The translations under genes were made by a program, and so were the position numbers. 64,000 nucleotides of DNA. It comes from Thalassotalea sp. PS06 (lineage in GTDB: Bacteria > Pseudomonadota > Gammaproteobacteria > Enterobacterales > Alteromonadaceae). Position 1 is the stretch's first letter. Each line of letters begins with the position of its first letter. Positions 1 to 64,000 of the stretch are shown here, one piece after another. The DNA lies in assembly GCF_007197775.1 (NCBI RefSeq), contig NZ_CP041638.1, positions 2,418,001-2,482,000 on the forward strand, read 5' to 3'. Below the pieces are notes generated by a model that was given only the letters and a program-made list of their open reading frames with translations, did not search any database and was not told the origin of the DNA.

Positions 1-1806
1 AGCATATCCCTTACAGAAAAAGGTGAGCAACACCAGACAGAGATTATCGACTTGCTTTTTTCATATCTAAGAATGTTAACCGAGGATGGTATTCAGGAAT
101 TATATTTCAATGAAAAGAGAGCGCTCACTGAATTCGCTTTTAACTATAAAGAAAACAGTAAACCTCTGGAAAACGTCAATCAGCTCGCCATTAATATGCA
201 ACATTATCCGGAGCAGGATTATATTTATGGCGATTATAAAATAAAGGCGTTTAAACCCGATTTATTGCGTAAATTTCTAGCCTACTTTACCGCCGAAAAT
301 ATGCGGGTGATGGAAATTCGTAAATCAGTAAATACCGATCGCGTCAGTCGCTGGTATCAGACTCCGTATCAAATGCAACAAATCCCGCCTCTTAAACTTC
401 AGCGTTGGCAACAAGCCGAGGTTTACCATGAGTTAACACTTCCCAAAGCCAATCCATTTATCGTTGAAAAGCCGACAATCTATTCGGGTGAATCTACAGC
501 AACCCCCGAGAAGGTTCGTCAGCGTACCGGATTTAATTTTTGGTTTAAGCAAGATAAAACCTTCCGCTCTCCAAAAGGACAGGTGTTCGTTAGCCTTGAA
601 TCTCCCTACACCATAGCATCGGTAAAACAGATTGCGATGACACGATTATTTGTAGAGTTATTTAGTGAATCGGTACAAGAGCAGAACTATCAGGCAGAGC
701 TCGCGGGTATCCACTACCAGGTCTATTCTCACCAAGGTGGCATTACCATACAAATTTCCGGGATCAGTGAGAAGCAGCCTTTGTTGCTGGATAACTTACT
801 GCACGCGGTTTGTGACCACTCTTTACCGCTCGAGCGTTTTCAATTATTTAAAAAACAGCTGATTAGTAATTGGCGTGATGTGACCAAAGGTAAACCTGTT
901 TCACAGTTATTTAGTCTTCTCAATGCCCTATTTAAACCCTACAGTCCGCACGCATTAGAGCTAGCAGATGCAATGCAGGACGCAGGTTTTGATGAATTTC
1001 GCGAATTTTGCTCAATCTTATTTTCGCAACTTAGCGTTGAAGCTTTCGCATATGGTAACTGGCCTAAGAAAGAAGCCATAAATATGGCGGATAAAATTCA
1101 AAACCACTTAGGAGGCGCGATGAAGGCAACCGCTCTGGTACATCCCGAAATCATCGATTTTAATTCCGCCGCTCCTGCAAGGTTCGTAATTGACATTGCC
1201 GAAGATGAAAACGCCTGCGTAGTTTACTTTCCGATGCCATCTAATGATTTTCAAAGTAAAGCACTGGCAATTTTGACCAGTCAAATGATCGCTCCGATGT
1301 TTTTTCATCAACTGAGAACGGTCCGACAACTCGGTTATCTTGTCGGTGTAAATTACATGCCGATGAATCGCTTCCCGGGAATCGCGTTTTTTGTGCAATC
1401 TCCGAACATAAGCGCAGAAATTTTAGCGGAGGAAATATTTGCCTTTTTACAACGCTTTTCCACCCATACTGAAATGGAGAACTGGGACAAAATACAGCAG
1501 GGCATCATCAACCAATTAGATGCCAAAGACACTAGCCCGAGAATACGAAGTCAACGATTCTGGCATAGTATTACCAACCATGATTACGAATTTAATAATC
1601 GCAGCATCTTAAAGAAGGAAGTCTCACAACTGCACAAACAGCAGGTGATCGACTTTATTGATAACCAATTAACATCTGATAAAGGTTTACAGCCAGTTAT
1701 CCTTACCACCAATAAAAAGGGAACCACGTCGGCGGGCGATTCAGCACCTGCTCAGGTGTTCACCAATATTAAGTCCTTTCACAACCATTATTCACTGAAA
1801 TATTAA
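1..1806 (+). CDS. Insulinase/pitrilysin-family (M16) zinc protease, C-terminal part, cut by window edge
   Basis: The reading frame is open from the first base, so the true start lies outside the window; about 600 residues of the C-terminal half are present. The catalytic HxxEH zinc motif lies in the N-terminal domain of M16 enzymes and is not in view. Family marks seen are the late segment with RTVRQLGYLVG (substrate-clamp region of insulysin and pitrilysin) and the final stretch with FWHSITNHDYEFNN. Such enzymes degrade small peptides, usually in the periplasm or cytoplasm. A gap of 165 bases separates it from the next gene, so the two are probably separate transcripts. It could also be a coenzyme PQQ synthesis F-like relative, but length and motifs fit pitrilysin better. 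Confidence 0.88.
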   Translation, partial: SISLTEKGEQHQTEIIDLLFSYLRMLTEDGIQELYFNEKRALTEFAFNYKENSKPLENVNQLAINMQHYPEQDYIYGDYKIKAFKPDLLRKFLAYFTAENMRVMEIRKSVNTDRVSRWYQTPYQMQQIPPLKLQRWQQAEVYHELTLPKANPFIVEKPTIYSGESTATPEKVRQRTGFNFWFKQDKTFRSPKGQVFVSLESPYTIASVKQIAMTRLFVELFSESVQEQNYQAELAGIHYQVYSHQGGITIQISGISEKQPLLLDNLLHAVCDHSLPLERFQLFKKQLISNWRDVTKGKPVSQLFSLLNALFKPYSPHALELADAMQDAGFDEFREFCSILFSQLSVEAFAYGNWPKKEAINMADKIQNHLGGAMKATALVHPEIIDFNSAAPARFVIDIAEDENACVVYFPMPSNDFQSKALAILTSQMIAPMFFHQLRTVRQLGYLVGVNYMPMNRFPGIAFFVQSPNISAEILAEEIFAFLQRFSTHTEMENWDKIQQGIINQLDAKDTSPRIRSQRFWHSITNHDYEFNNRSILKKEVSQLHKQQVIDFIDNQLTSDKGLQPVILTTNKKGTTSAGDSAPAQVFTNIKSFHNHYSLKY

Positions 1807-1971
1807 CGAGTTAATCTTTAACAACGTGCACATAACTTTAAATTGATCGCTAATTGTTTTAAGATGATTTTTGACGTCAAAAAAAACTTGAATAATTTAT
1901 TCGAGCAATAACAAATCCCTTGGTTAATGTAATGTTACTAATAACTAAGTTGTAACTTTTAGGGTTTACCT

Positions 1972-4900
1972 GTGCACTTTACTAACAATAACAAAATGCA
2001 TGCTAGGCATGTGCCGTTTCTCCAGCGCCTTATTCTGTTTCTTGGCTTGTGTCTGAGTGTTGTTGCCTATTCCGAACAGCCGCCTCTTAAATTCCAACAA
2101 ATCTCGGTAGAACAGGGATTATCTCAAAGTACCGTTATGTCCTTAGCTCAGGATCAGGATGGCTTTATTTGGATGGCCACCCAATATGGTCTAAATCGTT
2201 ATGATGGATATGAATTTACCCATTTTAAATACCACTCTGACGACCCCTTCTCCTTAGCTAATAATATTGTTCGCAATGTGTTTGTTGACAGCAATAATGT
2301 GCTTTGGGTGGGCACCGACAACGGCTTAAGCCGTTATGACGCAGATAACAATCGCTTTGACAATTTTTTCCACGAAAAAGGCAACGCCAACTCTCTTCGC
2401 GACAACACGATATGGAGCATTTACGAGGACAGAGCTAATAACCTCTGGGTATCGACGGCCTCAGGATTACATAAATACAACGAAAGCACTGAAGATTTTA
2501 CCGTTATTAATTTCAAAAGTTACAGTAGTGTTGTTAAAGCCATTAAAAGCATTTTCCAGGATAGTAAAGGTAATTACTGGTTAGGCACATACGAAAACGG
2601 TTTGTTCGTAATGAACAAGGATTTAGATTTCGTATCTCCGGCCAATGGTAAAAATGTCTGGAAATTAAACATTGATGCTCAGTCGATTCTGGAAATTAGT
2701 GAGCTGAACCAGAAGATCTGGCTGGCAACAGAAAACGGTATTTTTGCAATCGATGAAGATATCACCGTCGCCGCGCACTATTTGCCTCAGAACTTCACCC
2801 AGGAGCCTGGGAATAATCGAGTGCGTAGCATTCATCAAGTCGATGACCGGTTTTTATGGCTTGGCACAGAGGCTGGTTTACTGGAGCTGGACTTAGTAGA
2901 TGAGCGTATCTATTTTCTCGAGTCTGCAGCTTTCAATACAAATGAAGTAACCAAAGACTTTATCTTTACCATATTTAAAGACAACTCCAATTCCTTGTGG
3001 TTAGCAACTTACTACGATGGAGTGAGTCGATATAACTCTATATCATCATTATTCACCCACCATTTATCAGGTAGTTATAACGATAAGAAAAATATCAAAG
3101 CTTTTACCGAAACGCCGGATGGCAAAATTTGGATCGCTTCTGAAAGTAATGGCATTTACTTTCAGTCCGTTAACTCAACGATTGTTGAGAAGTTGGATAT
3201 TGACTTAGAAGAAACCATATCCTCAATTCACGCAGACGCTAATATCCTTTGGATAATTACCAACAGCGAAAGATTATTAAGCTTTAACATCGATACCTCT
3301 GAATTAAATGTTCATGAGAATTGGCTGCAAGGTTATACAGAACAGCACGGCAGACTTGATTACATTTACACCAAAGGCGCTTTTTGGTTTGGCTCTTCGG
3401 CTTCCAAGCTATTCAAATATTCGCCACAGGAAAAACGTTTACAAAGCTTTTCCCTAGCATCCGATAAAATGAATGACTTGTATGCGATTAACGTGGACGA
3501 AAATGCCAATATCTGGACCTATACCTCACAACAGGAAATCTTTCTTTTTGATATCGATAAAAAAGAGTTTCAACCATTAAAACTGCCGAAGAACAATCTT
3601 TTCCTGGATGACTCAATTACAGTGATTCAGGAATCGGCAGACTACTACTGGTTCGGCTTTGATGACAAAGGTGTGGCGGCTTTAAACAAGGCTACTGACC
3701 AATATACCTATTTCACCGAAGCTAATGGCCTTGCCAGTAATAAAGTAGCGGGTATGTTGATAGACGAAAACGGAAAAGCCTGGGTAAGTACCAACAAAGG
3801 AATATCGAGTCTAAATCCGATCGTTCAAAAAGCCGAAAACTTTAATGTCAACCAAGGTGTGCAAGCTGATGAGTTCTTTTCATTCTCCTACTTAAAAGCC
3901 ACAGATAATAAATTTTATTTCGGCGGTGTGAATGGCTTTAATAGCTTTTTCCCATACAACATTAAGTTAGAATCTGAAGTGGTTAATTCACCAAGAAATA
4001 TGCATTTACTGATTGCCAATGAAAGGGTCGATTTACAAAATGTTTTGAACACGCCTGATCAGCAAACAAACAATAAGCAATTATATCTATCTAAGGACAT
4101 CACCTTAAAATATGGACAATCACCATTTAGCCTTGAATTTGTTTCACCGAATGCGACCTTCTCAAGTGCCGTTAAATACCGCTACAAGATGGAAGGCATC
4201 GATGATGCTTGGGTATACACCGACTCCACCAACAAAAGGGCTACGTATACCAAATTAAATCCGGGTAGCTATGAGTTCCATGTCCAGGCATTCAGCTCTA
4301 ATTCTCAAGAGTACAAAAGCTCTCCAACATTGACCGTAAACATTTTGCCGCCATGGTGGTTAACCTCCTGGGCCTGGATGGCTTATGGCTTTATCCTGGT
4401 GTCGATAATGCTCTATTTCTATCGCCAGGCTCAGCAAAAGCAATTAGTTAATTACCAGATTAAAGAAAGTGAAGAGCGCTTAAAGCTTGCCCTATGGGGT
4501 TCTGGTGATGAGATGTGGGACTGGAACATTAAAACCGGTCAGATGTTCCGCTCTAATATCTGGGGCATCCTTGACTTCCCTCAGGATGGACAGCGAAATA
4601 AACAAGGTGCGTCCAATAAAGGTAACATTCATCCTCAGGATTCGAACCGTGTTAACCAGGCGCTTGACGATCACTTCATGGAAAAAACCGACCATTTTGA
4701 AGCTGCTTACAGGGTTAAAAATAATCAAGGTAAATGGACCTGGGTATTAGACCGAGGAAAAGTGGTCGAAAGAGATATCAATAATGCCCCTTCACGTATG
4801 ACGGGAACGATTAAAGATATTTCTAAAATCAAACAAACCGAAGAAAGCCTGAAATTATTTGCAAAATGTATTGCCAATATTTCCGACGCGGTTGTGGTTT

Positions 4901-6522
4901 ATGATGAAGACTTTAACACTGTCGACTGTAACCCTTCTTTCCAGCGAATTACAGGTCAAACCCGTTCAGAAGCAATCGGCAGTCCGTTAGAATTTAAATC
5001 GTACCCTCACAGTTTCTTGCAAAACCTCAAAAAGAATCTGATTCATCACGGTTCCTGGCAGGGAGAAATCGAGAGCAAACGCTTAAATGGGCAGCGTTAT
5101 CTTGTTGATATCACCATGGATGTTATCCGTGATGAAAACCAGAAGATCACGCACTATGTTGGCGTGTTCTCGGACATTACCAAACGTAAAGAAACCGAAA
5201 AAGAACTGCGTAAACTTGCCAATACCGATACCCTTACCGGTTTGCCAAATCGTTCTTACTTCCAGACTAACCACACCATTCTTGTTAATCAGGATACGGT
5301 TCATGCTTTACTTGTGTTTGATTTGGACAACTTTAAGAAAATCAATGACTCATTAGGTCATCAGATTGGTGATGTATTGCTGTGTAAAGTTACCGAACGC
5401 ATTGCAACCGTGGGTAACCTTAAAGATACCTGTTATCGATTAGGCGGAGATGAATTCAGTTTAATCATCGAAGGTACCAACGATCTACACGAAATCACCA
5501 CCATTGCCGATGAAATCTTAAAGGCGGTGGCCGAGCCATATAATATCCGTAACCAGGAAATTGCCCTTTCCTGTAGTATCGGTATCGCCTTATTCCCGGA
5601 AGATGGTAAGAATTCCCATGAATTGCTGAAGAATGCCGATACGGCTATGTATCACGCGAAAGACAAAGGCGGCGATTGCTATCAATTCTTTAATGATTCA
5701 ATGAACACTCAGGCGGTTAAACGTTTACAAGTGGAAAACTTAATTCGTCACGGCTTAAAAGAAGATCTGTTCAGTGTGTTCTATCAACCGAAGATCAATA
5801 TCACTACCGGTAAAGTTAGCGGTATGGAAGCTTTGGTAAGATTTGAAGCCGGCGCCAAAGGCATTATTCGCCCAGATATCTTTATTCCGATTTCCGAAGA
5901 AACCGGACAAATCATCGAAATTGGCGAAAACGTTTTACGAAAAGCCTGCCATGCGACAAAAGTATGGGTTGATAAGGGCATTTTCAATGGCAGAATTGCG
6001 GTGAATCTCTCCGCAGTGCAATTCAGACAGCCAAACCTGGTTAAGATGATTGAGTCAATTCTGGCAGAAACACGTTTGCCAGCTCAGTATCTGGAGTTAG
6101 AAATAACCGAGGGCACAGTCATGAATTCGCCGCAGGAAGCGATTGATACCATGCATCGTTTGCGAAGCATGGGCATTAGCCTGTCACTTGATGATTTCGG
6201 CACCGGTTATTCTTCGCTCGCCTATCTGAAGAAGTTCCCGCTGAATACGCTTAAAATCGACAAAGCCTTTGTTGATGACATTGAAGCTTCTGAGCAAGGT
6301 AAAAACATGGTAGCAACCATCATTACCATCGCCCATAACCTTGGCTTGGATGTGGTCGCCGAGGGTGTAGAAAACCAAAACCAGCTCGATTATTTAAAAT
6401 CCAAACAATGTGAACAGCTGCAGGGTTATTTATATTCTAAACCTCTATCTGAGGAAGATTTTAGTCGCTATCTGTTATCACACATTATCACCCGGGAATC
6501 GACCCCCTACTCTACTGAGTAA
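1972..6522 (+). CDS. Membrane sensor with Reg_prop beta-propeller, Y_Y_Y, two PAS, GGDEF and EAL domains
   Basis: A 1516-residue signalling protein that probably makes and/or breaks cyclic di-GMP. In order: a signal peptide (to about residue 35), two-component-regulator propeller repeats (about 40-700, recurrent WxGT/WxAT blades), a Y_Y_Y domain (about 725-790), one membrane segment (about 795-817), two PAS domains (about 835-1085), GGDEF with intact GGDEF at 1158-1162, and EAL with EAL at 1286-1288 plus DDFGTGYSSL and AEGVE. Both catalytic signatures look intact. The GTG start at 1972 follows AGGG at the right spacing; an ATG at 1996 would give a shorter, equally exportable signal peptide. 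The propeller should sit in the periplasm. A strong terminator follows. Confidence 0.93.
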   Translation: MHFTNNNKMHARHVPFLQRLILFLGLCLSVVAYSEQPPLKFQQISVEQGLSQSTVMSLAQDQDGFIWMATQYGLNRYDGYEFTHFKYHSDDPFSLANNIVRNVFVDSNNVLWVGTDNGLSRYDADNNRFDNFFHEKGNANSLRDNTIWSIYEDRANNLWVSTASGLHKYNESTEDFTVINFKSYSSVVKAIKSIFQDSKGNYWLGTYENGLFVMNKDLDFVSPANGKNVWKLNIDAQSILEISELNQKIWLATENGIFAIDEDITVAAHYLPQNFTQEPGNNRVRSIHQVDDRFLWLGTEAGLLELDLVDERIYFLESAAFNTNEVTKDFIFTIFKDNSNSLWLATYYDGVSRYNSISSLFTHHLSGSYNDKKNIKAFTETPDGKIWIASESNGIYFQSVNSTIVEKLDIDLEETISSIHADANILWIITNSERLLSFNIDTSELNVHENWLQGYTEQHGRLDYIYTKGAFWFGSSASKLFKYSPQEKRLQSFSLASDKMNDLYAINVDENANIWTYTSQQEIFLFDIDKKEFQPLKLPKNNLFLDDSITVIQESADYYWFGFDDKGVAALNKATDQYTYFTEANGLASNKVAGMLIDENGKAWVSTNKGISSLNPIVQKAENFNVNQGVQADEFFSFSYLKATDNKFYFGGVNGFNSFFPYNIKLESEVVNSPRNMHLLIANERVDLQNVLNTPDQQTNNKQLYLSKDITLKYGQSPFSLEFVSPNATFSSAVKYRYKMEGIDDAWVYTDSTNKRATYTKLNPGSYEFHVQAFSSNSQEYKSSPTLTVNILPPWWLTSWAWMAYGFILVSIMLYFYRQAQQKQLVNYQIKESEERLKLALWGSGDEMWDWNIKTGQMFRSNIWGILDFPQDGQRNKQGASNKGNIHPQDSNRVNQALDDHFMEKTDHFEAAYRVKNNQGKWTWVLDRGKVVERDINNAPSRMTGTIKDISKIKQTEESLKLFAKCIANISDAVVVYDEDFNTVDCNPSFQRITGQTRSEAIGSPLEFKSYPHSFLQNLKKNLIHHGSWQGEIESKRLNGQRYLVDITMDVIRDENQKITHYVGVFSDITKRKETEKELRKLANTDTLTGLPNRSYFQTNHTILVNQDTVHALLVFDLDNFKKINDSLGHQIGDVLLCKVTERIATVGNLKDTCYRLGGDEFSLIIEGTNDLHEITTIADEILKAVAEPYNIRNQEIALSCSIGIALFPEDGKNSHELLKNADTAMYHAKDKGGDCYQFFNDSMNTQAVKRLQVENLIRHGLKEDLFSVFYQPKINITTGKVSGMEALVRFEAGAKGIIRPDIFIPISEETGQIIEIGENVLRKACHATKVWVDKGIFNGRIAVNLSAVQFRQPNLVKMIESILAETRLPAQYLELEITEGTVMNSPQEAIDTMHRLRSMGISLSLDDFGTGYSSLAYLKKFPLNTLKIDKAFVDDIEASEQGKNMVATIITIAHNLGLDVVAEGVENQNQLDYLKSKQCEQLQGYLYSKPLSEEDFSRYLLSHIITRESTPYSTE

Positions 6523-6541
6523 TAAAAGATTCATTTCAGAG

Positions 6542-6572
6542 AAAAAAGCGAGGCTTCTAGCCTCGCTTTTTT
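6542..6572 (+). terminator. Rho-independent terminator of the GGDEF/EAL gene
   Basis: A perfect stem GCGAGGC/GCCTCGC with loop TTCTA, flanked by a run of A before and T after. It lies 20 bases after the stop codon and isolates the downstream sigma-54 cassette from read-through. The A and T runs could let it act in both directions. Confidence 0.92.
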
Positions 6573-6635
6573 GTTTTCTGAAATTTTTTCATAAAAATCA
6601 GATAAAACTTAAGTTTTTTCAACAAATTTAAAAAG

Positions 6636-6652
6636 TTGGCACAGCTTTAGCA
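6636..6652 (+). promoter_or_regulatory. Sigma-54 (RpoN) promoter -24/-12 of the repeat-peptide cassette
   Basis: TTGGCACAGCTTTAGCA matches the RpoN consensus TGGCAC-N5-TTGC, with the invariant GG (6638-6639) and GC (6650-6651) at the correct 10-base interval. The predicted start is near 6663, about 38 bases before the ATG at 6701. It stands in the only intergenic space before the cassette. A sigma-54 promoter needs an activator of the NtrC type; one such activator gene (flrC) is in this window, but nothing here links it to this promoter. Confidence 0.75.
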
Positions 6653-6700
6653 TTATTTCGAGCAGTTTAAATTTATTAAAAATAATAATTAGGAATTACT

Positions 6701-7210
6701 ATGCTTAGCTCACTACTTTTATCTGCAGTTATCTCTGCGGCTACTCTACCTGCAATCGAAAACCAGGAAGTATTTACTCCAAAAAATACCGTTAATACCC
6801 GTATTCGCATCAAGCCTACAGTTAACACTCGTATTCGCATCAAGCCTACGGTAAACACTCGTATTCGCATCAAGCCTACGGTAAACACTCGTATTCGCAT
6901 CAAGCCTACAGTTAACACTCGTATTCGCATCAAGCCTACAGTTAACACTCGTATTCGCATCAAGCCTACGGTAAACACTCGTATTCGCATCAAGCCTACG
7001 GTAAACACTCGTATTCGCATCAAGCCTACAGTTAACACTCGTATTCGCATCAAGCCTACAGTTAACACTCGTATTCGCATCAAGCCTACAGTTAACACTC
7101 GTATTCGCATCAAGCCTACAGTTAACACTCGTATTCGCATCAAGCCTACAGTTAACACTCGTATTCGCATCAAGCCTACAGTTAACACTCGCATTCGCAT
7201 TAAAGCCTGA
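6701..7210 (+). CDS. Tandem-repeat basic protein, 14 x TVNTRIRIKP, unknown function
   Basis: I do not recognise this 169-residue protein. Residues 1-18 are hydrophobic (MLSSLLLSAVISAATLPA) like a short export signal but lack the usual basic start. After a linker, residues 30-169 are 14 exact 10-residue units TVNTRIRIKP (the last ends in A), giving about 42 positive charges. In each unit Ile alternates with Arg/Lys, a pattern suited to beta-strands or a beta-solenoid. The frame is supported by an AGGA ribosome site, the upstream sigma-54 promoter, and the fact that base differences between units (ACA/ACG/ACC, GTT/GTA, AAC/AAT) are silent only in this frame. It is followed at 10 bases by two tiny peptide genes, apparently in one operon. 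It could be a RiPP-like precursor, a cationic antimicrobial, or a surface/DNA-binding protein. Confidence 0.72.
   Translation: MLSSLLLSAVISAATLPAIENQEVFTPKNTVNTRIRIKPTVNTRIRIKPTVNTRIRIKPTVNTRIRIKPTVNTRIRIKPTVNTRIRIKPTVNTRIRIKPTVNTRIRIKPTVNTRIRIKPTVNTRIRIKPTVNTRIRIKPTVNTRIRIKPTVNTRIRIKPTVNTRIRIKA
6788..7207 (+). repeat. 14 tandem copies of a 30-bp unit
   Basis: Fourteen head-to-tail 30-bp units fill this stretch with no spacers. Units 3, 4, 7 and 8 carry ACG GTA where the others carry ACA GTT (unit 1 has ACC GTT), so variant pairs alternate in a roughly 120-bp higher order, as expected from duplication of blocks. All changes are at third codon positions of the plus-strand gene. Confidence 0.97.
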
Positions 7211-7220
7211 GGAAACGGCC

Positions 7221-7325
7221 ATGATCGCTAAAATCAAAACACTACTTAGCAACAAAAGCCAAACAAAAAAAGCTATTACCGGAATTGAGATCAAGGAAAT
7301 GCCAGCTAACCACTGGTGGTCATAA
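7221..7325 (+). CDS. 34-residue peptide ending in ANHWWS (first of a pair), unknown
   Basis: A small gene with a GAGG ribosome site ten bases after the repeat gene. The peptide has a basic N-terminal half (seven Lys within residues 4-25) and ends with IEIKEMPANHWWS. The last 13 residues match those of the next small gene at 10 of 13 positions, including the final ANHWWS, while the N-terminal halves differ. A variable leader with an invariant aromatic tail is what one expects of a processed, modified or receptor-recognised peptide, but no modifying enzyme or exporter lies beside it. I do not recognise the family. Confidence 0.75.
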   Translation: MIAKIKTLLSNKSQTKKAITGIEIKEMPANHWWS

Positions 7326-7336
7326 GGAGTAGAGCC

Positions 7337-7438
7337 ATGATTAACATGATTAAATCGATTTTTAACCCAAGTTCACGCAAGCCAACCGTGGCTAATATTG
7401 AAATGATGGAAATGTCAGCGAATCACTGGTGGTCATAA
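7337..7438 (+). CDS. 33-residue peptide ending in ANHWWS (second of a pair), unknown
   Basis: It starts 11 bases after the first peptide gene, with a strong AGGAG site. The sequence begins MINMIKSIFNPSSRK and ends IEMMEMSANHWWS. The C-terminus is shared with the upstream peptide (I-E-x-x-E-M-x-A-N-H-W-W-S) and the codons of the tail differ at some third positions, so the protein sequence rather than the DNA is being kept. It is the last gene of the sigma-54 cassette. Function unknown; candidates are a RiPP precursor, a signalling peptide or a small membrane-associated effector. Confidence 0.75.
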   Translation: MINMIKSIFNPSSRKPTVANIEMMEMSANHWWS

Positions 7439-7477
7439 CCAGAGAATTAAGCTGAAAAAAGACTAAGCATAGAGATG

Positions 7478-7505
7478 CGTGTGCCCTGGAATACAGGGTT
7501 ACACG
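7478..7505. other. Stem-loop downstream of the peptide cassette
   Basis: Arms CGTGTGCCCTG and CAGGGTTACACG pair with one bulge around loop GAATA. There is no T run after it on the plus strand, so it is not a classic terminator, but it may protect or end the cassette transcript. It overlaps the stop codon of the opposing small frame at 7499. Confidence 0.5.
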
Positions 7506-7765
7506 TAGATCAAACTGTAAAAGGTTCCGTGCTGTCGATATACAACCAGTCGCTTTTCCATATTAAACATTGGCCAGACTAATGGGCCAAATATCAAGCC
7601 AGCAGTAGTCCAACGCTTATAACCTAAGCCTGACTTGATTGCCTGACAATAAAAAACAATCCGCTTAGTAGTGACACAACAATTAGCATGAGGACCATTT
7701 AACGCACCTTTAATATCTAAACTGGAAACACCTTTGAAAAGAGGGCTGAATTGTAGCAAAAACAA
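7499..7765 (-). CDS. Small hypothetical protein, 88 residues
   Basis: A possible small gene converging on the peptide cassette. The C-terminal half looks protein-like: KSGLGYKRWTTAGLIFGPL then VWPMFNMEKRLVV, a hydrophobic stretch between basic flanks that could be one membrane segment. The N-terminal 35 residues are less convincing and the true start may be further in. I see no clear ribosome site. It could be a non-coding open frame; confidence is low. Confidence 0.35.
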   Translation of the reverse strand: MFLLQFSPLFKGVSSLDIKGALNGPHANCCVTTKRIVFYCQAIKSGLGYKRWTTAGLIFGPLVWPMFNMEKRLVVYRQHGTFYSLIYV

Positions 7766-7909
7766 CCAGCCGGGACTATTAACATTTGGTTAAAGAATGT
7801 AACTTTTCGCTATATAAAGGTGGCAACTTATTAAAGGAAAGGTTCGATAATTACATCCTTCGATGACCGCTCACTGAACATCTGGCCAAAGTGCCCAGAA
7901 TTGCTCCAA

Positions 7910-7937
7910 TAAAAAAGGGGCAAACATTTGCCCCTTG
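7910..7937 (-). terminator. Rho-independent terminator of fadIJ
   Basis: Read on the minus strand, AAGGGGCAAA pairs with TTTGCCCCTT and is followed by a T run. It lies about 50 bases beyond the fadJ stop. A second GC-rich hairpin (GGGCGG/CCGCCC, about 7947-7969) sits between it and the stop codon. Confidence 0.88.
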
Positions 7938-7984
7938 GTATTTACCGGGCGGCAATTAATTTCCGCCCTTAAATAAGCCCTGAT

Positions 7985-10111
7985 TTAATAACAAGTCTTA
8001 TCATTATCTGCCATAGCGACTAATGCTTCACACGGCGCAAAATGCTCACCATACTGGCTCTGGAACTGATTAAGTTTTTCAACCACAGTTTTCGCCCCTA
8101 AGCTGTCCAGATATCGGAATGGACCGCCAAGGAATGGCGGGAAGCCGATACCAAAAATGGTACCAATATCACCATCACGACAATTGCGAATAATTCCTTC
8201 ATCAAGACAGCGTACGGCTTCGTTAACCATCAACAAAACACAACGTTCGCTAATTTCCTGTTCAGAAAACTTAGCTTGTGGCGTCACATTCAACAGGCTA
8301 TACACCTGCTCATCAACCGCCTTGCCTTGCTTTGATTTTTTACCGGTATAAAGATAAAAACCTTTTTTGGTTTTCTTACCCTTACGGTTGTCATCAATTA
8401 GTTTATTGAAAGCTTCTGGCGCGCGGAATCGTTCGCCAAGCTCTGCTTCTAAGATTGGGCTGATCTTGGCGCCAATATCAATACCAACCTCATCAAGAAG
8501 TTTGATAGGCCCGACCGGGAAGCCAAAATTAACTAAAGCGCGATCAATCTTTTCAATCGGCTCACCGGATAACAGGATATTCGCCGCTTCATTTACATAG
8601 GGCGCGAGGATCCGGTTAACGTAAAAACCAGCTTTATCTTTCACAACAATTGGTGTCTTGCCTTGTTTTTTAGCAAGCGCCACAGTGGTTGAGATAGTTT
8701 CATCAGAAGTTTTATCGTGGGCAATAATTTCAGCCAACGGCATTTTATCCACTGGCGAGAAGTAATGCAGACCAATGACATTTTCCGGCGCCTTGGCATT
8801 GGCAGCAATCTGACCAATCGGTAATGATGATGTATTTGAGGCGAAAATTACCCCTGGTTTGCAGTTTGCTTCAATATCCGCAACCATTTGCTGTTTTAAC
8901 GCCAAATCTTCAAATACCGCTTCAATAATAACATCGGCTTGTTTGAAACCGCTGTAATCGGTAGAACCGCTGACCATGTTCAGCTGTTTTTGCATTACAC
9001 TTTTCTTGATAAAGCGGCGTTTAACTTTCTTGTTTAATAGGTCAAAGCTGTACTTCAGCGCATTGCTGATACCGGTATGATTGATATCCTTTATACGCAC
9101 TGGCAACTTGGCATTATTTACCGTTACATAAGCGATACCACCACCCATTAAGCCGCCGCCTAGCACGCCAACGTGATTTACATCCGCTGGTTCAACGCCG
9201 TCAACGCCTGTTTCTTTCTTCATTTCCGTAGTTGCGAAAAACAGATTACGTAGCTGCTTTGATTCATTGGTTTTAACCAAACGACCAAAATGCTCGGCTT
9301 CACGAGCCAAACCTTTGGCACGGCCCTTTTCAATACCAACGCGAATCGCATCAATAATTTTTAATGGTGCTGGGTAATTGCCTTTGGTTTTAGACAATAC
9401 CGTTTTTGTCGCCTGATCGAATACTAATTTACGACCCCATGGATTTGAGTCCAGGGCTTTTTCGACAAATGGCGCTTTACGCTTTTTCGCTTTCTTGCCA
9501 CTTAGTGCTAACTCTTCTGCCACTTTCAACAGGACAGAACGAGGCACCATATCGCTGACAAGACCGGCTTTCAACGCCTGTTTCGGACGCAGGTGCTTCC
9601 CCGTTAGCATCATATCTAAAGCTTTTTGCAAGCCAACGATTGCTGGCAGGCGTTGAGTACCGCCACTACCTGGTAACAAACCAAGTTGCACTTCCGGTAA
9701 ACCTAGAACGGTTTTGTTGTCATCACTACAGACCCGTTGATGACACGCCATCGCTAACTCCAGACCGCCACCAAGGCACGGTCCATGAATGGCGGCGATT
9801 ACCGGGATGGATAGTGCTTCAATCTGATCAAAGATTGCCTGCCCCTGAGCGGCAATTTCTGTCGCCTGCTCTGCAGTATCACAGGCGTCAAGCATAGTGA
9901 TGTCTGCACCAGCAATAAAGGAATTATCCTTGCCACTGTATACCACCAATCCTTTAATCGAATTATCACTTTTAATTTTTTCAAGGACGGTGGAGAATTC
10001 ATCGGCAAATTCGGCGCGCAATGTATTCATGGTCTCCCCGACCACGTCCATTTTCAAAAACGCTATGCCGTTATCCTGGCGCTCTAGGGTAAATGTTGAA
10101 TTATTTTCCAT
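7985..10111 (-). CDS. fadJ: Fatty acid oxidation complex alpha subunit (enoyl-CoA hydratase / 3-hydroxyacyl-CoA dehydrogenase)
   Basis: A 708-residue bifunctional enzyme of beta-oxidation. The N-terminal crotonase domain (about 1-190) has the oxyanion segment GAD near 68-70 and the two catalytic glutamates in GGGLELA (E118) and LPEVQLG (E140). The dehydrogenase part begins with a Rossmann motif [11 protein letters not shown] near 317 and has [15 protein letters not shown] holding the catalytic His near 450, then two C-terminal HAD domains. It hydrates enoyl-CoA and oxidises L-3-hydroxyacyl-CoA with NAD, handing the product to FadI encoded 5 bases upstream. The length and pairing with fadI favour FadJ over FadB. 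It is probably repressed by FadR through the operator upstream of fadI. Confidence 0.96.
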
Positions 10112-10116
10112 TGTTA

Positions 10117-11427
10117 TTACTCCACTTCCAGAATCATAGCGGCGCCTAAACCACCGGCCGCACAGGCGGTAGTCAGACCAAGACCTCCGCCACGACGTTT
10201 CAGCTCGTTTAAGGTTTGGGTAATCAATCGTGCGCCAGTTGCGGCGAACGGATGACCATAGGCCAAAGAGCCACCAAGAACGTTAAACTTATCCATATCG
10301 ATTTCACCGATGGCTTTGTCCTGCCCAAGCTTTTCCTGGGCAAACTTAGTGCTGCCGAACATCTTCATATTGGCAAGTGCCTGCGCTGCGAACGCTTCAT
10401 GCATCTCGATAAGGTCTAAATCCGCAAGCGTCAGCCCGGCACGTTTAAGAGCAAGAGGTGTTGCGTAGGATGGTCCCATTAGCATATCTTCCCAGACATC
10501 TATTGCCGTAAACGCATAAGAGCGGATAAACCCGAGAATGTCATAACCCAGTTCTTTAGCGCGGCTTTCACGCATCAGCAATACCGCTGCGGCACCGTCA
10601 GTTAAAGGCGTAGAGTTAGCAGCAGTTACCGAGCCGTGTTTGCGATCAAACACCGGGCGTAAACGCGCATAGCCTGAAAGTTCAGAGTTATCGCGGAAAC
10701 AGTTATCTTTATCGATAAAGGTTTTAAAAGGTTCAGGGTGCGCTGCCATGACTTCATCGGCAAGTACGCCTGACGCCCAGGTCTTAGAGGCCAATGTGTG
10801 CGAGCGGTGTGCCAATTCATCCTGAGCCTGGCGACTGATTTCATGGGTCTTGGCCATTTGTTCTGCCGTCTGTCCCATCGACAAGCCTGTCGAATACTCG
10901 GCAACCGCCGGAGGTACCGGTAAAATATCTTTAAATTTCAGACCGGAGATTAATTTCATTCGCTGCGAAAAGGTTTTCGCCTTTGATAAATCAAGAAGCG
11001 TGCGAGCAAACTTTTTGGAAACACCAATTGGATTTACCGACGTCGAATCCGCACCGCCAGCAATACCAACATCAATATTACCTACCAGGATAGATTCAGC
11101 GACATTTACTGTAGATTGAAAACTGGTAGCACAGGCTCTCGATACACTGTATGCATCGGTATTTACCTGCATTTGCGTACCAAGTACGATTTCACGGGCA
11201 ATATTTGGTGCCTCAGGCATTTGTACTACCTGACCAAATACCAATTGCTCAACAAGCGCGGGATCCAAATCATTTTTAGCAATAAGTTCGTTTACTACCA
11301 TCTTGCCTAGGTCTACGGCAGGAACGCCATGAAAGGCGGTTGCCTGTTTTGCAAATGGCGTTCTTAGACCCGCGACAATCGCGACGCGGTCTCCGCCTGC
11401 TGTTTTCAGGCTTTGCATTGATGTCAT
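10117..11427 (-). CDS. fadI: 3-ketoacyl-CoA thiolase
   Basis: A 436-residue thiolase, the beta subunit of the FadIJ complex; it cleaves 3-ketoacyl-CoA with CoA to release acetyl-CoA. Seen in the sequence: the nucleophile Cys99 in [10 protein letters not shown], the [11 protein letters not shown] segment with its catalytic His, [10 protein letters not shown], and the second catalytic Cys in [10 protein letters not shown] near the end. The length of about 436 matches FadI rather than the shorter FadA (about 390). It is the first gene of the fadIJ operon, and a FadR-like palindrome lies 16-33 bases before its start codon. Confidence 0.96.
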
Positions 11428-11442
11428 TATAATTCCTTATTC

Positions 11443-11460
11443 AAAGAGGTCTGACCTGAT
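11443..11460 (-). promoter_or_regulatory. Candidate FadR operator upstream of fadIJ
   Basis: The core AGGTCTGACCT (11447-11457) is a perfect inverted repeat around one base and matches the centre of the FadR box (TGGTCNGACCA/NTGTT type). It lies just before fadI, where a repressor released by long-chain acyl-CoA would be expected. The outer bases match less well than in the Escherichia coli consensus. Confidence 0.6.
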
Positions 11461-11620
11461 CATAAATTGATTCTATCTATTAAATAAAAAAATGAAAAGT
11501 CTTGATTTCGAAATACCTGTAGCCATATATTCAGTTAATTAAGTATAGAAACATTTCACGCCAGCCAGACACTTGCGCTGAGGCCGTGGTACTTCAAGGT
11601 TCAGGAAAATAATTATTATT

Positions 11621-12577
11621 ATGACAGTTGAATACTTTTCCTCTTTAAAAGAACATCTTAGTGAACAAATTATTGGCCAACGAGAACTCGTTGAAAACTT
11701 ACTGATAGCCCTGCTTGCAGATGGTCATCTCATTGTTGAAGGTCCTCCGGGACTCGCAAAAACCCGCGCCGTTAATGCCCTTGCTCAGGGTCTTGATGCC
11801 GAGTTCCATCGTATCCAGTTTACTCCGGATTTATTACCTGCCGACTTGACGGGTACCGATATCTATCGCCCAGAAGATGGCAGCTTTGTGTTTCAGCAAG
11901 GTCCCCTGTTCCAAAACCTTATACTCGCCGACGAGATCAACCGTGCTCCGGCTAAGGTCCAGTCCGCTCTATTAGAAGCCATGGCTGAAGGACAGGTAAC
12001 GGTAGGTAAAACCACTTATCAATTGCCCGACCTTTTTCTCGTTATGGCAACTCAAAATCCATTAGAGCAGGAAGGTACGTATCCATTGCCTGAAGCCCAG
12101 CTAGACCGATTCCTGATGCATTTGGAGATCGATTATCCTGATGCCGCCAGTGAACTGGATATCCTGCGCCTAAACAGAGGTGAGGCTCTTAAACAAAAGT
12201 CCGAACCCAATACCATTATTGCCCAGGAGACCATATTCGCGGCTCGTCGCGAAGTAATGGAGATCTATTTAGCCCCGGTATTAGAGCAATACATCGTTGA
12301 TTTGATTATGGCCACTCGCCAACCAGAGAAGTACGACGCACAATTAGCTAACTGGCTTGCCTATGGAGCCAGCCCTCGTGCAACTATCGCTTTAGATCGT
12401 TGCGCCCGTGCCCGTGCCTGGTTAAATGGTCGCGACTTTGTCAGCCCGGAAGATATTCAGGCGGTATTTCATAACGTCCTGAGACATCGTCTCTTGCTGA
12501 CGTACCAGGCCGAAGCGGAAGGCATTAGCACCAACAAAGTACTGGATCACATCTTAAACCTAGTGGCTGTCGGTTAA
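11621..12577 (+). CDS. MoxR-family AAA ATPase
   Basis: A 318-residue AAA+ ATPase of the MoxR type, a chaperone-like partner of VWA-domain proteins. Walker A is GPPGLAKT (41-48) and Walker B is LILADEINR (101-109); the sensor region MATQNPLEQEGTYPLPEAQLDRF is also clear, followed by a C-terminal lid. It heads an operon of six genes whose products combine an ATPase, a DUF58 protein, two VWA membrane proteins and BatD. The ATG at 11621 is preceded by a weak ribosome site. MoxR-Bat operons are linked to envelope stress tolerance in other bacteria; the exact task here is unknown. Confidence 0.94.
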   Translation: MTVEYFSSLKEHLSEQIIGQRELVENLLIALLADGHLIVEGPPGLAKTRAVNALAQGLDAEFHRIQFTPDLLPADLTGTDIYRPEDGSFVFQQGPLFQNLILADEINRAPAKVQSALLEAMAEGQVTVGKTTYQLPDLFLVMATQNPLEQEGTYPLPEAQLDRFLMHLEIDYPDAASELDILRLNRGEALKQKSEPNTIIAQETIFAARREVMEIYLAPVLEQYIVDLIMATRQPEKYDAQLANWLAYGASPRATIALDRCARARAWLNGRDFVSPEDIQAVFHNVLRHRLLLTYQAEAEGISTNKVLDHILNLVAVG

Positions 12578-12595
12578 CCTGGGAGTTACTAACTC

Positions 12596-13582
12596 ATGTG
12601 GTTTAACAAGATAGACGATTCCATTAACCATGCCGATATCGAGCAGCAACTGGCCGCTTTAGCCAGTGATGGCGTGCACTTGTCGATTAATGAGCTGCTC
12701 TATTATCAGGGCAAAGTATCATTAATCGATTTAGCGCCCACAAAAGCGCTCCATGGTCAGTTAGCCGGCAACTATCTGGCGCGCACCAAAGGCCGCGGTA
12801 TGGAATTCGACGAAGTCCGTCATTATCAAAATGGTGACGACATCAGGGCTATTGACTGGCGAGTAACTGCGCGCACAGGAAAGACCCATACCAAGCTATT
12901 TCGTGAAGAAGTTGAACGACCAGTACTTATTGCCACCGATCTTGGTAATTCCATGTATTTTGGCTCTCGGTTATTATTTAAGTCGATTCAGGCGGCCCAC
13001 GTTGCCGCGCTGTTATCCTGGCATGCGAGCAAACGCGGCGACCGCTTAGGCGGTTTGGTATTTAATCAAACCAGTCATATGGAATTGAAACCGAAAAGCC
13101 GTCAGAAAGGGGTTTTACACTATCTTCACGCGCTGGAAGAATTACACCAGCTGCAATCGACAGAGAACACCGACAATCAATATTTTTACGATAATTGCCT
13201 GCGTTTGAAACAAATAGCTAAACCCGGAGCACTGATATACCTGATCACCGATGGTTATCATTTTGACAGCCGGGCGATCAAGCCATTGAATCAGATCAGC
13301 CAACATTGTGAACTGGTCATTTGTCACATCCACGATCCAATGGAATTGAAACTGCCGGATTTTCATCAGAAAACGTCGGTCGCTCTGACCAATGGCGAGG
13401 ATGAGTTACAACTGACATTGGGTGACAAGAAAACTGCACACAGATACCAGTCGCAGGCTGACAAAAGAATCTCCCAGTTACAGGCATTATTTCGCAAAGC
13501 AGGAGCCCGGTTTATATCATTCTCAGCCGGAGAAAGTTTAGAACAACAGTTGAAATCAGGAGTAGTATCTTGGATCCCTTAG
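12596..13582 (+). CDS. DUF58 domain protein of the MoxR-Bat operon
   Basis: A 328-residue protein without membrane segments. The DUF58 signature is seen as GRGMEFDEVRHYQNGDD followed by IRAIDWRVTAR (about 66-95), and a VWA-like fold follows with LIATDLGNSMYFG (about 112) and YLITDGYHFDS. It starts 18 bases after moxR with a GGGAG site and its end overlaps the next gene by 13 bases. In this operon type it is thought to be a soluble partner of the MoxR ATPase. The assignment to the family is secure; the biochemical role is not known. Confidence 0.92.
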   Translation: MWFNKIDDSINHADIEQQLAALASDGVHLSINELLYYQGKVSLIDLAPTKALHGQLAGNYLARTKGRGMEFDEVRHYQNGDDIRAIDWRVTARTGKTHTKLFREEVERPVLIATDLGNSMYFGSRLLFKSIQAAHVAALLSWHASKRGDRLGGLVFNQTSHMELKPKSRQKGVLHYLHALEELHQLQSTENTDNQYFYDNCLRLKQIAKPGALIYLITDGYHFDSRAIKPLNQISQHCELVICHIHDPMELKLPDFHQKTSVALTNGEDELQLTLGDKKTAHRYQSQADKRISQLQALFRKAGARFISFSAGESLEQQLKSGVVSWIP

Positions 13583-14058
13583 CGCAATTAAAGGATATCC
13601 ATTTACCTGAAGCTATCCCAATTTGGCCTCTGGCCCCAGGTTGGTGGATATTAATTATTTGTATTCTCGTGGCCATTGCTTACGCCACTCAAAGGTATCT
13701 GAAGCAAAGACGTTTTTGGCAGGTTAAGCGCCAGGGCCTTGCTTATTTGTTGGCATCAGACTCTCTCAGTAGTGAGCAGTCATTAACCACGTTAAAATGG
13801 GTATGCCTGCACTATTTTCAGCGAGAAAAGGTGGCAAGTTTACACGGTGAATCCCTGTTACGCTTCTTTTTAAAACAGCTTCCAACCGAGATCCAGCCAA
13901 AATTCCGAGTGCTGGCACAAAATGCCATCGTCGAACACTATCGCAAAAATGATCACGATATCTATGCGCCTGAAATTCACAAAGCAGCGATACTTTTTTG
14001 TCAGCATGCCGATTTAACAAACAACAATAACAATGACTTAAAAGGAGGTGAACAATGA
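13570..14058 (+). CDS. DUF4381 membrane protein
   Basis: A 162-residue protein with one membrane segment near residues 26-42 (WWILIICILVAIAYA), a basic stretch after it and a soluble C-terminal domain. It fits DUF4381, a regular member of moxR-bat operons. The TTG start at 13570 overlaps the end of the DUF58 gene; AGGAG at 13557-13561 sits at good spacing and decides this start. Its stop codon overlaps the next start as ATGA, which points to translational coupling. The N-terminal DPLAQLKDIHLPEAIPIWPLAPGWW pattern is typical of the family. Confidence 0.9.
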   Translation: MDPLAQLKDIHLPEAIPIWPLAPGWWILIICILVAIAYATQRYLKQRRFWQVKRQGLAYLLASDSLSSEQSLTTLKWVCLHYFQREKVASLHGESLLRFFLKQLPTEIQPKFRVLAQNAIVEHYRKNDHDIYAPEIHKAAILFCQHADLTNNNNNDLKGGEQ

Positions 14059-15074
14059 TCACCTTCGCCTGGCCGTGGTTAGCGCTTTGCCTGCCATTGC
14101 CTTTTATTATCGCTAAGCTTCTGCCACCTCGGGCACAGACAAACTCGGCGTTAAAAGTCCCCTTTACTCTGCCGGAGGTCCGCAGTGGTAACTACATGGC
14201 GAATAACCGTAACCTGCCGCTACCGATATTTATCAGCCTATGGTGTTTATTCGTACTGGCATTGACTCGTCCTCAATGGCTTGGCGAGCCAGTGCCGATA
14301 GCAAGCGAAAGCCGAGAGATGATGATCGCCGTTGATTTATCCGGCAGTATGCAAATTGAAGATATGGAGCTCAATGGCCGGCAAATAAATCGTCTGGAGA
14401 TGCTCAAAACTCTGCTTGGTGACTTTATTGAACGCCGCCAGGGTGATCGACTTGGACTGATCTTGTTCGCTGACGATGCCTATATGCAAACACCTATGAC
14501 CTATGACCGACAAACCGTTAAGCAAATGCTAGATGAGGCGGTTATTGGCCTTGTGGGGCAGAAAACCGCTATCGGCGATGCTATTGCCTTGTCAGTAAAA
14601 CGTTTTTTAAACAAGGAAGACTCGAATCGGGTATTAGTATTACTAACCGATGGGCAGAATACATCCGGAAAAGTGACTCCAGATCAGGCTCTGGAAGTAG
14701 CTGTCGCCAATGATGTAACCATTTACACCATTGGCATAGGCGCGGAAGTGATGATGGAGCGCTCCTTGTTTGGTAACCGTAAGGTCAATCCTTCCAGAGA
14801 TCTCGACGAGGGCAGCTTACAACATATCGCCAAACAAACCGATGGTAGCTACTTTCGTGCCACCGATAGCGCGTCAATGAGTCGAATTTATCAGATGCTG
14901 GACCAGCTTGAACCGGTAGAACAAGAGCAGCAACAAATGCGCCCTCTTACCGCATTATTTTATTACCCATTAGCGCTTATTATGATCATCATCATCGGAC
15001 TGTGTCTGCTGCCAACACTCAGTGCTTTGTATCAGGCAGTCCGCCAACCACGAGGAGCTAATAATGTTAGATAA
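14055..15074 (+). CDS. batA: BatA-like VWA-domain membrane protein
   Basis: A 339-residue aerotolerance-type protein. Membrane segments lie near 5-22 and 55-70 and at the C-terminus (about 303-325), with a von Willebrand A domain between. The metal-binding MIDAS motif is intact: DLSGS at 94-98, a later Thr in QKTAIGD and the Asp in LLTDGQN. It overlaps the previous gene by ATGA and has an excellent AAGGAGGTG ribosome site. It should sit in the inner membrane with the VWA domain outside and act with BatB, BatD and MoxR. The symbol follows the family name and is not proof of an oxygen-tolerance role. Confidence 0.9.
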   Translation: MITFAWPWLALCLPLPFIIAKLLPPRAQTNSALKVPFTLPEVRSGNYMANNRNLPLPIFISLWCLFVLALTRPQWLGEPVPIASESREMMIAVDLSGSMQIEDMELNGRQINRLEMLKTLLGDFIERRQGDRLGLILFADDAYMQTPMTYDRQTVKQMLDEAVIGLVGQKTAIGDAIALSVKRFLNKEDSNRVLVLLTDGQNTSGKVTPDQALEVAVANDVTIYTIGIGAEVMMERSLFGNRKVNPSRDLDEGSLQHIAKQTDGSYFRATDSASMSRIYQMLDQLEPVEQEQQQMRPLTALFYYPLALIMIIIIGLCLLPTLSALYQAVRQPRGANNVR

Positions 15075-16998
15075 CTTTCATTTCCTTCGCCCTTTGTGGT
15101 TACTGGCATTTTTCGCACTGCTGTACGTGATATGGCAACTTAAAAAGCTCAAAGTTGCAAACTCGGCCTGGCAGCGGGTTGTACCAAAACATTTAAATAA
15201 AGTATTGTTATCCACGAATGGTGAGGCCAAGCCATTAGCTTTATTGCCAATCGTTGTTCTTGGTAGCCTGTTGATCGTCGCCATGGCCGGACCGACCTGG
15301 AAAAAGCTTCCCCAACCGGTTTATCAAACTGACAAAGCATCGGTAATTGTCATGGATATGTCGTTTTCCATGTTGGCAACCGACACTAAACCCAACCGCC
15401 TTACCCGAGCCCGATTCAAAGCCCTCGATTTGCTCGAAAAATTGTCAGACGGTGATGTCGCCCTTATCGCTTATGCGGGTGATGCATTTGTTATCAGCCC
15501 GCTGACCGAAGATATTAACAACATCCGCTTGTTACTTCCGTCGCTAACGCCGCAAATTATGCCGGAATTAGGCTCAAACCCCTACCCTGCTCTCATTTTG
15601 GCCAATGACATGTTGGCCAATGCAGGATACAACAAAGGCGATATTTACTGGCTAACCGACGGTATTGACGGGGACGACCTGCAAGACATTAACGAATTTA
15701 GCCGGGACAATGAGCATAGTATCAATATTCTTGGTATTGGCACCGAACAGGGGGCGCCCATCACATTGGAAAATGGTGAGTTAATGCGGGACCGCGGTGG
15801 TAATATCGTTATCCCGAAACTTAACGCCCGCCTTCTCGCAGGAATTAGTGAGCGTAATGACGGCATTTTCCAGTCCATTCGGAATGATGATGAAGATATC
15901 AGTCGCCTCGCCAATAATGATCGGGTTTTAACGGCTGCAGAAAAACAGGAGCAGCAGATGCAGGGCGACCAATGGCAGGAATTCGGGCCCTATCTACTGC
16001 TAATCGCTTTACCAGTATTATTATTGTATTGCCGCAAAGGCGTATTATTGGCAGTACCGTTAGTACTCACCACATCTTTATGCATCTCAGAGCCAGTTCA
16101 GGCTTCAATTTGGGATGATCTTTGGAAACGAAGCGACCAGCAGGCGCAGGATAAATTTTCTGAAAAAGACTTTTCAGGTGCCGCCGAACAATTTCAGCAA
16201 CCCAACTGGAAAGCTTCTGCGCTTTACAAAGCGGGAGAATATGAGCAGGCCTTAGAGGCTTTCAATGCTCTCGAAGGAACCGATGCGGTGTACAACCGCG
16301 GCAACACTTTAGCCCAGTTACAACGATTTGAAGATGCCATTACCGCTTACGATGAGGTACTGGCGCAGCAACCGGAGCACCAGGATGCGCTAGCGAACAA
16401 AGCCCTTGTTGAACAGTTGATGCAACAACAGGAACAACAAAACCAAGATCAGAATCAAGATCAGAATCAGCAAAACCAAGATCAACAGAATCAGGACCAA
16501 CAGAACCAAAACCAGCAAAACTCAGAGCAACAAAATCAAGATCAGTCAAACCCGGATCAACAAAACCAGGATCAACAAAACCAGGACCAGCAGAATCAGG
16601 ACCAACAGGACCAGCAGAGTCAGGACCAACAGGACCAGAATCAACAGGACCAGGACCAGCAACAGCAAAATCAGGATCAACAAAATCAGGATCAACAAAA
16701 TTCACCAAACCAGCAACAAAGTGAAGAAGACCCTGACTCTGAGCAACGAGAACAAGAAGCTCAGGGTGCAAATCAGACAGAGCAAGACCAGCAACAGGAT
16801 AAATCTGAGGAGCCTGGGCAAGCGAAGGAATCTCAGGCACAGTTAACTGAGCAAGAGTTGGAACAGCAACAAAAACATCAACAGATTTTAAAAAAGGTTA
16901 CCGATGACCCGAATTTATTGCTTAGAAACAAGATGCGACTCGAATACCGTAAACGTCGCCAAAATCGAAGTAGTATTGGAGTAACAGAAAAGTGGTAA
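15064..16998 (+). CDS. batB: BatB/BatC-like VWA and TPR membrane protein with Gln/Asn/Asp-rich linker
   Basis: A 644-residue protein: membrane segments near 8-24 and 60-75, a VWA domain with MIDAS DMSFS (98-102), another membrane segment near 310-330, then tetratricopeptide repeats (about 370-450). A low-complexity tract (about 456-555) follows, built almost only of Q, N and D in units such as QNQDQ. The start is taken as ATG 15064, with GGAG just upstream and an 11-base overlap with batA, rather than a frame opening 14 codons earlier. The TPR half corresponds to BatC of other species, so this is a BatB-BatC fusion. The Q/N/D tract is probably a flexible linker in the periplasm or cytoplasm. 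Confidence 0.9.
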   Translation: MLDNFHFLRPLWLLAFFALLYVIWQLKKLKVANSAWQRVVPKHLNKVLLSTNGEAKPLALLPIVVLGSLLIVAMAGPTWKKLPQPVYQTDKASVIVMDMSFSMLATDTKPNRLTRARFKALDLLEKLSDGDVALIAYAGDAFVISPLTEDINNIRLLLPSLTPQIMPELGSNPYPALILANDMLANAGYNKGDIYWLTDGIDGDDLQDINEFSRDNEHSINILGIGTEQGAPITLENGELMRDRGGNIVIPKLNARLLAGISERNDGIFQSIRNDDEDISRLANNDRVLTAAEKQEQQMQGDQWQEFGPYLLLIALPVLLLYCRKGVLLAVPLVLTTSLCISEPVQASIWDDLWKRSDQQAQDKFSEKDFSGAAEQFQQPNWKASALYKAGEYEQALEAFNALEGTDAVYNRGNTLAQLQRFEDAITAYDEVLAQQPEHQDALANKALVEQLMQQQEQQNQDQNQDQNQQNQDQQNQDQQNQNQQNSEQQNQDQSNPDQQNQDQQNQDQQNQDQQDQQSQDQQDQNQQDQDQQQQNQDQQNQDQQNSPNQQQSEEDPDSEQREQEAQGANQTEQDQQQDKSEEPGQAKESQAQLTEQELEQQQKHQQILKKVTDDPNLLLRNKMRLEYRKRRQNRSSIGVTEKW

Positions 16999-18635
16999 AA
17001 CGATTATTAACACTTAGCTTAAGCCTGTTAACGCTGGTTTGTCATAGCAGCTGGGCGCTTGATTCTTTAACCGCCAGTATCGATAAAAATCCGGCTACGG
17101 TTAACGAATCTCTGGTATTAACGGTAATTGCCAATGATTCCATGGATGCGAGCGCTTTTGATCCCTCGCCCTTAGACAAAGACTTCATCGTTGGCCGTAC
17201 GTCAGTGAGCAGTCAAACCAGTATGGTTAACTTTAAAACCACGCGAATGACTCGTTGGACAACGGTATTGGTCCCGCAAAAGCCAGGAAAATACACCATC
17301 CCGGCCTTTACCATTGAGGGGGCTAGCTCTAAGCCGATTGAAGTGGAAATTCTCGCTGCTAACGATAGTCGCGCGAAAAAAAATCAAGATGTTTTTATCA
17401 GTACCAAGGTCTCCGATACCCGAGTTTACGTGCAACAGCAATTTACCTTAAAGGTAAAGCTGCACCTGGCACAGGAGCTAAAAACCGGTAGCCTTACCGA
17501 GCCACAAATGACTGGTGCCGAGATCAAGCAAATCGGTGACGACAAGGAGTCGATGGAAATCATTAACGGTATTCGTTACCGAACGATAGAACGCTCCTAT
17601 TCGGTCAAACCAAATACCAGCGGCGACTTTACCCTGCATACGCCTATTTTCGCAGGCGAGATAATATCTGGTCAGCGCCGTGCCCTATTTTCAAATTTTG
17701 ATCAGGGAAAACCAGTCAGGGTCGAAGGTAAAGACATCGATATCGAAGTAAAAGCTAAGCCTGCTGAATTTGTCGGTGATGATTGGCTTCCCAGTGAAAT
17801 CCTTACCATAGAAGATGAATGGCCCCAACTTGATAGTTTTCCCCTCGGAGAGCCGATTACTCGTCGCGTTACCATCACCGCGGCAGCTCTATCTGAGGAA
17901 CAATTACCGCAAATCAATTTCAAAACCCCTGACGGCATAAAGATATACCCTGACCAACAACAATCACAATCGAATGTGCAAGCCGGTTTATTAATCTCGC
18001 AAAAGGTTCAGGATTTCGCCATCGTACCCAGTAAACCTGGTATCTATACCATTCCTGAGGTGCAGATCCCTTGGTGGAATACAAAAACCAATCGCGTCGA
18101 ATATGCCAGCTTGCCACAACGCACGTTTAGCATCGAGGGAGCAGTTGCAACGCCAATGACTGAAAGTCAGGACAACCTGCCAGCAACACCCGTTGTTATC
18201 GAAAAAAGCAGTAACCTGCAATGGCTCTTCCTTGCGGGTTGGATTTTAACTAGCCTGGCCTGGTTAGCAACTTCGCTTTATCAGCGGGGATTTCTGAAGC
18301 AGCTGTCCCGTAATCCAAAATCGGTATTTAATAGCGCTGCAAGCACAAGCTACTTGCAATTACTCGCCGCTTGCAAGAAAAATGACGGCCAACTGGTGCT
18401 AACCCTTTTGCCTCAATGGGCAGCACAAACCAATAATGAACCGTCAATATCCAGTCTTAGCCAGGTCATTGACAGCTTTAATGACGATGAGCTGGAAAGA
18501 TTGATTTCTGAGCTCCAGGCTTGTTATTTCGGCAATCAAAATACCTCCTGGGATGGTAAAGCCTTGTATCAAAAACTGATGTCGTTAAATAGCAAACAAC
18601 CAGAAGTAAAAGTACAAATGCAGATGAATCCTTAA
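16992..18635 (+). CDS. batD: BatD-like membrane protein
   Basis: A 547-residue protein with a signal peptide (to about 22, ending near SSWA), a long beta-rich periplasmic region and one C-terminal membrane segment (about 410-428, LQWLFLAGWILTSLAWLATS), then a cytoplasmic tail. This is the BatD layout. The GTG start overlaps the end of batB by 7 bases; GGAG about ten bases before supports it. It is the last gene of the operon. BatD is thought to assemble with the two VWA proteins; its molecular activity is unknown. Confidence 0.9.
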   Translation: MVKRLLTLSLSLLTLVCHSSWALDSLTASIDKNPATVNESLVLTVIANDSMDASAFDPSPLDKDFIVGRTSVSSQTSMVNFKTTRMTRWTTVLVPQKPGKYTIPAFTIEGASSKPIEVEILAANDSRAKKNQDVFISTKVSDTRVYVQQQFTLKVKLHLAQELKTGSLTEPQMTGAEIKQIGDDKESMEIINGIRYRTIERSYSVKPNTSGDFTLHTPIFAGEIISGQRRALFSNFDQGKPVRVEGKDIDIEVKAKPAEFVGDDWLPSEILTIEDEWPQLDSFPLGEPITRRVTITAAALSEEQLPQINFKTPDGIKIYPDQQQSQSNVQAGLLISQKVQDFAIVPSKPGIYTIPEVQIPWWNTKTNRVEYASLPQRTFSIEGAVATPMTESQDNLPATPVVIEKSSNLQWLFLAGWILTSLAWLATSLYQRGFLKQLSRNPKSVFNSAASTSYLQLLAACKKNDGQLVLTLLPQWAAQTNNEPSISSLSQVIDSFNDDELERLISELQACYFGNQNTSWDGKALYQKLMSLNSKQPEVKVQMQMNP

Positions 18636-18795
18636 TTTTGGCATTCGACAGTCTTGTGAGTCCTGCTTTGCATCTTTTACAGTGAAATTAAAAAGCAGAT
18701 CAAAAAGGCCATTGGTAACGTAATGCTTACTGTCAGACTAGCGTTTTTAGCTGACACTCCCTACGTTAATAGAATGTAAAAAGTGTGTTAACCAT

Positions 18796-19365
18796 ATGAT
18801 CCAGAAAAATTTTCGAAAGAAATCTGCTAACCCTCAGGTCTCTAACGATATGGCGAGTAAACAAGTAAGATACGAAGCGCTGGTAAATGCGTTACACGCA
18901 GATCTGTACCGGTATGCTTTTTGGTTAGTACACGACCAGCATGTGGCTGAAGACCTGGTTCAGGAAACCTTCCTGCGGGCTTGGCGAGCCCTCGATTCGT
19001 TGAAAGATGAGAAGGCCGCGAAGTCTTGGTTAATCACAATTCTCCGACGCGAAAATGCTCGTCGATTCGAACGTAAACAACTGGATATGTCCGAATACGA
19101 AGAACCCAGTATTGTTGACCACATCAGTACCACTACTGAACAACAACTGGAAGATCATTGGTTACGAGAGAAAATTGCGAAACTACCTGCCGACTACCGA
19201 GAGCCTTTAGTGCTACAGGTAATTGGCGGTTTTAGCGGTGAAGAGATAGCAAACATGCTGAATCTAAATAAAAATACGGTAATGACACGGTTATTCCGTG
19301 CCAGAAATCAATTGAAAGAAGCAATTGAATCCGAACAATCTATTAAGGGGCGAAGTAATGGATGA
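18796..19365 (+). CDS. ECF-type RNA polymerase sigma factor
   Basis: A 189-residue sigma-70 family protein. Region 2 is seen as LHADLYRYAFWLVHDQHVAED then LVQETFLRAWRAL (about 33-68), and region 4 as KLPADYREPLVLQVI and EEIANMLNLNKNTVMTRLFRAR with its helix-turn-helix. The first 25 residues are an unstructured basic tail. An internal ATG at 18850 is a possible alternative start, but its upstream bases show no ribosome site. The downstream gene encodes a DUF3379 membrane protein, overlapping by 8 bases, which is the expected anti-sigma partner. The target regulon is unknown. Confidence 0.93.
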   Translation: MIQKNFRKKSANPQVSNDMASKQVRYEALVNALHADLYRYAFWLVHDQHVAEDLVQETFLRAWRALDSLKDEKAAKSWLITILRRENARRFERKQLDMSEYEEPSIVDHISTTTEQQLEDHWLREKIAKLPADYREPLVLQVIGGFSGEEIANMLNLNKNTVMTRLFRARNQLKEAIESEQSIKGRSNG

Positions 19366-20071
19366 ATTAGAATTCCGGCGTCGACTCTATGCCAATCCAA
19401 AAGACAATGGCGCTGATATTAAAAAGAGTACCGCAGACAATCCGGCTAATGCTCGGTTTTACGAAGAAATCCAACAGCTAGACTCGCGCATCGATAGTGC
19501 GTTAAATGTTGATGTTCCTGAGAATCTGGCAAATAACCTGATTTTGCGTCAAACCCTGGATAGTCACCGTCGCGAGAGTAAACAACGTCGCTGGCATTTG
19601 GCTGTTGCAGCTTCTGTGGCTTTTGCAGTGGGACTTGGCGTTAACTATTTCAACGCGTCACCCGTTTATACGTCGGTAGCCGACTACTCTCTAGCGCACT
19701 ATTATCACGAAGACGGTAAGTTTGATAACCATGCTGATGGCAAACTCACATTGACGTCACTGAACGATAAGATGCAGGATGTAAACGCTAGGTTCAGCAG
19801 TGATATCGGTAAAATCATTGCCGTTAAAGACTGTTACTTCGATGGCATGGACAGTGTGCACCTAGTGTTAGAAGGCAAGTACGACAACATCACTGTGTTC
19901 GTGATCCCGAAAGTCCAGCACTTGGCTTCTTCAAGACAGTTTGCGGACAATCAAGTTCAGGGGTTGACTCAGGAATACCGTCAAGGCGAAGTGATCATTC
20001 TTGGCGATAAGCGTGAATCGCTCGAGCAGTGGCAACAGAAAATCGACGAAACGATTGAGTGGTCAATCTAG
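19358..20071 (+). CDS. DUF3379 membrane protein, probable anti-sigma factor
   Basis: A 237-residue protein beginning MDELEFRRRLYANPKD, a typical DUF3379 start, with one membrane segment near 86-103 (LAVAASVAFAVGLGVNYF) and a C-terminal domain outside. The ATG at 19358 has AAGGGG upstream and overlaps the sigma-factor gene by 8 bases; an earlier in-frame opening is less likely. The soluble N-terminus would hold the sigma factor at the membrane and the outer domain would sense a signal. The anti-sigma role is inferred from gene order and layout. Confidence 0.88.
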   Translation: MDELEFRRRLYANPKDNGADIKKSTADNPANARFYEEIQQLDSRIDSALNVDVPENLANNLILRQTLDSHRRESKQRRWHLAVAASVAFAVGLGVNYFNASPVYTSVADYSLAHYYHEDGKFDNHADGKLTLTSLNDKMQDVNARFSSDIGKIIAVKDCYFDGMDSVHLVLEGKYDNITVFVIPKVQHLASSRQFADNQVQGLTQEYRQGEVIILGDKRESLEQWQQKIDETIEWSI

Positions 20072-20108
20072 CGAGAATGCAACCCCGGATCAAACATCAG
20101 TCCAGACG

Positions 20109-20131
20109 CGCAAGCCTCTGGGCTTTTTTAT
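20109..20131 (+). terminator. Terminator of the sigma/anti-sigma pair
   Basis: AAGCC pairs with GGCTT around a four-base loop and is followed by six T. It lies about 40 bases after the DUF3379 stop. Confidence 0.75.
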
Positions 20132-20227
20132 AACGTTTGCAATTGTCGTTCTATCCTAATTAGTATGGATTGGTATAAAATAACTTGTTAGGATGCAAAG
20201 CATTATTCCGACACTACAATTACAACT

Positions 20228-21694
20228 ATGACATTGGAACTCCCACTAATAGTAACCTTTATCGGTTACCTGCTCACAACCTTACTTATTGGCTTTTTCG
20301 CCTATAAAGCCACCAATACACTTAGCGACTATATCCTTGGTGGCAGACAACTCGGCCCTGCAGTTACCGCATTAAGCGTCGGTGCCTCAGACATGAGTGG
20401 CTGGTTATTACTGGGTCTTCCCGGTGCTATTTACCTGTCCGGTATTGGCGAAATATGGATAGGTGTTGGCTTAGTTATTGGTGCATTTTTTAACTGGATC
20501 ATTGTCGCCCCCAGACTTCGAGGCTTTACTGAGAAAGCTGGTAACTCCCTGACTATTCCAGAGTTTTTTGAAAACCGATTCGAAGACAAGTCCGGCATTT
20601 TGCGCCTGGCGTCGGCCATTACCATTTTAATCTTTTTTACCTTTTACGTATCATCCGGTCTGGTTGGTGGTGCGATCTTATTTGAGAAAGTGTTCGCTCT
20701 GGACTACCTGCAAGCACTAATCATTGGCGCCGTGATTATTGTCTCTTATACTTTTTTGGGTGGTTTCCTGGCGGTTAGCTGGACCGACTTTTTCCAGGGT
20801 TGTTTGATGTTACTGGCGCTGATTATCCTGCCCATCGTGGCGATTCAGGAGCTTGGTGGCTGGCAGCAGACCGAACAAATACTGACATCCGTCAATCCAC
20901 AATATGCCGAGTTGTTTACTAACTTTTCCTGGATTGGGTTTATCTCATTGATGGCCTGGGGACTGGGTTATTTCGGTCAACCTCATATCCTTTCTCGTTT
21001 TATGGCAATCCGCAGTGTTGATGATATTCCTGCTTCACGAAATATCGCCATGGTATGGATGATTTTATCCCTGATTGGCGCCCTTGCGGTAGGATTAGTC
21101 GGTATTGCTTATTATGCCGATTCGCCGCTGGAAAACAGCGAGACCGTATTTATTTTTCTTGCCAAAGCGATCTTAAACCCCTGGGTTGCCGGCGTCATCA
21201 TCGCGGCTATCCTATCAGCGATAATGAGTACCATAGATTCACAGTTAATTGTTTGCTCTTCGGTAATCGTTGAAGACTTTTACAAGAAATACAGTAAAAA
21301 AACCGCAACTGAAAATCAGCTGGTTTGGTTAACCAGATTTTCGCTTCTGGCCATAGCCATTCTTGCCACCTTGATTGCATTGAATCCGCAAAGCACGGTT
21401 CTTGGTCTGGTTAGCTATGCCTGGGCTGGATTTGGTAGCGCCTTTGGACCAACCATAATCCTGGCATTATATTGGCAGCATTACACTCGCTTTGGGGCGA
21501 TGGCTTCAATCATCACAGGTGCACTCGTGGTCATCGTTTGGGGAGAAATGAAACATTTAGGTGGTATATTCGCCTTATATGAAATGATCCCAGGATTCCT
21601 TCTGGCTCTGTTGGCAGGGTTTGTGGTTTCTAAGCTAACTTATCAGGATAATTTACCAGAGACGCAAACGTTCAATAAACTGAACCAGTCTTAA
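20228..21694 (+). CDS. putP: Sodium/proline symporter
   Basis: A 488-residue sodium:solute symporter with about 12-13 membrane segments. PutP marks seen are LGGRQLGPAVTALSVGASDMSGW, the LGLPGAIYLSG segment and SAIMSTIDSQLIVCSS, whose Ser residues help bind sodium. It imports proline for nutrition or osmotic balance. It stands alone between two terminators and putA is not beside it. A pantothenate or other SSS-family substrate is possible, but the length and motifs are those of PutP. Confidence 0.93.
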   Translation: MTLELPLIVTFIGYLLTTLLIGFFAYKATNTLSDYILGGRQLGPAVTALSVGASDMSGWLLLGLPGAIYLSGIGEIWIGVGLVIGAFFNWIIVAPRLRGFTEKAGNSLTIPEFFENRFEDKSGILRLASAITILIFFTFYVSSGLVGGAILFEKVFALDYLQALIIGAVIIVSYTFLGGFLAVSWTDFFQGCLMLLALIILPIVAIQELGGWQQTEQILTSVNPQYAELFTNFSWIGFISLMAWGLGYFGQPHILSRFMAIRSVDDIPASRNIAMVWMILSLIGALAVGLVGIAYYADSPLENSETVFIFLAKAILNPWVAGVIIAAILSAIMSTIDSQLIVCSSVIVEDFYKKYSKKTATENQLVWLTRFSLLAIAILATLIALNPQSTVLGLVSYAWAGFGSAFGPTIILALYWQHYTRFGAMASIITGALVVIVWGEMKHLGGIFALYEMIPGFLLALLAGFVVSKLTYQDNLPETQTFNKLNQS

Positions 21695-21710
21695 CGGCAA
21701 TCGCCGGTAA

Positions 21711-21737
21711 CTAAAAAGGGGCTAAGGCCCCTTTTTT
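21711..21737. terminator. Bidirectional terminator between putP and galE
   Basis: AAAAAGGGGC and GCCCCTTTTT form a near-perfect stem around a short loop, with A and T runs on either side. It therefore serves both converging genes, putP on the plus strand and galE (the end of the polysaccharide locus) on the minus strand. Confidence 0.92.
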
Positions 21738-21767
21738 ACTCTCTTACAATTGAGTTTTCAATCAGAA

Positions 21768-22778
21768 TTATTCGAAACCATTCGGGTTCTTTGACTGCCA
21801 GTTCCAGGTATCCTGAATCATCTCTTTTAAACCGCGCTCTGCCTGCCACTGCAGCTTCTCAGCAGCAAGGTTGGCGTTGGCAAATACGGTAGCAATGTCA
21901 CCCGGGCGTCGAGCCACGATTTGATACGGAATGTCTACGCCAGAAATGGCTTTAAACTGTTCAACAATCTGCAGTACTGAGGTGCCATTTCCGGTCCCTA
22001 AGTTAATTGCCGTACAACCCGGGTTTTGAGCCAGCGCATCGACCGCTTTTAAATGACCAAGGGCCAGATCGACAACGTGAATGTAATCGCGAACACCAGT
22101 TCCATCGACCGTATCATAGTCATCACCAAATACCTGAAGCTGCTGCAAGCGCCCTACCGCTACCTGAGCTACGTATGGCAATAAATTATTCGGAATGCCA
22201 TTTGGATTTTCGCCAATCAGACCACTTTCATGGGCACCGATAGGATTAAAATAGCGAAGCGAGATAATCGACCAGGCAGGATCGCTTTTCGCTAAATCAA
22301 ACAGGATATGTTCGATCATAAGCTTGGTTTGACCATATGGATTGGTTGCAGAAGTCGGCATGGTTTCCAGTAATGGCGAAACATTGTGCTCACCATATAC
22401 GGTTGCAGACGAGCTAAATACCATGTTCTTAACATCAAACTCAGCCATGACTTGCAGCAAAACCAAAGTACCTGCAACATTATTCTGATAATAAGAAAGA
22501 GGGATTTCGTTGGATTCACCAACCGCTTTCAGGCCAGCAAAGTGAATGACACCGTCAATATTATGATCGGTGAACACTTGGCGCATCGCCGCCTCATCAC
22601 AGATATCGGCCTTAATGAACGTTGGTTTTACACCGGTGATCTGTTCAATTCTGTCGAGCACTAACGTCGATGAATTGCTGAGGTTATCAACGATAACCAC
22701 TTCTTTATCTGCTTTTATTAACTCGACAACGGTATGGCTACCGATATAACCGGTGCCACCTGTAATTAATAAGCTCAT
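21768..22778 (-). CDS. galE: UDP-glucose 4-epimerase
   Basis: A 336-residue short-chain dehydrogenase-type epimerase that interconverts UDP-glucose and UDP-galactose (some relatives also the N-acetyl forms). NAD-binding GGTGYIGSH is at 7-15; the catalytic pair is Ser in SSSATVYG and Tyr/Lys in YGQTK near 150. It starts 20 bases after the DHH gene and is the last gene of the polysaccharide locus, where it would supply a galactose-type donor for the glycosyltransferases upstream. Confidence 0.96.
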   Translation of the reverse strand: MSLLITGGTGYIGSHTVVELIKADKEVVIVDNLSNSSTLVLDRIEQITGVKPTFIKADICDEAAMRQVFTDHNIDGVIHFAGLKAVGESNEIPLSYYQNNVAGTLVLLQVMAEFDVKNMVFSSSATVYGEHNVSPLLETMPTSATNPYGQTKLMIEHILFDLAKSDPAWSIISLRYFNPIGAHESGLIGENPNGIPNNLLPYVAQVAVGRLQQLQVFGDDYDTVDGTGVRDYIHVVDLALGHLKAVDALAQNPGCTAINLGTGNGTSVLQIVEQFKAISGVDIPYQIVARRPGDIATVFANANLAAEKLQWQAERGLKEMIQDTWNWQSKNPNGFE

Positions 22779-22798
22779 TTCCCTTCCTTCTTGAAATT

Positions 22799-23755
22799 TT
22801 ATTTATAGTAATCTGAAAAAACCTGAATAAACTGCTCTAATTGCGACGCAGGCAGTGCATTGACACCTGCGGCTCCGGCGCGACCACCACCGGTTGGAAA
22901 CTGAATACAGATTTCATCGGCGCCCTGCTTATTATTCAACGGAGCTCTAACTGAAATTGTATAACTATCATCGACATTTTTTGTGAAAACGGCATGGGCT
23001 TTATCTGGTGACTGATTAGCCAGGTCGTTACCAAAAACACCACTGACTCTTCTCGACCAAGGCGCATCTTCCAGGCAAACCACCTTACAGTGTGGCGCAT
23101 CAAACAACACGTCTGCCGATGAGGCTTTGCTCATATCTTCATTGTAAGCGTCTTGCAGTTGATAAAATAACGAATCGTTGTCGGAAAATAATGGTTCCGG
23201 ACTTTCAAAAGCCAGTAATTGTTTAAACAACTCGGCTGGGTGGAAATGCAGATCTTCGGTGCTGCGACCATAACCATTGTAGTTAATGTATACGCCCAAC
23301 TGCTCGAGTTGTTCAGTAAGAGTGGCCGATAAACCCAGCATCTCGGCATGACGCTTTGCTGTCGCTTTTAGGTTATCACCAAACGCTGCCGCAATCGCCC
23401 ACAGATGATATTTGCCTCGTAAATGGTCATTAACCAGCAGACTGGTACATACCTCTGGAGAGGTGTTGATCATTGATGTCAGGTGAGGACTTTCTGGAAT
23501 CTCACCGGCGCGGTGATGGTCAACATAAAATACTGGTACTTGCTTATCGAGCAATGCTGGTAAAGCGTCGATGTTCTTCTCCATCGATACATCCAGCACA
23601 GTAACTGAAGAGGCTTTGTCAGTCTCGACTTGCTTTAACAAAGAGATGTCACGTTTAACACCGGTGATAAGAATAGATTGTTTTGGCTCCGCAAGGCGCA
23701 ATTGTAACAGCGCCAGAATCCCATCAGCATCACCATTGAATACATCATAATGCAT
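22799..23755 (-). CDS. DHH-family phosphoesterase-like protein
   Basis: A 318-residue protein with the DHH-family marks FNGDADGILALLQL at residues 6-19 (motif I, metal-binding Asp), LDVSMEKN (motif II) and YVDHHRAG near 77-84 (motif III), and a C-terminal GGGRAGAAGVN segment like the DHHA1 nucleic-acid/substrate loop. Relatives include RecJ, nanoRNase and pyrophosphatases. It lies 41 bases after a glycosyltransferase and 20 before galE, in the same direction. Its role in a polysaccharide locus is not clear; hydrolysis of a nucleotide by-product, such as PAP from sulfation, is one possible guess. Confidence 0.8.
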   Translation of the reverse strand: MHYDVFNGDADGILALLQLRLAEPKQSILITGVKRDISLLKQVETDKASSVTVLDVSMEKNIDALPALLDKQVPVFYVDHHRAGEIPESPHLTSMINTSPEVCTSLLVNDHLRGKYHLWAIAAAFGDNLKATAKRHAEMLGLSATLTEQLEQLGVYINYNGYGRSTEDLHFHPAELFKQLLAFESPEPLFSDNDSLFYQLQDAYNEDMSKASSADVLFDAPHCKVVCLEDAPWSRRVSGVFGNDLANQSPDKAHAVFTKNVDDSYTISVRAPLNNKQGADEICIQFPTGGGRAGAAGVNALPASQLEQFIQVFSDYYK

Positions 23756-23796
23756 TATTATTATTCCCTTTTTTAACTTTTAAATCTACGTATCGG

Positions 23797-24558
23797 TTAT
23801 CTTCGAAACGTTGCCCGGTAGGCATAATTGATAAAACAAATCATTGAACGCGCCAGCCCCAGCTTTTCCTGTTGGCGATAAATTTGCCATTGACGCTGTG
23901 CTTTACGCACTTTATTACGCGAAATAGAGCCAGGAGTAATTCGGTAATTGGTCAATGGCTGAGGGTAATGTTGCGCATACCCTACCCGTCTCAATATACC
24001 TAACCAGGTTGCATAATCCTGGCCAGTGCGTAAGTCTGGCATCATAAAATATCCCGTTCTGTTCTTATCAACAATAACGGTAGAGCAACCAAACGTTACC
24101 CGTTTTTTTAACAGGTCATCGTAACTAATCGCGCCCTGTGGTAAACGGTCAACTAAGCCTAAGTTTTTACCTTGTTCATCAACCACCTGATAACTGGTAC
24201 ATGACACAGGTACCTGATTTCGTTTCATAAACGATACCTGCTCAGAGAGCTTATTGGCTTGCCAGCTATCATCGGCATCCAAAAATGCCAGATATCGACC
24301 CGTCGCCCGTTCTATACCGTAATTACGAGAACGCGCCGCTCCGAGGTTTTTTTCATTTTTAAATATGTGGATGTTGTTATAACGTTGCTCATAAAACGAA
24401 AGCAACTGCCAGGTATTATCCGTAGACGCATCATCGGTTATCAACAGCTCCCAATTTGGGTATGACTGTGACAACACACTTTCTATCGCCTCACCAACAT
24501 AAGCCAGTGAATTAAAGGTCGACATTATAATGGAAACTTTATCAAATTTCTCGGCCAT
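23797..24558 (-). CDS. Family 2 glycosyltransferase
   Basis: A 253-residue GT-A enzyme. N-terminal VSIIMSTFNSLAYVGEAIESV and LLITDDASTDNT give the nucleotide-sugar fold; AFLDADDSW near 95 is the metal-binding DxD; GQDYATWLGILRRV holds the likely catalytic acidic residue. The C-terminal basic segment with YRITPGSISRNK is common in capsule and O-antigen enzymes. No membrane segment is seen, so it probably acts at the cytoplasmic face. Donor and acceptor cannot be told from sequence. Confidence 0.9.
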   Translation of the reverse strand: MAEKFDKVSIIMSTFNSLAYVGEAIESVLSQSYPNWELLITDDASTDNTWQLLSFYEQRYNNIHIFKNEKNLGAARSRNYGIERATGRYLAFLDADDSWQANKLSEQVSFMKRNQVPVSCTSYQVVDEQGKNLGLVDRLPQGAISYDDLLKKRVTFGCSTVIVDKNRTGYFMMPDLRTGQDYATWLGILRRVGYAQHYPQPLTNYRITPGSISRNKVRKAQRQWQIYRQQEKLGLARSMICFINYAYRATFRR

Positions 24559-24611
24559 CTCGATAACTTCATTAACCTATCATTAAGCAACTTCCGCTAT
24601 CGCCTTTTGAA

Positions 24612-25421
24612 TTAATCCGTAAACGCACTGTACCCTTGATAATAGCCCTGGATCAGGCTCTTCACATAACTTAATTGCCTATATCTTATGAAATAACGAC
24701 ATGCCCAACGAAAGATGATTGCCAATCCCAGGGTGCCAAACCTTGATGCCGTAGCGCCACGAGCCAGAAAGATCCCCTCGTTTGCCAGTATTCTGCCCTG
24801 TTCGCAGCAACTATGGTAAACAAACACTTTCGGGAGATTAACCACCACCCCCTGGTATCTGTAGATATCGAGTAAGAAATTGACTTCCTCGGTCGCCGGC
24901 AGCGCCGTACCTAAACCAAAATTTTCATTAAATCTGATCTGATATTTTAAAATGAAAGCACGATTGACGATGACCTCAATCGAGCTCACCTGCAGCAGCT
25001 GCAATCGACTCAACTGATGATTGTTGCCGTACGCTTTGTAACGCTTGCTATGGTTTTCAATACAACCAATTTGCACCCGCAACACTTCTGGGCAATCTGG
25101 TTTACACAACTTAGCCAGTAAATTTTCAATGTCGTTTCTATCTAACCAAACATCATCATCTAAGAACCAGATAAAGCATCCAGCGCTATTGGTAATCACT
25201 TGGTTGCGGCTGTGGCTAATTCCCATTTTTGTATCAACAATCAGCTTAACGTGGTTAAGAGCAGGAGGAAGCGGCTCTTCTCCTCCTTGCATAACGACAA
25301 GTATTTCTATCTGTTCGAACGTCCCCAATTCGAGCAAAAGTGCAATCATGTCCTGACTCCGCCCTTTCATGGTTGAAAAACCAAGGGTTAATATCGGCTG
25401 TTGCTGCACAAGGTTATTCAA
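24612..25421 (-). CDS. Family 2-type glycosyltransferase
   Basis: A 269-residue GT-A protein with GISHSRNQVI and FIWFLDDDVWLDRND (DDD metal site near 94-96), and GLGTALPATEEVNFLLDIYR in the later catalytic region. The TTG start at 25421 follows a strong AAGGAAGG site that overlaps the stop of the gene before it; this decides the start and suggests coupled translation. It belongs to the run of glycosyltransferases of the polysaccharide locus. The GISHSRN element is seen in variable O-antigen and glycan enzymes. Specificity unknown. Confidence 0.85.
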   Translation of the reverse strand: MNNLVQQQPILTLGFSTMKGRSQDMIALLLELGTFEQIEILVVMQGGEEPLPPALNHVKLIVDTKMGISHSRNQVITNSAGCFIWFLDDDVWLDRNDIENLLAKLCKPDCPEVLRVQIGCIENHSKRYKAYGNNHQLSRLQLLQVSSIEVIVNRAFILKYQIRFNENFGLGTALPATEEVNFLLDIYRYQGVVVNLPKVFVYHSCCEQGRILANEGIFLARGATASRFGTLGLAIIFRWACRYFIRYRQLSYVKSLIQGYYQGYSAFTD

Positions 25422-25432
25422 GATGGCCTTCC

Positions 25433-26374
25433 TTAAATACCGGTTGTTGTCTGTTGTTGCCTTAGCGGCGATTTAAAGAAAGTTACCTGGGCTATCAGGG
25501 TTCGTTTTAATAACGCCAAAGCCGGAGTATCGCCGCCAAACATATTGGTGATATTTAGTTGTATACAACCCCAGACAAACTTTGGATAATCGGCAAGCCC
25601 GCCACGTCGATTGTAAATGGCATCGCAGATCCGCATACCAGACTTGTATTTTTTAAGGTAACTATGAAGATAGATAGCGTTGCAGGCACTTTGCCGCTGC
25701 AACCGGCTTTTCTTGTCTGACAGCGACTGACCAGTTAAGCGATATGCCAGCAAAGGCTCGGCAAGGTTTGCAAATTTAACCTGTGAACTTAATGCAAGCC
25801 AAAGGGCAAGATCTTCAGCACCTTCAAAGGCATTATCGTACTGCCAGCCAGGGGGCATTTGTTGTAGATTGAACATAATTGAAGGGTGTGCCAATGGGTT
25901 ACCAAAGAAAAAAGCGGCGCGAATATTACTATCATCAGTCTGGATATTTCTATGACCCTGGGTATCTCCATCCTGGTTAATGTAAGAGTAACCGGTTCCC
26001 AGAACTGCCACGTTTGGGTTCTTCGAAAAAAACTCAACTTGTCTGGCTAACCGCTCAGGTTCGCAAACATCATCTGCATCCATGCGGGCAACAAACTCTC
26101 CGTTACACCGTGCAATGGCAAAATTTAGGGTAGCGATCAAGCCATGATTTTCGCGGTTGAATACTGTTACCCGACTATCTTTGCTGGCAAAGTCCGATAG
26201 AATCCTGGCACTGCTATCCGTTGAGCCGTCATTAATTATCAGCAATTCAAAATCTCGATAGGATTGCTGTAAAACGCTATTAACCGCTTCAGATAAAAAC
26301 TTCCCACCATTAAATACCGGCATCACGACGCTTATTTTCGGTGATTTTTCAAAAGCAGATCCCACGTCAGCCAT
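25433..26374 (-). CDS. Family 2 glycosyltransferase
   Basis: A 313-residue GT2 enzyme: ISVVMPVFNGGKFLSEAVNSV then LIINDGSTDSSARIL, the DxD in FVARMDADDVCEPERLARQ, and an acidic GAEDLALWLAL catalytic region. The start overlaps the end of the upstream gene by 8 bases. It probably adds one sugar to the repeat unit at the cytoplasmic membrane face. The closest general type is the capsule GT2 group related to hyaluronan and chondroitin enzymes, but it is too short to be a polymerase of that kind. Confidence 0.9.
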   Translation of the reverse strand: MADVGSAFEKSPKISVVMPVFNGGKFLSEAVNSVLQQSYRDFELLIINDGSTDSSARILSDFASKDSRVTVFNRENHGLIATLNFAIARCNGEFVARMDADDVCEPERLARQVEFFSKNPNVAVLGTGYSYINQDGDTQGHRNIQTDDSNIRAAFFFGNPLAHPSIMFNLQQMPPGWQYDNAFEGAEDLALWLALSSQVKFANLAEPLLAYRLTGQSLSDKKSRLQRQSACNAIYLHSYLKKYKSGMRICDAIYNRRGGLADYPKFVWGCIQLNITNMFGGDTPALALLKRTLIAQVTFFKSPLRQQQTTTGI

Positions 26375-27509
26375 TCCTCATCACCTTTGTCTTGGTGTTT
26401 TCGGTTTTTATTACCGCATCCTTGCCAGCACTTGGGTTTTCCTTAAAGTCACTGCCCTGATAACTATCGTTCCGGGATTTAATCAGGCCAAGCCCGATAA
26501 GTTGCTCCGCACCACTAAAGGATAGAGAAATCGCATCATCAAACAATACCTGAGGATTTTGCATTTGCTGATAACGGTTATATTCACTGGAATTATCATA
26601 GTGCTGACGCCTGGTTTCTTCCTGTTGCACTTTTACCTCAAATCCCGGCGCAAATTTGTAATGCAGTAAAGCCGCGGTTTCATTTTGCTGGTAACACAGA
26701 TTTAAACGTCGTGGACTTAAGGTATGCATTGAAGAAAGGTAAGCATAGCTGGATTGCCATTTCACTAAGGGGATTTTCTGTAATGCAGGAGCCTGGTTGG
26801 GTTGTTCAGAATAAAAAAGGCGTTGGCGAACCCCTCCTCTTATCATCTGAGATAAATACTTGTTATTGAAGCGATATTGATAGCCAGACTTATCAAAGTA
26901 GGGAGTCGTTACCTTAAGGTCGTTTTCTGGGGGATATTTTTTTCCTTCAAAATTATTGTCGGATTGACGAGGGTACATATCCAACATCATGGCGTAAAGC
27001 GCCTTTTGTGGCTCAGTCTCCAATCGCTTACAGAGACTTTCAAGAGGGCTGATTTGTTTTTCAAATGAATCATCTCCTCCCCTTTGTTCGCCGATAATCA
27101 GGTGTTCATCTAAATCGCAAGTCAGGCACCAGTGTTCGCAGCCGTAGTGCTGCAACAAGCCGTTAACCCAATGCATACCAAAATTTGCCTGCTTGTAACT
27201 GGCTTTTGTATGAAAAACACTAACATCGTTATCCATAGTCACCAACGCCGTTCCCTGATCGCTGGAGTTATTGTCAATAAAAATAAAATGATTAACACCC
27301 AGGCTTCGATAGTGTTTTAGAAACGAGGGTAATAAGTGTGCTTCGTTGAATAATGTTGCAAACAGGAGAATATCGTTTTTCTCGATTGCATCAAGATTGT
27401 CCTGAACCAGGTCTAATTGCTGATAGTGCTCTGAGGCGGCTTTTCGAGCTCGTATTTGCTCTACCAACACAACCGGAGCATACAACCAGCTTTTTAACTG
27501 TGTAAGCAT
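26367..27509 (-). CDS. Glycosyltransferase family 2-like (Glyco_tranf_2_4/GT92 type), paralogue A
   Basis: A 380-residue enzyme with the motifs ILLFATLFNEAHLLPSFLKHY, FIFIDNNSSDQGT and the DxD-type CDLDEHLI near 134. It is clearly paralogous to the gene at 29082-30104 (shared LFxTLxNEAH, NFGMHWxNxLLxxYG and YAYxSSMH segments). The two paralogues flank the GT14-type gene. The C-terminal 40 residues (basic and low-complexity) are not shared. Related proteins transfer hexoses in capsule and glycoprotein pathways; substrate unknown. Confidence 0.82.
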   Translation of the reverse strand: MLTQLKSWLYAPVVLVEQIRARKAASEHYQQLDLVQDNLDAIEKNDILLFATLFNEAHLLPSFLKHYRSLGVNHFIFIDNNSSDQGTALVTMDNDVSVFHTKASYKQANFGMHWVNGLLQHYGCEHWCLTCDLDEHLIIGEQRGGDDSFEKQISPLESLCKRLETEPQKALYAMMLDMYPRQSDNNFEGKKYPPENDLKVTTPYFDKSGYQYRFNNKYLSQMIRGGVRQRLFYSEQPNQAPALQKIPLVKWQSSYAYLSSMHTLSPRRLNLCYQQNETAALLHYKFAPGFEVKVQQEETRRQHYDNSSEYNRYQQMQNPQVLFDDAISLSFSGAEQLIGLGLIKSRNDSYQGSDFKENPSAGKDAVIKTENTKTKVMRNG

Positions 27510-27546
27510 TGGGTTATCAATCCTCAGCGCAATAACATGATGTTTT

Positions 27547-29082
27547 TCAGGGTGATTGTTTTACATTGCCATCAATTGGCGAGTTACTGATTAATTCGCC
27601 TGTTGAATTATTGTCTGACAGTGTTTGATGAAACGGCGAGTTATGCTGATGCACCGATATTGCATCCAGCAATTGCGCGGTATCATTAATGGCAAATTGC
27701 GGTACCTTTTTGTTTTTCCAGCGGCTTTCCTCTTGTTCAGCCATCAATAAATTCAGATCTGAGACATCACATTGCGCCATGTCGAACACCTCCAGCATTT
27801 GCACCTGCCGAGCGCTACTAAGCATCTTTAACAGTTCATCCTGAGGACTAAACCGGTAAAAGAACACCACCCCCAGAGGGTGCTTCAGACACAGCTGCTG
27901 GATGAATTCCATTCGATCATAGTCTCGCAAACGTGTGTCCCCGATCTGGTAACCCAAAAGAGGTGCTTCGGTGCCATAATCAATGCTGTCGGGGGCGAAC
28001 ACATTGCCGTACACCCCGGATCCGGGAAAATTAGCTTTTATCTCACCGGCCAACGTTTGCGCACACCGCGGGTTTCCCGCATGCCAGATAATGATTGAAC
28101 AAGGAACCGGCAAATCGTCAAGATTCTCGCTAAACAAGCGACTGCGTTTATACCACCTGAGATTATCCGGTAAGTTCGACTTATTGATTATTTTTACCTC
28201 CGCAGGAAGTTTCGTATCATTTAAGTATACACGGCTCAATAGTGAGACAAATTTACTGTCATTGGTTTGGATTTTACGGCTAAAAAATTTATTTTCTGGT
28301 AGCGAATTCAACGTATTAATATCACTGAAAGAAAATATCTTGGGGATCCCTTTGCAATTGAACTGGTAGTTCATTAATGGCGGTTTGATATGCGATTTAT
28401 CATCGATAAGATAGGCAACCAGGGTCTGAAAGAAAAATTCATCCGGTATCCAGGTATGATTTAAAAACTCGACCAATTGCGGTTTCTGTTCACACAGCTT
28501 AAGAATTTTCTCGATCATTCCCCAACTTAACGTCCACCATTGAGATCCCATATGAACCGGAAAGTTTATCGGGAATCGCCGCTTTACCCCGAACAATGAC
28601 AGTACTTTTATCGACAACGAGAATAACTTCGGATGTTTGCGCCAGTTAACATAGTGTGGCAGTTGCCAACGTTGCTGTTGAATGCCTTCAGTGATCCAGC
28701 GGTGATGTTCGACATTAACGGCTTCTATGTACTGAGTTTCTGGCGATTTCTCGAGGAACACCTTTAATGCTTGACTGGGTTTTACCGGGAAACAACTTCC
28801 GCTTAATAAGGTCAGATAATCTGGATACTTTTCACTTTTCGCCAAAGCTTTTAAGCAATTTAGGGTGGCGATAACGATGGATGATTCGCCCCACTCCACC
28901 TCGACGCGATCGGCAATGATAATTTCAGGAAAGTGGCGAGTGATAAGCTCTATATCGTGACAGTGCTCGGTGGCCTTATCATAATGTAACACGATGATAT
29001 CGCCGTTCGCCGTCAGACATTCGAGCAAAGGTTTTATTTGCGCGAACGGTTCATGAGCGAGTATTGCGTAGGCCAGGCGCAT
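27547..29082 (-). CDS. GT14-type (core-2/I-branching-like) glycosyltransferase with C-terminal extension
   Basis: A 511-residue protein. Residues 1-290 match the GT14 'branch' family: LAYAILAHEPFAQIKPLL at the start, LLSGSCFPVKP near 95, GSQWWTLSWGMIEKIL near 178 and WIPDEFFFQTLV near 218, which includes the likely catalytic acid. These enzymes, first known as animal beta-1,6-GlcNAc transferases, also occur in bacterial polysaccharide loci. Residues 300-511 form a separate domain with an HAGNPRCAQTLAGEIKANFP stretch; I do not recognise it firmly. The start codon overlaps the previous stop as TAATG. Confidence 0.85.
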   Translation of the reverse strand: MRLAYAILAHEPFAQIKPLLECLTANGDIIVLHYDKATEHCHDIELITRHFPEIIIADRVEVEWGESSIVIATLNCLKALAKSEKYPDYLTLLSGSCFPVKPSQALKVFLEKSPETQYIEAVNVEHHRWITEGIQQQRWQLPHYVNWRKHPKLFSLSIKVLSLFGVKRRFPINFPVHMGSQWWTLSWGMIEKILKLCEQKPQLVEFLNHTWIPDEFFFQTLVAYLIDDKSHIKPPLMNYQFNCKGIPKIFSFSDINTLNSLPENKFFSRKIQTNDSKFVSLLSRVYLNDTKLPAEVKIINKSNLPDNLRWYKRSRLFSENLDDLPVPCSIIIWHAGNPRCAQTLAGEIKANFPGSGVYGNVFAPDSIDYGTEAPLLGYQIGDTRLRDYDRMEFIQQLCLKHPLGVVFFYRFSPQDELLKMLSSARQVQMLEVFDMAQCDVSDLNLLMAEQEESRWKNKKVPQFAINDTAQLLDAISVHQHNSPFHQTLSDNNSTGELISNSPIDGNVKQSP

Positions 29083-30104
29083 TAAATTAACTCCTGGTTA
29101 ACTAACAACCCCAACTGCTGCAACTGTTGCCAGCCTTGATACTTCACTGACATTTGTGGTTCATAATGCATCGAGCTTTTCAGGAAATCCTGGTACTTAT
29201 GGTATTCAAGAGAATCACCGTAGTGCTCCTGACGCTCTATTTCTTCGACGATTTTTTCTTCAAAATCGGCAATGAATTTAAAGTGCAACAAGGCTCCGGT
29301 AACCCCCTGCTGATAACCTTTATTGAGTTTTCGTGGGATTGCCATATGCATTGAAGAAACATACGCGTAATACCATCGCCATTTAATCAAAGGTGTCTTA
29401 TTGAGCGCTGGCGCCTGCACCGGGTTTTCTTTAAACAGGGTACGTAAGCGCACACCGCCCTGAACCCATAACGAGGTGTAGGCCTTATTTTCATGGTAAA
29501 AATAACCGCAGCGATCAAAATATGGGTGACTGCTCAACGGATCGGTACCGGGTTTGTAAATACATTCTTTGAGAGCGCCTTTGCCATACATATCAATCAT
29601 ATTGGTATAGAGACTTGGGCGATGCGTTTGATCAAGGTACTGACACAATTGCCGCAGGCTTAAGTCTTCGATTTTGGGGTATACCAGGAATTCATCGGGA
29701 TCGCAGGTCATGCACCAATGGTCAGAGCCGTACCTGCGCAACAGATAATTTAACCAATGCATGCCAAAGTTTGAGTCTTTATAGGAGTGGCGAGTGAAAA
29801 AAACACTGACATCGGATTGATCTTTAATCCAATAACGAAAACCATCATCTGAGTCGTTATCAACAAAGATAAAATGATTGATACCCAGGTTCCGGTAGTA
29901 TTCGAGGAAATATTCCATCCGGTGCGCTTCATTGCGAAGTGTGCAAAACAGCAAAATATCCTGGCTTTTTATGTTTCCGGTATTATCCTGAACCAGCTCC
30001 AGTTGTCTCGAAAACCGACTGGCGATCACTGAGTAATAAAGCAGTTGGCTACCATGTTTTACCATACGCCAGGGGCGCAATAACTGATTCAGCAAAGGAT
30101 GCAT
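29082..30104 (-). CDS. Glycosyltransferase family 2-like (Glyco_tranf_2_4/GT92 type), paralogue B
   Basis: A 340-residue paralogue of the gene at 26367-27509, with DILLFCTLRNEAHRMEYFLEY, FIFVDNDSDDGF and the metal motif CDPDEFLV near 131-138. The ATG has a good AGGAGAG site and follows the sulfotransferase gene by 11 bases; its stop overlaps the GT14 start. Retention of two diverged copies suggests they add similar sugars to different acceptors. No membrane segment is seen except a weakly hydrophobic N-terminus. Confidence 0.82.
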   Translation of the reverse strand: MHPLLNQLLRPWRMVKHGSQLLYYSVIASRFSRQLELVQDNTGNIKSQDILLFCTLRNEAHRMEYFLEYYRNLGINHFIFVDNDSDDGFRYWIKDQSDVSVFFTRHSYKDSNFGMHWLNYLLRRYGSDHWCMTCDPDEFLVYPKIEDLSLRQLCQYLDQTHRPSLYTNMIDMYGKGALKECIYKPGTDPLSSHPYFDRCGYFYHENKAYTSLWVQGGVRLRTLFKENPVQAPALNKTPLIKWRWYYAYVSSMHMAIPRKLNKGYQQGVTGALLHFKFIADFEEKIVEEIERQEHYGDSLEYHKYQDFLKSSMHYEPQMSVKYQGWQQLQQLGLLVNQELI

Positions 30105-30115
30105 GGACTCTCCTG

Positions 30116-30895
30116 TTAACCGAGTGCGGATTTATTAAAGCTGTTTAAATAATCCTTTACCTGGTCAAAATTGATGACCTTGTCCTCGATACTGCCCTTG
30201 TTTTGTTTTCGTAGCGTTGTCTGTTGTTGTTGCATGGACTGCTTCGAGCCGACAAACCGGGCAATATCCTCGACACTCTGATCATCCAAAACGTCCTGAT
30301 AATCAATCAATTTATAAGGTTGATTGGTTTCATCTAAGCGCTGTTTGACGGCACTAAAATAGCGCTGTGTTTTGGCAACATATTGCTCAAACTCATCAAT
30401 ATCAAAATGTACCTGGGTAACTTTAGGCGCCTTTTCATCACGCTTTACCCATTGTCCCGACTCCCTGGCAAGCTCCAGAGAAATAAACGAATCTACCAAG
30501 TTTCTTTGCAGCAAGACTTTTCGCACCCTCGGATTGTTGAGTAAAACCCGCCGCACATCTTTGTTATGACCATCGAACAAGCGAAATCCAGGAATTTTTC
30601 CTTCTTTCTTTGCCTGTTCCTGCACTTTCTGAATCAGCAAGAATGGGTCCTGCTGTCGCTTTTTTCTTGAATCTGGATCATTGCGCCCATAACCGGCATA
30701 CGAGAACTTATTAATATGTGGTCGGTCAACACCGACAAATGATGGGTTGTATAACTCGCCTAAACACAACAAATCATCAAAATAATTGAGTTTTTCCTGC
30801 AATAAGTTCGACCCCGAACGCATCGCACCGAAAATCACAAAAAGCTCAATTTCATCACATTGAACAATTTGGGGTTTGAATAGATTTGAAAACAT
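30116..30895 (-). CDS. Sulfotransferase-domain protein (Stf-type)
   Basis: A 259-residue PAPS-dependent sulfotransferase by motif: the 5'-phosphosulfate loop FGAMRSGSNLLQEKL near 20-34 and the 3'-phosphate region RKVLLQRNLVDSFISLELAR. It resembles the Stf0/LPS sulfotransferase group that sulfates sugars. The start is taken as ATG 30895, which overlaps the stop of the upstream gene as TAATG; a frame opening 38 codons earlier lies wholly inside that gene and gives an unnatural N-terminus. It should place sulfate on the sugar polymer made by this locus. Confidence 0.82.
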   Translation of the reverse strand: MFSNLFKPQIVQCDEIELFVIFGAMRSGSNLLQEKLNYFDDLLCLGELYNPSFVGVDRPHINKFSYAGYGRNDPDSRKKRQQDPFLLIQKVQEQAKKEGKIPGFRLFDGHNKDVRRVLLNNPRVRKVLLQRNLVDSFISLELARESGQWVKRDEKAPKVTQVHFDIDEFEQYVAKTQRYFSAVKQRLDETNQPYKLIDYQDVLDDQSVEDIARFVGSKQSMQQQQTTLRKQNKGSIEDKVINFDQVKDYLNSFNKSALG

Positions 30896-32043
30896 TATTG
30901 TTCCACCATTGTCTGTGCTGTGAGCTGAGATAATTGCTGACGAATAAAATGACCATTTGGATTTAACTGTAACGCCAGAGTCAGAAGCTGGATTTTTTGA
31001 TCGCGGCAATCAACCGGCAGACTCAATGCGATATCACGCAACTGAGCGCTTTGTTTACGTTTCCATTGCTGATCTTCATCAGGTTCGACAAAGCTAAAAT
31101 CGGCAAATAAATCCGCGTAGACATGGTTAACTTCACTTAATGTCAAATCACGGCCATTACCAATATCAGGATACTGGGAAAAGTCATCGTTGAATAAATG
31201 TTCGGAGTCGGTAAGGTTGTAATCCTGATTCAAGCGCCTATTAGCCGCCTTGAACTGCTGGTAAAAATCTTGCGCCTGTTGACGGTCAGGGAGTAACTTA
31301 TCGTCGCTTCCCTGTCGTCTATCAAAGTCGCGAATCGCTCTGATTAATCGATGCCGCTCAATCGAACCATCTTTAAATTCTGGGTGACTTTGATGTAAAA
31401 ATAACTGGCTTATGCGTCCTAATGATTCATTGGCTTTTTCCGGGAACTGGTAATAATCGGGTTCTAAGCCTAAGACATGGCAAAAGTCTTTAACGACGTC
31501 ACATTCGACAAGATGCTGCGGCTCAAATACCCTTATGATCATATTGTCTTTGGCGAAAACTTTTGCCCACATGGAAATCTTTGCTTCGAAATCCAGGTAC
31601 CTTCTTGCAACCTCTGATAGTTCGCTTGGCAAGGCGGTTGGTTCATGACCATAAGCAACCGAACAATCAAACCATTTGGTGCCTTCCTGTTTCTGCGAAA
31701 TTGCCAGACTGTCCTGTCGACGCAGATAAAAGATCACTTTCACTTTATGGGCGTGTTTATATAACACATCGCGTAGCTCCATCAGCTTTTCGATGCTATC
31801 GACCCAGGAAAAGTTTTCTCTTGAAATGACGGCGATGGGTTGTCGAACTCTGGACAGGCTTTCAAAAGCTTTAGGAAACAGACCATAGTCAGTTAAATCG
31901 GCGGTGGGCTTAAGTACCCCTTTTAATCCAGGTACGGCAATGCCATCATCGTGAAGGGCATCCTGATTGATACGGAGGAAACGTTGAATCGACGTGGATC
32001 CCGTTTTATGGGATCCCGCATGAATGTATAAGGTATTTATCAT
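30895..32043 (-). CDS. Sulfotransferase-like P-loop protein
   Basis: A 382-residue protein starting with YIHAGSHKTGSTSIQRFL, a typical PAPS-binding loop of bacterial sulfotransferase-like proteins found in polysaccharide loci. VIFYLRRQDSLAISQKQ near 105 resembles the 3'-phosphate binding RxxxxxxxS pattern. The C-terminal third (KRKQSAQLRDIALSLPVDCRDQ onward) looks TPR-like and may bind a partner. It heads the glycan-building half of the operon, 101 bases after the export genes. Function as an active sulfotransferase is likely but less sure than for the next gene. Confidence 0.72.
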   Translation of the reverse strand: MINTLYIHAGSHKTGSTSIQRFLRINQDALHDDGIAVPGLKGVLKPTADLTDYGLFPKAFESLSRVRQPIAVISRENFSWVDSIEKLMELRDVLYKHAHKVKVIFYLRRQDSLAISQKQEGTKWFDCSVAYGHEPTALPSELSEVARRYLDFEAKISMWAKVFAKDNMIIRVFEPQHLVECDVVKDFCHVLGLEPDYYQFPEKANESLGRISQLFLHQSHPEFKDGSIERHRLIRAIRDFDRRQGSDDKLLPDRQQAQDFYQQFKAANRRLNQDYNLTDSEHLFNDDFSQYPDIGNGRDLTLSEVNHVYADLFADFSFVEPDEDQQWKRKQSAQLRDIALSLPVDCRDQKIQLLTLALQLNPNGHFIRQQLSQLTAQTMVEQ

Positions 32044-32144
32044 CGAGCTGCTATACCAAAACTTTTGTTCAGGCCGTAATACCCGATCGGCACACCATAT
32101 TAATCAGCTTAGCAAAAATCCGCTTGTTCGCTTAACTGAACCCG

Positions 32145-33575
32145 CTACGCCAGTTCCCTAACCGTAGCAATTAAAATTTTTCCTATACCAAACAACATGA
32201 TAAGTACCACCGCAGAGAGTGATAAATTATAAAGTTTATTGGGATAACTGTTATCTTCCGGCAATGTTGGACTTTCAACAACGACCATATATTGCAATTG
32301 CCGATACGCTTCTATCCGTGATCTTTCTAGAGACACCAGCGAAGAAGTATAGGCCTGCATGGCCAAATCAACTTTGATCTGAAACGCTGAATATCGTGCC
32401 AATACCTCCCCGAAGGAAATATCCTGTTGCCCTTTTTGCGAGATTAATCGTTGCTTCTCTGTCATTAATTGTTTTTCTAAAGCGCTGATTTCTCGCTGCA
32501 ACGAGCGAATTTTCGGAGAAGAGTCCTGCATATATTCCTGCAGTGCTAACAGTTGTGTTTTCTTGTCTGATAACACTTCTTCCAACTTGAAAGAGATCTG
32601 CTGTACCGCCTGGGCTTCCTGCTGTGGGTCGAATAACCGATATTTTTGCTGAAACCTGAGTAAATCGGTTTTTGCCTTGCGCAATCTATCTTCAATTAGT
32701 CGATGCTCCGCTTCAATAAAAGTCAGCCGTTTCCGGGCAAGGGACTGACCAATGCTATTAATGTAATCCTCTGATTTAGCGATAATTTTCTGGTTGAGAT
32801 GTTGTGCATAAGCGCCGCTATATGCCTGGGTTTTTATACTGACTACCGATGAAGTTTCATCCACGTCAACAACGATGTGGCCTTGATAGTAAGCAAGAAA
32901 CTCATCATTACTGGCACTTGAGGAAAGTCTGGAAATTGCATCTCGTTTATCTGAGGTGTAATGCTCAAATAGAGATAATTCACTTTGTAAATGGTTTAAC
33001 ATGTCACGGGAGAGAATAAATGCGCTGATAAGTTGGGTATCTGAAGCTGCGCTTCCCGGACGATTACCCAACAAAGGCGAAGATCCCTCTTCGCCACTTT
33101 GCACATTCGGTTTTCTGATAATTACCTGAGCATGGCTCTCGAATCTTGGACTAGCCCAGGCTAGAAAATAAACGGCGATCAAAATCCAGGGTAAAACAAC
33201 AAATACTGTAATTGGCTGTTTTAGAAAATAATTCAGTCGTTGATATAAGGTCATCGGTTCCCTGGAAACCGGCTCTTCAAGAGAACTCTCAAATTCATCA
33301 CTCGCGGTCAATGCATCTGAGGATAAAATCAATATCGGCGAGCCCGCTTCCAACAGACCTTCTCGGTATTCTTTCAACTTGGACTTTATGAGCCAACCAC
33401 TGGGACGAATATTATGAGCTCGTTGCATGATCCGATAAGCAAGTTCAAGGTCGCTTTCTTCAAGCTCCAGGGCTTTCTCGCGCAGAAAATCCGCATCTTG
33501 CCACTCCTCTTCAGAGCAACTTGCTTCCAGCTCATTGAATCGCTCTTCTAATTTGTCAATATCTTCTTGGCTCAT
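32145..33575 (-). CDS. kpsE: Capsule export inner-membrane protein, KpsE/BexC/CtrB type
   Basis: A 476-residue protein of the polysaccharide co-polymerase/export family. Membrane segments lie at about 136-155 (ITVFVVLPWILIAVYFLAWA) and near the C-terminus (about 450-468), with a long coiled-coil periplasmic part between (KTDLLRFQQKYRLFDPQQEA). The first 110 residues are an acidic cytoplasmic extension (ELEASCSEEEWQDADFLREK...) with a helical, TPR-like look, which KpsE of Escherichia coli does not have. It would bridge KpsMT to the outer-membrane channel. The start overlaps the kpsT stop as TAATG. Confidence 0.88.
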   Translation of the reverse strand: MSQEDIDKLEERFNELEASCSEEEWQDADFLREKALELEESDLELAYRIMQRAHNIRPSGWLIKSKLKEYREGLLEAGSPILILSSDALTASDEFESSLEEPVSREPMTLYQRLNYFLKQPITVFVVLPWILIAVYFLAWASPRFESHAQVIIRKPNVQSGEEGSSPLLGNRPGSAASDTQLISAFILSRDMLNHLQSELSLFEHYTSDKRDAISRLSSSASNDEFLAYYQGHIVVDVDETSSVVSIKTQAYSGAYAQHLNQKIIAKSEDYINSIGQSLARKRLTFIEAEHRLIEDRLRKAKTDLLRFQQKYRLFDPQQEAQAVQQISFKLEEVLSDKKTQLLALQEYMQDSSPKIRSLQREISALEKQLMTEKQRLISQKGQQDISFGEVLARYSAFQIKVDLAMQAYTSSLVSLERSRIEAYRQLQYMVVVESPTLPEDNSYPNKLYNLSLSAVVLIMLFGIGKILIATVRELA

Positions 33576-34228
33576 TAGTAATTCGCCTCATAAATATCAA
33601 TGGCTTGTTCAAGATCATTATAGAAACTGAGTTTGCCTTGATGGATCAATATTGCACTATCACAAAATAGTCTGACGTCTTCTAACTCGTGACTTACCAT
33701 GATGACGTTGGACGTTTTGCTCTTGTGTAATAACGCCTCTTTGGTTTTTCGCCGAAATTTTGGATCGCCAACCGATATGGCTTCATCTATCAGGTAAATA
33801 TCAAAATCAATGGCGATACAACAGGCAAAAGCCAGGCGCGAGCGCATCCCTGAAGAGTAAGTTCTGACCGGTAGATCATACTTTTGCCTAAGCTCAGCAA
33901 ATCGCTTCACTTTTTCTTCGTAACGCTGTAAATCCTCAACGCCATTAACCCGACCAATAAACCTTGTGTTCTCACGTCCTGTCATCTTCGGATGCACGCC
34001 AGTTGCTAAAGCTACGGGCCAGGAAATATTATAAGAGGTTCTGATCAGCCCCTGGTTTGGGTACTCGCTTCCCGCCAACAGGCGAAATAACGTAGATTTA
34101 CCGGCACCATTTTTGCCCAGTAATGCAATGTTATGACCCCCAGGTATGGTAAAGCTGAGATTATTAAACACATACTGACGCCCCAGCTTCGATGGGTAAT
34201 ATTTACTGACGTTGGCTAATTCAATCAT
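33575..34228 (-). CDS. kpsT: Polysaccharide ABC transporter, ATP-binding protein
   Basis: A 217-residue ABC ATPase: Walker A GKNGAGKST near 38-46, signature YSSGMRSRL, Walker B IDFDIYLIDEAISVGD and the switch His in VSHELED. It matches KpsT/CtrD/BexA in length and order. The start is set at ATG 34228 because it overlaps the kpsM stop as ATGA and gives the family start MIELANVSK; a start seven codons earlier is possible. It drives export of the finished polysaccharide through KpsM. Confidence 0.94.
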   Translation of the reverse strand: MIELANVSKYYPSKLGRQYVFNNLSFTIPGGHNIALLGKNGAGKSTLFRLLAGSEYPNQGLIRTSYNISWPVALATGVHPKMTGRENTRFIGRVNGVEDLQRYEEKVKRFAELRQKYDLPVRTYSSGMRSRLAFACCIAIDFDIYLIDEAISVGDPKFRRKTKEALLHKSKTSNVIMVSHELEDVRLFCDSAILIHQGKLSFYNDLEQAIDIYEANY

Positions 34229-35010
34229 CGGCTTACCACCTGTCGCCAACTGAGTTGATAGAAAATAAGTGCGGAAAACACCAATATCAGGGTCGTTAAG
34301 TTTACGTAGGTTAGGGAAACCCCTTCTGCCTGATAACCTGTGTATGCCGCCTGGCGGGATAATTCAATACAGTGCAATAATGGGTTCCAGTTTAAGAAAG
34401 GCCAATATTGTTCTGATATATCTTTGAGGCTGAAGAACACCCCGGAAATAAAAAACATCGGTCTCGTTATCAGGTTGCGAATTTTGTCGACTTCAACGAT
34501 GAACTCTTTCGCCAGCGCCATGATTAATCCGAGACTGGTGGCGATCATCCAGACATTGAATAACATCAGCAATACCGTTAATGGGTCGTCGAGGCGCATT
34601 TCTATCCCTAAGAAATATACCGCCAGCCAAAGCACAAATATCACTGCCGCTTTTACGAGGATTTCAAATAGGGCATTGGCAACAACGGCACTTAGGGGCT
34701 GTACCTGACGAAAAGAAAATAAGGCTTTATTTCGATGTATCGAATTTGCCGTTGATGATAACGTCGACAGGAATAACTGAATCATTAACATGCCATACAT
34801 CATGAACATAAATGTGGGCATAGTATGGGTCAATCCACCATCCATCCGACCACGAATGAATGACAGAATAAAGATAAAAGACACAGGCTGAATAACCGCC
34901 CAGCTAATCCCCACTTTATCATCAAATTTGCTGCGAATTTCGCGGATAAAAATGGCGAATACAACATCTAACCAGATTTGGTAGGTGCTGCGTGTTTTAA
35001 CCTCAGCCAT
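34225..35010 (-). CDS. kpsM: Polysaccharide ABC transporter, permease
   Basis: A 261-residue ABC-2 type permease with six predicted membrane segments; the opening FAIFIREIRSKFDDKVGISWAVIQP is typical of KpsM. The ATG at 35010 is preferred over a TTG five codons upstream because GGAG lies 7 bases before it; it overlaps the stop of the export-protein gene by 8 bases. With KpsT it moves the polysaccharide across the inner membrane. Confidence 0.94.
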   Translation of the reverse strand: MAEVKTRSTYQIWLDVVFAIFIREIRSKFDDKVGISWAVIQPVSFIFILSFIRGRMDGGLTHTMPTFMFMMYGMLMIQLFLSTLSSTANSIHRNKALFSFRQVQPLSAVVANALFEILVKAAVIFVLWLAVYFLGIEMRLDDPLTVLLMLFNVWMIATSLGLIMALAKEFIVEVDKIRNLITRPMFFISGVFFSLKDISEQYWPFLNWNPLLHCIELSRQAAYTGYQAEGVSLTYVNLTTLILVFSALIFYQLSWRQVVSR

Positions 35011-36136
35011 CGTTGCGCTCCGCAATGAGAGGGGTTGATGGCGTTACAGGCTCGGCAGCTTTACTTAGTGAGGTCTGCATTTTCGACGAAAGCCTGACAT
35101 TATCTCCATCTTTAAGGGTCAAGGTATTAAATTCTTCCAGCGAATAGGTTTGCTCGACGGTACCGGATGACGATTGGGTGGTTAGTTTTACCTGCACAAT
35201 GTACTTTGGAACGTTAAGCAGGGACAGCAACTCGCCGCCTGTATAGGGCTGGCGAAGCAATTCATAGGTTAATGGTAATTTGCCCGGCAATATTGCGGTA
35301 ACTTTTATTTTTGATTGCGGCACAAAAATCACATCAAAATCTTTTAATGGTATATCTGGCAAAGTTCCGGTTTTAAGGAAGGGATATAAATCAATACTGG
35401 CGATGACTTTACCCGAACGCTGTATCTGGATGTTTCTGAAGCTACCCTGACGAATATCGATACCCCTGGCGCGGCTCAGGTAATACAAGAGTCCATCGCC
35501 ACTGGAGCCTAAATATTGACCTGGCGCATTAACGTAGCCGCTCACCAACAAGGGTATTGGTGCTACGGATTGCAGGTTTGCATAGATTTCGACACCACGA
35601 TGGTAAACTTTACTCAGCTTTGTTTTCAGGTAACCGCTCAGATCCGCCACGGAAACACCTGCCACCTTCACCGGCCCTAATTGCTCAATAAAAATTTGTC
35701 CCTGGGAATCGACTTTATGTTGTTGCTGATACTCGAATGCTCCCCATATCCAAATACTGATTACATCACCTCTGCGAAGAATATACTGCTCCTGAATGGC
35801 GGAGTTTGATTCAATCTCATTTTGACGATGAAATAAGGTATATCCGAAAGGTAAAACTAACTCGGTATCAGATAATTTCGGACTGTTGATGAAAGTGCGT
35901 TGCCGATAGTTTCTGAATTCATCCTCTGTTGCCAATTCTGTAACCACCGCAGGCGATGATGACGCACCATTCCAAACTGTCGAACCCTGCACCGTAAATG
36001 GCATAGTAAAAGACAAAATAAATAGGGAGTTAACAATAAACAGCCTGAGATTACCCAGCCTGCAAAGGACTCTACCTTTGAGCAAGTAAATGAAGTGGTG
36101 ACCGCTGATTTGGTATTTTTGGTAGCTCGCCAACAT
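35003..36136 (-). CDS. kpsD: Polysaccharide export protein with Poly_export and SLBB domains (KpsD/Wza type)
   Basis: A 377-residue exported protein. A signal peptide lies within the first 52 residues (NLRLFIVNSLFILSFTMPFTVQG), preceded by an unusually long basic stretch, so the true start may be internal, though no better ribosome site is seen. The Poly_export domain (about 128-200, ILRRGDVISIWIWGAFEYQQ) is followed by an SLBB domain (about 205-265, LVSGYVNAPGQYLGSSGDGL) and a C-terminal region. It should form the periplasmic/outer-membrane export channel with KpsE. It is the first gene of the kps block. Confidence 0.87.
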   Translation of the reverse strand: MLASYQKYQISGHHFIYLLKGRVLCRLGNLRLFIVNSLFILSFTMPFTVQGSTVWNGASSSPAVVTELATEDEFRNYRQRTFINSPKLSDTELVLPFGYTLFHRQNEIESNSAIQEQYILRRGDVISIWIWGAFEYQQQHKVDSQGQIFIEQLGPVKVAGVSVADLSGYLKTKLSKVYHRGVEIYANLQSVAPIPLLVSGYVNAPGQYLGSSGDGLLYYLSRARGIDIRQGSFRNIQIQRSGKVIASIDLYPFLKTGTLPDIPLKDFDVIFVPQSKIKVTAILPGKLPLTYELLRQPYTGGELLSLLNVPKYIVQVKLTTQSSSGTVEQTYSLEEFNTLTLKDGDNVRLSSKMQTSLSKAAEPVTPSTPLIAERNDG

Positions 36137-36418
36137 TAACCTATTAGAAATTATGATTTTTATATCAAGTTAACTTTCTATTTTAGTTCATCTAGAGCGT
36201 GTTGATCTTTCGAAGTCAATTTTGCAGCGAATTGTTTGCGATATTTAAAATACTTCTATGTACCTCACACTTCGGGTTGAAGTGAAAATGGTTCCAGACA
36301 AAATTTTTTGAGCAAGGTTTTATTTACCGTGCTGTTGATTTCAATAACTTTACAATAAATGGCTTCTATTGAACAAAGTTCCGCTAGCAACGGTCAATAC
36401 GCTCTGTGATAATTCGAG

Positions 36419-37510
36419 TTAAATTTCCTCATGATATTGAGGTTTGTCCTGTTGCGGGTCGCGTAAAAACTGTTTTAACACCAGGGTATCTGTCAGGGCC
36501 CAGTGATAAGCCGCAAAAATAGCGATAAACAGAGCAAACATAATACTTTGAGGTATTTGCAGAAATTCTCCAGCGATACCTATCATCGACATGAAGACTG
36601 CTGCTGCGGTAATGATAGCTAACGTTTTACGGGGGCTATTACCCAGTCGCATCAATATATGATGGATATGGTCACGGTCCGGTTTTAGTGGTGACAACCC
36701 CTGTCTTAAGCGTCGAATGACAATGGAAAGCATATCCATCAGTGGTAACGCGGTTAACCACAGCGCAGTGGCCGGACTAAATGCCTTATCATCTCCTTGA
36801 GTACCACATGCCAGCAACCACACGACACTCAAACCAATAAACATACTCCCCGAGTCGCCCATAAAAATTTTCGACTGCATGTGTCGACCGAGTTTTAAAT
36901 TGAATAGTAAAAAAGGCAGCAGCGCGGTTGCCATGATCAACGCTACACTCAGATAGTTACTCTGATCAGATAGCAAAAACAGAATGGCGATGGCAGTAAA
37001 GGTGTTGATACTGAGTGCACCAATCAAACCATCAATACCATCAATCATGTTAAAAGCATTGATAGCAACAATGATTACGAAGTAGGTAAATGGAATGCCG
37101 AGCCAGCCAATATCGATATCGCCGAGATAAAATAGATCGCCCAGGTTGCTAATATAAGCACCGACACCGTAAATCATCAGGCTGGCAATAATGACCTGCC
37201 CCACCAAGCGAATTCTGACACTCAAGTCATATTTATCATCGAGCACACCAATAAACACCGTCATCGCCGATGCTATCAGGTACAGACGAAGCTCTTGAGT
37301 ATTGGGTAACCAAATCACGGCCGCGAAGAGTACCGCAGTGAAGACCGACAAACCACCGATAAGAGGAATGTTACCCTGATGAAGTTTACGGGCGCTGGGT
37401 CTGTCAACCAAGCCGATATCCTGTGCAACAGGATTCAGCACCTTGATTGCAGCGAATGCAATGATAAATGATGTCAGGACCTGAAAACTAACGGTCAACC
37501 ACTCAGGCAT
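36419..37510 (-). CDS. wecA: WecA-type undecaprenyl-phosphate sugar-1-phosphate transferase
   Basis: A 363-residue polyprenyl-phosphate transferase with about 10-11 membrane segments. Family motifs: RKLHQGNIPLIGG near 41-53, FIGVLDDKYDLSVR (DDxxD metal site), NAFNMIDGIDGL, FMGDSGSMFIGL and the HIHH cytoplasmic loop LKPDRDHIHHILMR. It loads GlcNAc-1-P (or a similar sugar) onto undecaprenyl phosphate and so starts glycan assembly. It lies 282 bases upstream of the kps block in the same direction and may have its own promoter. It could serve O-antigen as well as this polymer. Confidence 0.93.
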   Translation of the reverse strand: MPEWLTVSFQVLTSFIIAFAAIKVLNPVAQDIGLVDRPSARKLHQGNIPLIGGLSVFTAVLFAAVIWLPNTQELRLYLIASAMTVFIGVLDDKYDLSVRIRLVGQVIIASLMIYGVGAYISNLGDLFYLGDIDIGWLGIPFTYFVIIVAINAFNMIDGIDGLIGALSINTFTAIAILFLLSDQSNYLSVALIMATALLPFLLFNLKLGRHMQSKIFMGDSGSMFIGLSVVWLLACGTQGDDKAFSPATALWLTALPLMDMLSIVIRRLRQGLSPLKPDRDHIHHILMRLGNSPRKTLAIITAAAVFMSMIGIAGEFLQIPQSIMFALFIAIFAAYHWALTDTLVLKQFLRDPQQDKPQYHEEI

Positions 37511-38267
37511 AAATGTCGCTCAAACTTCTTTAACCTGATGACTGCGTCCTGATCACTCACCGGGTATTAACGATGGATTCAAAATGGACAGAAACTAGCT
37601 CCAAGCAAGCTCCATCTATCGCTAACATCTGAACAAATTTTTTGCATAACTCGCTTCAGTATATTCAACAAACCACAAATTAGAAAAAAATTGCCTGACT
37701 TTTTTCTAAGCAAAGCGGCAATCAGATTAGCAACCTATCGATCAACTCTCGAATAAACATAGTGTTATCAACATTACGCAGACTTTTCTTTATACACAAA
37801 ACAACCAGACGAATTTAAGCCGCAGGATTATTGACGCAATTACACTGCCTCAATGCCAGTAAGGCTCTATACTTGGGGCTGAATTTACGGTGAATAATTG
37901 TCCAAGTAAACTGCATAAAAACAGAACATCTTGCATTTAGCAGGGGCGATAGGTATAAACGAATGGCAAAAAAATAAACTCATAGCAATTCCATTAAATT
38001 TTTGCGCAACTCAGAGTTAGGGCAGAGGTTCAGTTACAACATAGATTTCATTGATATAGCCATTCTATATTAATGAAATATAGGGCCGGAAATGGGCTTC
38101 TGATAAACTCCCTACGGGTGAGTTTTAAAGGCGTTATACTGCGTTATTGATTTTGACAATGGAGAGACCATTCTCCGCCATCAAAGCCTTGCCTAAAAGC
38201 CTTTAAATTCTCACTGAGTGGGAAAACACTTAGTGGAATTGGTATTCAGCAATTTAAGGAAGTTTTG
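37511..38267. other. Long AT-rich intergenic region between divergent wecA and the peptide transporter
   Basis: No credible gene is seen in these 757 bases. The left 500 bases are AT-rich and must hold the wecA promoter. The right part holds several inverted repeats: CTATATT/AATATAG at 38065-38083, a long interrupted pair at 38118-38132 and 38199-38214, a small hairpin at 38161-38176, and CACTGAGTG/CACTTAGTG at 38212-38235. Confidence 0.7.
38118..38235 (+). promoter_or_regulatory. Structured leader of the peptide-transporter gene
   Basis: GTGAGTTTTAAAGGC at 38118 can pair with GCCTTTAAATTCTCAC at 38199 to enclose a smaller hairpin (GGAGA/TCTCC, 38161-38176). A further imperfect stem (38212-38235) ends 20 bases before the ribosome site. 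The layout suggests an RNA control element or a set of operator sites. I cannot match it to a known riboswitch. Confidence 0.45.
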
Positions 38268-39731
38268 ATGTCTAATGTAAAAACGGATACCTTATTAGGT
38301 CATCCGAAAGGCTTGTTCCTTCTGTTTGGTACAGAGATGTGGGAACGTATGAGCTACTATGGGATGCGTGGTATTTTTGTTCTATACCTCGTAGCCTTTG
38401 CCAGCAGTTTTGGCTGGGATATGGCGTATTTTGGTATCGATCCAAATGCGGACAATGCGGAAAAGTTATTCAATACCGCAATCCAGTCTAAAGCTCTTGG
38501 AATCCTCGGTATATACGCCTTCTTCGTATACGTAACGCCGGTTATCGGTGGTTGGATGGCCGATAATGTTTGGGGTCAGCGTAAATCTATCATTGTCGGT
38601 GGTATCAGTATGATGCTTGGCCAATTTGCGCTAGGTACACCGCACGCAATGATCGAAGGTATGGAAGTTACCTTTCTCTGGATTGGCCTTACTTTCCTGA
38701 TCATCGGTAATGGTTTTTTCAAGCCAAATATTTCCACCATGGTTGGCGACCTATATGATGAAGGCGACAAGCGCCGTGATGCGGCATTCACCATTTTCTA
38801 TATGGGCATCAACTTAGGGTCTATCCTTGGTTATCTGGTAGTAGGTACCATTGGTGAAAAAATCAATTACCAATATGGTTTCCTAACCGCTGGTGTTGGT
38901 ATGTTGCTTGGTGTTTTGTTACAACTTGCCCTGTCTAACAAATATCTTGGTAACGTTGGTGTCGAGCCATCTGCAAAACAAAATAAAGGTTCAACTGAAG
39001 CTTCGAAAAAGCCACTTACACCTGAAGAGCGTGACCGCGTGAAAGTTGTTCTGATCATGAGCTTCTTTACCATCATTTTCTGGTTGGGTTTTGAGCAAGC
39101 TGCGGGCTCGATGAACCTGTTTGCTAAATACAAAACTGACCTTGTGTTCTTTGGTTGGGAAATGCCAGCTTCCTGGTTGCAAACCGTTAACCCAATTTTC
39201 GTAATCATACTTGCCCCTATCTTCGCCGCTACCTGGCTTAAGATGGGAGATGCGGAACCAAATTCGCCAAGAAAATTCGCCCTGGGGATGTTCTTCCTGG
39301 GACTCGGCTTCATCTCAATGGTGATGGCTGCTTTACAAATTGGTGGCTCTGACACCGCAAAAGCCCATGTGATCTGGCTGGTGCTGGCTTACCTTTTCCA
39401 CACTATGGGTGAACTTTGTTTATCACCAATTGGATTATCTATGGTGACAAAACTAGCACCACTTAAATACACATCACTATTGATGGGTATGTGGTTCTTC
39501 TTCTCAGGTGTGGGTAACTACCTTGCTGCCTGGGTTGGCCAGATGGTTGGTGAAACAGGTCCACTACAAGCATTCGCCGGGGTAGCTATCATGGCATTCG
39601 TCGCGGGTATTATCTTGTGGTTTATCAGTGATAAGTTGGTTGATTGGATGCATGGTGCGGAAGACTCACAACCGCAATCTTTCACTGAAAAAGTGGAAGA
39701 AGAGTTGAAAATTGCAGACGATAGAGAATAG
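38268..39731 (+). CDS. Proton-dependent peptide transporter (POT/PTR2 family)
   Basis: A 487-residue MFS transporter for di- and tripeptides. The POT signature is seen as GTEMWERMSYYGMRGIFVLYL (the ExxER proton-coupling motif, about 22-26, in helix 1) and FYMGINLGS (helix 5), with 12-14 membrane segments and a charged central loop (KPLTPEERDRVKV). The ATG at 38268 follows AAGGA; a TTG directly before it is not needed. It is monocistronic, with a terminator 20 bases after the stop. Confidence 0.94.
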   Translation: MSNVKTDTLLGHPKGLFLLFGTEMWERMSYYGMRGIFVLYLVAFASSFGWDMAYFGIDPNADNAEKLFNTAIQSKALGILGIYAFFVYVTPVIGGWMADNVWGQRKSIIVGGISMMLGQFALGTPHAMIEGMEVTFLWIGLTFLIIGNGFFKPNISTMVGDLYDEGDKRRDAAFTIFYMGINLGSILGYLVVGTIGEKINYQYGFLTAGVGMLLGVLLQLALSNKYLGNVGVEPSAKQNKGSTEASKKPLTPEERDRVKVVLIMSFFTIIFWLGFEQAAGSMNLFAKYKTDLVFFGWEMPASWLQTVNPIFVIILAPIFAATWLKMGDAEPNSPRKFALGMFFLGLGFISMVMAALQIGGSDTAKAHVIWLVLAYLFHTMGELCLSPIGLSMVTKLAPLKYTSLLMGMWFFFSGVGNYLAAWVGQMVGETGPLQAFAGVAIMAFVAGIILWFISDKLVDWMHGAEDSQPQSFTEKVEEELKIADDRE

Positions 39732-39751
39732 TCGTTCAGTTTACTGATGAT

Positions 39752-39777
39752 AAAAGGCAGCTACGGCTGCCTTTTTT
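39752..39777 (+). terminator. Terminator of the peptide transporter gene
   Basis: AAAAGGCAGC and GCTGCCTTTT form a perfect stem around TACG, followed by further T. Confidence 0.92.
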
Positions 39778-40055
39778 ATTGAGTTCCATTGATCCTTAAA
39801 GCCATCACTGTTAACTCTATTCACTAAGCCCCCGTCTCGCCTTCTGATAAGGCGTTACCCAAACGTTAGCTTTCAACACGTCAAATTACATACCCCTTTC
39901 CAAGAGGGCTGATGCTCGCTGTAACGGTGGAAGAAAAACAAGCACAGTAACTTAGGGACAGGTAGCGTAGTGAATAGTATGAGGTAGGGTATTAAAAGCG
40001 TTCAGAGAAGAAAAATAAAAGGGCCGATATAGCCCCTTGCAATCATTATTTGCTG
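39778..40055. other. Intergenic region between converging genes
   Basis: No gene is seen. At 40011-40039, read on the minus strand, AAGGG/CCCTT with a T-rich tail is a probable but modest terminator for the ribH-nusB-thiL-pgpA operon. Confidence 0.55.
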
Positions 40056-40535
40056 TTAGAAAATTAAATGCATTATCAATAACGCCATCAAGCCAGCAAT
40101 GACATCATCAAGCATAATACCAAAGCCACCACGGACTTTCCTATCAATAAGCCTGATAGGCCAGGGTTTTACGATGTCGAAAAAACGAAACAGAATGAAG
40201 CCGACAAGCAATGTCATCCAATTGACACTAATACCTAGCATGCAGATAAAAAAACCAACGATCTCATCCCAGACGATAGCGCCATGGTCATGAACACCGG
40301 CATCTTTTGCAGCTTTATCGCAAATATAAATACCCGCTAGTGCCATAATTATCGTCAAACCGATTAAATAGCTCAGCGGTAACTGTGCGCAAAGTAAAAA
40401 CAAAGGCACTGCGACCGCTGTACCAAAGGTACCCGGGGCTTTTGGGGCAAGGCCAGAGCCAAAGCCCACCGCCAGGAGATGAATGGGATTGGAGAGTTTA
40501 AACAGGCGATGTGCCGGCAAAGGTTGGGTGGACAT
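40056..40535 (-). CDS. pgpA: Phosphatidylglycerophosphatase A
   Basis: A 159-residue membrane phosphatase that removes phosphate from phosphatidylglycerol phosphate. The PgpA start is clear (HLLAVGFGSGLAPKAPGTFGT) with the acidic pair DEIVGFF in the middle and DDVIAGLMALL at the end, and about four membrane segments. It starts 2 bases after the thiL stop, the usual order in gammaproteobacteria. Confidence 0.95.
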   Translation of the reverse strand: MSTQPLPAHRLFKLSNPIHLLAVGFGSGLAPKAPGTFGTAVAVPLFLLCAQLPLSYLIGLTIIMALAGIYICDKAAKDAGVHDHGAIVWDEIVGFFICMLGISVNWMTLLVGFILFRFFDIVKPWPIRLIDRKVRGGFGIMLDDVIAGLMALLIMHLIF

Positions 40536-40537
40536 AA

Positions 40538-41497
40538 TTAACTGAAATGCTCGAAGCCAGACTCTGAAAATGACAAAGGATCTTTGCCGCGAGTAATATT
40601 AATTTCCTGAGAGGTGTTCATTTGGCCAATACAGGAAATCTTAATATTGGCATGCTTAAGCTCAGTTTCTAAGGCCACTCTGTTAGTATCAGATACCGTA
40701 AAGATCAGTTGATAGTCATCACCAGCCGTCAACGCCAAGCGAGCAGCACCCTCATCGCCAAGACGGTCGACTAAGACCGGAGCAATAGGAATATCCTTAA
40801 CATCCAGGTTAACGCCAAGGCCTGACGCTTTGCATAGGTGGGTTAAATCCGCCAATACACCATCGGAGATATCAATCGCCGCAGAAGCATACTCTCGTAT
40901 GATTTGTCCGGCTAACACTTGCGGCTTGGGATAGTTAAGCGCATCCATCGCATGTTGAAACTCCCGAGGCGACAACGAGACCTGCTCTCGAATGGCTTGT
41001 AAGGCTAATCCGGCCTCACCCACTTCCCCGGTAACATACACCCAATCGCCATTCGCAGCGCTGCTGCGGCATAATGCTTTACCTTTAGGAACGGTTCCCT
41101 GCGCTGTTATGGTAATACTCAGAGGTCCACTGGTGGTATCACCACCAATCAACTGCACATTAAAATATTCGGTTAACTCAAACATACCCGCCGTAAATTC
41201 AGCCAACCATTCGGTATCAACCTTAGGCAAGGTAACCGCGACACTGATCCAGCAGGGTTCAGCACCCATGGCGGCTAGATCGCTAAGATTTACCGCAACC
41301 GCTTTATGGCCAATAGCTCGCGCCGGGGTATCGTCTGGGAAATGCACACCACTGACCAGAGTATCGGTCGTGATGGCAATATATTTGTTGTCGTTAGCCT
41401 GGATCAGCGCACAGTCGTCACCGATCCCCATGGCTACATCTTTACGATTCACAGGCTGAGCCGTAAAGAATTCCTTAATTACTTCAAACTCTTTCAT
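40538..41497 (-). CDS. thiL: Thiamine-monophosphate kinase
   Basis: A 319-residue enzyme of the PurM-like superfamily that makes thiamine diphosphate from thiamine phosphate and ATP. Seen: MGIGDDCALI near 22-31, TDTLVSGVHFP, GHKAVAVNLSDLAAMGA, QLIGGDTTSG and the later AIDISDGVLADL. It lies between nusB (15 bases) and pgpA (2 bases). Confidence 0.96.
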   Translation of the reverse strand: MKEFEVIKEFFTAQPVNRKDVAMGIGDDCALIQANDNKYIAITTDTLVSGVHFPDDTPARAIGHKAVAVNLSDLAAMGAEPCWISVAVTLPKVDTEWLAEFTAGMFELTEYFNVQLIGGDTTSGPLSITITAQGTVPKGKALCRSSAANGDWVYVTGEVGEAGLALQAIREQVSLSPREFQHAMDALNYPKPQVLAGQIIREYASAAIDISDGVLADLTHLCKASGLGVNLDVKDIPIAPVLVDRLGDEGAARLALTAGDDYQLIFTVSDTNRVALETELKHANIKISCIGQMNTSQEINITRGKDPLSFSESGFEHFS

Positions 41498-41512
41498 GGA
41501 ATAAGAGTTGCC

Positions 41513-41920
41513 TTATGCTCTGATGGTTTTAACCGCTTTATCTAAAACACCATTAACGAACTTATGGCTGTCATCGGCAGCAAATGCCTTGGCCAGCTCA
41601 ATCGCTTCATTGATCACGACCTTATAAGGCACGTCACCCTGGCTTAATTCATATACGGCTACGCGTAAAATGGCTTTTTCAACATGGTCGATATCTTCCA
41701 ATGGACGATCCACATGAGGTCGAATCGCTTCATCAATTTCAGAAACGTTCGCAGCTACACCGCGCAATAATGCAGAAAAATAGTCGGTATCTAAGCGACG
41801 TTTAGCATTATCGGCAAGAAAGTTAGCTTCGATTTCACTGATATCGTTGTTGGTCAGCTGCCAGGAGTATACTGCCTGTACGGCAATCTCTCTGGCTTTA
41901 CGTCGTGGAGATGGTTTCAC
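41513..41920 (-). CDS. nusB: Transcription antitermination factor NusB
   Basis: A 135-residue RNA-binding protein of the rRNA antitermination complex. The N-terminal RRKAREIAVQAVYSWQLTN and the C-terminal VINEAIELAKAFAADDSHKFVNGVLD are typical of NusB; length is normal. It starts 11 bases after ribH. Confidence 0.96.
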   Translation of the reverse strand: MKPSPRRKAREIAVQAVYSWQLTNNDISEIEANFLADNAKRRLDTDYFSALLRGVAANVSEIDEAIRPHVDRPLEDIDHVEKAILRVAVYELSQGDVPYKVVINEAIELAKAFAADDSHKFVNGVLDKAVKTIRA

Positions 41921-41931
41921 TAATGTACCGC

Positions 41932-42396
41932 CTATAGTTGTTCAAGAACGTTAACCATTTCGATAGCGCTCAAGGCTGCTTCCGCGCCTTTATTACCAGC
42001 TTTGGTACCAGCACGTTCGATGGCTTGCTCAATGGAATCTGTGGTGATAACGCCAAACGCTACAGGAGTATCGAATTCCATCGCTACCTGAGCCAGTCCT
42101 TTGTTACATTCGCCGGCAACGAAATCGAAGTGTGGTGTACCACCACGAATCACAGCACCGATGGCAATAATGGCATCAAAATCGCCTTTTTTCGCTAAAC
42201 GTTTTGCGGCTACCGGAAGTTCGTAAGCACCAGGTACACGAACAACGGTAATGTCATCATCATTTACCTGACCCTGACGCTTCAACGCATCAATAGCACC
42301 TTCTAGTAAGCTTTCAACAATAAAACTGTTAAAGCGAGATACAACAATAGCGAATTTTTTACCCTGCGCTGCAAAAGATCCTTCAATTACGTTCAT
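41932..42396 (-). CDS. ribH: 6,7-dimethyl-8-ribityllumazine synthase
   Basis: A 154-residue riboflavin enzyme that condenses 5-amino-6-ribitylaminouracil with a four-carbon phosphate. Seen: [52 protein letters not shown] with its catalytic His. The start is taken at ATG 42396, which gives the family length; an open frame reaching 26 codons further lacks the usual start. It heads a ribH-nusB-thiL-pgpA operon, while ribD, ribE and ribBA, commonly upstream, are not in view. Confidence 0.95.
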
Positions 42397-42713
42397 TTTT
42401 ATCAACCTGTCTGTAAAAAAATTGTCGGCAATTTTAGCAAAAGCTTTGTCAATTAGGTATCGATTTGTTTGCATACCCGGAAATAAAGCTGTTATTGAGG
42501 ATGAAATTGCTGTCTCGTTTAGTAAAGCTCAGGTTTATTTGCTAGAATGGCCTTCTTTTTCAATACTGAAACAACCCAAAGTCTAGCTCAAAGCACTGAG
42601 TATGTTGGCTTTTTAATGATGATGTCAGTTGCAAATGAACGAAACTGGTTAAAAGGCAAGCTAAACGCAATCACAGTGGTCGGTCGGACAACCTATAAAG
42701 ATTAATTGTTCTT

Positions 42714-43028
42714 ATGAAATTCTATTTTTCTAGTCATCAAATTGAATCGTTAAGTGAGTTTAATTTACACGAGCGCCAGCAAATCATCGAGATTGCTGGC
42801 AATAAGATTAAACCGACTCAAAAATTCGTTCTTAACCTGATCAAGCTTGCCATCCTGATCCCTCCTTTCATGATGCTAGCAAAGGTAGATTCGTGGATGT
42901 TTATTTTGCCCTTGGTATTTGTCATGGTGGGATATTTTATCGTATTGAGGCCCTTCTCTTTATACTTTGCAAACCAGTATATTGATAAAGCCATCAGAGA
43001 TTTCAAACGCCAGCAGGAAGACGAATAA
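42714..43028 (+). CDS. Small membrane protein, DUF6170-like
   Basis: A 104-residue protein with a charged N-terminal part (ESLSEFNLHERQQIIEIAGNKI), two membrane segments (about 44-58 and 63-82) and a basic tail (FKRQQEDE). It looks like a small conserved protein of Alteromonadales, perhaps DUF6170, but I am not certain of the family number. The function is unknown. It stands alone, converging on mlaA. Confidence 0.75.
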   Translation: MKFYFSSHQIESLSEFNLHERQQIIEIAGNKIKPTQKFVLNLIKLAILIPPFMMLAKVDSWMFILPLVFVMVGYFIVLRPFSLYFANQYIDKAIRDFKRQQEDE

Positions 43029-43077
43029 CGTGAGTGGATGAAAGATGGGCCCGACTGAATGCAGGGCACCAGTATTT

Positions 43078-43869
43078 CTAAAACTCTTCTAACAAGTCTT
43101 CCAGATCTTCATCCAGTTCGGCTTCTTCTTCTTCGTCAATAACCAAAGGCGGGTTGCCGTCATATAACCGGAACGTAATATTCTGGAAATAAACCTGTTT
43201 TACAAACTCATATGGATCCGCTGAATCTTCTAACAGGACTTCCTGCTCTTCGAGCTGCGCCCGAGTCTCGAGGCCAATAATCATATAACGAGCGACGTTT
43301 GGCCAAAAATCGATTACCGCCATAGGCCAATACAGGCTGTCGACGATGTCCCCAGTGCCATCGCGAACCGAGCTTGGTCCGAACAGAGGTAACATCAGGA
43401 ACGGTCCATCTTCAACCCCGTAATATCCGAGTACCTCACCAAACTGCTCTTCTTGTCTGGTTAAGCCTGCATACTGAGCAACGTCAAACAAACCAAATAA
43501 GCCTATGGTGGAGTTGAGAACAAAACGACCGGTTGTCTGAGCCGCTCGATTAACTTTTAACTGCAATAGACTGTTTACGGCGCTAAACGGCTCGTTAATA
43601 TTAAGGACAGCATTGTAGACGCCGGTGCGCATCGGTTGCGGAACATAGGTGACATATGTCTGAGATGCGGGTTTTAGCACGTATTTATCGGCATAATCCC
43701 AGTTAAACGTCCATATTGCACGGTTGACCGGCTCCAAAGGATCGGAATACTCGTCGTCTTGAGAATTGGTCGTTGAACAGGCACTTAGACCCAGTGCAAC
43801 AATAACGACAATAAATCTGGAAAAAGGTAATGAGGAGAAGTTCATCCTAGTCGCCTGAAATACATACAA
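43078..43869 (-). CDS. mlaA: MlaA (VacJ) outer-membrane lipoprotein
   Basis: A 263-residue lipoprotein of the Mla phospholipid-transport system; it removes misplaced phospholipids from the outer leaflet. The lipobox LSAC is near residue 31. MlaA marks: DPLEPVNRAIWTFNWDYADKYVLKP, RFVLNSTIGLFGLFDVA and GVEDGPFLMLPLFGPSSVRDG. A second ATG eight codons in (43845) would give a tidier signal peptide; the choice is open. The acidic tail (DEEEEAELDEDLEDLLEEF) is longer than usual. The other Mla genes are not nearby, which is normal. Confidence 0.94.
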   Translation of the reverse strand: MYVFQATRMNFSSLPFSRFIVVIVALGLSACSTTNSQDDEYSDPLEPVNRAIWTFNWDYADKYVLKPASQTYVTYVPQPMRTGVYNAVLNINEPFSAVNSLLQLKVNRAAQTTGRFVLNSTIGLFGLFDVAQYAGLTRQEEQFGEVLGYYGVEDGPFLMLPLFGPSSVRDGTGDIVDSLYWPMAVIDFWPNVARYMIIGLETRAQLEEQEVLLEDSADPYEFVKQVYFQNITFRLYDGNPPLVIDEEEEAELDEDLEDLLEEF

Positions 43870-43969
43870 AAACTCTATTAGGGGCGAATTATAACCCGCT
43901 TCTTGATTAGCTAGATAGTAGTTCCGGCAAAAAACTTACAAAATTAAACGTCAACGATTACGATAAGAG

Positions 43970-45310
43970 TTAGAACTCAATACCATGCTCACGCATTTTC
44001 GCCAGCTTATAACGTAAGGTACGAGCACTGACACCCAAGCGCTCAGCGACATCTTTGCGAGAACCATTACAGGTTTCCAGAGCATCAAGGATTATTTGAA
44101 ATTCCTGTTGTTTAAGCCCGGATTCTAAATCCGCTTTCGGTGCCTGATGCAGATCATTGGCGATTAATCCGGCCTCGAAGGAGTCATTGACACTCAGATC
44201 TTCGATCATCAAATCATCGGCTCTGATGATATTGTCCTGATTTAAAATCAAGGCTCGCTGGACGATATTATCCAGTTCCCTGACATTCCCGGGCCAATTG
44301 TACCCGAGTAACTTATGTCGAGCCGAATCAGAGATTTCGACCGGCTCCTGGGGATGATATTTCGCTAACAGGTGTTCCGTTAAAGGAATGATATCGTTGG
44401 GGCGCTCGAATAGAGGTGGCCACGTCAGAGGAAAAACATTGAGTCGGTAATATAAATCCTCGCGAAAAACCCCTTCACTCACCGCTTGTTTTAAATCCCG
44501 GTTTGAGGTGGCAATAACACGAACATCGAGGCTAATGGTTTTCCTGCTACCGAGACGCTCTACCTGGCGCTCCTGAATTACCCGAAGAATCTTCGCCTGC
44601 AGAGCTAAATCCATCTCGGTAATTTCATCAAGCAAAATGGTACCATTTTGCGCCTGTTCAAACTTACCCGGGCAGGCGTTAACCGCCCCAGTGAAGGCAC
44701 CTTTTTCATAGCCAAATAAGGTAGCTTCAAGCATATTCTCTGGGATCGCGGCACAATTAATGGCGATGAAAGGCTGTTCAGAACGGCCAGACTGATTATG
44801 AATATATTGTGATAGTACTTCTTTACCTGAGCCACTGGGTCCCAATACCATAACCGAAGCGTCAGAAGCCGCGACTTTTCTTGCCAGAGATAACAGTTTT
44901 ACACTTTTATCATCTTCAGCCACCGGTTGATCTTTTGATTGTTGGTGAACCGGCAGATACTGGCTAATCAAATTAACCAATACCTCTGGCGCGAAAGGTT
45001 TGGCCATATAGTTGCAGGCGCCATCCTTCATAGCCTGCACCGCATCATCAATGGTGGCATATGCGGTCATTATGAGGACAGGGAGTTCGGGATAATTTAA
45101 TTTTATGCTGCGCAATAAGTCTAATCCAGACATGCCGCCCATCTGAACATCTGTAACCACAATATCCACTTTATGCTGCTTCAGCATAAGCAGTGCAGCT
45201 TCACCACTATCGGCTTCAATGCAGAGATAATCGGACAACATTAGGGTATCAACAACCGCCTCTCTCAGGCCGGGATCATCTTCTACCACTAACACCAGAT
45301 TCTGTGTCAT
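43970..45310 (-). CDS. flrC: Sigma-54-dependent flagellar response regulator
   Basis: A 446-residue NtrC-type activator. The receiver domain has acidic residues D11/D12 and phospho-acceptor D54; the AAA+ domain has Walker A GPSGSGKE near 160, the sigma-54 contact loop GAFTGA and Walker B ILLDEITEMD; the C-terminus has a Fis-type helix-turn-helix (RKDVAERLGVSARTLRYKL). It matches FlrC/FleR, which turns on middle flagellar genes. It is encoded 13 bases after its probable kinase. Flagellar structural genes do not follow; mlaA does. Confidence 0.9.
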   Translation of the reverse strand: MTQNLVLVVEDDPGLREAVVDTLMLSDYLCIEADSGEAALLMLKQHKVDIVVTDVQMGGMSGLDLLRSIKLNYPELPVLIMTAYATIDDAVQAMKDGACNYMAKPFAPEVLVNLISQYLPVHQQSKDQPVAEDDKSVKLLSLARKVAASDASVMVLGPSGSGKEVLSQYIHNQSGRSEQPFIAINCAAIPENMLEATLFGYEKGAFTGAVNACPGKFEQAQNGTILLDEITEMDLALQAKILRVIQERQVERLGSRKTISLDVRVIATSNRDLKQAVSEGVFREDLYYRLNVFPLTWPPLFERPNDIIPLTEHLLAKYHPQEPVEISDSARHKLLGYNWPGNVRELDNIVQRALILNQDNIIRADDLMIEDLSVNDSFEAGLIANDLHQAPKADLESGLKQQEFQIILDALETCNGSRKDVAERLGVSARTLRYKLAKMREHGIEF

Positions 45311-45323
45311 TTCCTTACCTTAA

Positions 45324-46445
45324 TTACTTTTCTATTTGTTCGTGCTCTGTCTTAAATTGAGGAAGTTTCAGACAAAATTCGGCACCGCCCTGCTCACTAG
45401 CGCTAAGCTCTACATCACCGTGGTGAGCCTTGGCTACGGATTTAACAACCGCCAGCCCCAAGCCTGTGCCCTGCATTTTTGAGGTGTAAAATGGCTCAAA
45501 TATCTTTTCTCTATCTTCACTAACAATACCATCGCCATTATCTTTCACCCGCAGCAAAATCCAATCTCCCTGGGCTTCGATATGAATATCGATATGTGGT
45601 TCATCATCAATCACTTCTAAGGCATTTTGAACCAGGTTTTGTAGCGCTCCTTCCAGGGCACTTTTATTGGCGAGTATCTTTAATGGCTCTCCATGATGCG
45701 GCGCATAGTGAATATCACAGGTGGCATCAGCTTCTTCGAGCTGAACTTCTACGCCAGCAATCGCTTCATCAACTATGGTGGTCACTTCAACAACTTCAAC
45801 AACTTGCTTACCGCCGCTCTTGGCATATAAAAGCATGTCATTGACCTGTTGCTCCAACTCTTGCAGTCGGGCGTGTAACTTTTCCTGAAACAATGACTGT
45901 TTTGCTGGAGTGATATTCGACGATTTCAGGTTCGCGCAATACAGCATCGCCGATGATAGTGGTGTGCGGATTTGATGCGCCAGCGTGGAAACCATTCTGC
46001 CGAGTGAAGACAGTCGCTGCATTTGGCTAATTTTTTCCTGAAGAACACGTGTTTCAGTCAGATCAGTGATTTGAATAAGTTGTCCCGACTGGGAGTCAAA
46101 TGAAGATATATCTAATTTTACCCGACGGCCGTCTTTTAACGAGACTTCGTGACCATCGTCTGCCCGTGGTTGAAATACGGTAGCAATAACATCTATCCAG
46201 CTACGTGCTACCAATTCACAATTTAACAATTCAAGGGCTGCTTTATTGGCCTTAACCACTTTACCATCGCCGTCAATGATCACTACGCCAGCAGGCATAA
46301 TATCGAACAATTGGTTTAGTTGATTTGATTCAAGCAAAAGCGCGGATAAATCCACGGAACCGAGAGGGTCTGTATTATCCGTGTTCACGCTCGTTGAATC
46401 TAGTTGGCCATTGGCTTGCTGTAAATCCGGCTTCGCACCAGACAT
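45324..46445 (-). CDS. flrB: Flagellar sensor histidine kinase
   Basis: A 373-residue soluble kinase: a PAS domain (about 40-135), a HisKA domain with phospho-acceptor H157 in STLAHQIRTPLSSAM, and a HATPase domain with ALQNLVQNALEV (N box), KDNGDGI and GTGLGLAVVKS. No membrane segment is present, as in FlrB/FleS. The pair with the following regulator fits the FlrBC system that senses flagellar assembly. The first 30 residues are low in structure. Confidence 0.88.
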   Translation of the reverse strand: MSGAKPDLQQANGQLDSTSVNTDNTDPLGSVDLSALLLESNQLNQLFDIMPAGVVIIDGDGKVVKANKAALELLNCELVARSWIDVIATVFQPRADDGHEVSLKDGRRVKLDISSFDSQSGQLIQITDLTETRVLQEKISQMQRLSSLGRMVSTLAHQIRTPLSSAMLYCANLKSSNITPAKQSLFQEKLHARLQELEQQVNDMLLYAKSGGKQVVEVVEVTTIVDEAIAGVEVQLEEADATCDIHYAPHHGEPLKILANKSALEGALQNLVQNALEVIDDEPHIDIHIEAQGDWILLRVKDNGDGIVSEDREKIFEPFYTSKMQGTGLGLAVVKSVAKAHHGDVELSASEQGGAEFCLKLPQFKTEHEQIEK

Positions 46446-46599
46446 AGGTACCCCTGCTTATCTTTATTATTATCTTACGATTCAAGAATAAAAGTTCATG
46501 CAAACAGATGCAAACTCAAATCGCTTTACGCAGCACTGAGCCTACAATGATAGGGTAAATATATCAGCAGCAAAAGAAATATATTTTTAGGTGATTTAG

Positions 46600-47262
46600 T
46601 TAGACGTTCTCTTCAAGTAACAATAAGCCTGGTGAGTAAGAAATTCTGGCGCCGTTCTCGAGTACTAATTCTAGCTGTTGTTGTTCAGGTTCGGTTGCAA
46701 CACGGACTATTTTTAAGAAGGTACTCACAGGCAAAGATGCTAATCCAGAGCCTAATATCGCGGAAACGATAAATCGGTAGGTACCAGGTGCTACCGGCAT
46801 CCCATGTCGATTGTCTCCCTGCCAACGGAAAAAAGCATTGCCCTTTGGCATATCCCCCAAAGGAATAATCTTTACAATTTCTCCCTGCTTACTTTGCACG
46901 TACACCAACACGTGTCGCCCTTTCGATGGCAATTCGATGTGGCCTTGTACTTCTTTGGCGTTTTCGAGTTCAACGATGTGCTGCTTGACCAATAACGATC
47001 GTCCTATCAGGGCACTGGCTTGCAAGGCCATATTGGATGAAGAAAATCTCTTCCCGCCTAATCCGGCAACAGAACCCGACAAGCCGCGCACTTCATTTAA
47101 GCGCCCACCTGTGTCTGCCAGCATCTGGGCGACGCCGGATTTTAGATCCAGAGGATCATCTTCTACTTCTATTCTTGGAGAAGGTAATACACGTGCCAAC
47201 AGGTCATCGATTCTGACAACCTGGGTAAACGATGTAATGTATGAAGGTTCAATTCTCGCCAT
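46600..47262 (-). CDS. Divergent FlgD-like (hook-cap type) protein
   Basis: A 220-residue protein whose second half matches FlgD: QASALIGRSLLV near 81-92 and the closing pattern FFRWQGDNRHGMPVAPGTYRF then a beta-rich end. The N-terminal segment that normally holds FLKLLVAQLQNQDP is replaced by an unrelated sequence (VRGLSGSVAGLGGKRFSSSN). A sigma-54-like promoter lies upstream at 47397-47413, and the FlrBC genes lie downstream in the same direction, which supports a flagellar role. It may be a second, specialised hook cap or scaffold rather than the main FlgD. Confidence 0.7.
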   Translation of the reverse strand: MARIEPSYITSFTQVVRIDDLLARVLPSPRIEVEDDPLDLKSGVAQMLADTGGRLNEVRGLSGSVAGLGGKRFSSSNMALQASALIGRSLLVKQHIVELENAKEVQGHIELPSKGRHVLVYVQSKQGEIVKIIPLGDMPKGNAFFRWQGDNRHGMPVAPGTYRFIVSAILGSGLASLPVSTFLKIVRVATEPEQQQLELVLENGARISYSPGLLLLEENV

Positions 47263-47786
47263 CTATTGGCATCCTGCCTTGTCATGTTATTGATTAAAAA
47301 CGGTTATGATTTAATGTCTTGTTATCCACTCAAAAGCCATCATGTTGACCGGCAATCACTGACAATGATTAAAATCAAAACCACCGGCACTTTTCATACA
47401 ATTTACGTGCCAAAAACAACCAAATAGCGACAAACCACCTTCCAAAAGCTCACTAAACCGCCAAACCGAGCAATTATCAAACAAATACTCTAAGTGCGGG
47501 CTTGGCGGACTAATGCAAAACAAGACAAAAATGTTGGTTCAAACCTCTAGATAACAGCAAACTATTAGCAAGCGGCAATAATCTGCCGCTCGTTTTTGCC
47601 GCTCTAATTTATTGAGGATCGATAGCAATCATTCTTAGAACAATCATTGAAGATTTAAATTAGATGAAACGATGAATTAAATTGCGAGAGAGGTATAAAA
47701 GCTAAAGGGGTTGAAATCCATATACCATTGCATGCTGCTCTGGATATATTTACACCTTTGTTTTTTTTGATATATTCAATAGTTGA
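47263..47786. other. Intergenic region upstream of tRNA-Arg
   Basis: No protein gene is seen in these 524 bases. It holds the sigma-54-like site of the FlgD-like gene and a GCGGCAATAATCTGCCGC hairpin near 47573-47590 followed by TCGTTTTTGCC. The tRNA promoter has -35 TTTACA at 47749-47754, a 16-base spacer and -10 TATATT at 47771-47776. Confidence 0.6.
47397..47413 (-). promoter_or_regulatory. Candidate sigma-54 promoter of the FlgD-like gene
   Basis: On the minus strand TTGGCACGTAAATTGTA matches the RpoN consensus except that the -12 element reads GT rather than GC. It points to the FlgD-like gene 135 bases away. Confidence 0.5.
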
Positions 47787-47861
47787 GTCCCCTTAGTTTA
47801 ATGGATAAAACAAGGACCTCCTAAGTCTTAGATACAGGTTCGATTCCTGTAGGGGACGCCA
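47787..47861 (+). tRNA. tRNA-Arg (anticodon CCU), with encoded CCA
   Basis: A 75-base cloverleaf folds: acceptor GTCCCCT/AGGGGAC, D stem GTTT/AAAC, anticodon stem AGGAC/GTCTT with loop CTCCTAA (anticodon CCT), T stem ACAGG/CCTGT with loop TTCGATT, discriminator G and CCA. It is preceded by a good promoter (TTTACA, TATATT). Its 3' end is the attachment site of the integrative element that follows, and remains intact because the element carries the same bases. Confidence 0.96.
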
Positions 47862-47864
47862 TCC
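47841..47864 (+). repeat. attL: 24-bp attachment core in the tRNA-Arg 3' end
   Basis: These 24 bases, from the T loop through CCA plus TCC, recur exactly at 54443-54466. The copy here completes the tRNA. Together the two copies bound a 6.6-kb element with an integrase gene just inside this end. Confidence 0.95.
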
Positions 47865-47985
47865 TGACGCTCAGTAAGGTTTTACAAACATCCGAAAACC
47901 AAGCGAAACCCAATAAAAACAATATATTCATATTCCAAAAAAAGCCAAGAACGCTTTTTGCCGGACAAGTTTTATAGTACATTTA

Positions 47986-48024
47986 TAGATACACCGAAAC
48001 AACAAAAGCAAACCAGTGTACCTA
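47986..48024. promoter_or_regulatory. Candidate integrase arm sites at the left end
   Basis: TAGATACACC (47986-47995) and, inverted, TAGGTACAC (48024-48016). The same two words recur at the right end. The second site ends directly before the integrase start codon at 48026, so integrase binding could also control its own gene. Confidence 0.6.
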
Positions 48025-48025
48025 A

Positions 48026-49243
48026 ATGGCAAAAATCACAACCCCCCTGACAGATTCAGAGATAAAGAGCGCCAAATCCAAAGAAAAAGAATATTGTTTA
48101 TTTGATGGCGAAGGCCTTTTGCTGAGAGTTAAACCAACAGGGAGTAAACTTTGGGTATTCAACTATTATCGCCCTTACACTCGCAAGCGAGCAAATATCA
48201 GCTTTGGCAAATACCCTTCTCTCTCACTAGCTGAAGCGAGAAAAAAGCGGCAGACCGCCAAGGAGCTACTAGCCCAGGATATTGACCCAAAAGAACATAG
48301 GGATAGTGAAAAAGCATCTCAAAGAAACGCCCTATTAACCACTTTGCGTGCTGTCGCTAAAGAATGGTTTGAAGTTAAAAAGAAAAAAGTATCACCTATT
48401 ACTGCTACCAGAATCTGGAACTCCATCGAGACTCATATACTTACAGATCTCGGTGAATACCCAATTACTAAAATAACCGCTCCAAAAACAATAGAAACGA
48501 TCAAACCCGTTCAGGCGAAATCTAGTGCGGAATTAGCAAGGCGACTATGTCAACGCCTGAACGAAGTAATGAACTATGCGGTTAATGTGGGATACCTACA
48601 CGCCAACCCCTTAACAGGAATAAAAGCCGCATTTGACAGTCCAGTGGTGAAGCACCACCCAACTTTAAAGCCCAAAGAGCTTCCCGAACTAATGAAGGCC
48701 ATTAGCTACGCCAGCATAAAAATAGTTACTCGATGTTTAATAGAGTGGCAATTACATACCATGAGTCGCCCTAGTGAAGCTGCTGGCGCAAGGTGGGAAG
48801 AAATTGATTTTAACAAGAAGCTTTGGATGATACCTGCCGAAAGAATGAAAATGAAGAAAGAGCATATTGTTCCGTTAACCGATGAAACCTTATTTCTACT
48901 TGAAAGGTTAAAGCCCATCAGCGGCCATAGAGAGCATATATTTCCTTCTCATGGAAACCCTAGAAAGCCGACAAATTCAGAAACTGCGAATATGGCTTTG
49001 AAGCGTATGGGGTTTAAAGGAAGGCTAGTCTCCCATGGTTTAAGGTCTCTCGCCAGCACCATATTAAATGAACAAGGATTTGATTCAGATTTAATAGAAT
49101 CCGCACTCGCACACCAAGACAAGAATCAAGTTCGCAAGGCATACAACCGAGCTGAATATATTGAAAGAAGACGCCAGTTGATGAAGTGGTGGTCGTCACA
49201 CATAAGTAACTCTTGCTCACTGGAGTGCGCTGCTAATGGATAA
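48026..49243 (+). CDS. int: Tyrosine-type integrase (P4/DUF4102 family)
   Basis: A 405-residue site-specific recombinase with an N-terminal DUF4102 arm-binding domain (TDSEIKSAKSKEKEYCLFDGEG... YPSLSLAEARKKR) and a C-terminal catalytic domain. Catalytic residues seen: Arg in TMSRPSEA, HGLR in VSHGLRSLAS, and Tyr in RKAYNRAEY. It lies just inside attL, the standard position for tRNA-targeted islands. It would integrate and, with an excision factor such as the AlpA-like protein, excise the element. The stop overlaps the next gene. Confidence 0.96.
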   Translation: MAKITTPLTDSEIKSAKSKEKEYCLFDGEGLLLRVKPTGSKLWVFNYYRPYTRKRANISFGKYPSLSLAEARKKRQTAKELLAQDIDPKEHRDSEKASQRNALLTTLRAVAKEWFEVKKKKVSPITATRIWNSIETHILTDLGEYPITKITAPKTIETIKPVQAKSSAELARRLCQRLNEVMNYAVNVGYLHANPLTGIKAAFDSPVVKHHPTLKPKELPELMKAISYASIKIVTRCLIEWQLHTMSRPSEAAGARWEEIDFNKKLWMIPAERMKMKKEHIVPLTDETLFLLERLKPISGHREHIFPSHGNPRKPTNSETANMALKRMGFKGRLVSHGLRSLASTILNEQGFDSDLIESALAHQDKNQVRKAYNRAEYIERRRQLMKWWSSHISNSCSLECAANG

Positions 49244-49931
49244 AAGAAAGCTTTCAATTAAAAGCGATCAAGATATTACTGTGACGAGAAATAGATATGG
49301 AAGCGGCTATAAAAACAAGTCTATATTCCTACATGAACAGAAAAAGTTAGACCCTACTTCGCGCGAAACTAAACAAGCCATAAATGAAATAAATGAGACT
49401 TATGATCCTGACGCTTGGCTAGATCAATTCAAATCTAAAGTTTTTGAATTTTGTTCTGAGAAAAATATACCTACCGAATGGGTAGAAAACCCAGGAGACG
49501 ATATAACCCTTTCTCTCCAACTGCGTAATAAATACCAACATATTATAGGTGCGAGGCAGGCGGGATTGTGTTTATTTGAAATTCATTGTTGTAGAGATTC
49601 GTTGAGGCAAGGTAAACATGAAAATGCTACCACTCAAGCACTTAGGTTGGTACAAAGTTATTCTAACTTTTTAATATCAACTCTTGAGCCGACCTTAAAC
49701 AAAGGTACGCATACTTCAAAAAACTTCAAGAAGCCCGCCAAGCTAACAGAGCATGAGCTTCAGGAATGCTTTAGGTACTTTGAGGAAAACAAAATAAATC
49801 CTGACACTGAAATCAAATACACCGCTCAGAAAAGGTGGGAGTTGACCACAAAATTTTGTTCAAAAGCTTTCGGTAAAGAAATTGCGCCCAGAACTCTAGA
49901 CAAAAAGTACGCCAAAATAAAAAACAAATAA
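49236..49931 (+). CDS. Hypothetical protein coupled to the integrase
   Basis: A 231-residue protein that overlaps the integrase gene by 8 bases, so the two are made together. I do not recognise it. It is rich in Lys, Asn and Glu, has no membrane segment or signal, and holds the stretch GARQAGLCLFEIHCCRDSLRQGK and a C-terminal helix-rich basic end (RTLDKKYAKIKNK) that could bind DNA. The coupling suggests a helper of recombination or an element-specific regulator. Confidence 0.7.
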   Translation: MDKRKLSIKSDQDITVTRNRYGSGYKNKSIFLHEQKKLDPTSRETKQAINEINETYDPDAWLDQFKSKVFEFCSEKNIPTEWVENPGDDITLSLQLRNKYQHIIGARQAGLCLFEIHCCRDSLRQGKHENATTQALRLVQSYSNFLISTLEPTLNKGTHTSKNFKKPAKLTEHELQECFRYFEENKINPDTEIKYTAQKRWELTTKFCSKAFGKEIAPRTLDKKYAKIKNK

Positions 49932-50011
49932 ACTTTGGCATGTACGGTCGTTAATGCCAAAACATCAGAGGACAATAACACTCATTGCTAACCAGTAAGG
50001 AGGATTAAGCA

Positions 50012-50278
50012 ATGAGCAAAACATTTTCAAAAATCATTCGACGCAATGAGGTCATAGCTCTTACCGGCCTCTCAAAATCAACAATTTACAACAGAATAAA
50101 GGAGGGCCTTATACCAAAACCTATATCTTTGGGTTTTCGTGCGGTCGGCTTCATCGAGCATGAAATCCAAGAAGTATTAATAGCTATGGCAAACGGCTTT
50201 AGCAATGAAGAAATTCGCTCACTTATACGTAAGCAAGAAGCTAGCCGTACAAAGCTTGGAGGATATCACGATGCTTAA
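50012..50278 (+). CDS. AlpA-family DNA-binding regulator
   Basis: An 88-residue protein with a MerR/AlpA-type helix-turn-helix: NEVIALTGLSKSTIYNRIKEGLIPKPISLG near 13-42. It has a strong AAGGAGG site. AlpA proteins act as transcription activators of integrase or as excision factors in P4-like islands. Its end overlaps the next gene by 8 bases. Confidence 0.92.
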   Translation: MSKTFSKIIRRNEVIALTGLSKSTIYNRIKEGLIPKPISLGFRAVGFIEHEIQEVLIAMANGFSNEEIRSLIRKQEASRTKLGGYHDA

Positions 50279-50594
50279 GACAATGATTTTCGCCGACAAG
50301 TGTGCGGAGTTAGGCCTACCGACTCCCAAGTCCTTTGAAAAACAAACAGAGTATGTTGAGAGGGTTCTAGTCGATGGATACAAGTTTAATACACGAAATG
50401 CTCGCTACATTGGCATAGGGAACCTTCACTCAATCATCTCTCACTTAAAGAAAAAAGGTATTAACTTTATTGTTGAACATAGGCAAGTTAGGTGTCCCTT
50501 TTCTGGTGAAACCCCTAAGTATTTGGTTGACGTCTGCTTCATGTCGTTTAAGCACAGAGCCGAATATTGGAAAAAGAAAGCCGCCAAGAAATAA
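50271..50594 (+). CDS. Small winged-helix-like hypothetical protein
   Basis: A 107-residue basic protein starting MLKTMIFADKCAELG. The ATG at 50271 has GGAGG upstream and overlaps the alpA-like gene; a frame opening 22 codons earlier lies inside that gene. The middle part, IGNLHSIISHLKKKGINFI followed by a short beta pair, resembles a winged helix used by phage regulators. The tail ends KKKAAKK. Function unknown; a replication or copy-control role fits the position before the Rep gene. Confidence 0.7.
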   Translation: MLKTMIFADKCAELGLPTPKSFEKQTEYVERVLVDGYKFNTRNARYIGIGNLHSIISHLKKKGINFIVEHRQVRCPFSGETPKYLVDVCFMSFKHRAEYWKKKAAKK

Positions 50595-50878
50595 GTCTTA
50601 GCGGCTAACCTGTAAGCACTAGGGGTGAAGTTTGGCGACCCGCCCCTAGTCATTTCATTATAACTTTTATTGGCGACTTGTATACGCCAGCAAGGTTAGT
50701 AACCACGAACCCTGAAAGTGACATTTATCAGCACCTGACTTTTACTGGACTCTATATTTAGGTTTATGACCCTAGAATCTACAGTGTTCATCATTAAAGA
50801 GTCGATGTAGCGTCGGTTATGGAAGGTTAGCGGTTATTCACTCTCGGCTAGGTATTTATTAATATCCTCTCGCTTTCT
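50579..50878 (+). other. Region with three stem-loops before the Rep gene, possible replication origin
   Basis: Stem-loops: AGCCGC/GCGGCT (50579-50606, over the stop of the previous gene), ACTAGGGG/CCCCTAGT (50618-50650) and TGGCG/CGCCA (50671-50689). No gene is seen between 50595 and 50878. An HUH replication protein is encoded directly downstream, so this is the natural place for its nick site. Confidence 0.45.
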
Positions 50879-51457
50879 ATGACATACATAACCAAAGACA
50901 AAGCATTAACAATCAATGGAAAGACCTGGTGGGTTAACTCCCAAAAGTCTGGCCTATTCAAGCCTATGCTGGTTTCGATGATTTACCAGCTTGATGTAAT
51001 GCTGACGCACCATAGCAAAGTCCACGTATTGAGATTTGATCTCCGGTTATACAAATACACCGATGACAATAAAATAATTGAAGTCTTTTTGCGAAGATTG
51101 AAAAAGTGGTTGAAGAGAAAATATGAATTGAAACGTGTTGGCTATGCTTGGGCTAGAGAGTTAGAAACAGCCAAAAATCAGCATTATCATTTCGCCCTTT
51201 TCCTAAATGGTCACAAAATCAATTACCCTCAAGAACTAATCAAGAAAATACTTGCTATAGCAAGCCAAATAGACACGTCAGCGTTTATTCCCGACAACTG
51301 CTATTACAATATCAAAAGAGGCGATTATGAATCGATTCAGGCCGCAATATGGCGCTTATCTTACTTAGCTAAAGCGAGAGGCAAAGGGTACAAAGCAAAA
51401 CAAACTAAGAACTATGGTACTAGCAAGCTGTTACCTCAGACCTCGCTGAAAGTATGA
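50879..51457 (+). CDS. HUH-type replication protein, inovirus Gp2 / YfjJ C-terminal family
   Basis: A 192-residue protein. The HUH-like metal motif NQHYHFALFLNG near 99-112 and the preceding RFDLRLYKYTDD strand fit the inovirus Gp2/YagK-YfjJ group, relatives of rolling-circle Rep proteins. The catalytic Tyr would lie in the later helix (for example in WRLSYLAKAR). Such genes are common in small islands with AlpA and P4-type integrases. It would nick one strand to start replication of the excised circle. No good ribosome site is seen before ATG 50879. Confidence 0.85.
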   Translation: MTYITKDKALTINGKTWWVNSQKSGLFKPMLVSMIYQLDVMLTHHSKVHVLRFDLRLYKYTDDNKIIEVFLRRLKKWLKRKYELKRVGYAWARELETAKNQHYHFALFLNGHKINYPQELIKKILAIASQIDTSAFIPDNCYYNIKRGDYESIQAAIWRLSYLAKARGKGYKAKQTKNYGTSKLLPQTSLKV

Positions 51458-51859
51458 AAGAACCTCAACACTGCTTGCCAGCAACTCTCGAACCCTATCA
51501 GGGCGCCTCCATTCCCCAGCGTATTTCCCACCATGAAATAAGTTATTTCGTACTCTTCTTATAGAGTCAAATAAATTTCTAGCATCGATTGATTCGTAAG
51601 TAACTTCTTCCCATTTGATTACTCTATTTACAATAACTTGCTTTTTCGGAGAGCGGTGGATCAATATTGCTATCGACTCACCTATTTCTGCTTCAGCTAT
51701 AGCAAAGATATGACAGAGCTTTTCATCAATAGTTCGTTGCCAATCCAGTCGAATTGTTTGCCATCTTCCCTCGGAAACATATCCATTTTCTTTCATCCAA
51801 GCTTCGTAACTTGAAAATAGTTTAAAAAACTCTAGTGCCAGCCTATCCAAATCGTTCAT
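51431..51859 (-). CDS. HEPN-like protein with RX4H motif, hypothetical
   Basis: A 142-residue all-helical protein carrying RRVRNNLFHGGKY near 112-124; RNNLFH fits the RX4H active-site motif of HEPN ribonucleases. HEPN proteins act in toxin-antitoxin and phage-defence systems, but some only bind nucleotides or RNA. The ATG at 51859 lies one base after the stop of the upstream frame; a GTG at 51874 would overlap it and add five residues. Tight spacing means the two genes work together. It is convergent with the Rep gene, with a short tail-to-tail overlap. Confidence 0.65.
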   Translation of the reverse strand: MNDLDRLALEFFKLFSSYEAWMKENGYVSEGRWQTIRLDWQRTIDEKLCHIFAIAEAEIGESIAILIHRSPKKQVIVNRVIKWEEVTYESIDARNLFDSIRRVRNNLFHGGKYAGEWRRPDRVRELLASSVEVLSYFQRGLR

Positions 51860-51860
51860 G

Positions 51861-52657
51861 CTATACGGTTTCACTTACTGGGTTGCTAATTGAACTTTCA
51901 TTAATCGATTGTTCTAAAAGATCTCTAACTTCGTTAAGTTTATATTGTTGGCTAGACCTAATGTAATGACATAAGTTAGTTGATATAACGGTTAGAGCGT
52001 GTTCGATCTTGGCTTTTTTTACATCTCTTAACAGCAGTTTTTCCAAACCTGTTACTGTGCTTCTTTCTAATATTCTTTCTTGAAATATATTGTAAGCAGA
52101 ATCAAAATTTTCAGTTCCATTTCTCGTGGTCGACACTGGGACATTAGAATTGCCAAAATCAATCCCTTCATCACTTAAAAAGTCGGCCATATCATTGGAA
52201 TGCCCACAATTATCAAGATCGCGTTGGACTTCTTTACAAATTGTCCAAAGTGAAAAAACCAACGCTTTCCGAAAGTTCTTTTCTTTTTGTAAGAAAACTC
52301 TTTGTTGATTTGCTATATCCACTTGCGAAAAAACGTCGCTAAATTCAAATTCTAAATTGTTTAACTTTACCCAACCCTCATCAGAACGCCCTGCCAACTG
52401 TAGATACATCGGCAGGCGCAAATAGTCCTTAATGAAAAGTAATTCAGAATCTTCTGTTGATGAATCCAGCGCAACCTCAAGTACTTCGATAGCTTCTTCT
52501 ATCTTTTTTTCTTTTTTAATTGAGCAGCTTCCTTCAGTAATTCGGAAGAAGACAAACCCTTGAGCTTTTTAGTGCCCGAGCGTTGAGCATTTTTTGGTGA
52601 TTTGCTGTTTTTAGGATTATTTGTGCTTTTAAAAAAAGACAATATTGTGGAGAACAT
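51861..52657 (-). pseudogene. Helical-repeat hypothetical protein split by a -1 frameshift at A_AAA_AAG
   Basis: From ATG 52657 (AAGGAAG upstream) a frame of 52 codons runs to TAG at 52499. In the -1 frame an open frame continues without a stop to 51861. The shift point holds the heptamer A_AAA_AAG (52517-52511) in the zero frame, followed by seven A. A -1 slip there joins ...LLKEAAQLKK to EKKIEEAIEVLEVAL..., giving one 265-residue protein whose junction reads like a normal TPR-type helix pair. The only start in the downstream frame is a poor TTG (52421). So the gene is either read by programmed frameshifting, broken by an A-run mutation, or mis-assembled. The following HEPN-like gene is coupled to it. 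Confidence 0.65.
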
Positions 52658-52760
52658 ATTCAACTTCCTTGTTATATAGTCAAAATTATTTCAAGTTAAA
52701 TTAATGGATATTTTTGCTAATTCCAATCATTTTGATTAGATAACCATAAAGTAACAAGGA

Positions 52761-52949
52761 ATGTTAATCATAGAAAAGGACTACATCCAGCTATTAGCCA
52801 AACAACTAACCAGTCAACTTTCATTGTCAGATTTAAGGGCACTAGAAGAGATTGATAGCTTATTGTTCAATAACCACCTGTTTGATGAACATTGGATACA
52901 CCATCCGATCACAGCAGAAAACAACAGACAGCTTCTAAATTCAATTTAA
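52761..52949 (+). CDS. Small hypothetical protein, 62 residues
   Basis: A possible small acidic helical protein (LLAKQLTSQLSLSDLRALEEIDSLL) without signal or membrane segment. AAGGA lies directly against the ATG, too close for good initiation, so the start is uncertain. It runs away from the frameshifted gene across a promoter-like AT-rich space. Unknown function; it could be a regulator or an antitoxin for the HEPN pair, but nothing proves this. Confidence 0.4.
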   Translation: MLIIEKDYIQLLAKQLTSQLSLSDLRALEEIDSLLFNNHLFDEHWIHHPITAENNRQLLNSI

Positions 52950-53025
52950 GCGGTTTAATTGCTTAGCGCTCCCCTTCTTACTGAAAAGTTGAGATAATAG
53001 CTTTAAATGGCATAAGGGGTTGATT

Positions 53026-53253
53026 TTGAGACGAATTGAACAAGCGGCACATAACAAGAAAGTTATCAATATGATTATTGAAGCGATGTTGGGATACTGG
53101 CATCCTAAATCGTATCAATTCATGATTGATTTATTGAATGAAAGCAGGGTTTATTCCAGTACAGGCAATAAATGGACTAGAAAGAGTTTATTTCGAATGC
53201 TTCAAAGAAATGGGTATAGTGGCCTACATGGGTTGCGTAAAGCGACTCAATAG
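53026..53253 (+). CDS. Small protein resembling a serine-recombinase 'recombinase' domain
   Basis: A 75-residue basic protein. FMIDLLNESRVYSSTGNKWT then RKSLFRMLQRNGYSGLHG has the pattern of the DNA-binding 'recombinase' domain of large serine recombinases (I-x-x-LN...T-x-x-G-x-x-WT...S-x-x-x-ML-x-x-x-GY-x-G). No resolvase catalytic domain is present. TTG 53026 lies 7 bases after AAGGGG and is preferred; a TTG at 53020 is the alternative. It may be a remnant or a stand-alone DNA-binding regulator of the island. Confidence 0.5.
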   Translation: MRRIEQAAHNKKVINMIIEAMLGYWHPKSYQFMIDLLNESRVYSSTGNKWTRKSLFRMLQRNGYSGLHGLRKATQ

Positions 53254-53266
53254 GCCACTAGAGACC

Positions 53267-54160
53267 TTACTCAGTAAGCGAGACCTTACCTATCGTAATA
53301 AAATCTTGTTGTTCCGCGATAATTACGTAACTATCGTCATTTAGGCTAAATGAAGTGAAATTAATTGGCTCTTGTGTCGATGGCAATGGCAAAGTTTTTC
53401 CATCGCAGAGTCCGCTTTGATCAAGTCTTTTAGTTGTTAGTGAGAAAGGTATTAAAGCCTTTTGCTTATACCCGCCATCCTCAACTACTGAAAAATCCTC
53501 CAATACATATTGTTCACTACCTACACATGCCCCATCATCTTCCCAGTTGCGTGTATAAATACTTACTTCGAATAAAAGGTTGCTAGGTTTGGCATACATA
53601 TACCTCGACGTATTAATATCATCCCTGACTTCATTAAGATAATAACCAGACGGCGCATCAAACAAAGATTCTTCAGCGAACCCTGTTAATTCTGACAAGT
53701 CTTTCTCAACCGCCAGCTTTTGATACGTAATGCCATCGACTACTACTGACTGATTTAATTCAAAAGTAACTTTGGAATTCTCCAGTTCTATTACTAAATC
53801 TAATAAAGAGAAGTTTTCTCCAACACAATTGAAATTCAAAGTTTGCCTAGTTGTTTGTTCAGAAAAGTGCTCTAAAGTTTCTCCAGTTTTACACATCAAT
53901 TCACTTGGTGAAGGCTCTTGCTTAGCAACATCCCAGATATATGATTCAGTCTCAGACAAAAGCAAATAGCGATTCTGAGACGGATTTTCAGTTTCCAGCT
54001 GGTAATAGCCATAAATTGGCACTGTTTCCGGTTCAGGAGTTGAGGTAACGGGAGGTTCAACAACAGGAGATTCTTTTTTAGCCTCACCGCCCGAACCACA
54101 GGCGAACAGGGTTAACAGACAACTTAATGAGGGGACGAATTTCTTCCATGCTTTATTCAT
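53267..54160 (-). CDS. Lipoprotein of unknown function, element cargo
   Basis: A 297-residue lipoprotein: basic start MNKAWKKF, hydrophobic core and lipobox LFAC, then a Pro/Glu/Thr-rich spacer (SPVVEPPVTSTPEPE) and a beta-rich domain. ATG 54160 has AGGA at 7 bases and is preferred over a frame opening 22 codons earlier. Four Cys in the mature part could form disulfides. I recognise no family. It is the last gene before attR, the usual place for cargo that alters the host envelope. Confidence 0.72.
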   Translation of the reverse strand: MNKAWKKFVPSLSCLLTLFACGSGGEAKKESPVVEPPVTSTPEPETVPIYGYYQLETENPSQNRYLLLSETESYIWDVAKQEPSPSELMCKTGETLEHFSEQTTRQTLNFNCVGENFSLLDLVIELENSKVTFELNQSVVVDGITYQKLAVEKDLSELTGFAEESLFDAPSGYYLNEVRDDINTSRYMYAKPSNLLFEVSIYTRNWEDDGACVGSEQYVLEDFSVVEDGGYKQKALIPFSLTTKRLDQSGLCDGKTLPLPSTQEPINFTSFSLNDDSYVIIAEQQDFITIGKVSLTE

Positions 54161-54290
54161 TAATATTCCTTTGATAATTTTGGTTAAATGCGAATCTATA
54201 TTAAGGAAGGTAGAAAGCCAATTCAATCCGCTTTTAATTATTTGAAAATCATAGTAGGGTATTATTCCCCACTAAAAAGGGTGTTTCCGC

Positions 54291-54323
54291 ACGCTATAAA
54301 AGAGTTATCTAGACGCTATAAAA
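54291..54323 (+). repeat. Two direct copies of ACGCTATAAAA, 22-bp period
   Basis: Copies at 54291-54301 and 54313-54323, two helical turns apart, lie 120-150 bases inside attR. This is a suitable position for excision-factor (AlpA-type) binding. Confidence 0.6.
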
Positions 54324-54364
54324 AAGAAAACCTAACACTGATTTGCGACCCCATTAAACGCAGT

Positions 54365-54386
54365 TAGGTACACCTTTAGATACACC
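54365..54386 (+). promoter_or_regulatory. Candidate integrase arm sites at the right end
   Basis: TAGGTACAC (54365-54373) and TAGATACACC (54377-54386), both words also present at the left end. Spacing to the core is about 57 bases. Confidence 0.6.
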
Positions 54387-54442
54387 AACCAACCCCACGC
54401 CCACACAAAAACAAATCAAATCAAATAGTTAAAGAATAAATA

Positions 54443-54466
54443 CGATTCCTGTAGGGGACGCCATCC
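54443..54466 (+). repeat. attR: second copy of the 24-bp attachment core
   Basis: Exact repeat of 47841-47864. Only the 3' part of the tRNA is present here, so this copy is not a gene. Confidence 0.95.
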
Positions 54467-54566
54467 GGTATCAAGTTTCTATCGTTCTGATGTTAAGAGC
54501 GAATTAATTTAACTATTTCTCTGTACGAGCCAGGCTTTGGTGGATTTTTGGTTTACGTAAAACCAT

Positions 54567-54690
54567 GTGCATCCCCTTCCTTGCTATTATCCACAGAGCA
54601 GGAGTGTATAAGTGCAAACCCTTTATTGTTGATGCCTTCGTGCAAACCCTCCCTTGCTACCATCCATGGTACGGGAGGATAAATACATCC
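54567..54690. repeat. Two diverged ~50-bp repeats with hairpin potential
   Basis: The segments at 54567-54616 and 54640-54690 align over about 50 bases (GTGCA...CCCTT..., CTTGCTA..ATCCA, GGGAG or AGGAG, GATAAA or TATAA). The second can fold as CTCCC...TACCAT/ATGGTA...GGGAG. They lie between attR and a small exported-peptide gene. No function is known. Confidence 0.55.
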
Positions 54691-54696
54691 CTGTAT

Positions 54697-54722
54697 AAAA
54701 AAAACCTCGCAAAGCGAGGTTC
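54697..54722 (-). terminator. Terminator of the small exported-peptide gene
   Basis: On the minus strand AACCTCGC pairs with GCGAGGTT around a short loop and is followed by eight T. It lies just after the stop codon of the 45-residue frame. Confidence 0.92.
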
Positions 54723-54743
54723 AGAGAAATTAACTAAAATTTC

Positions 54744-54881
54744 TTATTGTTGTTCTGTTACAAGGTTAACTTCCGTATTCTGAGAGGCATTCGAAGAGGT
54801 AAACATTGCAGAAACCCCTAGTACCAATACTGCGATAAACACAGTACTCAGCTTGACTTCCCTTAAAGACGATTTGTTCAT
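54744..54881 (-). CDS. 45-residue small exported or membrane peptide
   Basis: A short gene: basic start MNKSSLREVKLS, a hydrophobic core TVFIAVLVLGVSAMFTSSNA and a short polar tail ending VTEQQ. The layout is that of a signal peptide with a tiny mature part, or a single-span membrane peptide. A modest AAGG site lies upstream and a perfect terminator directly downstream, which supports a real transcript. I know no family for it. Confidence 0.65.
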   Translation of the reverse strand: MNKSSLREVKLSTVFIAVLVLGVSAMFTSSNASQNTEVNLVTEQQ

Positions 54882-55043
54882 AATCTGTTGCCTTCAAAAG
54901 TCGATAAATTATTTATTAGCCCGTTCAATTTATCGCTTTTAACTATGGGATACAAGGCCAATTGTCATAAAACTGCAAAAAAAGTTTGCAAAAATAATTT
55001 TTTCTACTAGTTACACTTTTTAACAATTAAATTTTCATCGATA

Positions 55044-55964
55044 TTAGTAGCCCTTTTCTTTATCGACAACAAACTTAAGCGGTTGGTTTTTAGCGATATT
55101 TTCATAATGACAGACAATTTGCTCAACGATATTTTCCTGCTTAGTAACCGCGGCAATATGAGGAGTGACAATCAGCTTATCAGTTCGCCAAAATGGATGG
55201 TCATGAGGTAGCGGTTCGGTTTTAAATACATCAAGACACGCACCGCCAATTATCCCAGCTTCAAGCGCTGTTATTAAATCTTTCTCTACCACCGTATTTC
55301 CACGCCCGACATTGATAAAAACCGCATGTTTTTTCATTGCCGCGAAAAACTCGGCAGCAAACAAATCATTGGTTGCTTTTGTTGCCGGCAACAAACTGAC
55401 AACACAATCAGCACGAGTAACGCATTGCAGCATAGCATTCTCACCAGCAAAGCATGGATAGTCCCTGTTAGATTTGGGCGTTCTACTCCAGCCTTCTACC
55501 TGATAGCCGTGAGCTAACAGATCCCTAGCCACGCGGTGCCCTAATTCGCCTACCCCAAGAATCAAAACCCGCTCAACAGCTACACTTTCCTGCTCCTGCC
55601 AGTAGCAATTAAATTGCTGTTGTTGGTAAGTATTAAATTGGTATTGATAGTTAAGAATCTGTGCCAGGACATAGTCACTCATCTGCCTGGCTAAATCATC
55701 TTCAACAATTCGACATAATGGTACATCCGGTAAGTCGGATAGCCCCAACAATCCATCCACACCTGCCCCTAAAGAGCAAACAGCCTTGAGGTTTGGTAAC
55801 TTCGAAAGTAAGTTTTCCGGACACTTCCAGGCGACAACAAATTCAATATCCTGAAGTTCGCCAAGTTCAGGCCAAATCCTTATGTCTGTTGCTGGCAAGC
55901 ACTGACTCAACCCCAACCGGAGCGCTTCAACATCTCGCCCCTGAATAATTAATGCTATAGCCAC
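55044..55964 (-). CDS. ghrA: Glyoxylate/hydroxypyruvate reductase A-like 2-hydroxyacid dehydrogenase
   Basis: A 306-residue D-2-hydroxyacid dehydrogenase. The NAD(P) motif is LILGVGELGHRVARDL near 133-148; catalytic Arg is in NVGRGNTV, Glu in VFKTEPLPHDHPF and His in VTPHIAAVT. Length and the short N-terminus fit GhrA, which reduces glyoxylate and hydroxypyruvate. It is monocistronic. Confidence 0.88.
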   Translation of the reverse strand: MAIALIIQGRDVEALRLGLSQCLPATDIRIWPELGELQDIEFVVAWKCPENLLSKLPNLKAVCSLGAGVDGLLGLSDLPDVPLCRIVEDDLARQMSDYVLAQILNYQYQFNTYQQQQFNCYWQEQESVAVERVLILGVGELGHRVARDLLAHGYQVEGWSRTPKSNRDYPCFAGENAMLQCVTRADCVVSLLPATKATNDLFAAEFFAAMKKHAVFINVGRGNTVVEKDLITALEAGIIGGACLDVFKTEPLPHDHPFWRTDKLIVTPHIAAVTKQENIVEQIVCHYENIAKNQPLKFVVDKEKGY

Positions 55965-56360
55965 TTACCCTCCTCTCGGGTCGAACACCTTTACTTACAC
56001 ATAAAAAACGAAAACTTTCAAAATTAACTACAAAACCAGTTAACTTACTGATATCCCTTAAATAGCCTGAGCCAACCCGTAAAGAATCTGGACTAACCAG
56101 AGACTCTATATCGAGAACTGTCAGGGATAGATGAAAAAAATCTACATTATTTCATTGCACCAGACCCCAAGGTAAGGGAAAATACCCCGGTTTTTCAAAT
56201 GGCTCTGAATTTAAAATCTAAATGTCAGAGTTGGTTGCGATAATAGGCATTATTATTTTGCTCGTCTATAGTTCATCAATATTTGCATGGATGCTATCGC
56301 AGCACCAATAGATAAAGTTTTCATTCTTAACTCGAAAGGTCTTTTCAAGGCCTTTAAATT
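55965..56360. other. Divergent promoter region between ghrA-like gene and epd
   Basis: No gene is seen in these 396 bases. It must hold the promoters of both neighbours. A small inverted repeat AAAGG/CCTTT lies directly before the epd start (about 56336-56356) and overlaps its ribosome site. Confidence 0.5.
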
Positions 56361-57377
56361 ATGACAATAAAAATTGCTATCAATGGCTTCGGCCGTATCG
56401 GACGTTCAATATTACGGGCTTTATATGAATCGGGCCGTAATGGCCAATTTCGCATTGTCGCCATTAACGAGCTGGCAAAACCGGAAGGCATTGCCCACCT
56501 ACTAAAATACGATACCAATCACGGACGCTTCGGCTATGACGTGTCTCTTTCCCATGGATACCTCAATGTTGGCTCTGACGCAATTGCCCTAATCCATCAA
56601 CCCGATATTTCATCCTTGCCATGGGGTGAACTAGACGTCGACATTGTGCTTGATTGTACGGGTATTTATCAGGGCAAACATGAAGCGCTAAAACACATTG
56701 AACAGGGCGCCAAAAAGGTTCTTTATTCCCAACCTGCATATAATGATGTCGATAAAACCATTATCTATGGGATTAACCACGATACCCTGACTGGTGAAGA
56801 TCAGATTATCTCTAATGGCTCTTGTACCACTAACTGTATTATTCCGGTTATTCAGGTGCTTGACGATATCTTCGGCGTTCAAAAAGGAACCATAACAACC
56901 ATCCACTCATCGATGCACGACCAACAGGTTATCGATGCTTACCACGATGATTTGCGCCTTGCCCGTGCCGCCAGCCAGTCGATAATTCCCGTCAATACTA
57001 AGTTGGCCGCAGGAATTGAAAGAATCTTGCCAAAATTTGCTGGCCGATTCGAAGCCATCGCAGTGCGTGTACCCACGGTTAATGTTACCGCCATGGATTT
57101 GAGCGTGACCTTAACCACAGATGTAGATATCGAAAAGGTAAATAAGGCATTGTCAGAAGCTCAGCACGGAAAATTGCAGGGTATCCTGAGTTTTACCACG
57201 GAACCCTTGGTGTCATCGGACTTCAATCATGACCCTCATTCCTGCATCATCGACGGCAATCAAACCCGTGTAAGTCACAATCGATTGGTTAAATTACTGG
57301 TTTGGTGTGACAACGAATGGGGGTTTGCGAATCGAATGCTGGATACCACATTCGCGATATTCAACACTGCCGATTAA
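56361..57377 (+). CDS. epd: D-erythrose-4-phosphate dehydrogenase
   Basis: A 338-residue GAPDH-like enzyme that oxidises erythrose 4-phosphate on the way to pyridoxal 5'-phosphate. NAD fold [15 protein letters not shown] at the start; catalytic Cys in SNGSCTTNC near 153. [20 protein letters not shown] separates Epd from true GAPDH, where the loop differs. It heads the epd-pgk-fba cluster, a common gammaproteobacterial order. Confidence 0.93.
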
Positions 57378-57441
57378 TCCTGTGAAATCTTTTGATTGGT
57401 CAGCGGTACTTTCAAAATTTGTAGCTTAATGGAGAAAAATC

Positions 57442-58626
57442 ATGTCTGTCATCAAAATGACTGAACTTGACTTAGCAAACCAGCGGGTATTGATCCGCGA
57501 AGATTTAAATGTACCGATCAAAGATGGTCAAATTACTTCCGATGCCCGATTAAAGGCCGCTCTGCCGACAATAAAGCTAGCCCTTGAAAAAGGCGCAAAA
57601 GTCATGGTGATGTCTCACTTAGGCCGTCCTGTCGAAGGCGAGTATGATGCACAGTTTTCAATGCAACCCGTTGCTGAATATCTGCAAGATGCTCTAGGCA
57701 CTCCGGTGCGTTTGATCTCCGATTATCTAAATGGTGTGGAACAACAGGATAATGAAGTCCTTTTGTTTGAAAATGTACGCTTTAATAGCGGCGAAAAGAA
57801 AAACTCCCCAGAGTTGGCCAAACAGTTAGCCGCCTTATGTGATGTATTTGTCATGGATGCTTTCGGCACGGCTCACCGAGCGCAGGCCAGCACATACGGT
57901 GTCGCTGAATATGCACCAGTTGCGTGTGCAGGTCCTCTTCTGGCTAACGAATTATCGGCGTTAAGTCAGGCATTAGATAACCCAGCCCGCCCGATGGTAG
58001 CGATCGTCGGTGGTTCTAAAGTATCGACAAAACTAACCGTTCTTGACTCGTTGTCAGGTATCGTTGATCAGTTAATCGTTGGTGGCGGTATCGCCAACAC
58101 CTTCATTGCCTCACAGGGCCATGGCGTAGGTAAGTCGTTATATGAAGAAGACTTAATCGATGAAGCAAAACGCTTATCAAATGCCGCACAGCAAGCCGGC
58201 GGTGATATTCCTATTCCAACTGATGTTGTTGTTGGTAATGAATTCTCAGAATCAGCAACTGCCATTACCAAATCAGTTTCTGATGTAAACAACGAAGATA
58301 TGATTTTTGATATTGGCCCGGATTCGGCCAATACTTTAGCTAACATCCTGGAAAATGCAGGCACGATTGTCTGGAATGGTCCTGTTGGCGTTTTTGAATT
58401 TGATCAATTTGGTAACGGCACTGAAGTTGTCGCCAAAGCAATCGCAAACTCTAAGGCATTTTCCATAGCCGGTGGTGGTGACACATTAGCTGCCGTCGAC
58501 AAATATGGTATCGCCGATAAAGTTTCATATATTTCAACCGGTGGTGGTGCCTTTCTAGAATTCCTGGAAGGTAAGAAGTTACCCGCAGTTGCCATCCTTG
58601 AAGAACGCGCATCACAACAACAATAA
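57442..58626 (+). CDS. pgk: Phosphoglycerate kinase
   Basis: A 394-residue glycolytic kinase. Seen: [10 protein letters not shown] near 20-29, SHLGRP near 62-67, [21 protein letters not shown] and the nucleotide loop [10 protein letters not shown] near 347. It lies 64 bases after epd and 69 before fba. Confidence 0.97.
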
Positions 58627-58695
58627 CAGCGCGGCGAAAACAAAAGAAAAACTACTGGCGGTCTGGCCGCCCTTTATTATTGCAGGAGAATTTCA

Positions 58696-59760
58696 ATGCC
58701 TTTAATTTCAATGCGGCAAATGCTGGATCATGCGGCTGAGCATGATTACGGTATCCCCGCGTTTAACGTCAACAACCTGGAGCAGGTTCGCGCCATCATG
58801 ATGGCCGCAAAAGACACCAACAGCCCGGCAATATTGCAAGCATCTGCAGGTGCTCGTAAATACGCAGGTGCCCCATTCCTTCGTCACTTAATTCAAGCGG
58901 CAATCGAAGAGTTTCCAGAGATCCCAGTGGTTATGCACCAGGATCACGGTACTTCTCCAGCGGTTTGTCAGCGTTCAATACAACTGGGCTTTTCTTCAGT
59001 GATGATGGACGGTTCCCTGATGGATGATGGAAAAACGCCTTCCAGTTATGAATATAACCTTCGTGTAACTCAGGAAACGGTCGCTATGGCTCATGCCTGT
59101 GGCGTAAGTGTTGAAGGTGAATTAGGTTGTCTTGGTTCCTTAGAAACTGGCATGGCTGGAGAAGAAGACGGTGTTGGCGCCGAGGGTGTTTTAAGCCACG
59201 ATCAGTTGCTGACGGACCCAGAAGAAGCGGCTGACTTTGTTGCCAAAACGCAAGTGGATGCATTAGCGATTGCCTGTGGTACCTCACACGGTGCCTATAA
59301 GTTTACTCGCCCGCCTACAGGCGACATTCTGGCGATCGACCGAATTAAAGAAATAAACCGTCGCATCCCTAACACTCACCTGGTTATGCATGGTTCCTCG
59401 TCGGTTCCTCAAGACTGGTTAGCGGTAATTAACGAATTTGGTGGTGCGATTCCTGAAACTTACGGTGTTCCGGTTGAGCAAATTCAGGAAGGTATCAAAA
59501 ACGGTGTACGCAAGGTAAATATCGATACCGATTTACGCCTTGCCTCCACTGGCGCTATCCGTCGTTTTCTTGCAGAGAATCCGGCAGAATTCGATCCTCG
59601 TAAATACCTGACGGTAAGTACTCAGGCGATGTACGAAATCTGTAAAGCTCGTTATGAAGCGTTTAACACCGCCGGTCAGGCAGATAAGATTAAGCCAATT
59701 TCACTCGATGATATGGCTGTCAAATATGCCCAGGGGCAACTGAAAGCTCTGGTTAAGTAA
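58696..59760 (+). CDS. fba: Class II fructose-bisphosphate aldolase
   Basis: A 354-residue zinc aldolase. MHQDHGTSP holds the Asp/His zinc site near 82-84; [20 protein letters not shown] and MHGSSSVP carry other metal and phosphate ligands; NIDTDLRLA is the later substrate loop. The length and sequence are of the CbbA subtype rather than the FbaA subtype of Escherichia coli. Ribosome site AGGAG. A strong terminator follows. Confidence 0.95.
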
Positions 59761-59801
59761 GTAAACATTAACTTCTGACCAATATTCGCTAAAAATAACT
59801 C

Positions 59802-59841
59802 GGGGTCGTTGTCAATTAATTGACAACGGCCCCTTTTTTTT
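59802..59841 (+). terminator. Terminator of epd-pgk-fba
   Basis: A long stem from GGGGTCGTTGTCAA to TTGACAACGGCCCC (one T/G pair) around TTAA, followed by eight T. Confidence 0.94.
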
Positions 59842-59904
59842 CAGTATAATGCCCCATAACCCACTAATAATAACAAGGCTGATGCAACACCATCAGTTAA
59901 GGCT

Positions 59905-60804
59905 ATGAACAGAATAATAACCTTTGTTGGCCTTTGTGCCTTCTCTTTTCCATTGCTAGCTGCCCAGGAGGCAGAGGATATTTCTGAGGCAAATGAGGCA
60001 CTTGTTCGCGCATTGTATGATGAGAAAGAGCCCACCTGCTACAACTTTACCGATGAAATTCCACCGGAAAAATATATTGCCCTTCCCGAGTGTAATAACA
60101 TCCCTTCATCTTATTCAGGTGCTTTTGAGATCGGCGCATTTTTCAAAACCGATTCTCGTAACTCAGCATTTGCAAAAACAGGGCTAGACTTAGATCACGA
60201 ACGAGGCAAGCTACGTACCAATGTTCGTCTTGATTTGTTTATTCGCAAAACCGAACAGCAAGATTCAGAAACCAACGAATCCGATTACGAAACCACAGAT
60301 CAGAAATGGACTTCGACCATTCAAAGTAACTACACCTTCGAAAGAGGTGGTAAGAACTACGGGTTTGGCTTCGCTTCATATGAAGATGACAGGTTTAATG
60401 GTTACGAATATCAAAGTTCAGTTGCTGCTGGTTGGGGTCGCCGTTGGTTCGAAGATGACATTTCCTATTTCGACGCTGAGATAGGTCCGGGTTATAAGAT
60501 TGATGAGCTCAACACTCCAGAACCAGGAGATAGCAAAACCCAGAAAGCGTTTATCGTTCGTACCGCTGCTACCTATGAAACCCGGGTATTCGAATCGATC
60601 CAGTTTAAACAAATTGTTAGTGCCGAAATTGCTCCCAAAAGTGGTGAAAGTAGCAAATACAAATCGATCAGTGCTTTCAGTACACAACTAGTGGATGCAC
60701 TGGCATTGAAATTTGCCTTTACCGTCGACTACAACAGTAAGGTAACAGGAAACATTCAGAAAACCCGTACTGAAACCTCACTGACTCTGGTATACAGTAT
60801 TTAA
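59905..60804 (+). CDS. DUF481 outer-membrane beta-barrel protein
   Basis: A 299-residue exported protein with a signal peptide (cut near LLAAQEA) and a beta-barrel pattern of alternating strands from about residue 70 to the final aromatic-ending strand TSLTLVYSI. The DUF481 type is seen in YGFGFASYEDDRFNGYEYQSS and GPGYKIDE. A Cys pair in CYNF/CNNIP may form a disulfide near the mature N-terminus. The function of the family is not well known; some members respond to salt or acid stress. Confidence 0.85.
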   Translation: MNRIITFVGLCAFSFPLLAAQEAEDISEANEALVRALYDEKEPTCYNFTDEIPPEKYIALPECNNIPSSYSGAFEIGAFFKTDSRNSAFAKTGLDLDHERGKLRTNVRLDLFIRKTEQQDSETNESDYETTDQKWTSTIQSNYTFERGGKNYGFGFASYEDDRFNGYEYQSSVAAGWGRRWFEDDISYFDAEIGPGYKIDELNTPEPGDSKTQKAFIVRTAATYETRVFESIQFKQIVSAEIAPKSGESSKYKSISAFSTQLVDALALKFAFTVDYNSKVTGNIQKTRTETSLTLVYSI

Positions 60805-60835
60805 TAATTCCTCATCCTACGAGTAAGGTAGAGCT

Positions 60836-61771
60836 ATGAATCTAGCGAATATTGATCTCAATCTACTCGTAGCGTTTGACGTGCTTTTACGTGAAAAAAA
60901 CGTCAGTCGTGCAGCCGCGCAATTGAATATTACCCAGCCGGCAATGAGTAGTAACCTGAAAAGACTACGATTGTTGTTACATGATCCGGTATTGGTAAGA
61001 ACCTCTGATGGTATGCAGCCAACCGAAAAAGCTCGTAAGCTGGCTCCGAAATTAAAAAAAATCCTTCATGATTTAACCGATGCCCTGCAAAAAGTGGATA
61101 GCTTCAACCCGCAAGCCAGCCATCGATTATTCCGAATCATGGCAAGCGATTATGCCGCTTCAACGCTACTTCCACCTCTGTTGCGATTAGTTAATGAACA
61201 AGCACCGGGCATCACTCTGGATATCATGACCCCTAGCGACGTCGATTTTGTCGATGTTGAAAATGGAAAAATTGATATGGCCATTAACCACTTCGAGAAA
61301 TTGCCACAATCGTTTCACCAGAAAGTGCTGTGGCAAGACAGTTTTTCCTGCCTCACCCATAGTGACAACCCACTGCCTAATCCTTTGACACTAGAAGGTT
61401 ACCTGCGGGCCAAACATGTCTGGGTTTCGAAAACTGGATTCGGTGTTGGCGTTGGCATGAACCCAAAGGATGTTCAAAAACTTGGTTGGGTAGACGAAGC
61501 TTTGGCGAGCATTGATCAAAAGCGCGATATAAAATTATTCACCCGCAACTATCAGGTTGCCATGCAACTTGCGCACGACGACAACTTGGTTGCTACCTTA
61601 CCTAGTAAGGCCGCAAATATCTATGCTCATCGACCAAATTACAGAGTAGAAAAGCCGCCCTTTGCTATCCCCGATATTGAGATTAAAATGATCTGGAGCC
61701 CATTAATTCATCATGAGCCCAGCCACATCTGGCTTCGACAACAGGTGATCGAAGCCGCAAAGCTAGTTTAA
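60836..61771 (+). CDS. LysR-family transcriptional regulator
   Basis: A 311-residue regulator with a winged helix-turn-helix (FDVLLREKNVSRAAAQLNIT then QPAMSSNLKRLR, about 14-46) and a LysR substrate-binding domain. The sequence is of the NodD/SyrM-like or PcpR-type group (MTPSDVDFVDVENGKIDMAIN). It lies 31 bases after the DUF481 gene and may be read with it. The inducer is unknown. Confidence 0.93.
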   Translation: MNLANIDLNLLVAFDVLLREKNVSRAAAQLNITQPAMSSNLKRLRLLLHDPVLVRTSDGMQPTEKARKLAPKLKKILHDLTDALQKVDSFNPQASHRLFRIMASDYAASTLLPPLLRLVNEQAPGITLDIMTPSDVDFVDVENGKIDMAINHFEKLPQSFHQKVLWQDSFSCLTHSDNPLPNPLTLEGYLRAKHVWVSKTGFGVGVGMNPKDVQKLGWVDEALASIDQKRDIKLFTRNYQVAMQLAHDDNLVATLPSKAANIYAHRPNYRVEKPPFAIPDIEIKMIWSPLIHHEPSHIWLRQQVIEAAKLV

Positions 61772-61801
61772 CTACAAACAATAATGTTTTATGTAATCGC
61801 G

Positions 61802-62485
61802 TTATAACCAGCGACGTTTCAGGGTCAATATTATTCCACAGGCCAGTAAGAACAAACTGCCCGGCTCCGGAATCTTTTGCGTTGGTGGCCCGGTTTCATC
61901 AGGACCACTACCGTTTTCTCCCCCCGGGCCTGTAGGTCCAGTTAAATCTCCTCCACTGCCATCGGGGACTCGAGTAAAGATCGAGGTAATAAATATTTCG
62001 CCTTCACGTTCCACTCCGGAATAATCGAAATTAACTTCCAGATAGGTATCAATTCCGAGTTCGTTACCTTTACCATCGTTACTGACAACATACAGGGTAC
62101 CTCCCTCTCCTGTTTGCTCGACTTTATATTGCAGTCCATTGAAATCTACGGGCTGCCCCTTGTAGGTGAAGGTAAACTGCAGAAACTCACCGATTCCAAG
62201 GATATCCTGAGGTTCGGCGCCACAACCACGATTGCCCCGACAGACAAGCAGTCCGTTGTCCGGGTCGAGCAATTCACTAAAGTTTGCAGGGTTATCTATA
62301 GTCAGGCTAAGTCCTGGCTCAATTACGTCCAGGGATAATGAGAAGTTTTGCGAATTAGCATTGATGGTTCGCTGTTTTGCCAACTTTTTAAAGTCGACAA
62401 GTTCCACGAGCTCCGCGAAACTTGAGGAGCTGAATACGACCAACAGCGTTAAAAGGCTAATCCTGAAAACGTTAATCAATTTCAT
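61802..62485 (-). CDS. PEP-CTERM sorting-signal protein
   Basis: A 227-residue exported protein: signal peptide (MKLINVFRISLLTLLVVFSSSSFA), a beta-rich domain, a Gly/Pro-rich linker (GGDLTGPTGPGGENGSG) and a C-terminal PEP-CTERM signal (KIPEPGSLFLLACGIILTLKRR). ATG 62485 has GGAG at 8 bases and is preferred over a frame opening 23 codons earlier. Exosortase cuts at PEP and anchors such proteins to the surface; exosortase genes should be elsewhere in this genome, often beside an exopolysaccharide locus. Confidence 0.88.
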   Translation of the reverse strand: MKLINVFRISLLTLLVVFSSSSFAELVELVDFKKLAKQRTINANSQNFSLSLDVIEPGLSLTIDNPANFSELLDPDNGLLVCRGNRGCGAEPQDILGIGEFLQFTFTYKGQPVDFNGLQYKVEQTGEGGTLYVVSNDGKGNELGIDTYLEVNFDYSGVEREGEIFITSIFTRVPDGSGGDLTGPTGPGGENGSGPDETGPPTQKIPEPGSLFLLACGIILTLKRRWL

Positions 62486-62634
62486 ATTACAACTCCAAAC
62501 ATCGGGATATGAAAACAACGATAAAACAACGTTTATTAAATTTTTACCCCGCAAGTATAGTACAGTTTGGAAAAAACCAACTTTGCCAGCGGGTTAGCCT
62601 GGTAAGGTGAAAGCATTTGAATTTGGCAGAAATA

Positions 62635-62658
62635 AAAAAGGCCGCTTGAAGCGGCCTT
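62635..62658 (-). terminator. Terminator of ppiD
   Basis: On the minus strand AAGGCCGCTT pairs with AAGCGGCCTT and is followed by T. It lies about 25 bases past the stop. Confidence 0.92.
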
Positions 62659-62681
62659 ATTCGATATTCTCTGGCGTTATT

Positions 62682-64000
62682 TTAGAATAAACCAGGGTCG
62701 GCTTTAGAAAGCCTGCGAACAACTTCCGCATTCGCTTTCAATTGCTCTAGGTACGTCGCAAACGCCGATTGTGCCAACATCATCTGTTGTTGCTGGGCAA
62801 GGTTTGCATCCATCTCATCAACAGCACCTTCATTAACGGCAACAATTTGCAATACCGCGTAATCTCCGTTGGCAAGTTCAACGCTACCAGCAGACAAAGC
62901 AGACTCTTGAGGTTGCGGTAAGCTGAATGCACTTTGTACAATGGCGCCTTCAACAGTAGCATCGCGTCGTGACAGTGCAGCATGTTCTACAAATTCAGCA
63001 TTTAATGCACTAAGACCCGCTTCGGCACTTTCACCTGCTTTGATAATATCGACCAGTTCATCGGCTTTATTACGAGCGATTTCAGTTGCTTTTTCCTGAA
63101 TTAATTGCTGGTTAATTTCAGCTCTTACTTCAGACAGTGGCTTAGTATCAGCATCTTGATAATCAGCAACACGGATAACCAGGGCTTGTTGTTCAGGAGC
63201 TACTTCAATCACTTCAGAGTTCAAACCTTCATCCTTTAACTCAGCAGAGAAAGCAATGCTCATCACATCAGGAGCGTTAAATGGTGGTAAGTTACCCGAG
63301 CGAGTTAACCAATCTGTAGTTTTGACTTCGGTATTTAGTGCCTCAGCAACATCTGCCAAAGAATCAGAGATTTCAAAGCTTAACTCACCCATAGTCGACT
63401 GTTGCTCATAAAAGCGTTCAAGGGCTTGATCGTTTTTGATAGTCGCAAGAATCTCTTCTTTTGCTTCTTCAAAAGGCTTGATCTGTTGCTCTTCAATGTC
63501 GGTCATCTTGATGATATGGAAACCATAATCGGTTTCAACCAAGTCGGCTACAGGGCTTTCAGAGGTAACGGCAAATAACGCATCACCCATTGAAGCTTCG
63601 TCCATAGACCCTTGGGTCTGCCAATCCAAATCACCACCATTTTCGGCGCTGAATGTATCCGCAGAATACTCTAACGCCAGAGCCGCGAAGTCATCGCCAG
63701 CTTTAGCTTTAGCAAGCACTTCTTCAGCCTTGGCTTGAGCAGCAGCCTTGTCTTCACCAAACTCAATTAAGATATGAGCAACACGGCGACGTTCCTGTTT
63801 CGTATAAGAAGATTTGTTTTCTTCATAATATTCAGCAGCTTGCTCTTCGGTTACCGAAATATCGTTCGCTAAGTCTTCAATATTAAGCTCTACATACTCA
63901 AGCTTGATCATTTCAGGGGTCGCGAAACGGCCCTGGTTAGCCTGATAGAATTCTTCAACTTCCTGATCAGTAACATCGATACCTTGCTTCATCCCTTCTG
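62682..64000 (-). CDS. ppiD: Peptidyl-prolyl isomerase / periplasmic chaperone PpiD, C-terminal part, cut by window edge
   Basis: The frame is open to the right edge, so the N-terminal membrane anchor and part of the SurA-like domain are missing; about 438 residues are present. The parvulin domain (RRVAHILIEFGEDKAAAQAK... DFAALALEYSADTFSAENGGDLDW... GFHIIKMTDI) lies early in this part, followed by a second, degenerate parvulin-like region. PpiD is anchored in the inner membrane and helps proteins leaving the Sec channel. The total family length of about 620-640 fits the missing portion. Confidence 0.93.
   Translation of the reverse strand, partial: EGMKQGIDVTDQEVEEFYQANQGRFATPEMIKLEYVELNIEDLANDISVTEEQAAEYYEENKSSYTKQERRRVAHILIEFGEDKAAAQAKAEEVLAKAKAGDDFAALALEYSADTFSAENGGDLDWQTQGSMDEASMGDALFAVTSESPVADLVETDYGFHIIKMTDIEEQQIKPFEEAKEEILATIKNDQALERFYEQQSTMGELSFEISDSLADVAEALNTEVKTTDWLTRSGNLPPFNAPDVMSIAFSAELKDEGLNSEVIEVAPEQQALVIRVADYQDADTKPLSEVRAEINQQLIQEKATEIARNKADELVDIIKAGESAEAGLSALNAEFVEHAALSRRDATVEGAIVQSAFSLPQPQESALSAGSVELANGDYAVLQIVAVNEGAVDEMDANLAQQQQMMLAQSAFATYLEQLKANAEVVRRLSKADPGLF

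Follow-up and report, generated by a model that had tools for sequence, protein, structure and literature searches.

Gene Organization of the Locus

The analysed DNA, hereafter the window, is a stretch of 64,000 nt from a genome of 3.8 Mb represented by one contig. Two neighbouring small genes on its forward strand encode peptides ending in two tryptophans, called here WW peptides. WW peptide 1 (34 aa, MIAKIKTLLSNKSQTKKAITGIEIKEMPANHWWS) is encoded at positions 7221..7325 and its paralogue, WW peptide 2 (33 aa, MINMIKSIFNPSSRKPTVANIEMMEMSANHWWS), at positions 7337..7438; both were recognised as ORFs and by a family profile. The length of WW peptide 2 is counted from ATG; in the ORF list it is 40 aa, with a GTG further upstream taken as the start. 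A ribosome-binding site precedes each ORF; that of WW peptide 1, whose gene starts 10 nt past the repeat gene, adjoins the stop codon of the latter. The twin genes for 34 and 33 residues described in the original prediction are thus confirmed by the ORFs, their ribosome-binding sites and the relatives found in other genomes. The common tail with silent base changes is real as well: 10 of the 13 tail residues are identical in the two peptides, and three synonymous codon pairs (GAG/GAA, GCT/GCG and AAC/AAT) encode the shared residues E, A and N.

The repeat gene (6701..7210, forward strand) encodes a protein of 169 aa, which, according to comparison of its N-terminus and core with those of relatives, consists of a hydrophobic conserved N-terminus followed by tandem repeats of the PTVNTRIRIK type. 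The repeats are encoded by a 30-bp tandem array found with TRF (6787..7208, forward strand; 14 copies, 96% matches). Further upstream on the same strand lies the gene of a sensor of about 1516 aa (1972..6522), in which Pfam models identify a Reg_prop beta-propeller, Y_Y_Y, a transmembrane (TM) segment, two PAS domains, GGDEF and EAL, and which is the probable receptor. Reg_prop and Y_Y_Y both exceed the Pfam cut-off, as in an HTCS-type periplasmic sensor domain, and the periplasmic part has profile matches to the solved domains 4a2l, 3v9f and 3ott (best 1.9e-120). We take these three to come from hybrid two-component sensors of Bacteroides with oligosaccharide ligands. To our knowledge, the ligands of c-di-GMP proteins with Reg_prop/Y_Y_Y are mostly unknown. 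The GGDEF and EALVR motifs of the window sensor are intact. Among the 95 sensors read, the EAL motif is present in all 95 and GGDEF in 91; the four sensors that keep EAL and lack GGDEF (L218, L219, L220 and L222) all belong to family f20, and this is a pointer to phosphodiesterase output in them.

The locus is flanked by two syntenic neighbours: the C-terminal part of an M16 (pitrilysin/PqqF-like) peptidase (52..1806, forward strand; Pfam, synteny) and the convergent fadJ gene (7985..10111, reverse strand; NCBIfam NF008363), which forms the downstream boundary of the module. Of 94 other loci, 84 have FadJ; the M16 peptidase was found in 66 of 81, counting those loci in which the sequence before the sensor extends for 430 nt or more. 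The misses include loci at contig ends, those of family f16 and that of G004, which has moved. A small membrane-protein gene (about 65 aa) at 7501-7690 on the reverse strand is conserved beside fadJ in relatives; in the window its frame looks broken in comparison with them, perhaps owing to a sequencing slip.

The WW Peptide Family

A profile built from 25 members matched, at E ≤ 0.01, sequences in 85 of the 395 genomes searched from the bacterial family, representing 20 of 52 genera, although four of the matches (E 0.002-0.006; G604, G022, G503 and G585) may be due to chance. The search for homologues in relatives that had been proposed with the original prediction thus revealed a family, and matches spread over so many genomes indicate that the similarity of the tails is not accidental. 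A search with a single WW peptide sequence also found relatives in the genus and the family. No Pfam or NCBIfam model exceeds its cut-off with the WW peptides; it had been supposed that no described family has this tail, and these two collections indeed name none.

Conservation was analysed in 85 peptides from 76 genomes, including the window, after three unrelated ORFs had been dropped. As a family, the peptides are characterised by M-[IL]-x-x-[IF]-K-x-[LI]-F ... E-x-x-A-x-x-W-W. The tail alanine is present in 85/85 peptides, with all four Ala codons in use, and the glutamate three positions before it in 81/85. The ANHWWS tail was initially considered invariant; however, the exact hexamer occurs in only three of the 85 peptides (two in the window and one in G012), plus one copy in T. 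litorea, and its N and H are freely replaced by other residues. The N-terminal halves, which seem unlike when only the two window peptides are compared, also prove to be conserved across the family (K6 in 78/85 and F9 in 76/85). The Trp-Trp C-terminus is a genuine family feature, found in 74/85 peptides, but it is not universal: it is missing in 11/85, and also in G493, which is outside this set. Members with other ends (AKSL, ATSL, KSLWS, SDLGK and TKGW) are conserved elsewhere in the sequence (L107, L108, L111, L112, L105, L101, L115 and L110). On the sensor tree, most of the members without Trp-Trp group together in a single clade, and two or more cases lie outside it. Codon comparison of 17 sister pairs chosen by the author revealed 109 synonymous against 56 non-synonymous changes. 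Judging by these data, the twin peptides are real genes under protein-level selection, and they belong to a micropeptide family that has no Pfam or NCBIfam model and is marked by a conserved Ala-x-x-Trp-Trp end.

Two copies of the WW gene were found in nine of the 76 genomes, all from the genus of the window. By eye, each pair consists of the same two types, which suggests an old duplication. Outside the bacterial family, the WW peptide occurs in four genomes of family f20 (MINQLISWITGKPKVIKVQLPEGFDQLEVIQANRWWA type). A class-wide profile search matched three of 369 genomes, among which G000 and G015 are real; the match in G937 (E 0.005, within a 351-aa frame) was taken as chance. In an order sample of 295 genomes, 12 matches were obtained and 11 are credible, the one in G208 (E 0.0098, within a 326-aa frame) being set aside as chance. 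A scan of contig collections gave six loci, in which the named relatives are Thalassotalea and Thalassomonas; the Gemmataceae locus L066, judged from its DNA, looks like a chance match. As a DNA pattern alone, the motif matched 79 of 394 genomes in the order, and for this reason it was not used as evidence and most of its matches were left unfollowed.

The short length of the WW peptides, their conserved two-Trp C-terminus and their occurrence as a paralogous pair could mean that they are themselves a secreted or modified product, either RiPP-like or a leaderless signal. This is highly unlikely. Neither a modifying enzyme, the presence of which nearby had been anticipated, nor an exporter could be recognised in the neighbouring genes that were read (M16 peptidase, the sensor, the small membrane protein, FadJ/FadI and MoxR). 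The arrangement of a variable leader and a conserved core, proposed in the original prediction, does not hold, as both peptide ends are conserved; nor is there the conserved leader with a separate variable core expected of a RiPP precursor. In addition, the gene is retained in the 11 members that have lost the WW end, and no signal peptide can be seen in the WW peptides by eye. The precursor reading in fact belongs one gene further upstream: what is variable and signal-like here is the adjacent repeat protein.

The two consecutive TGG codons close to the stop codon also bring to mind an attenuator, that is, a regulatory leader peptide. TrpL, the leader peptide of the trp operon, is short and contains tandem Trp, and the WW peptides resemble it in both respects; unlike TrpL, they have no operon downstream and are conserved at the protein level. 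There is no same-strand gene following them, the next genes being convergent, and no terminator-like site was found on the forward strand after the peptides up to position 8050. Given also that selection acts on the protein and that some members have no WW, the attenuator explanation is scarcely credible.

Predicted Promoter and Operon Structure

A sigma-54 -24/-12 type element, TGGCACAGCTTTAGC, is located at positions 6637..6651 of the forward strand, 64 nt before the ATG of the repeat-protein gene, and was recognised as a pattern conserved across the loci. Between the sensor gene and this element, a scan found an intrinsic terminator-like hairpin of 14 pairs with a T tail (6542..6572, forward strand); this feature, which is only a consensus match, would set the peptide operon apart from the sensor gene. 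The GG-N10-GC pattern is present upstream of the precursor gene in 45/45 loci. When the gene start was chosen independently, TGGYMY-N7-GC was found in 87/88 loci against 0.41 expected from single-base shuffling; the single miss (G010) is a wrongly picked ORF, and the element is visible there in the other locus survey. Since one of the precursor surveys used the sigma-54 site to locate the genes, only the 45/45 and 87/88 counts test the site. A palindromic activator site upstream was also considered and set aside; palindromes occur in 6/88 loci versus 0.7 expected and differ in kind and position.

The repeat gene and the distal WW genes apparently form a sigma-54 operon. In 76 loci, the gap between the precursor and WW genes is 8-17 nt in 55, 6 nt in one and 19-57 nt in 15, and the genes overlap in five. 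The Shine-Dalgarno core begins within the precursor stop codon in 44 of the 76 loci, for example, ATCTAGGAG. Most WW genes thus appear to be positioned for translational coupling to the precursor.

The Repeat Protein and Its Variable Core

The repeat protein is probably a multi-copy precursor of an exported peptide. Cross-species comparison indicates that its N-terminus is conserved although the repeat, or core, sequence differs by species. Among 69 genomes with multi-copy precursors, 64 distinct cores were found; with the rougher single-copy picks included, the count is 86 in 91, and because 22 of these 91 are such rough picks, distinctness is counted on the 69 multi-copy ones. In T. litorea, the nearest of the named relatives, the unit is TVNRRIRIKP instead of the TVNTRIRIKP of the window. 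The core 8-mers were picked by a rule requiring a terminal [RK][ILVMFY], so the conserved core ends are partly a matter of construction; independently of this rule, 65 of 94 precursors terminate exactly in [RK][ILVMFY]. A species-specific peptide within a conserved precursor frame is what characterises secreted peptide signal systems, and it is found here.

In the lineages with WW peptides, the precursor N-terminus is hydrophobic and uncharged. The N-termini of 75 WW-type precursors have small residues at positions 4, 8 and 12 (S4 in 71/75, small at 8 in 75/75), and this small-xxx-small pattern may reflect the packing of membrane helices. In genera that lack WW peptides, the same slot, behind the same promoter type, contains precursors of 47-68 residues, for example, MLKAYAVALVLSTSAPV... 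Their variable ends are single (GNGIGF, KPKTGGIVW, CECGIITY), double (GVRAGTVRF) or triple (ALKPRGSIRT). Three single-copy precursors, from G137, G255 and G152 (L211, L216 and L212), carry two cysteines in the variable C-terminal part (CECG, CRCG and PCKWLNACP), possibly giving a disulfide-closed peptide. In family f16, where the genomic context is different, the precursor begins with MKSLVLASTLVLSLVAGSAMAA..., which in this one lineage resembles a textbook signal peptide by eye, and continues with WRKIKF/WRKIDI-like repeats. As far as these comparisons indicate, the signal region, promoter and sensor are constant across the wider form of the module while the peptide changes.

The charge of the precursors (median net charge +8 beyond residue 20 and +3 for the core in the WW lineages) would suit an antimicrobial module, in which the repeat protein frees cationic antimicrobial peptides and the WW peptides serve for self-protection. 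Antimicrobial peptides usually diverge fast between species, which fits such a module as well. Nevertheless, we consider it rather improbable: several of the variable ends lack a strongly basic character (PGNGIGF, SGNNGFGMWGF), the precursor is linked to the sensor and was lost together with its propeller, and lineages without WW peptides keep the precursor, so the WW peptide is not a needed immunity gene. The tandem repeats, the sigma-54 type promoter and the EAL neighbour might alternatively point to a c-di-GMP-regulated surface or biofilm component with the WW peptides as its chaperone. The single-copy precursors of the sister genera, about 50 aa in length, are too short for a structural protein of this kind, and the repeat sequence is not conserved, which makes a matrix role very improbable.

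Inheritance of the Module

A sensor profile matched 27 of 247 genomes of the order at E ≤ 1e-90, and in 24 of the 27 the promoter and precursor follow the sensor. All 11 credible WW-positive genomes of the second order sample (n = 295) fall within those 27. The three sensor genomes without promoter and precursor are G016 (L225, L155), which has a full-length sensor orthologue on a long branch of the tree with neither sigma-54 site nor precursor behind it, and G037 and G109, whose sensors are distant and likewise lack both. By an independent pattern, seven of 95 loci (G016, G025, G049, G094, G203, G214 and G431) have no precursor; by the sigma-54-guided survey, only G016 has none, and the start in G431 is doubtful. 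Five loci (G183, G436, G451, G642 and G652) have no sensor frame by the pattern used; despite this, G183 has the sigma-54 site and precursor, and G436 has the WW peptide.

Two genomes illustrate the movement and loss of the module. In G004, the sensor, repeat gene and WW peptide are found together at 3.27 Mb; the former site between M16 and fadJ, at 1.21 Mb, contains none of the three. In G001 (L244), M16 and fadJ are kept, and between them lies a 753-aa sensor remnant with intact GGDEF and EALVR motifs and without the propeller; the sigma-54 site, precursor and WW peptides are missing from the old site along with the propeller. This co-loss associates the peptides with the propeller and not with the cytoplasmic part of the sensor, although it is one event. 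Three genomes of the same genus, G001, G002 and G011, have neither a WW peptide nor a propeller match; G002 is 78% and G011 is 87% complete. The linkage to the repeat protein and to an RpoN site, a check suggested with the original prediction, is therefore conserved, and the sensor, promoter, precursor and WW peptide appear to be inherited as one unit.

Precursor Charge and Covariation

At 76 of 94 loci, a WW peptide is present and the precursor has no K/R in its first six residues; at 17 of 94, the WW peptide is absent and the precursor has K/R there. The sole exception, G017, has a contig break, and its WW gene is on another contig. With G017 set aside, the association corresponds to approximately two changes on the sensor tree, which makes it a lead and not proof.

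In partial Mantel tests on 68 genomes, core distances followed those of the propeller given GGDEF-EAL (r=0.339, p=0.002) and did not significantly follow GGDEF-EAL given the propeller (r=0.060, p=0.206). The M16 peptidase was used as a control (52 rows, 49 of them verified as M16). Given FadJ, the core-propeller correlation was r=0.388 and the control core-M16 correlation r=0.334; core-propeller given M16 was r=0.347, and core-M16 given the propeller r=0.178 (p=0.010). In the 47 complete rows, given PAS, GGDEF-EAL and FadJ, the values were 0.417 for core-propeller, 0.257 for core-M16, 0.341 for WW-propeller and 0.350 for M16-propeller; with M16 and the propeller both in play, core-propeller was 0.362 and core-M16 0.130. 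The core thus tracks the propeller better than it tracks M16. However, M16, which has no known tie to the propeller, tracks the propeller nearly as well, and the covariation therefore shows no specificity. As proof of ligand-receptor pairing it looked good at first and then turned out to be little above the M16 control.

The WW peptide itself showed no residual covariation with the precursor N-terminus (r -0.115) or the core (r -0.010), which speaks against its being tuned to either. WW distances track those of the propeller (r 0.406 given the other regions, 0.313 with M16 also removed). This result bears on the possibility that the WW peptides modulate the sensor, binding PAS-GGDEF-EAL or the membrane linker and giving feedback when the operon is on. 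The WW peptides have no visible signal peptide, always accompany the sensor in the order samples and are gone where the propeller is gone (G001), all of which agrees with such a role. Against it, there is no significant residual covariation of WW with the TM linker, PAS or GGDEF, and that with EAL is weak (r 0.118, p 0.053); the M16 control likewise tracks the propeller (0.350); and G001 retains PAS-GGDEF-EAL yet has no WW peptide. In the WW-negative lineages, the sensors are orthologous over their full length and presumably work without a WW peptide. On balance, modulation of the sensor is unlikely, but it deserves to be taken seriously.

Proposed Mechanism

The best explanation, to which we give an even chance, is that the twin peptides play an accessory part in a module for peptide signalling, in which the repeat peptide would be read by the propeller and the reading expressed as c-di-GMP turnover. 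According to this scheme, the sigma-54 promoter would drive the repeat protein and one or two WW peptides apart from the sensor transcript, for which the sequence evidence is strong. The hydrophobic N-terminus would then export the repeat protein, which would be cut into several copies of about 8-10 residues, mostly basic and species-specific. The periplasmic beta-propeller/Y_Y_Y part of the upstream-encoded sensor would sense the peptide, as its linkage and co-loss suggest, and the domain composition implies that binding may alter GGDEF/EAL activity and hence the c-di-GMP level.

The part of the WW peptides in this scheme is the most speculative. They may be cytoplasmic, translationally coupled to the precursor, and may aid its handling or targeting at the membrane: the basic amphipathic WW N-terminus would compensate for the positive charge missing from the precursor signal region, and the conserved Ala-x-x-Trp-Trp end might dock on a conserved partner. 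With low confidence, escort of the precursor is the likeliest single WW role, and modulation of the sensor is its main rival; as the WW peptide covaries neither with the precursor N-terminus nor with the core, the escort role is not favoured by these tests.

Beyond the twin peptides, the larger find is a conserved sensor-linked module of the sigma-54 type in marine bacteria, comprising a species-specific repeat peptide and a WW micropeptide partner. Its fullest interpretation is a Gram-negative pheromone: a multi-copy peptide of 8-10 residues under sigma-54 control with the propeller GGDEF-EAL protein as its direct receptor, converting kin identity into c-di-GMP, and with the co-translated WW micropeptide dedicated to partnering either the precursor or the receptor. 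We regard this as a tentative proposal whose chances fall a little short of even. If it is true, the genome of each species encodes a candidate ligand beside its receptor, so that dozens of ligand-receptor pairs could be tested with short synthetic peptides.

Comparison with Known Systems

A literature search, with most subscription papers and bioRxiv preprints outside its scope, found neither such a module nor multi-copy peptide pheromones coupled to c-di-GMP in Gram-negatives. A peptide-signal module with WW helpers may be a form of cell-to-cell signalling not yet described.

Among the known systems closest to the module are Xanthomonas c-di-GMP proteins with Reg_prop/Y_Y_Y, which carry the same periplasmic domain types on c-di-GMP enzymes; the function of the domain is called unknown there, and the passages on these proteins mention no peptide precursor (PMC6637768). 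The hybrid two-component sensors represented by 4a2l, 3v9f and 3ott share the Reg_prop propeller and the Y_Y_Y periplasmic domain with the module sensor; unlike them, the latter has PAS-PAS-GGDEF-EAL as its output instead of a histidine kinase/regulator, and is linked to a peptide precursor.

Gram-positive pheromones and the yeast alpha-factor are made from short precursors with a conserved export region and a species-specific peptide, often in tandem copies. The module resembles these systems in its short precursor with a conserved, probable export region and a species-specific, often tandem peptide, and in having a probable receptor gene adjoining. It differs from them in being Gram-negative, in its periplasmic beta-propeller on a GGDEF-EAL enzyme, in its sigma-54 type promoter and in the extra WW peptide.
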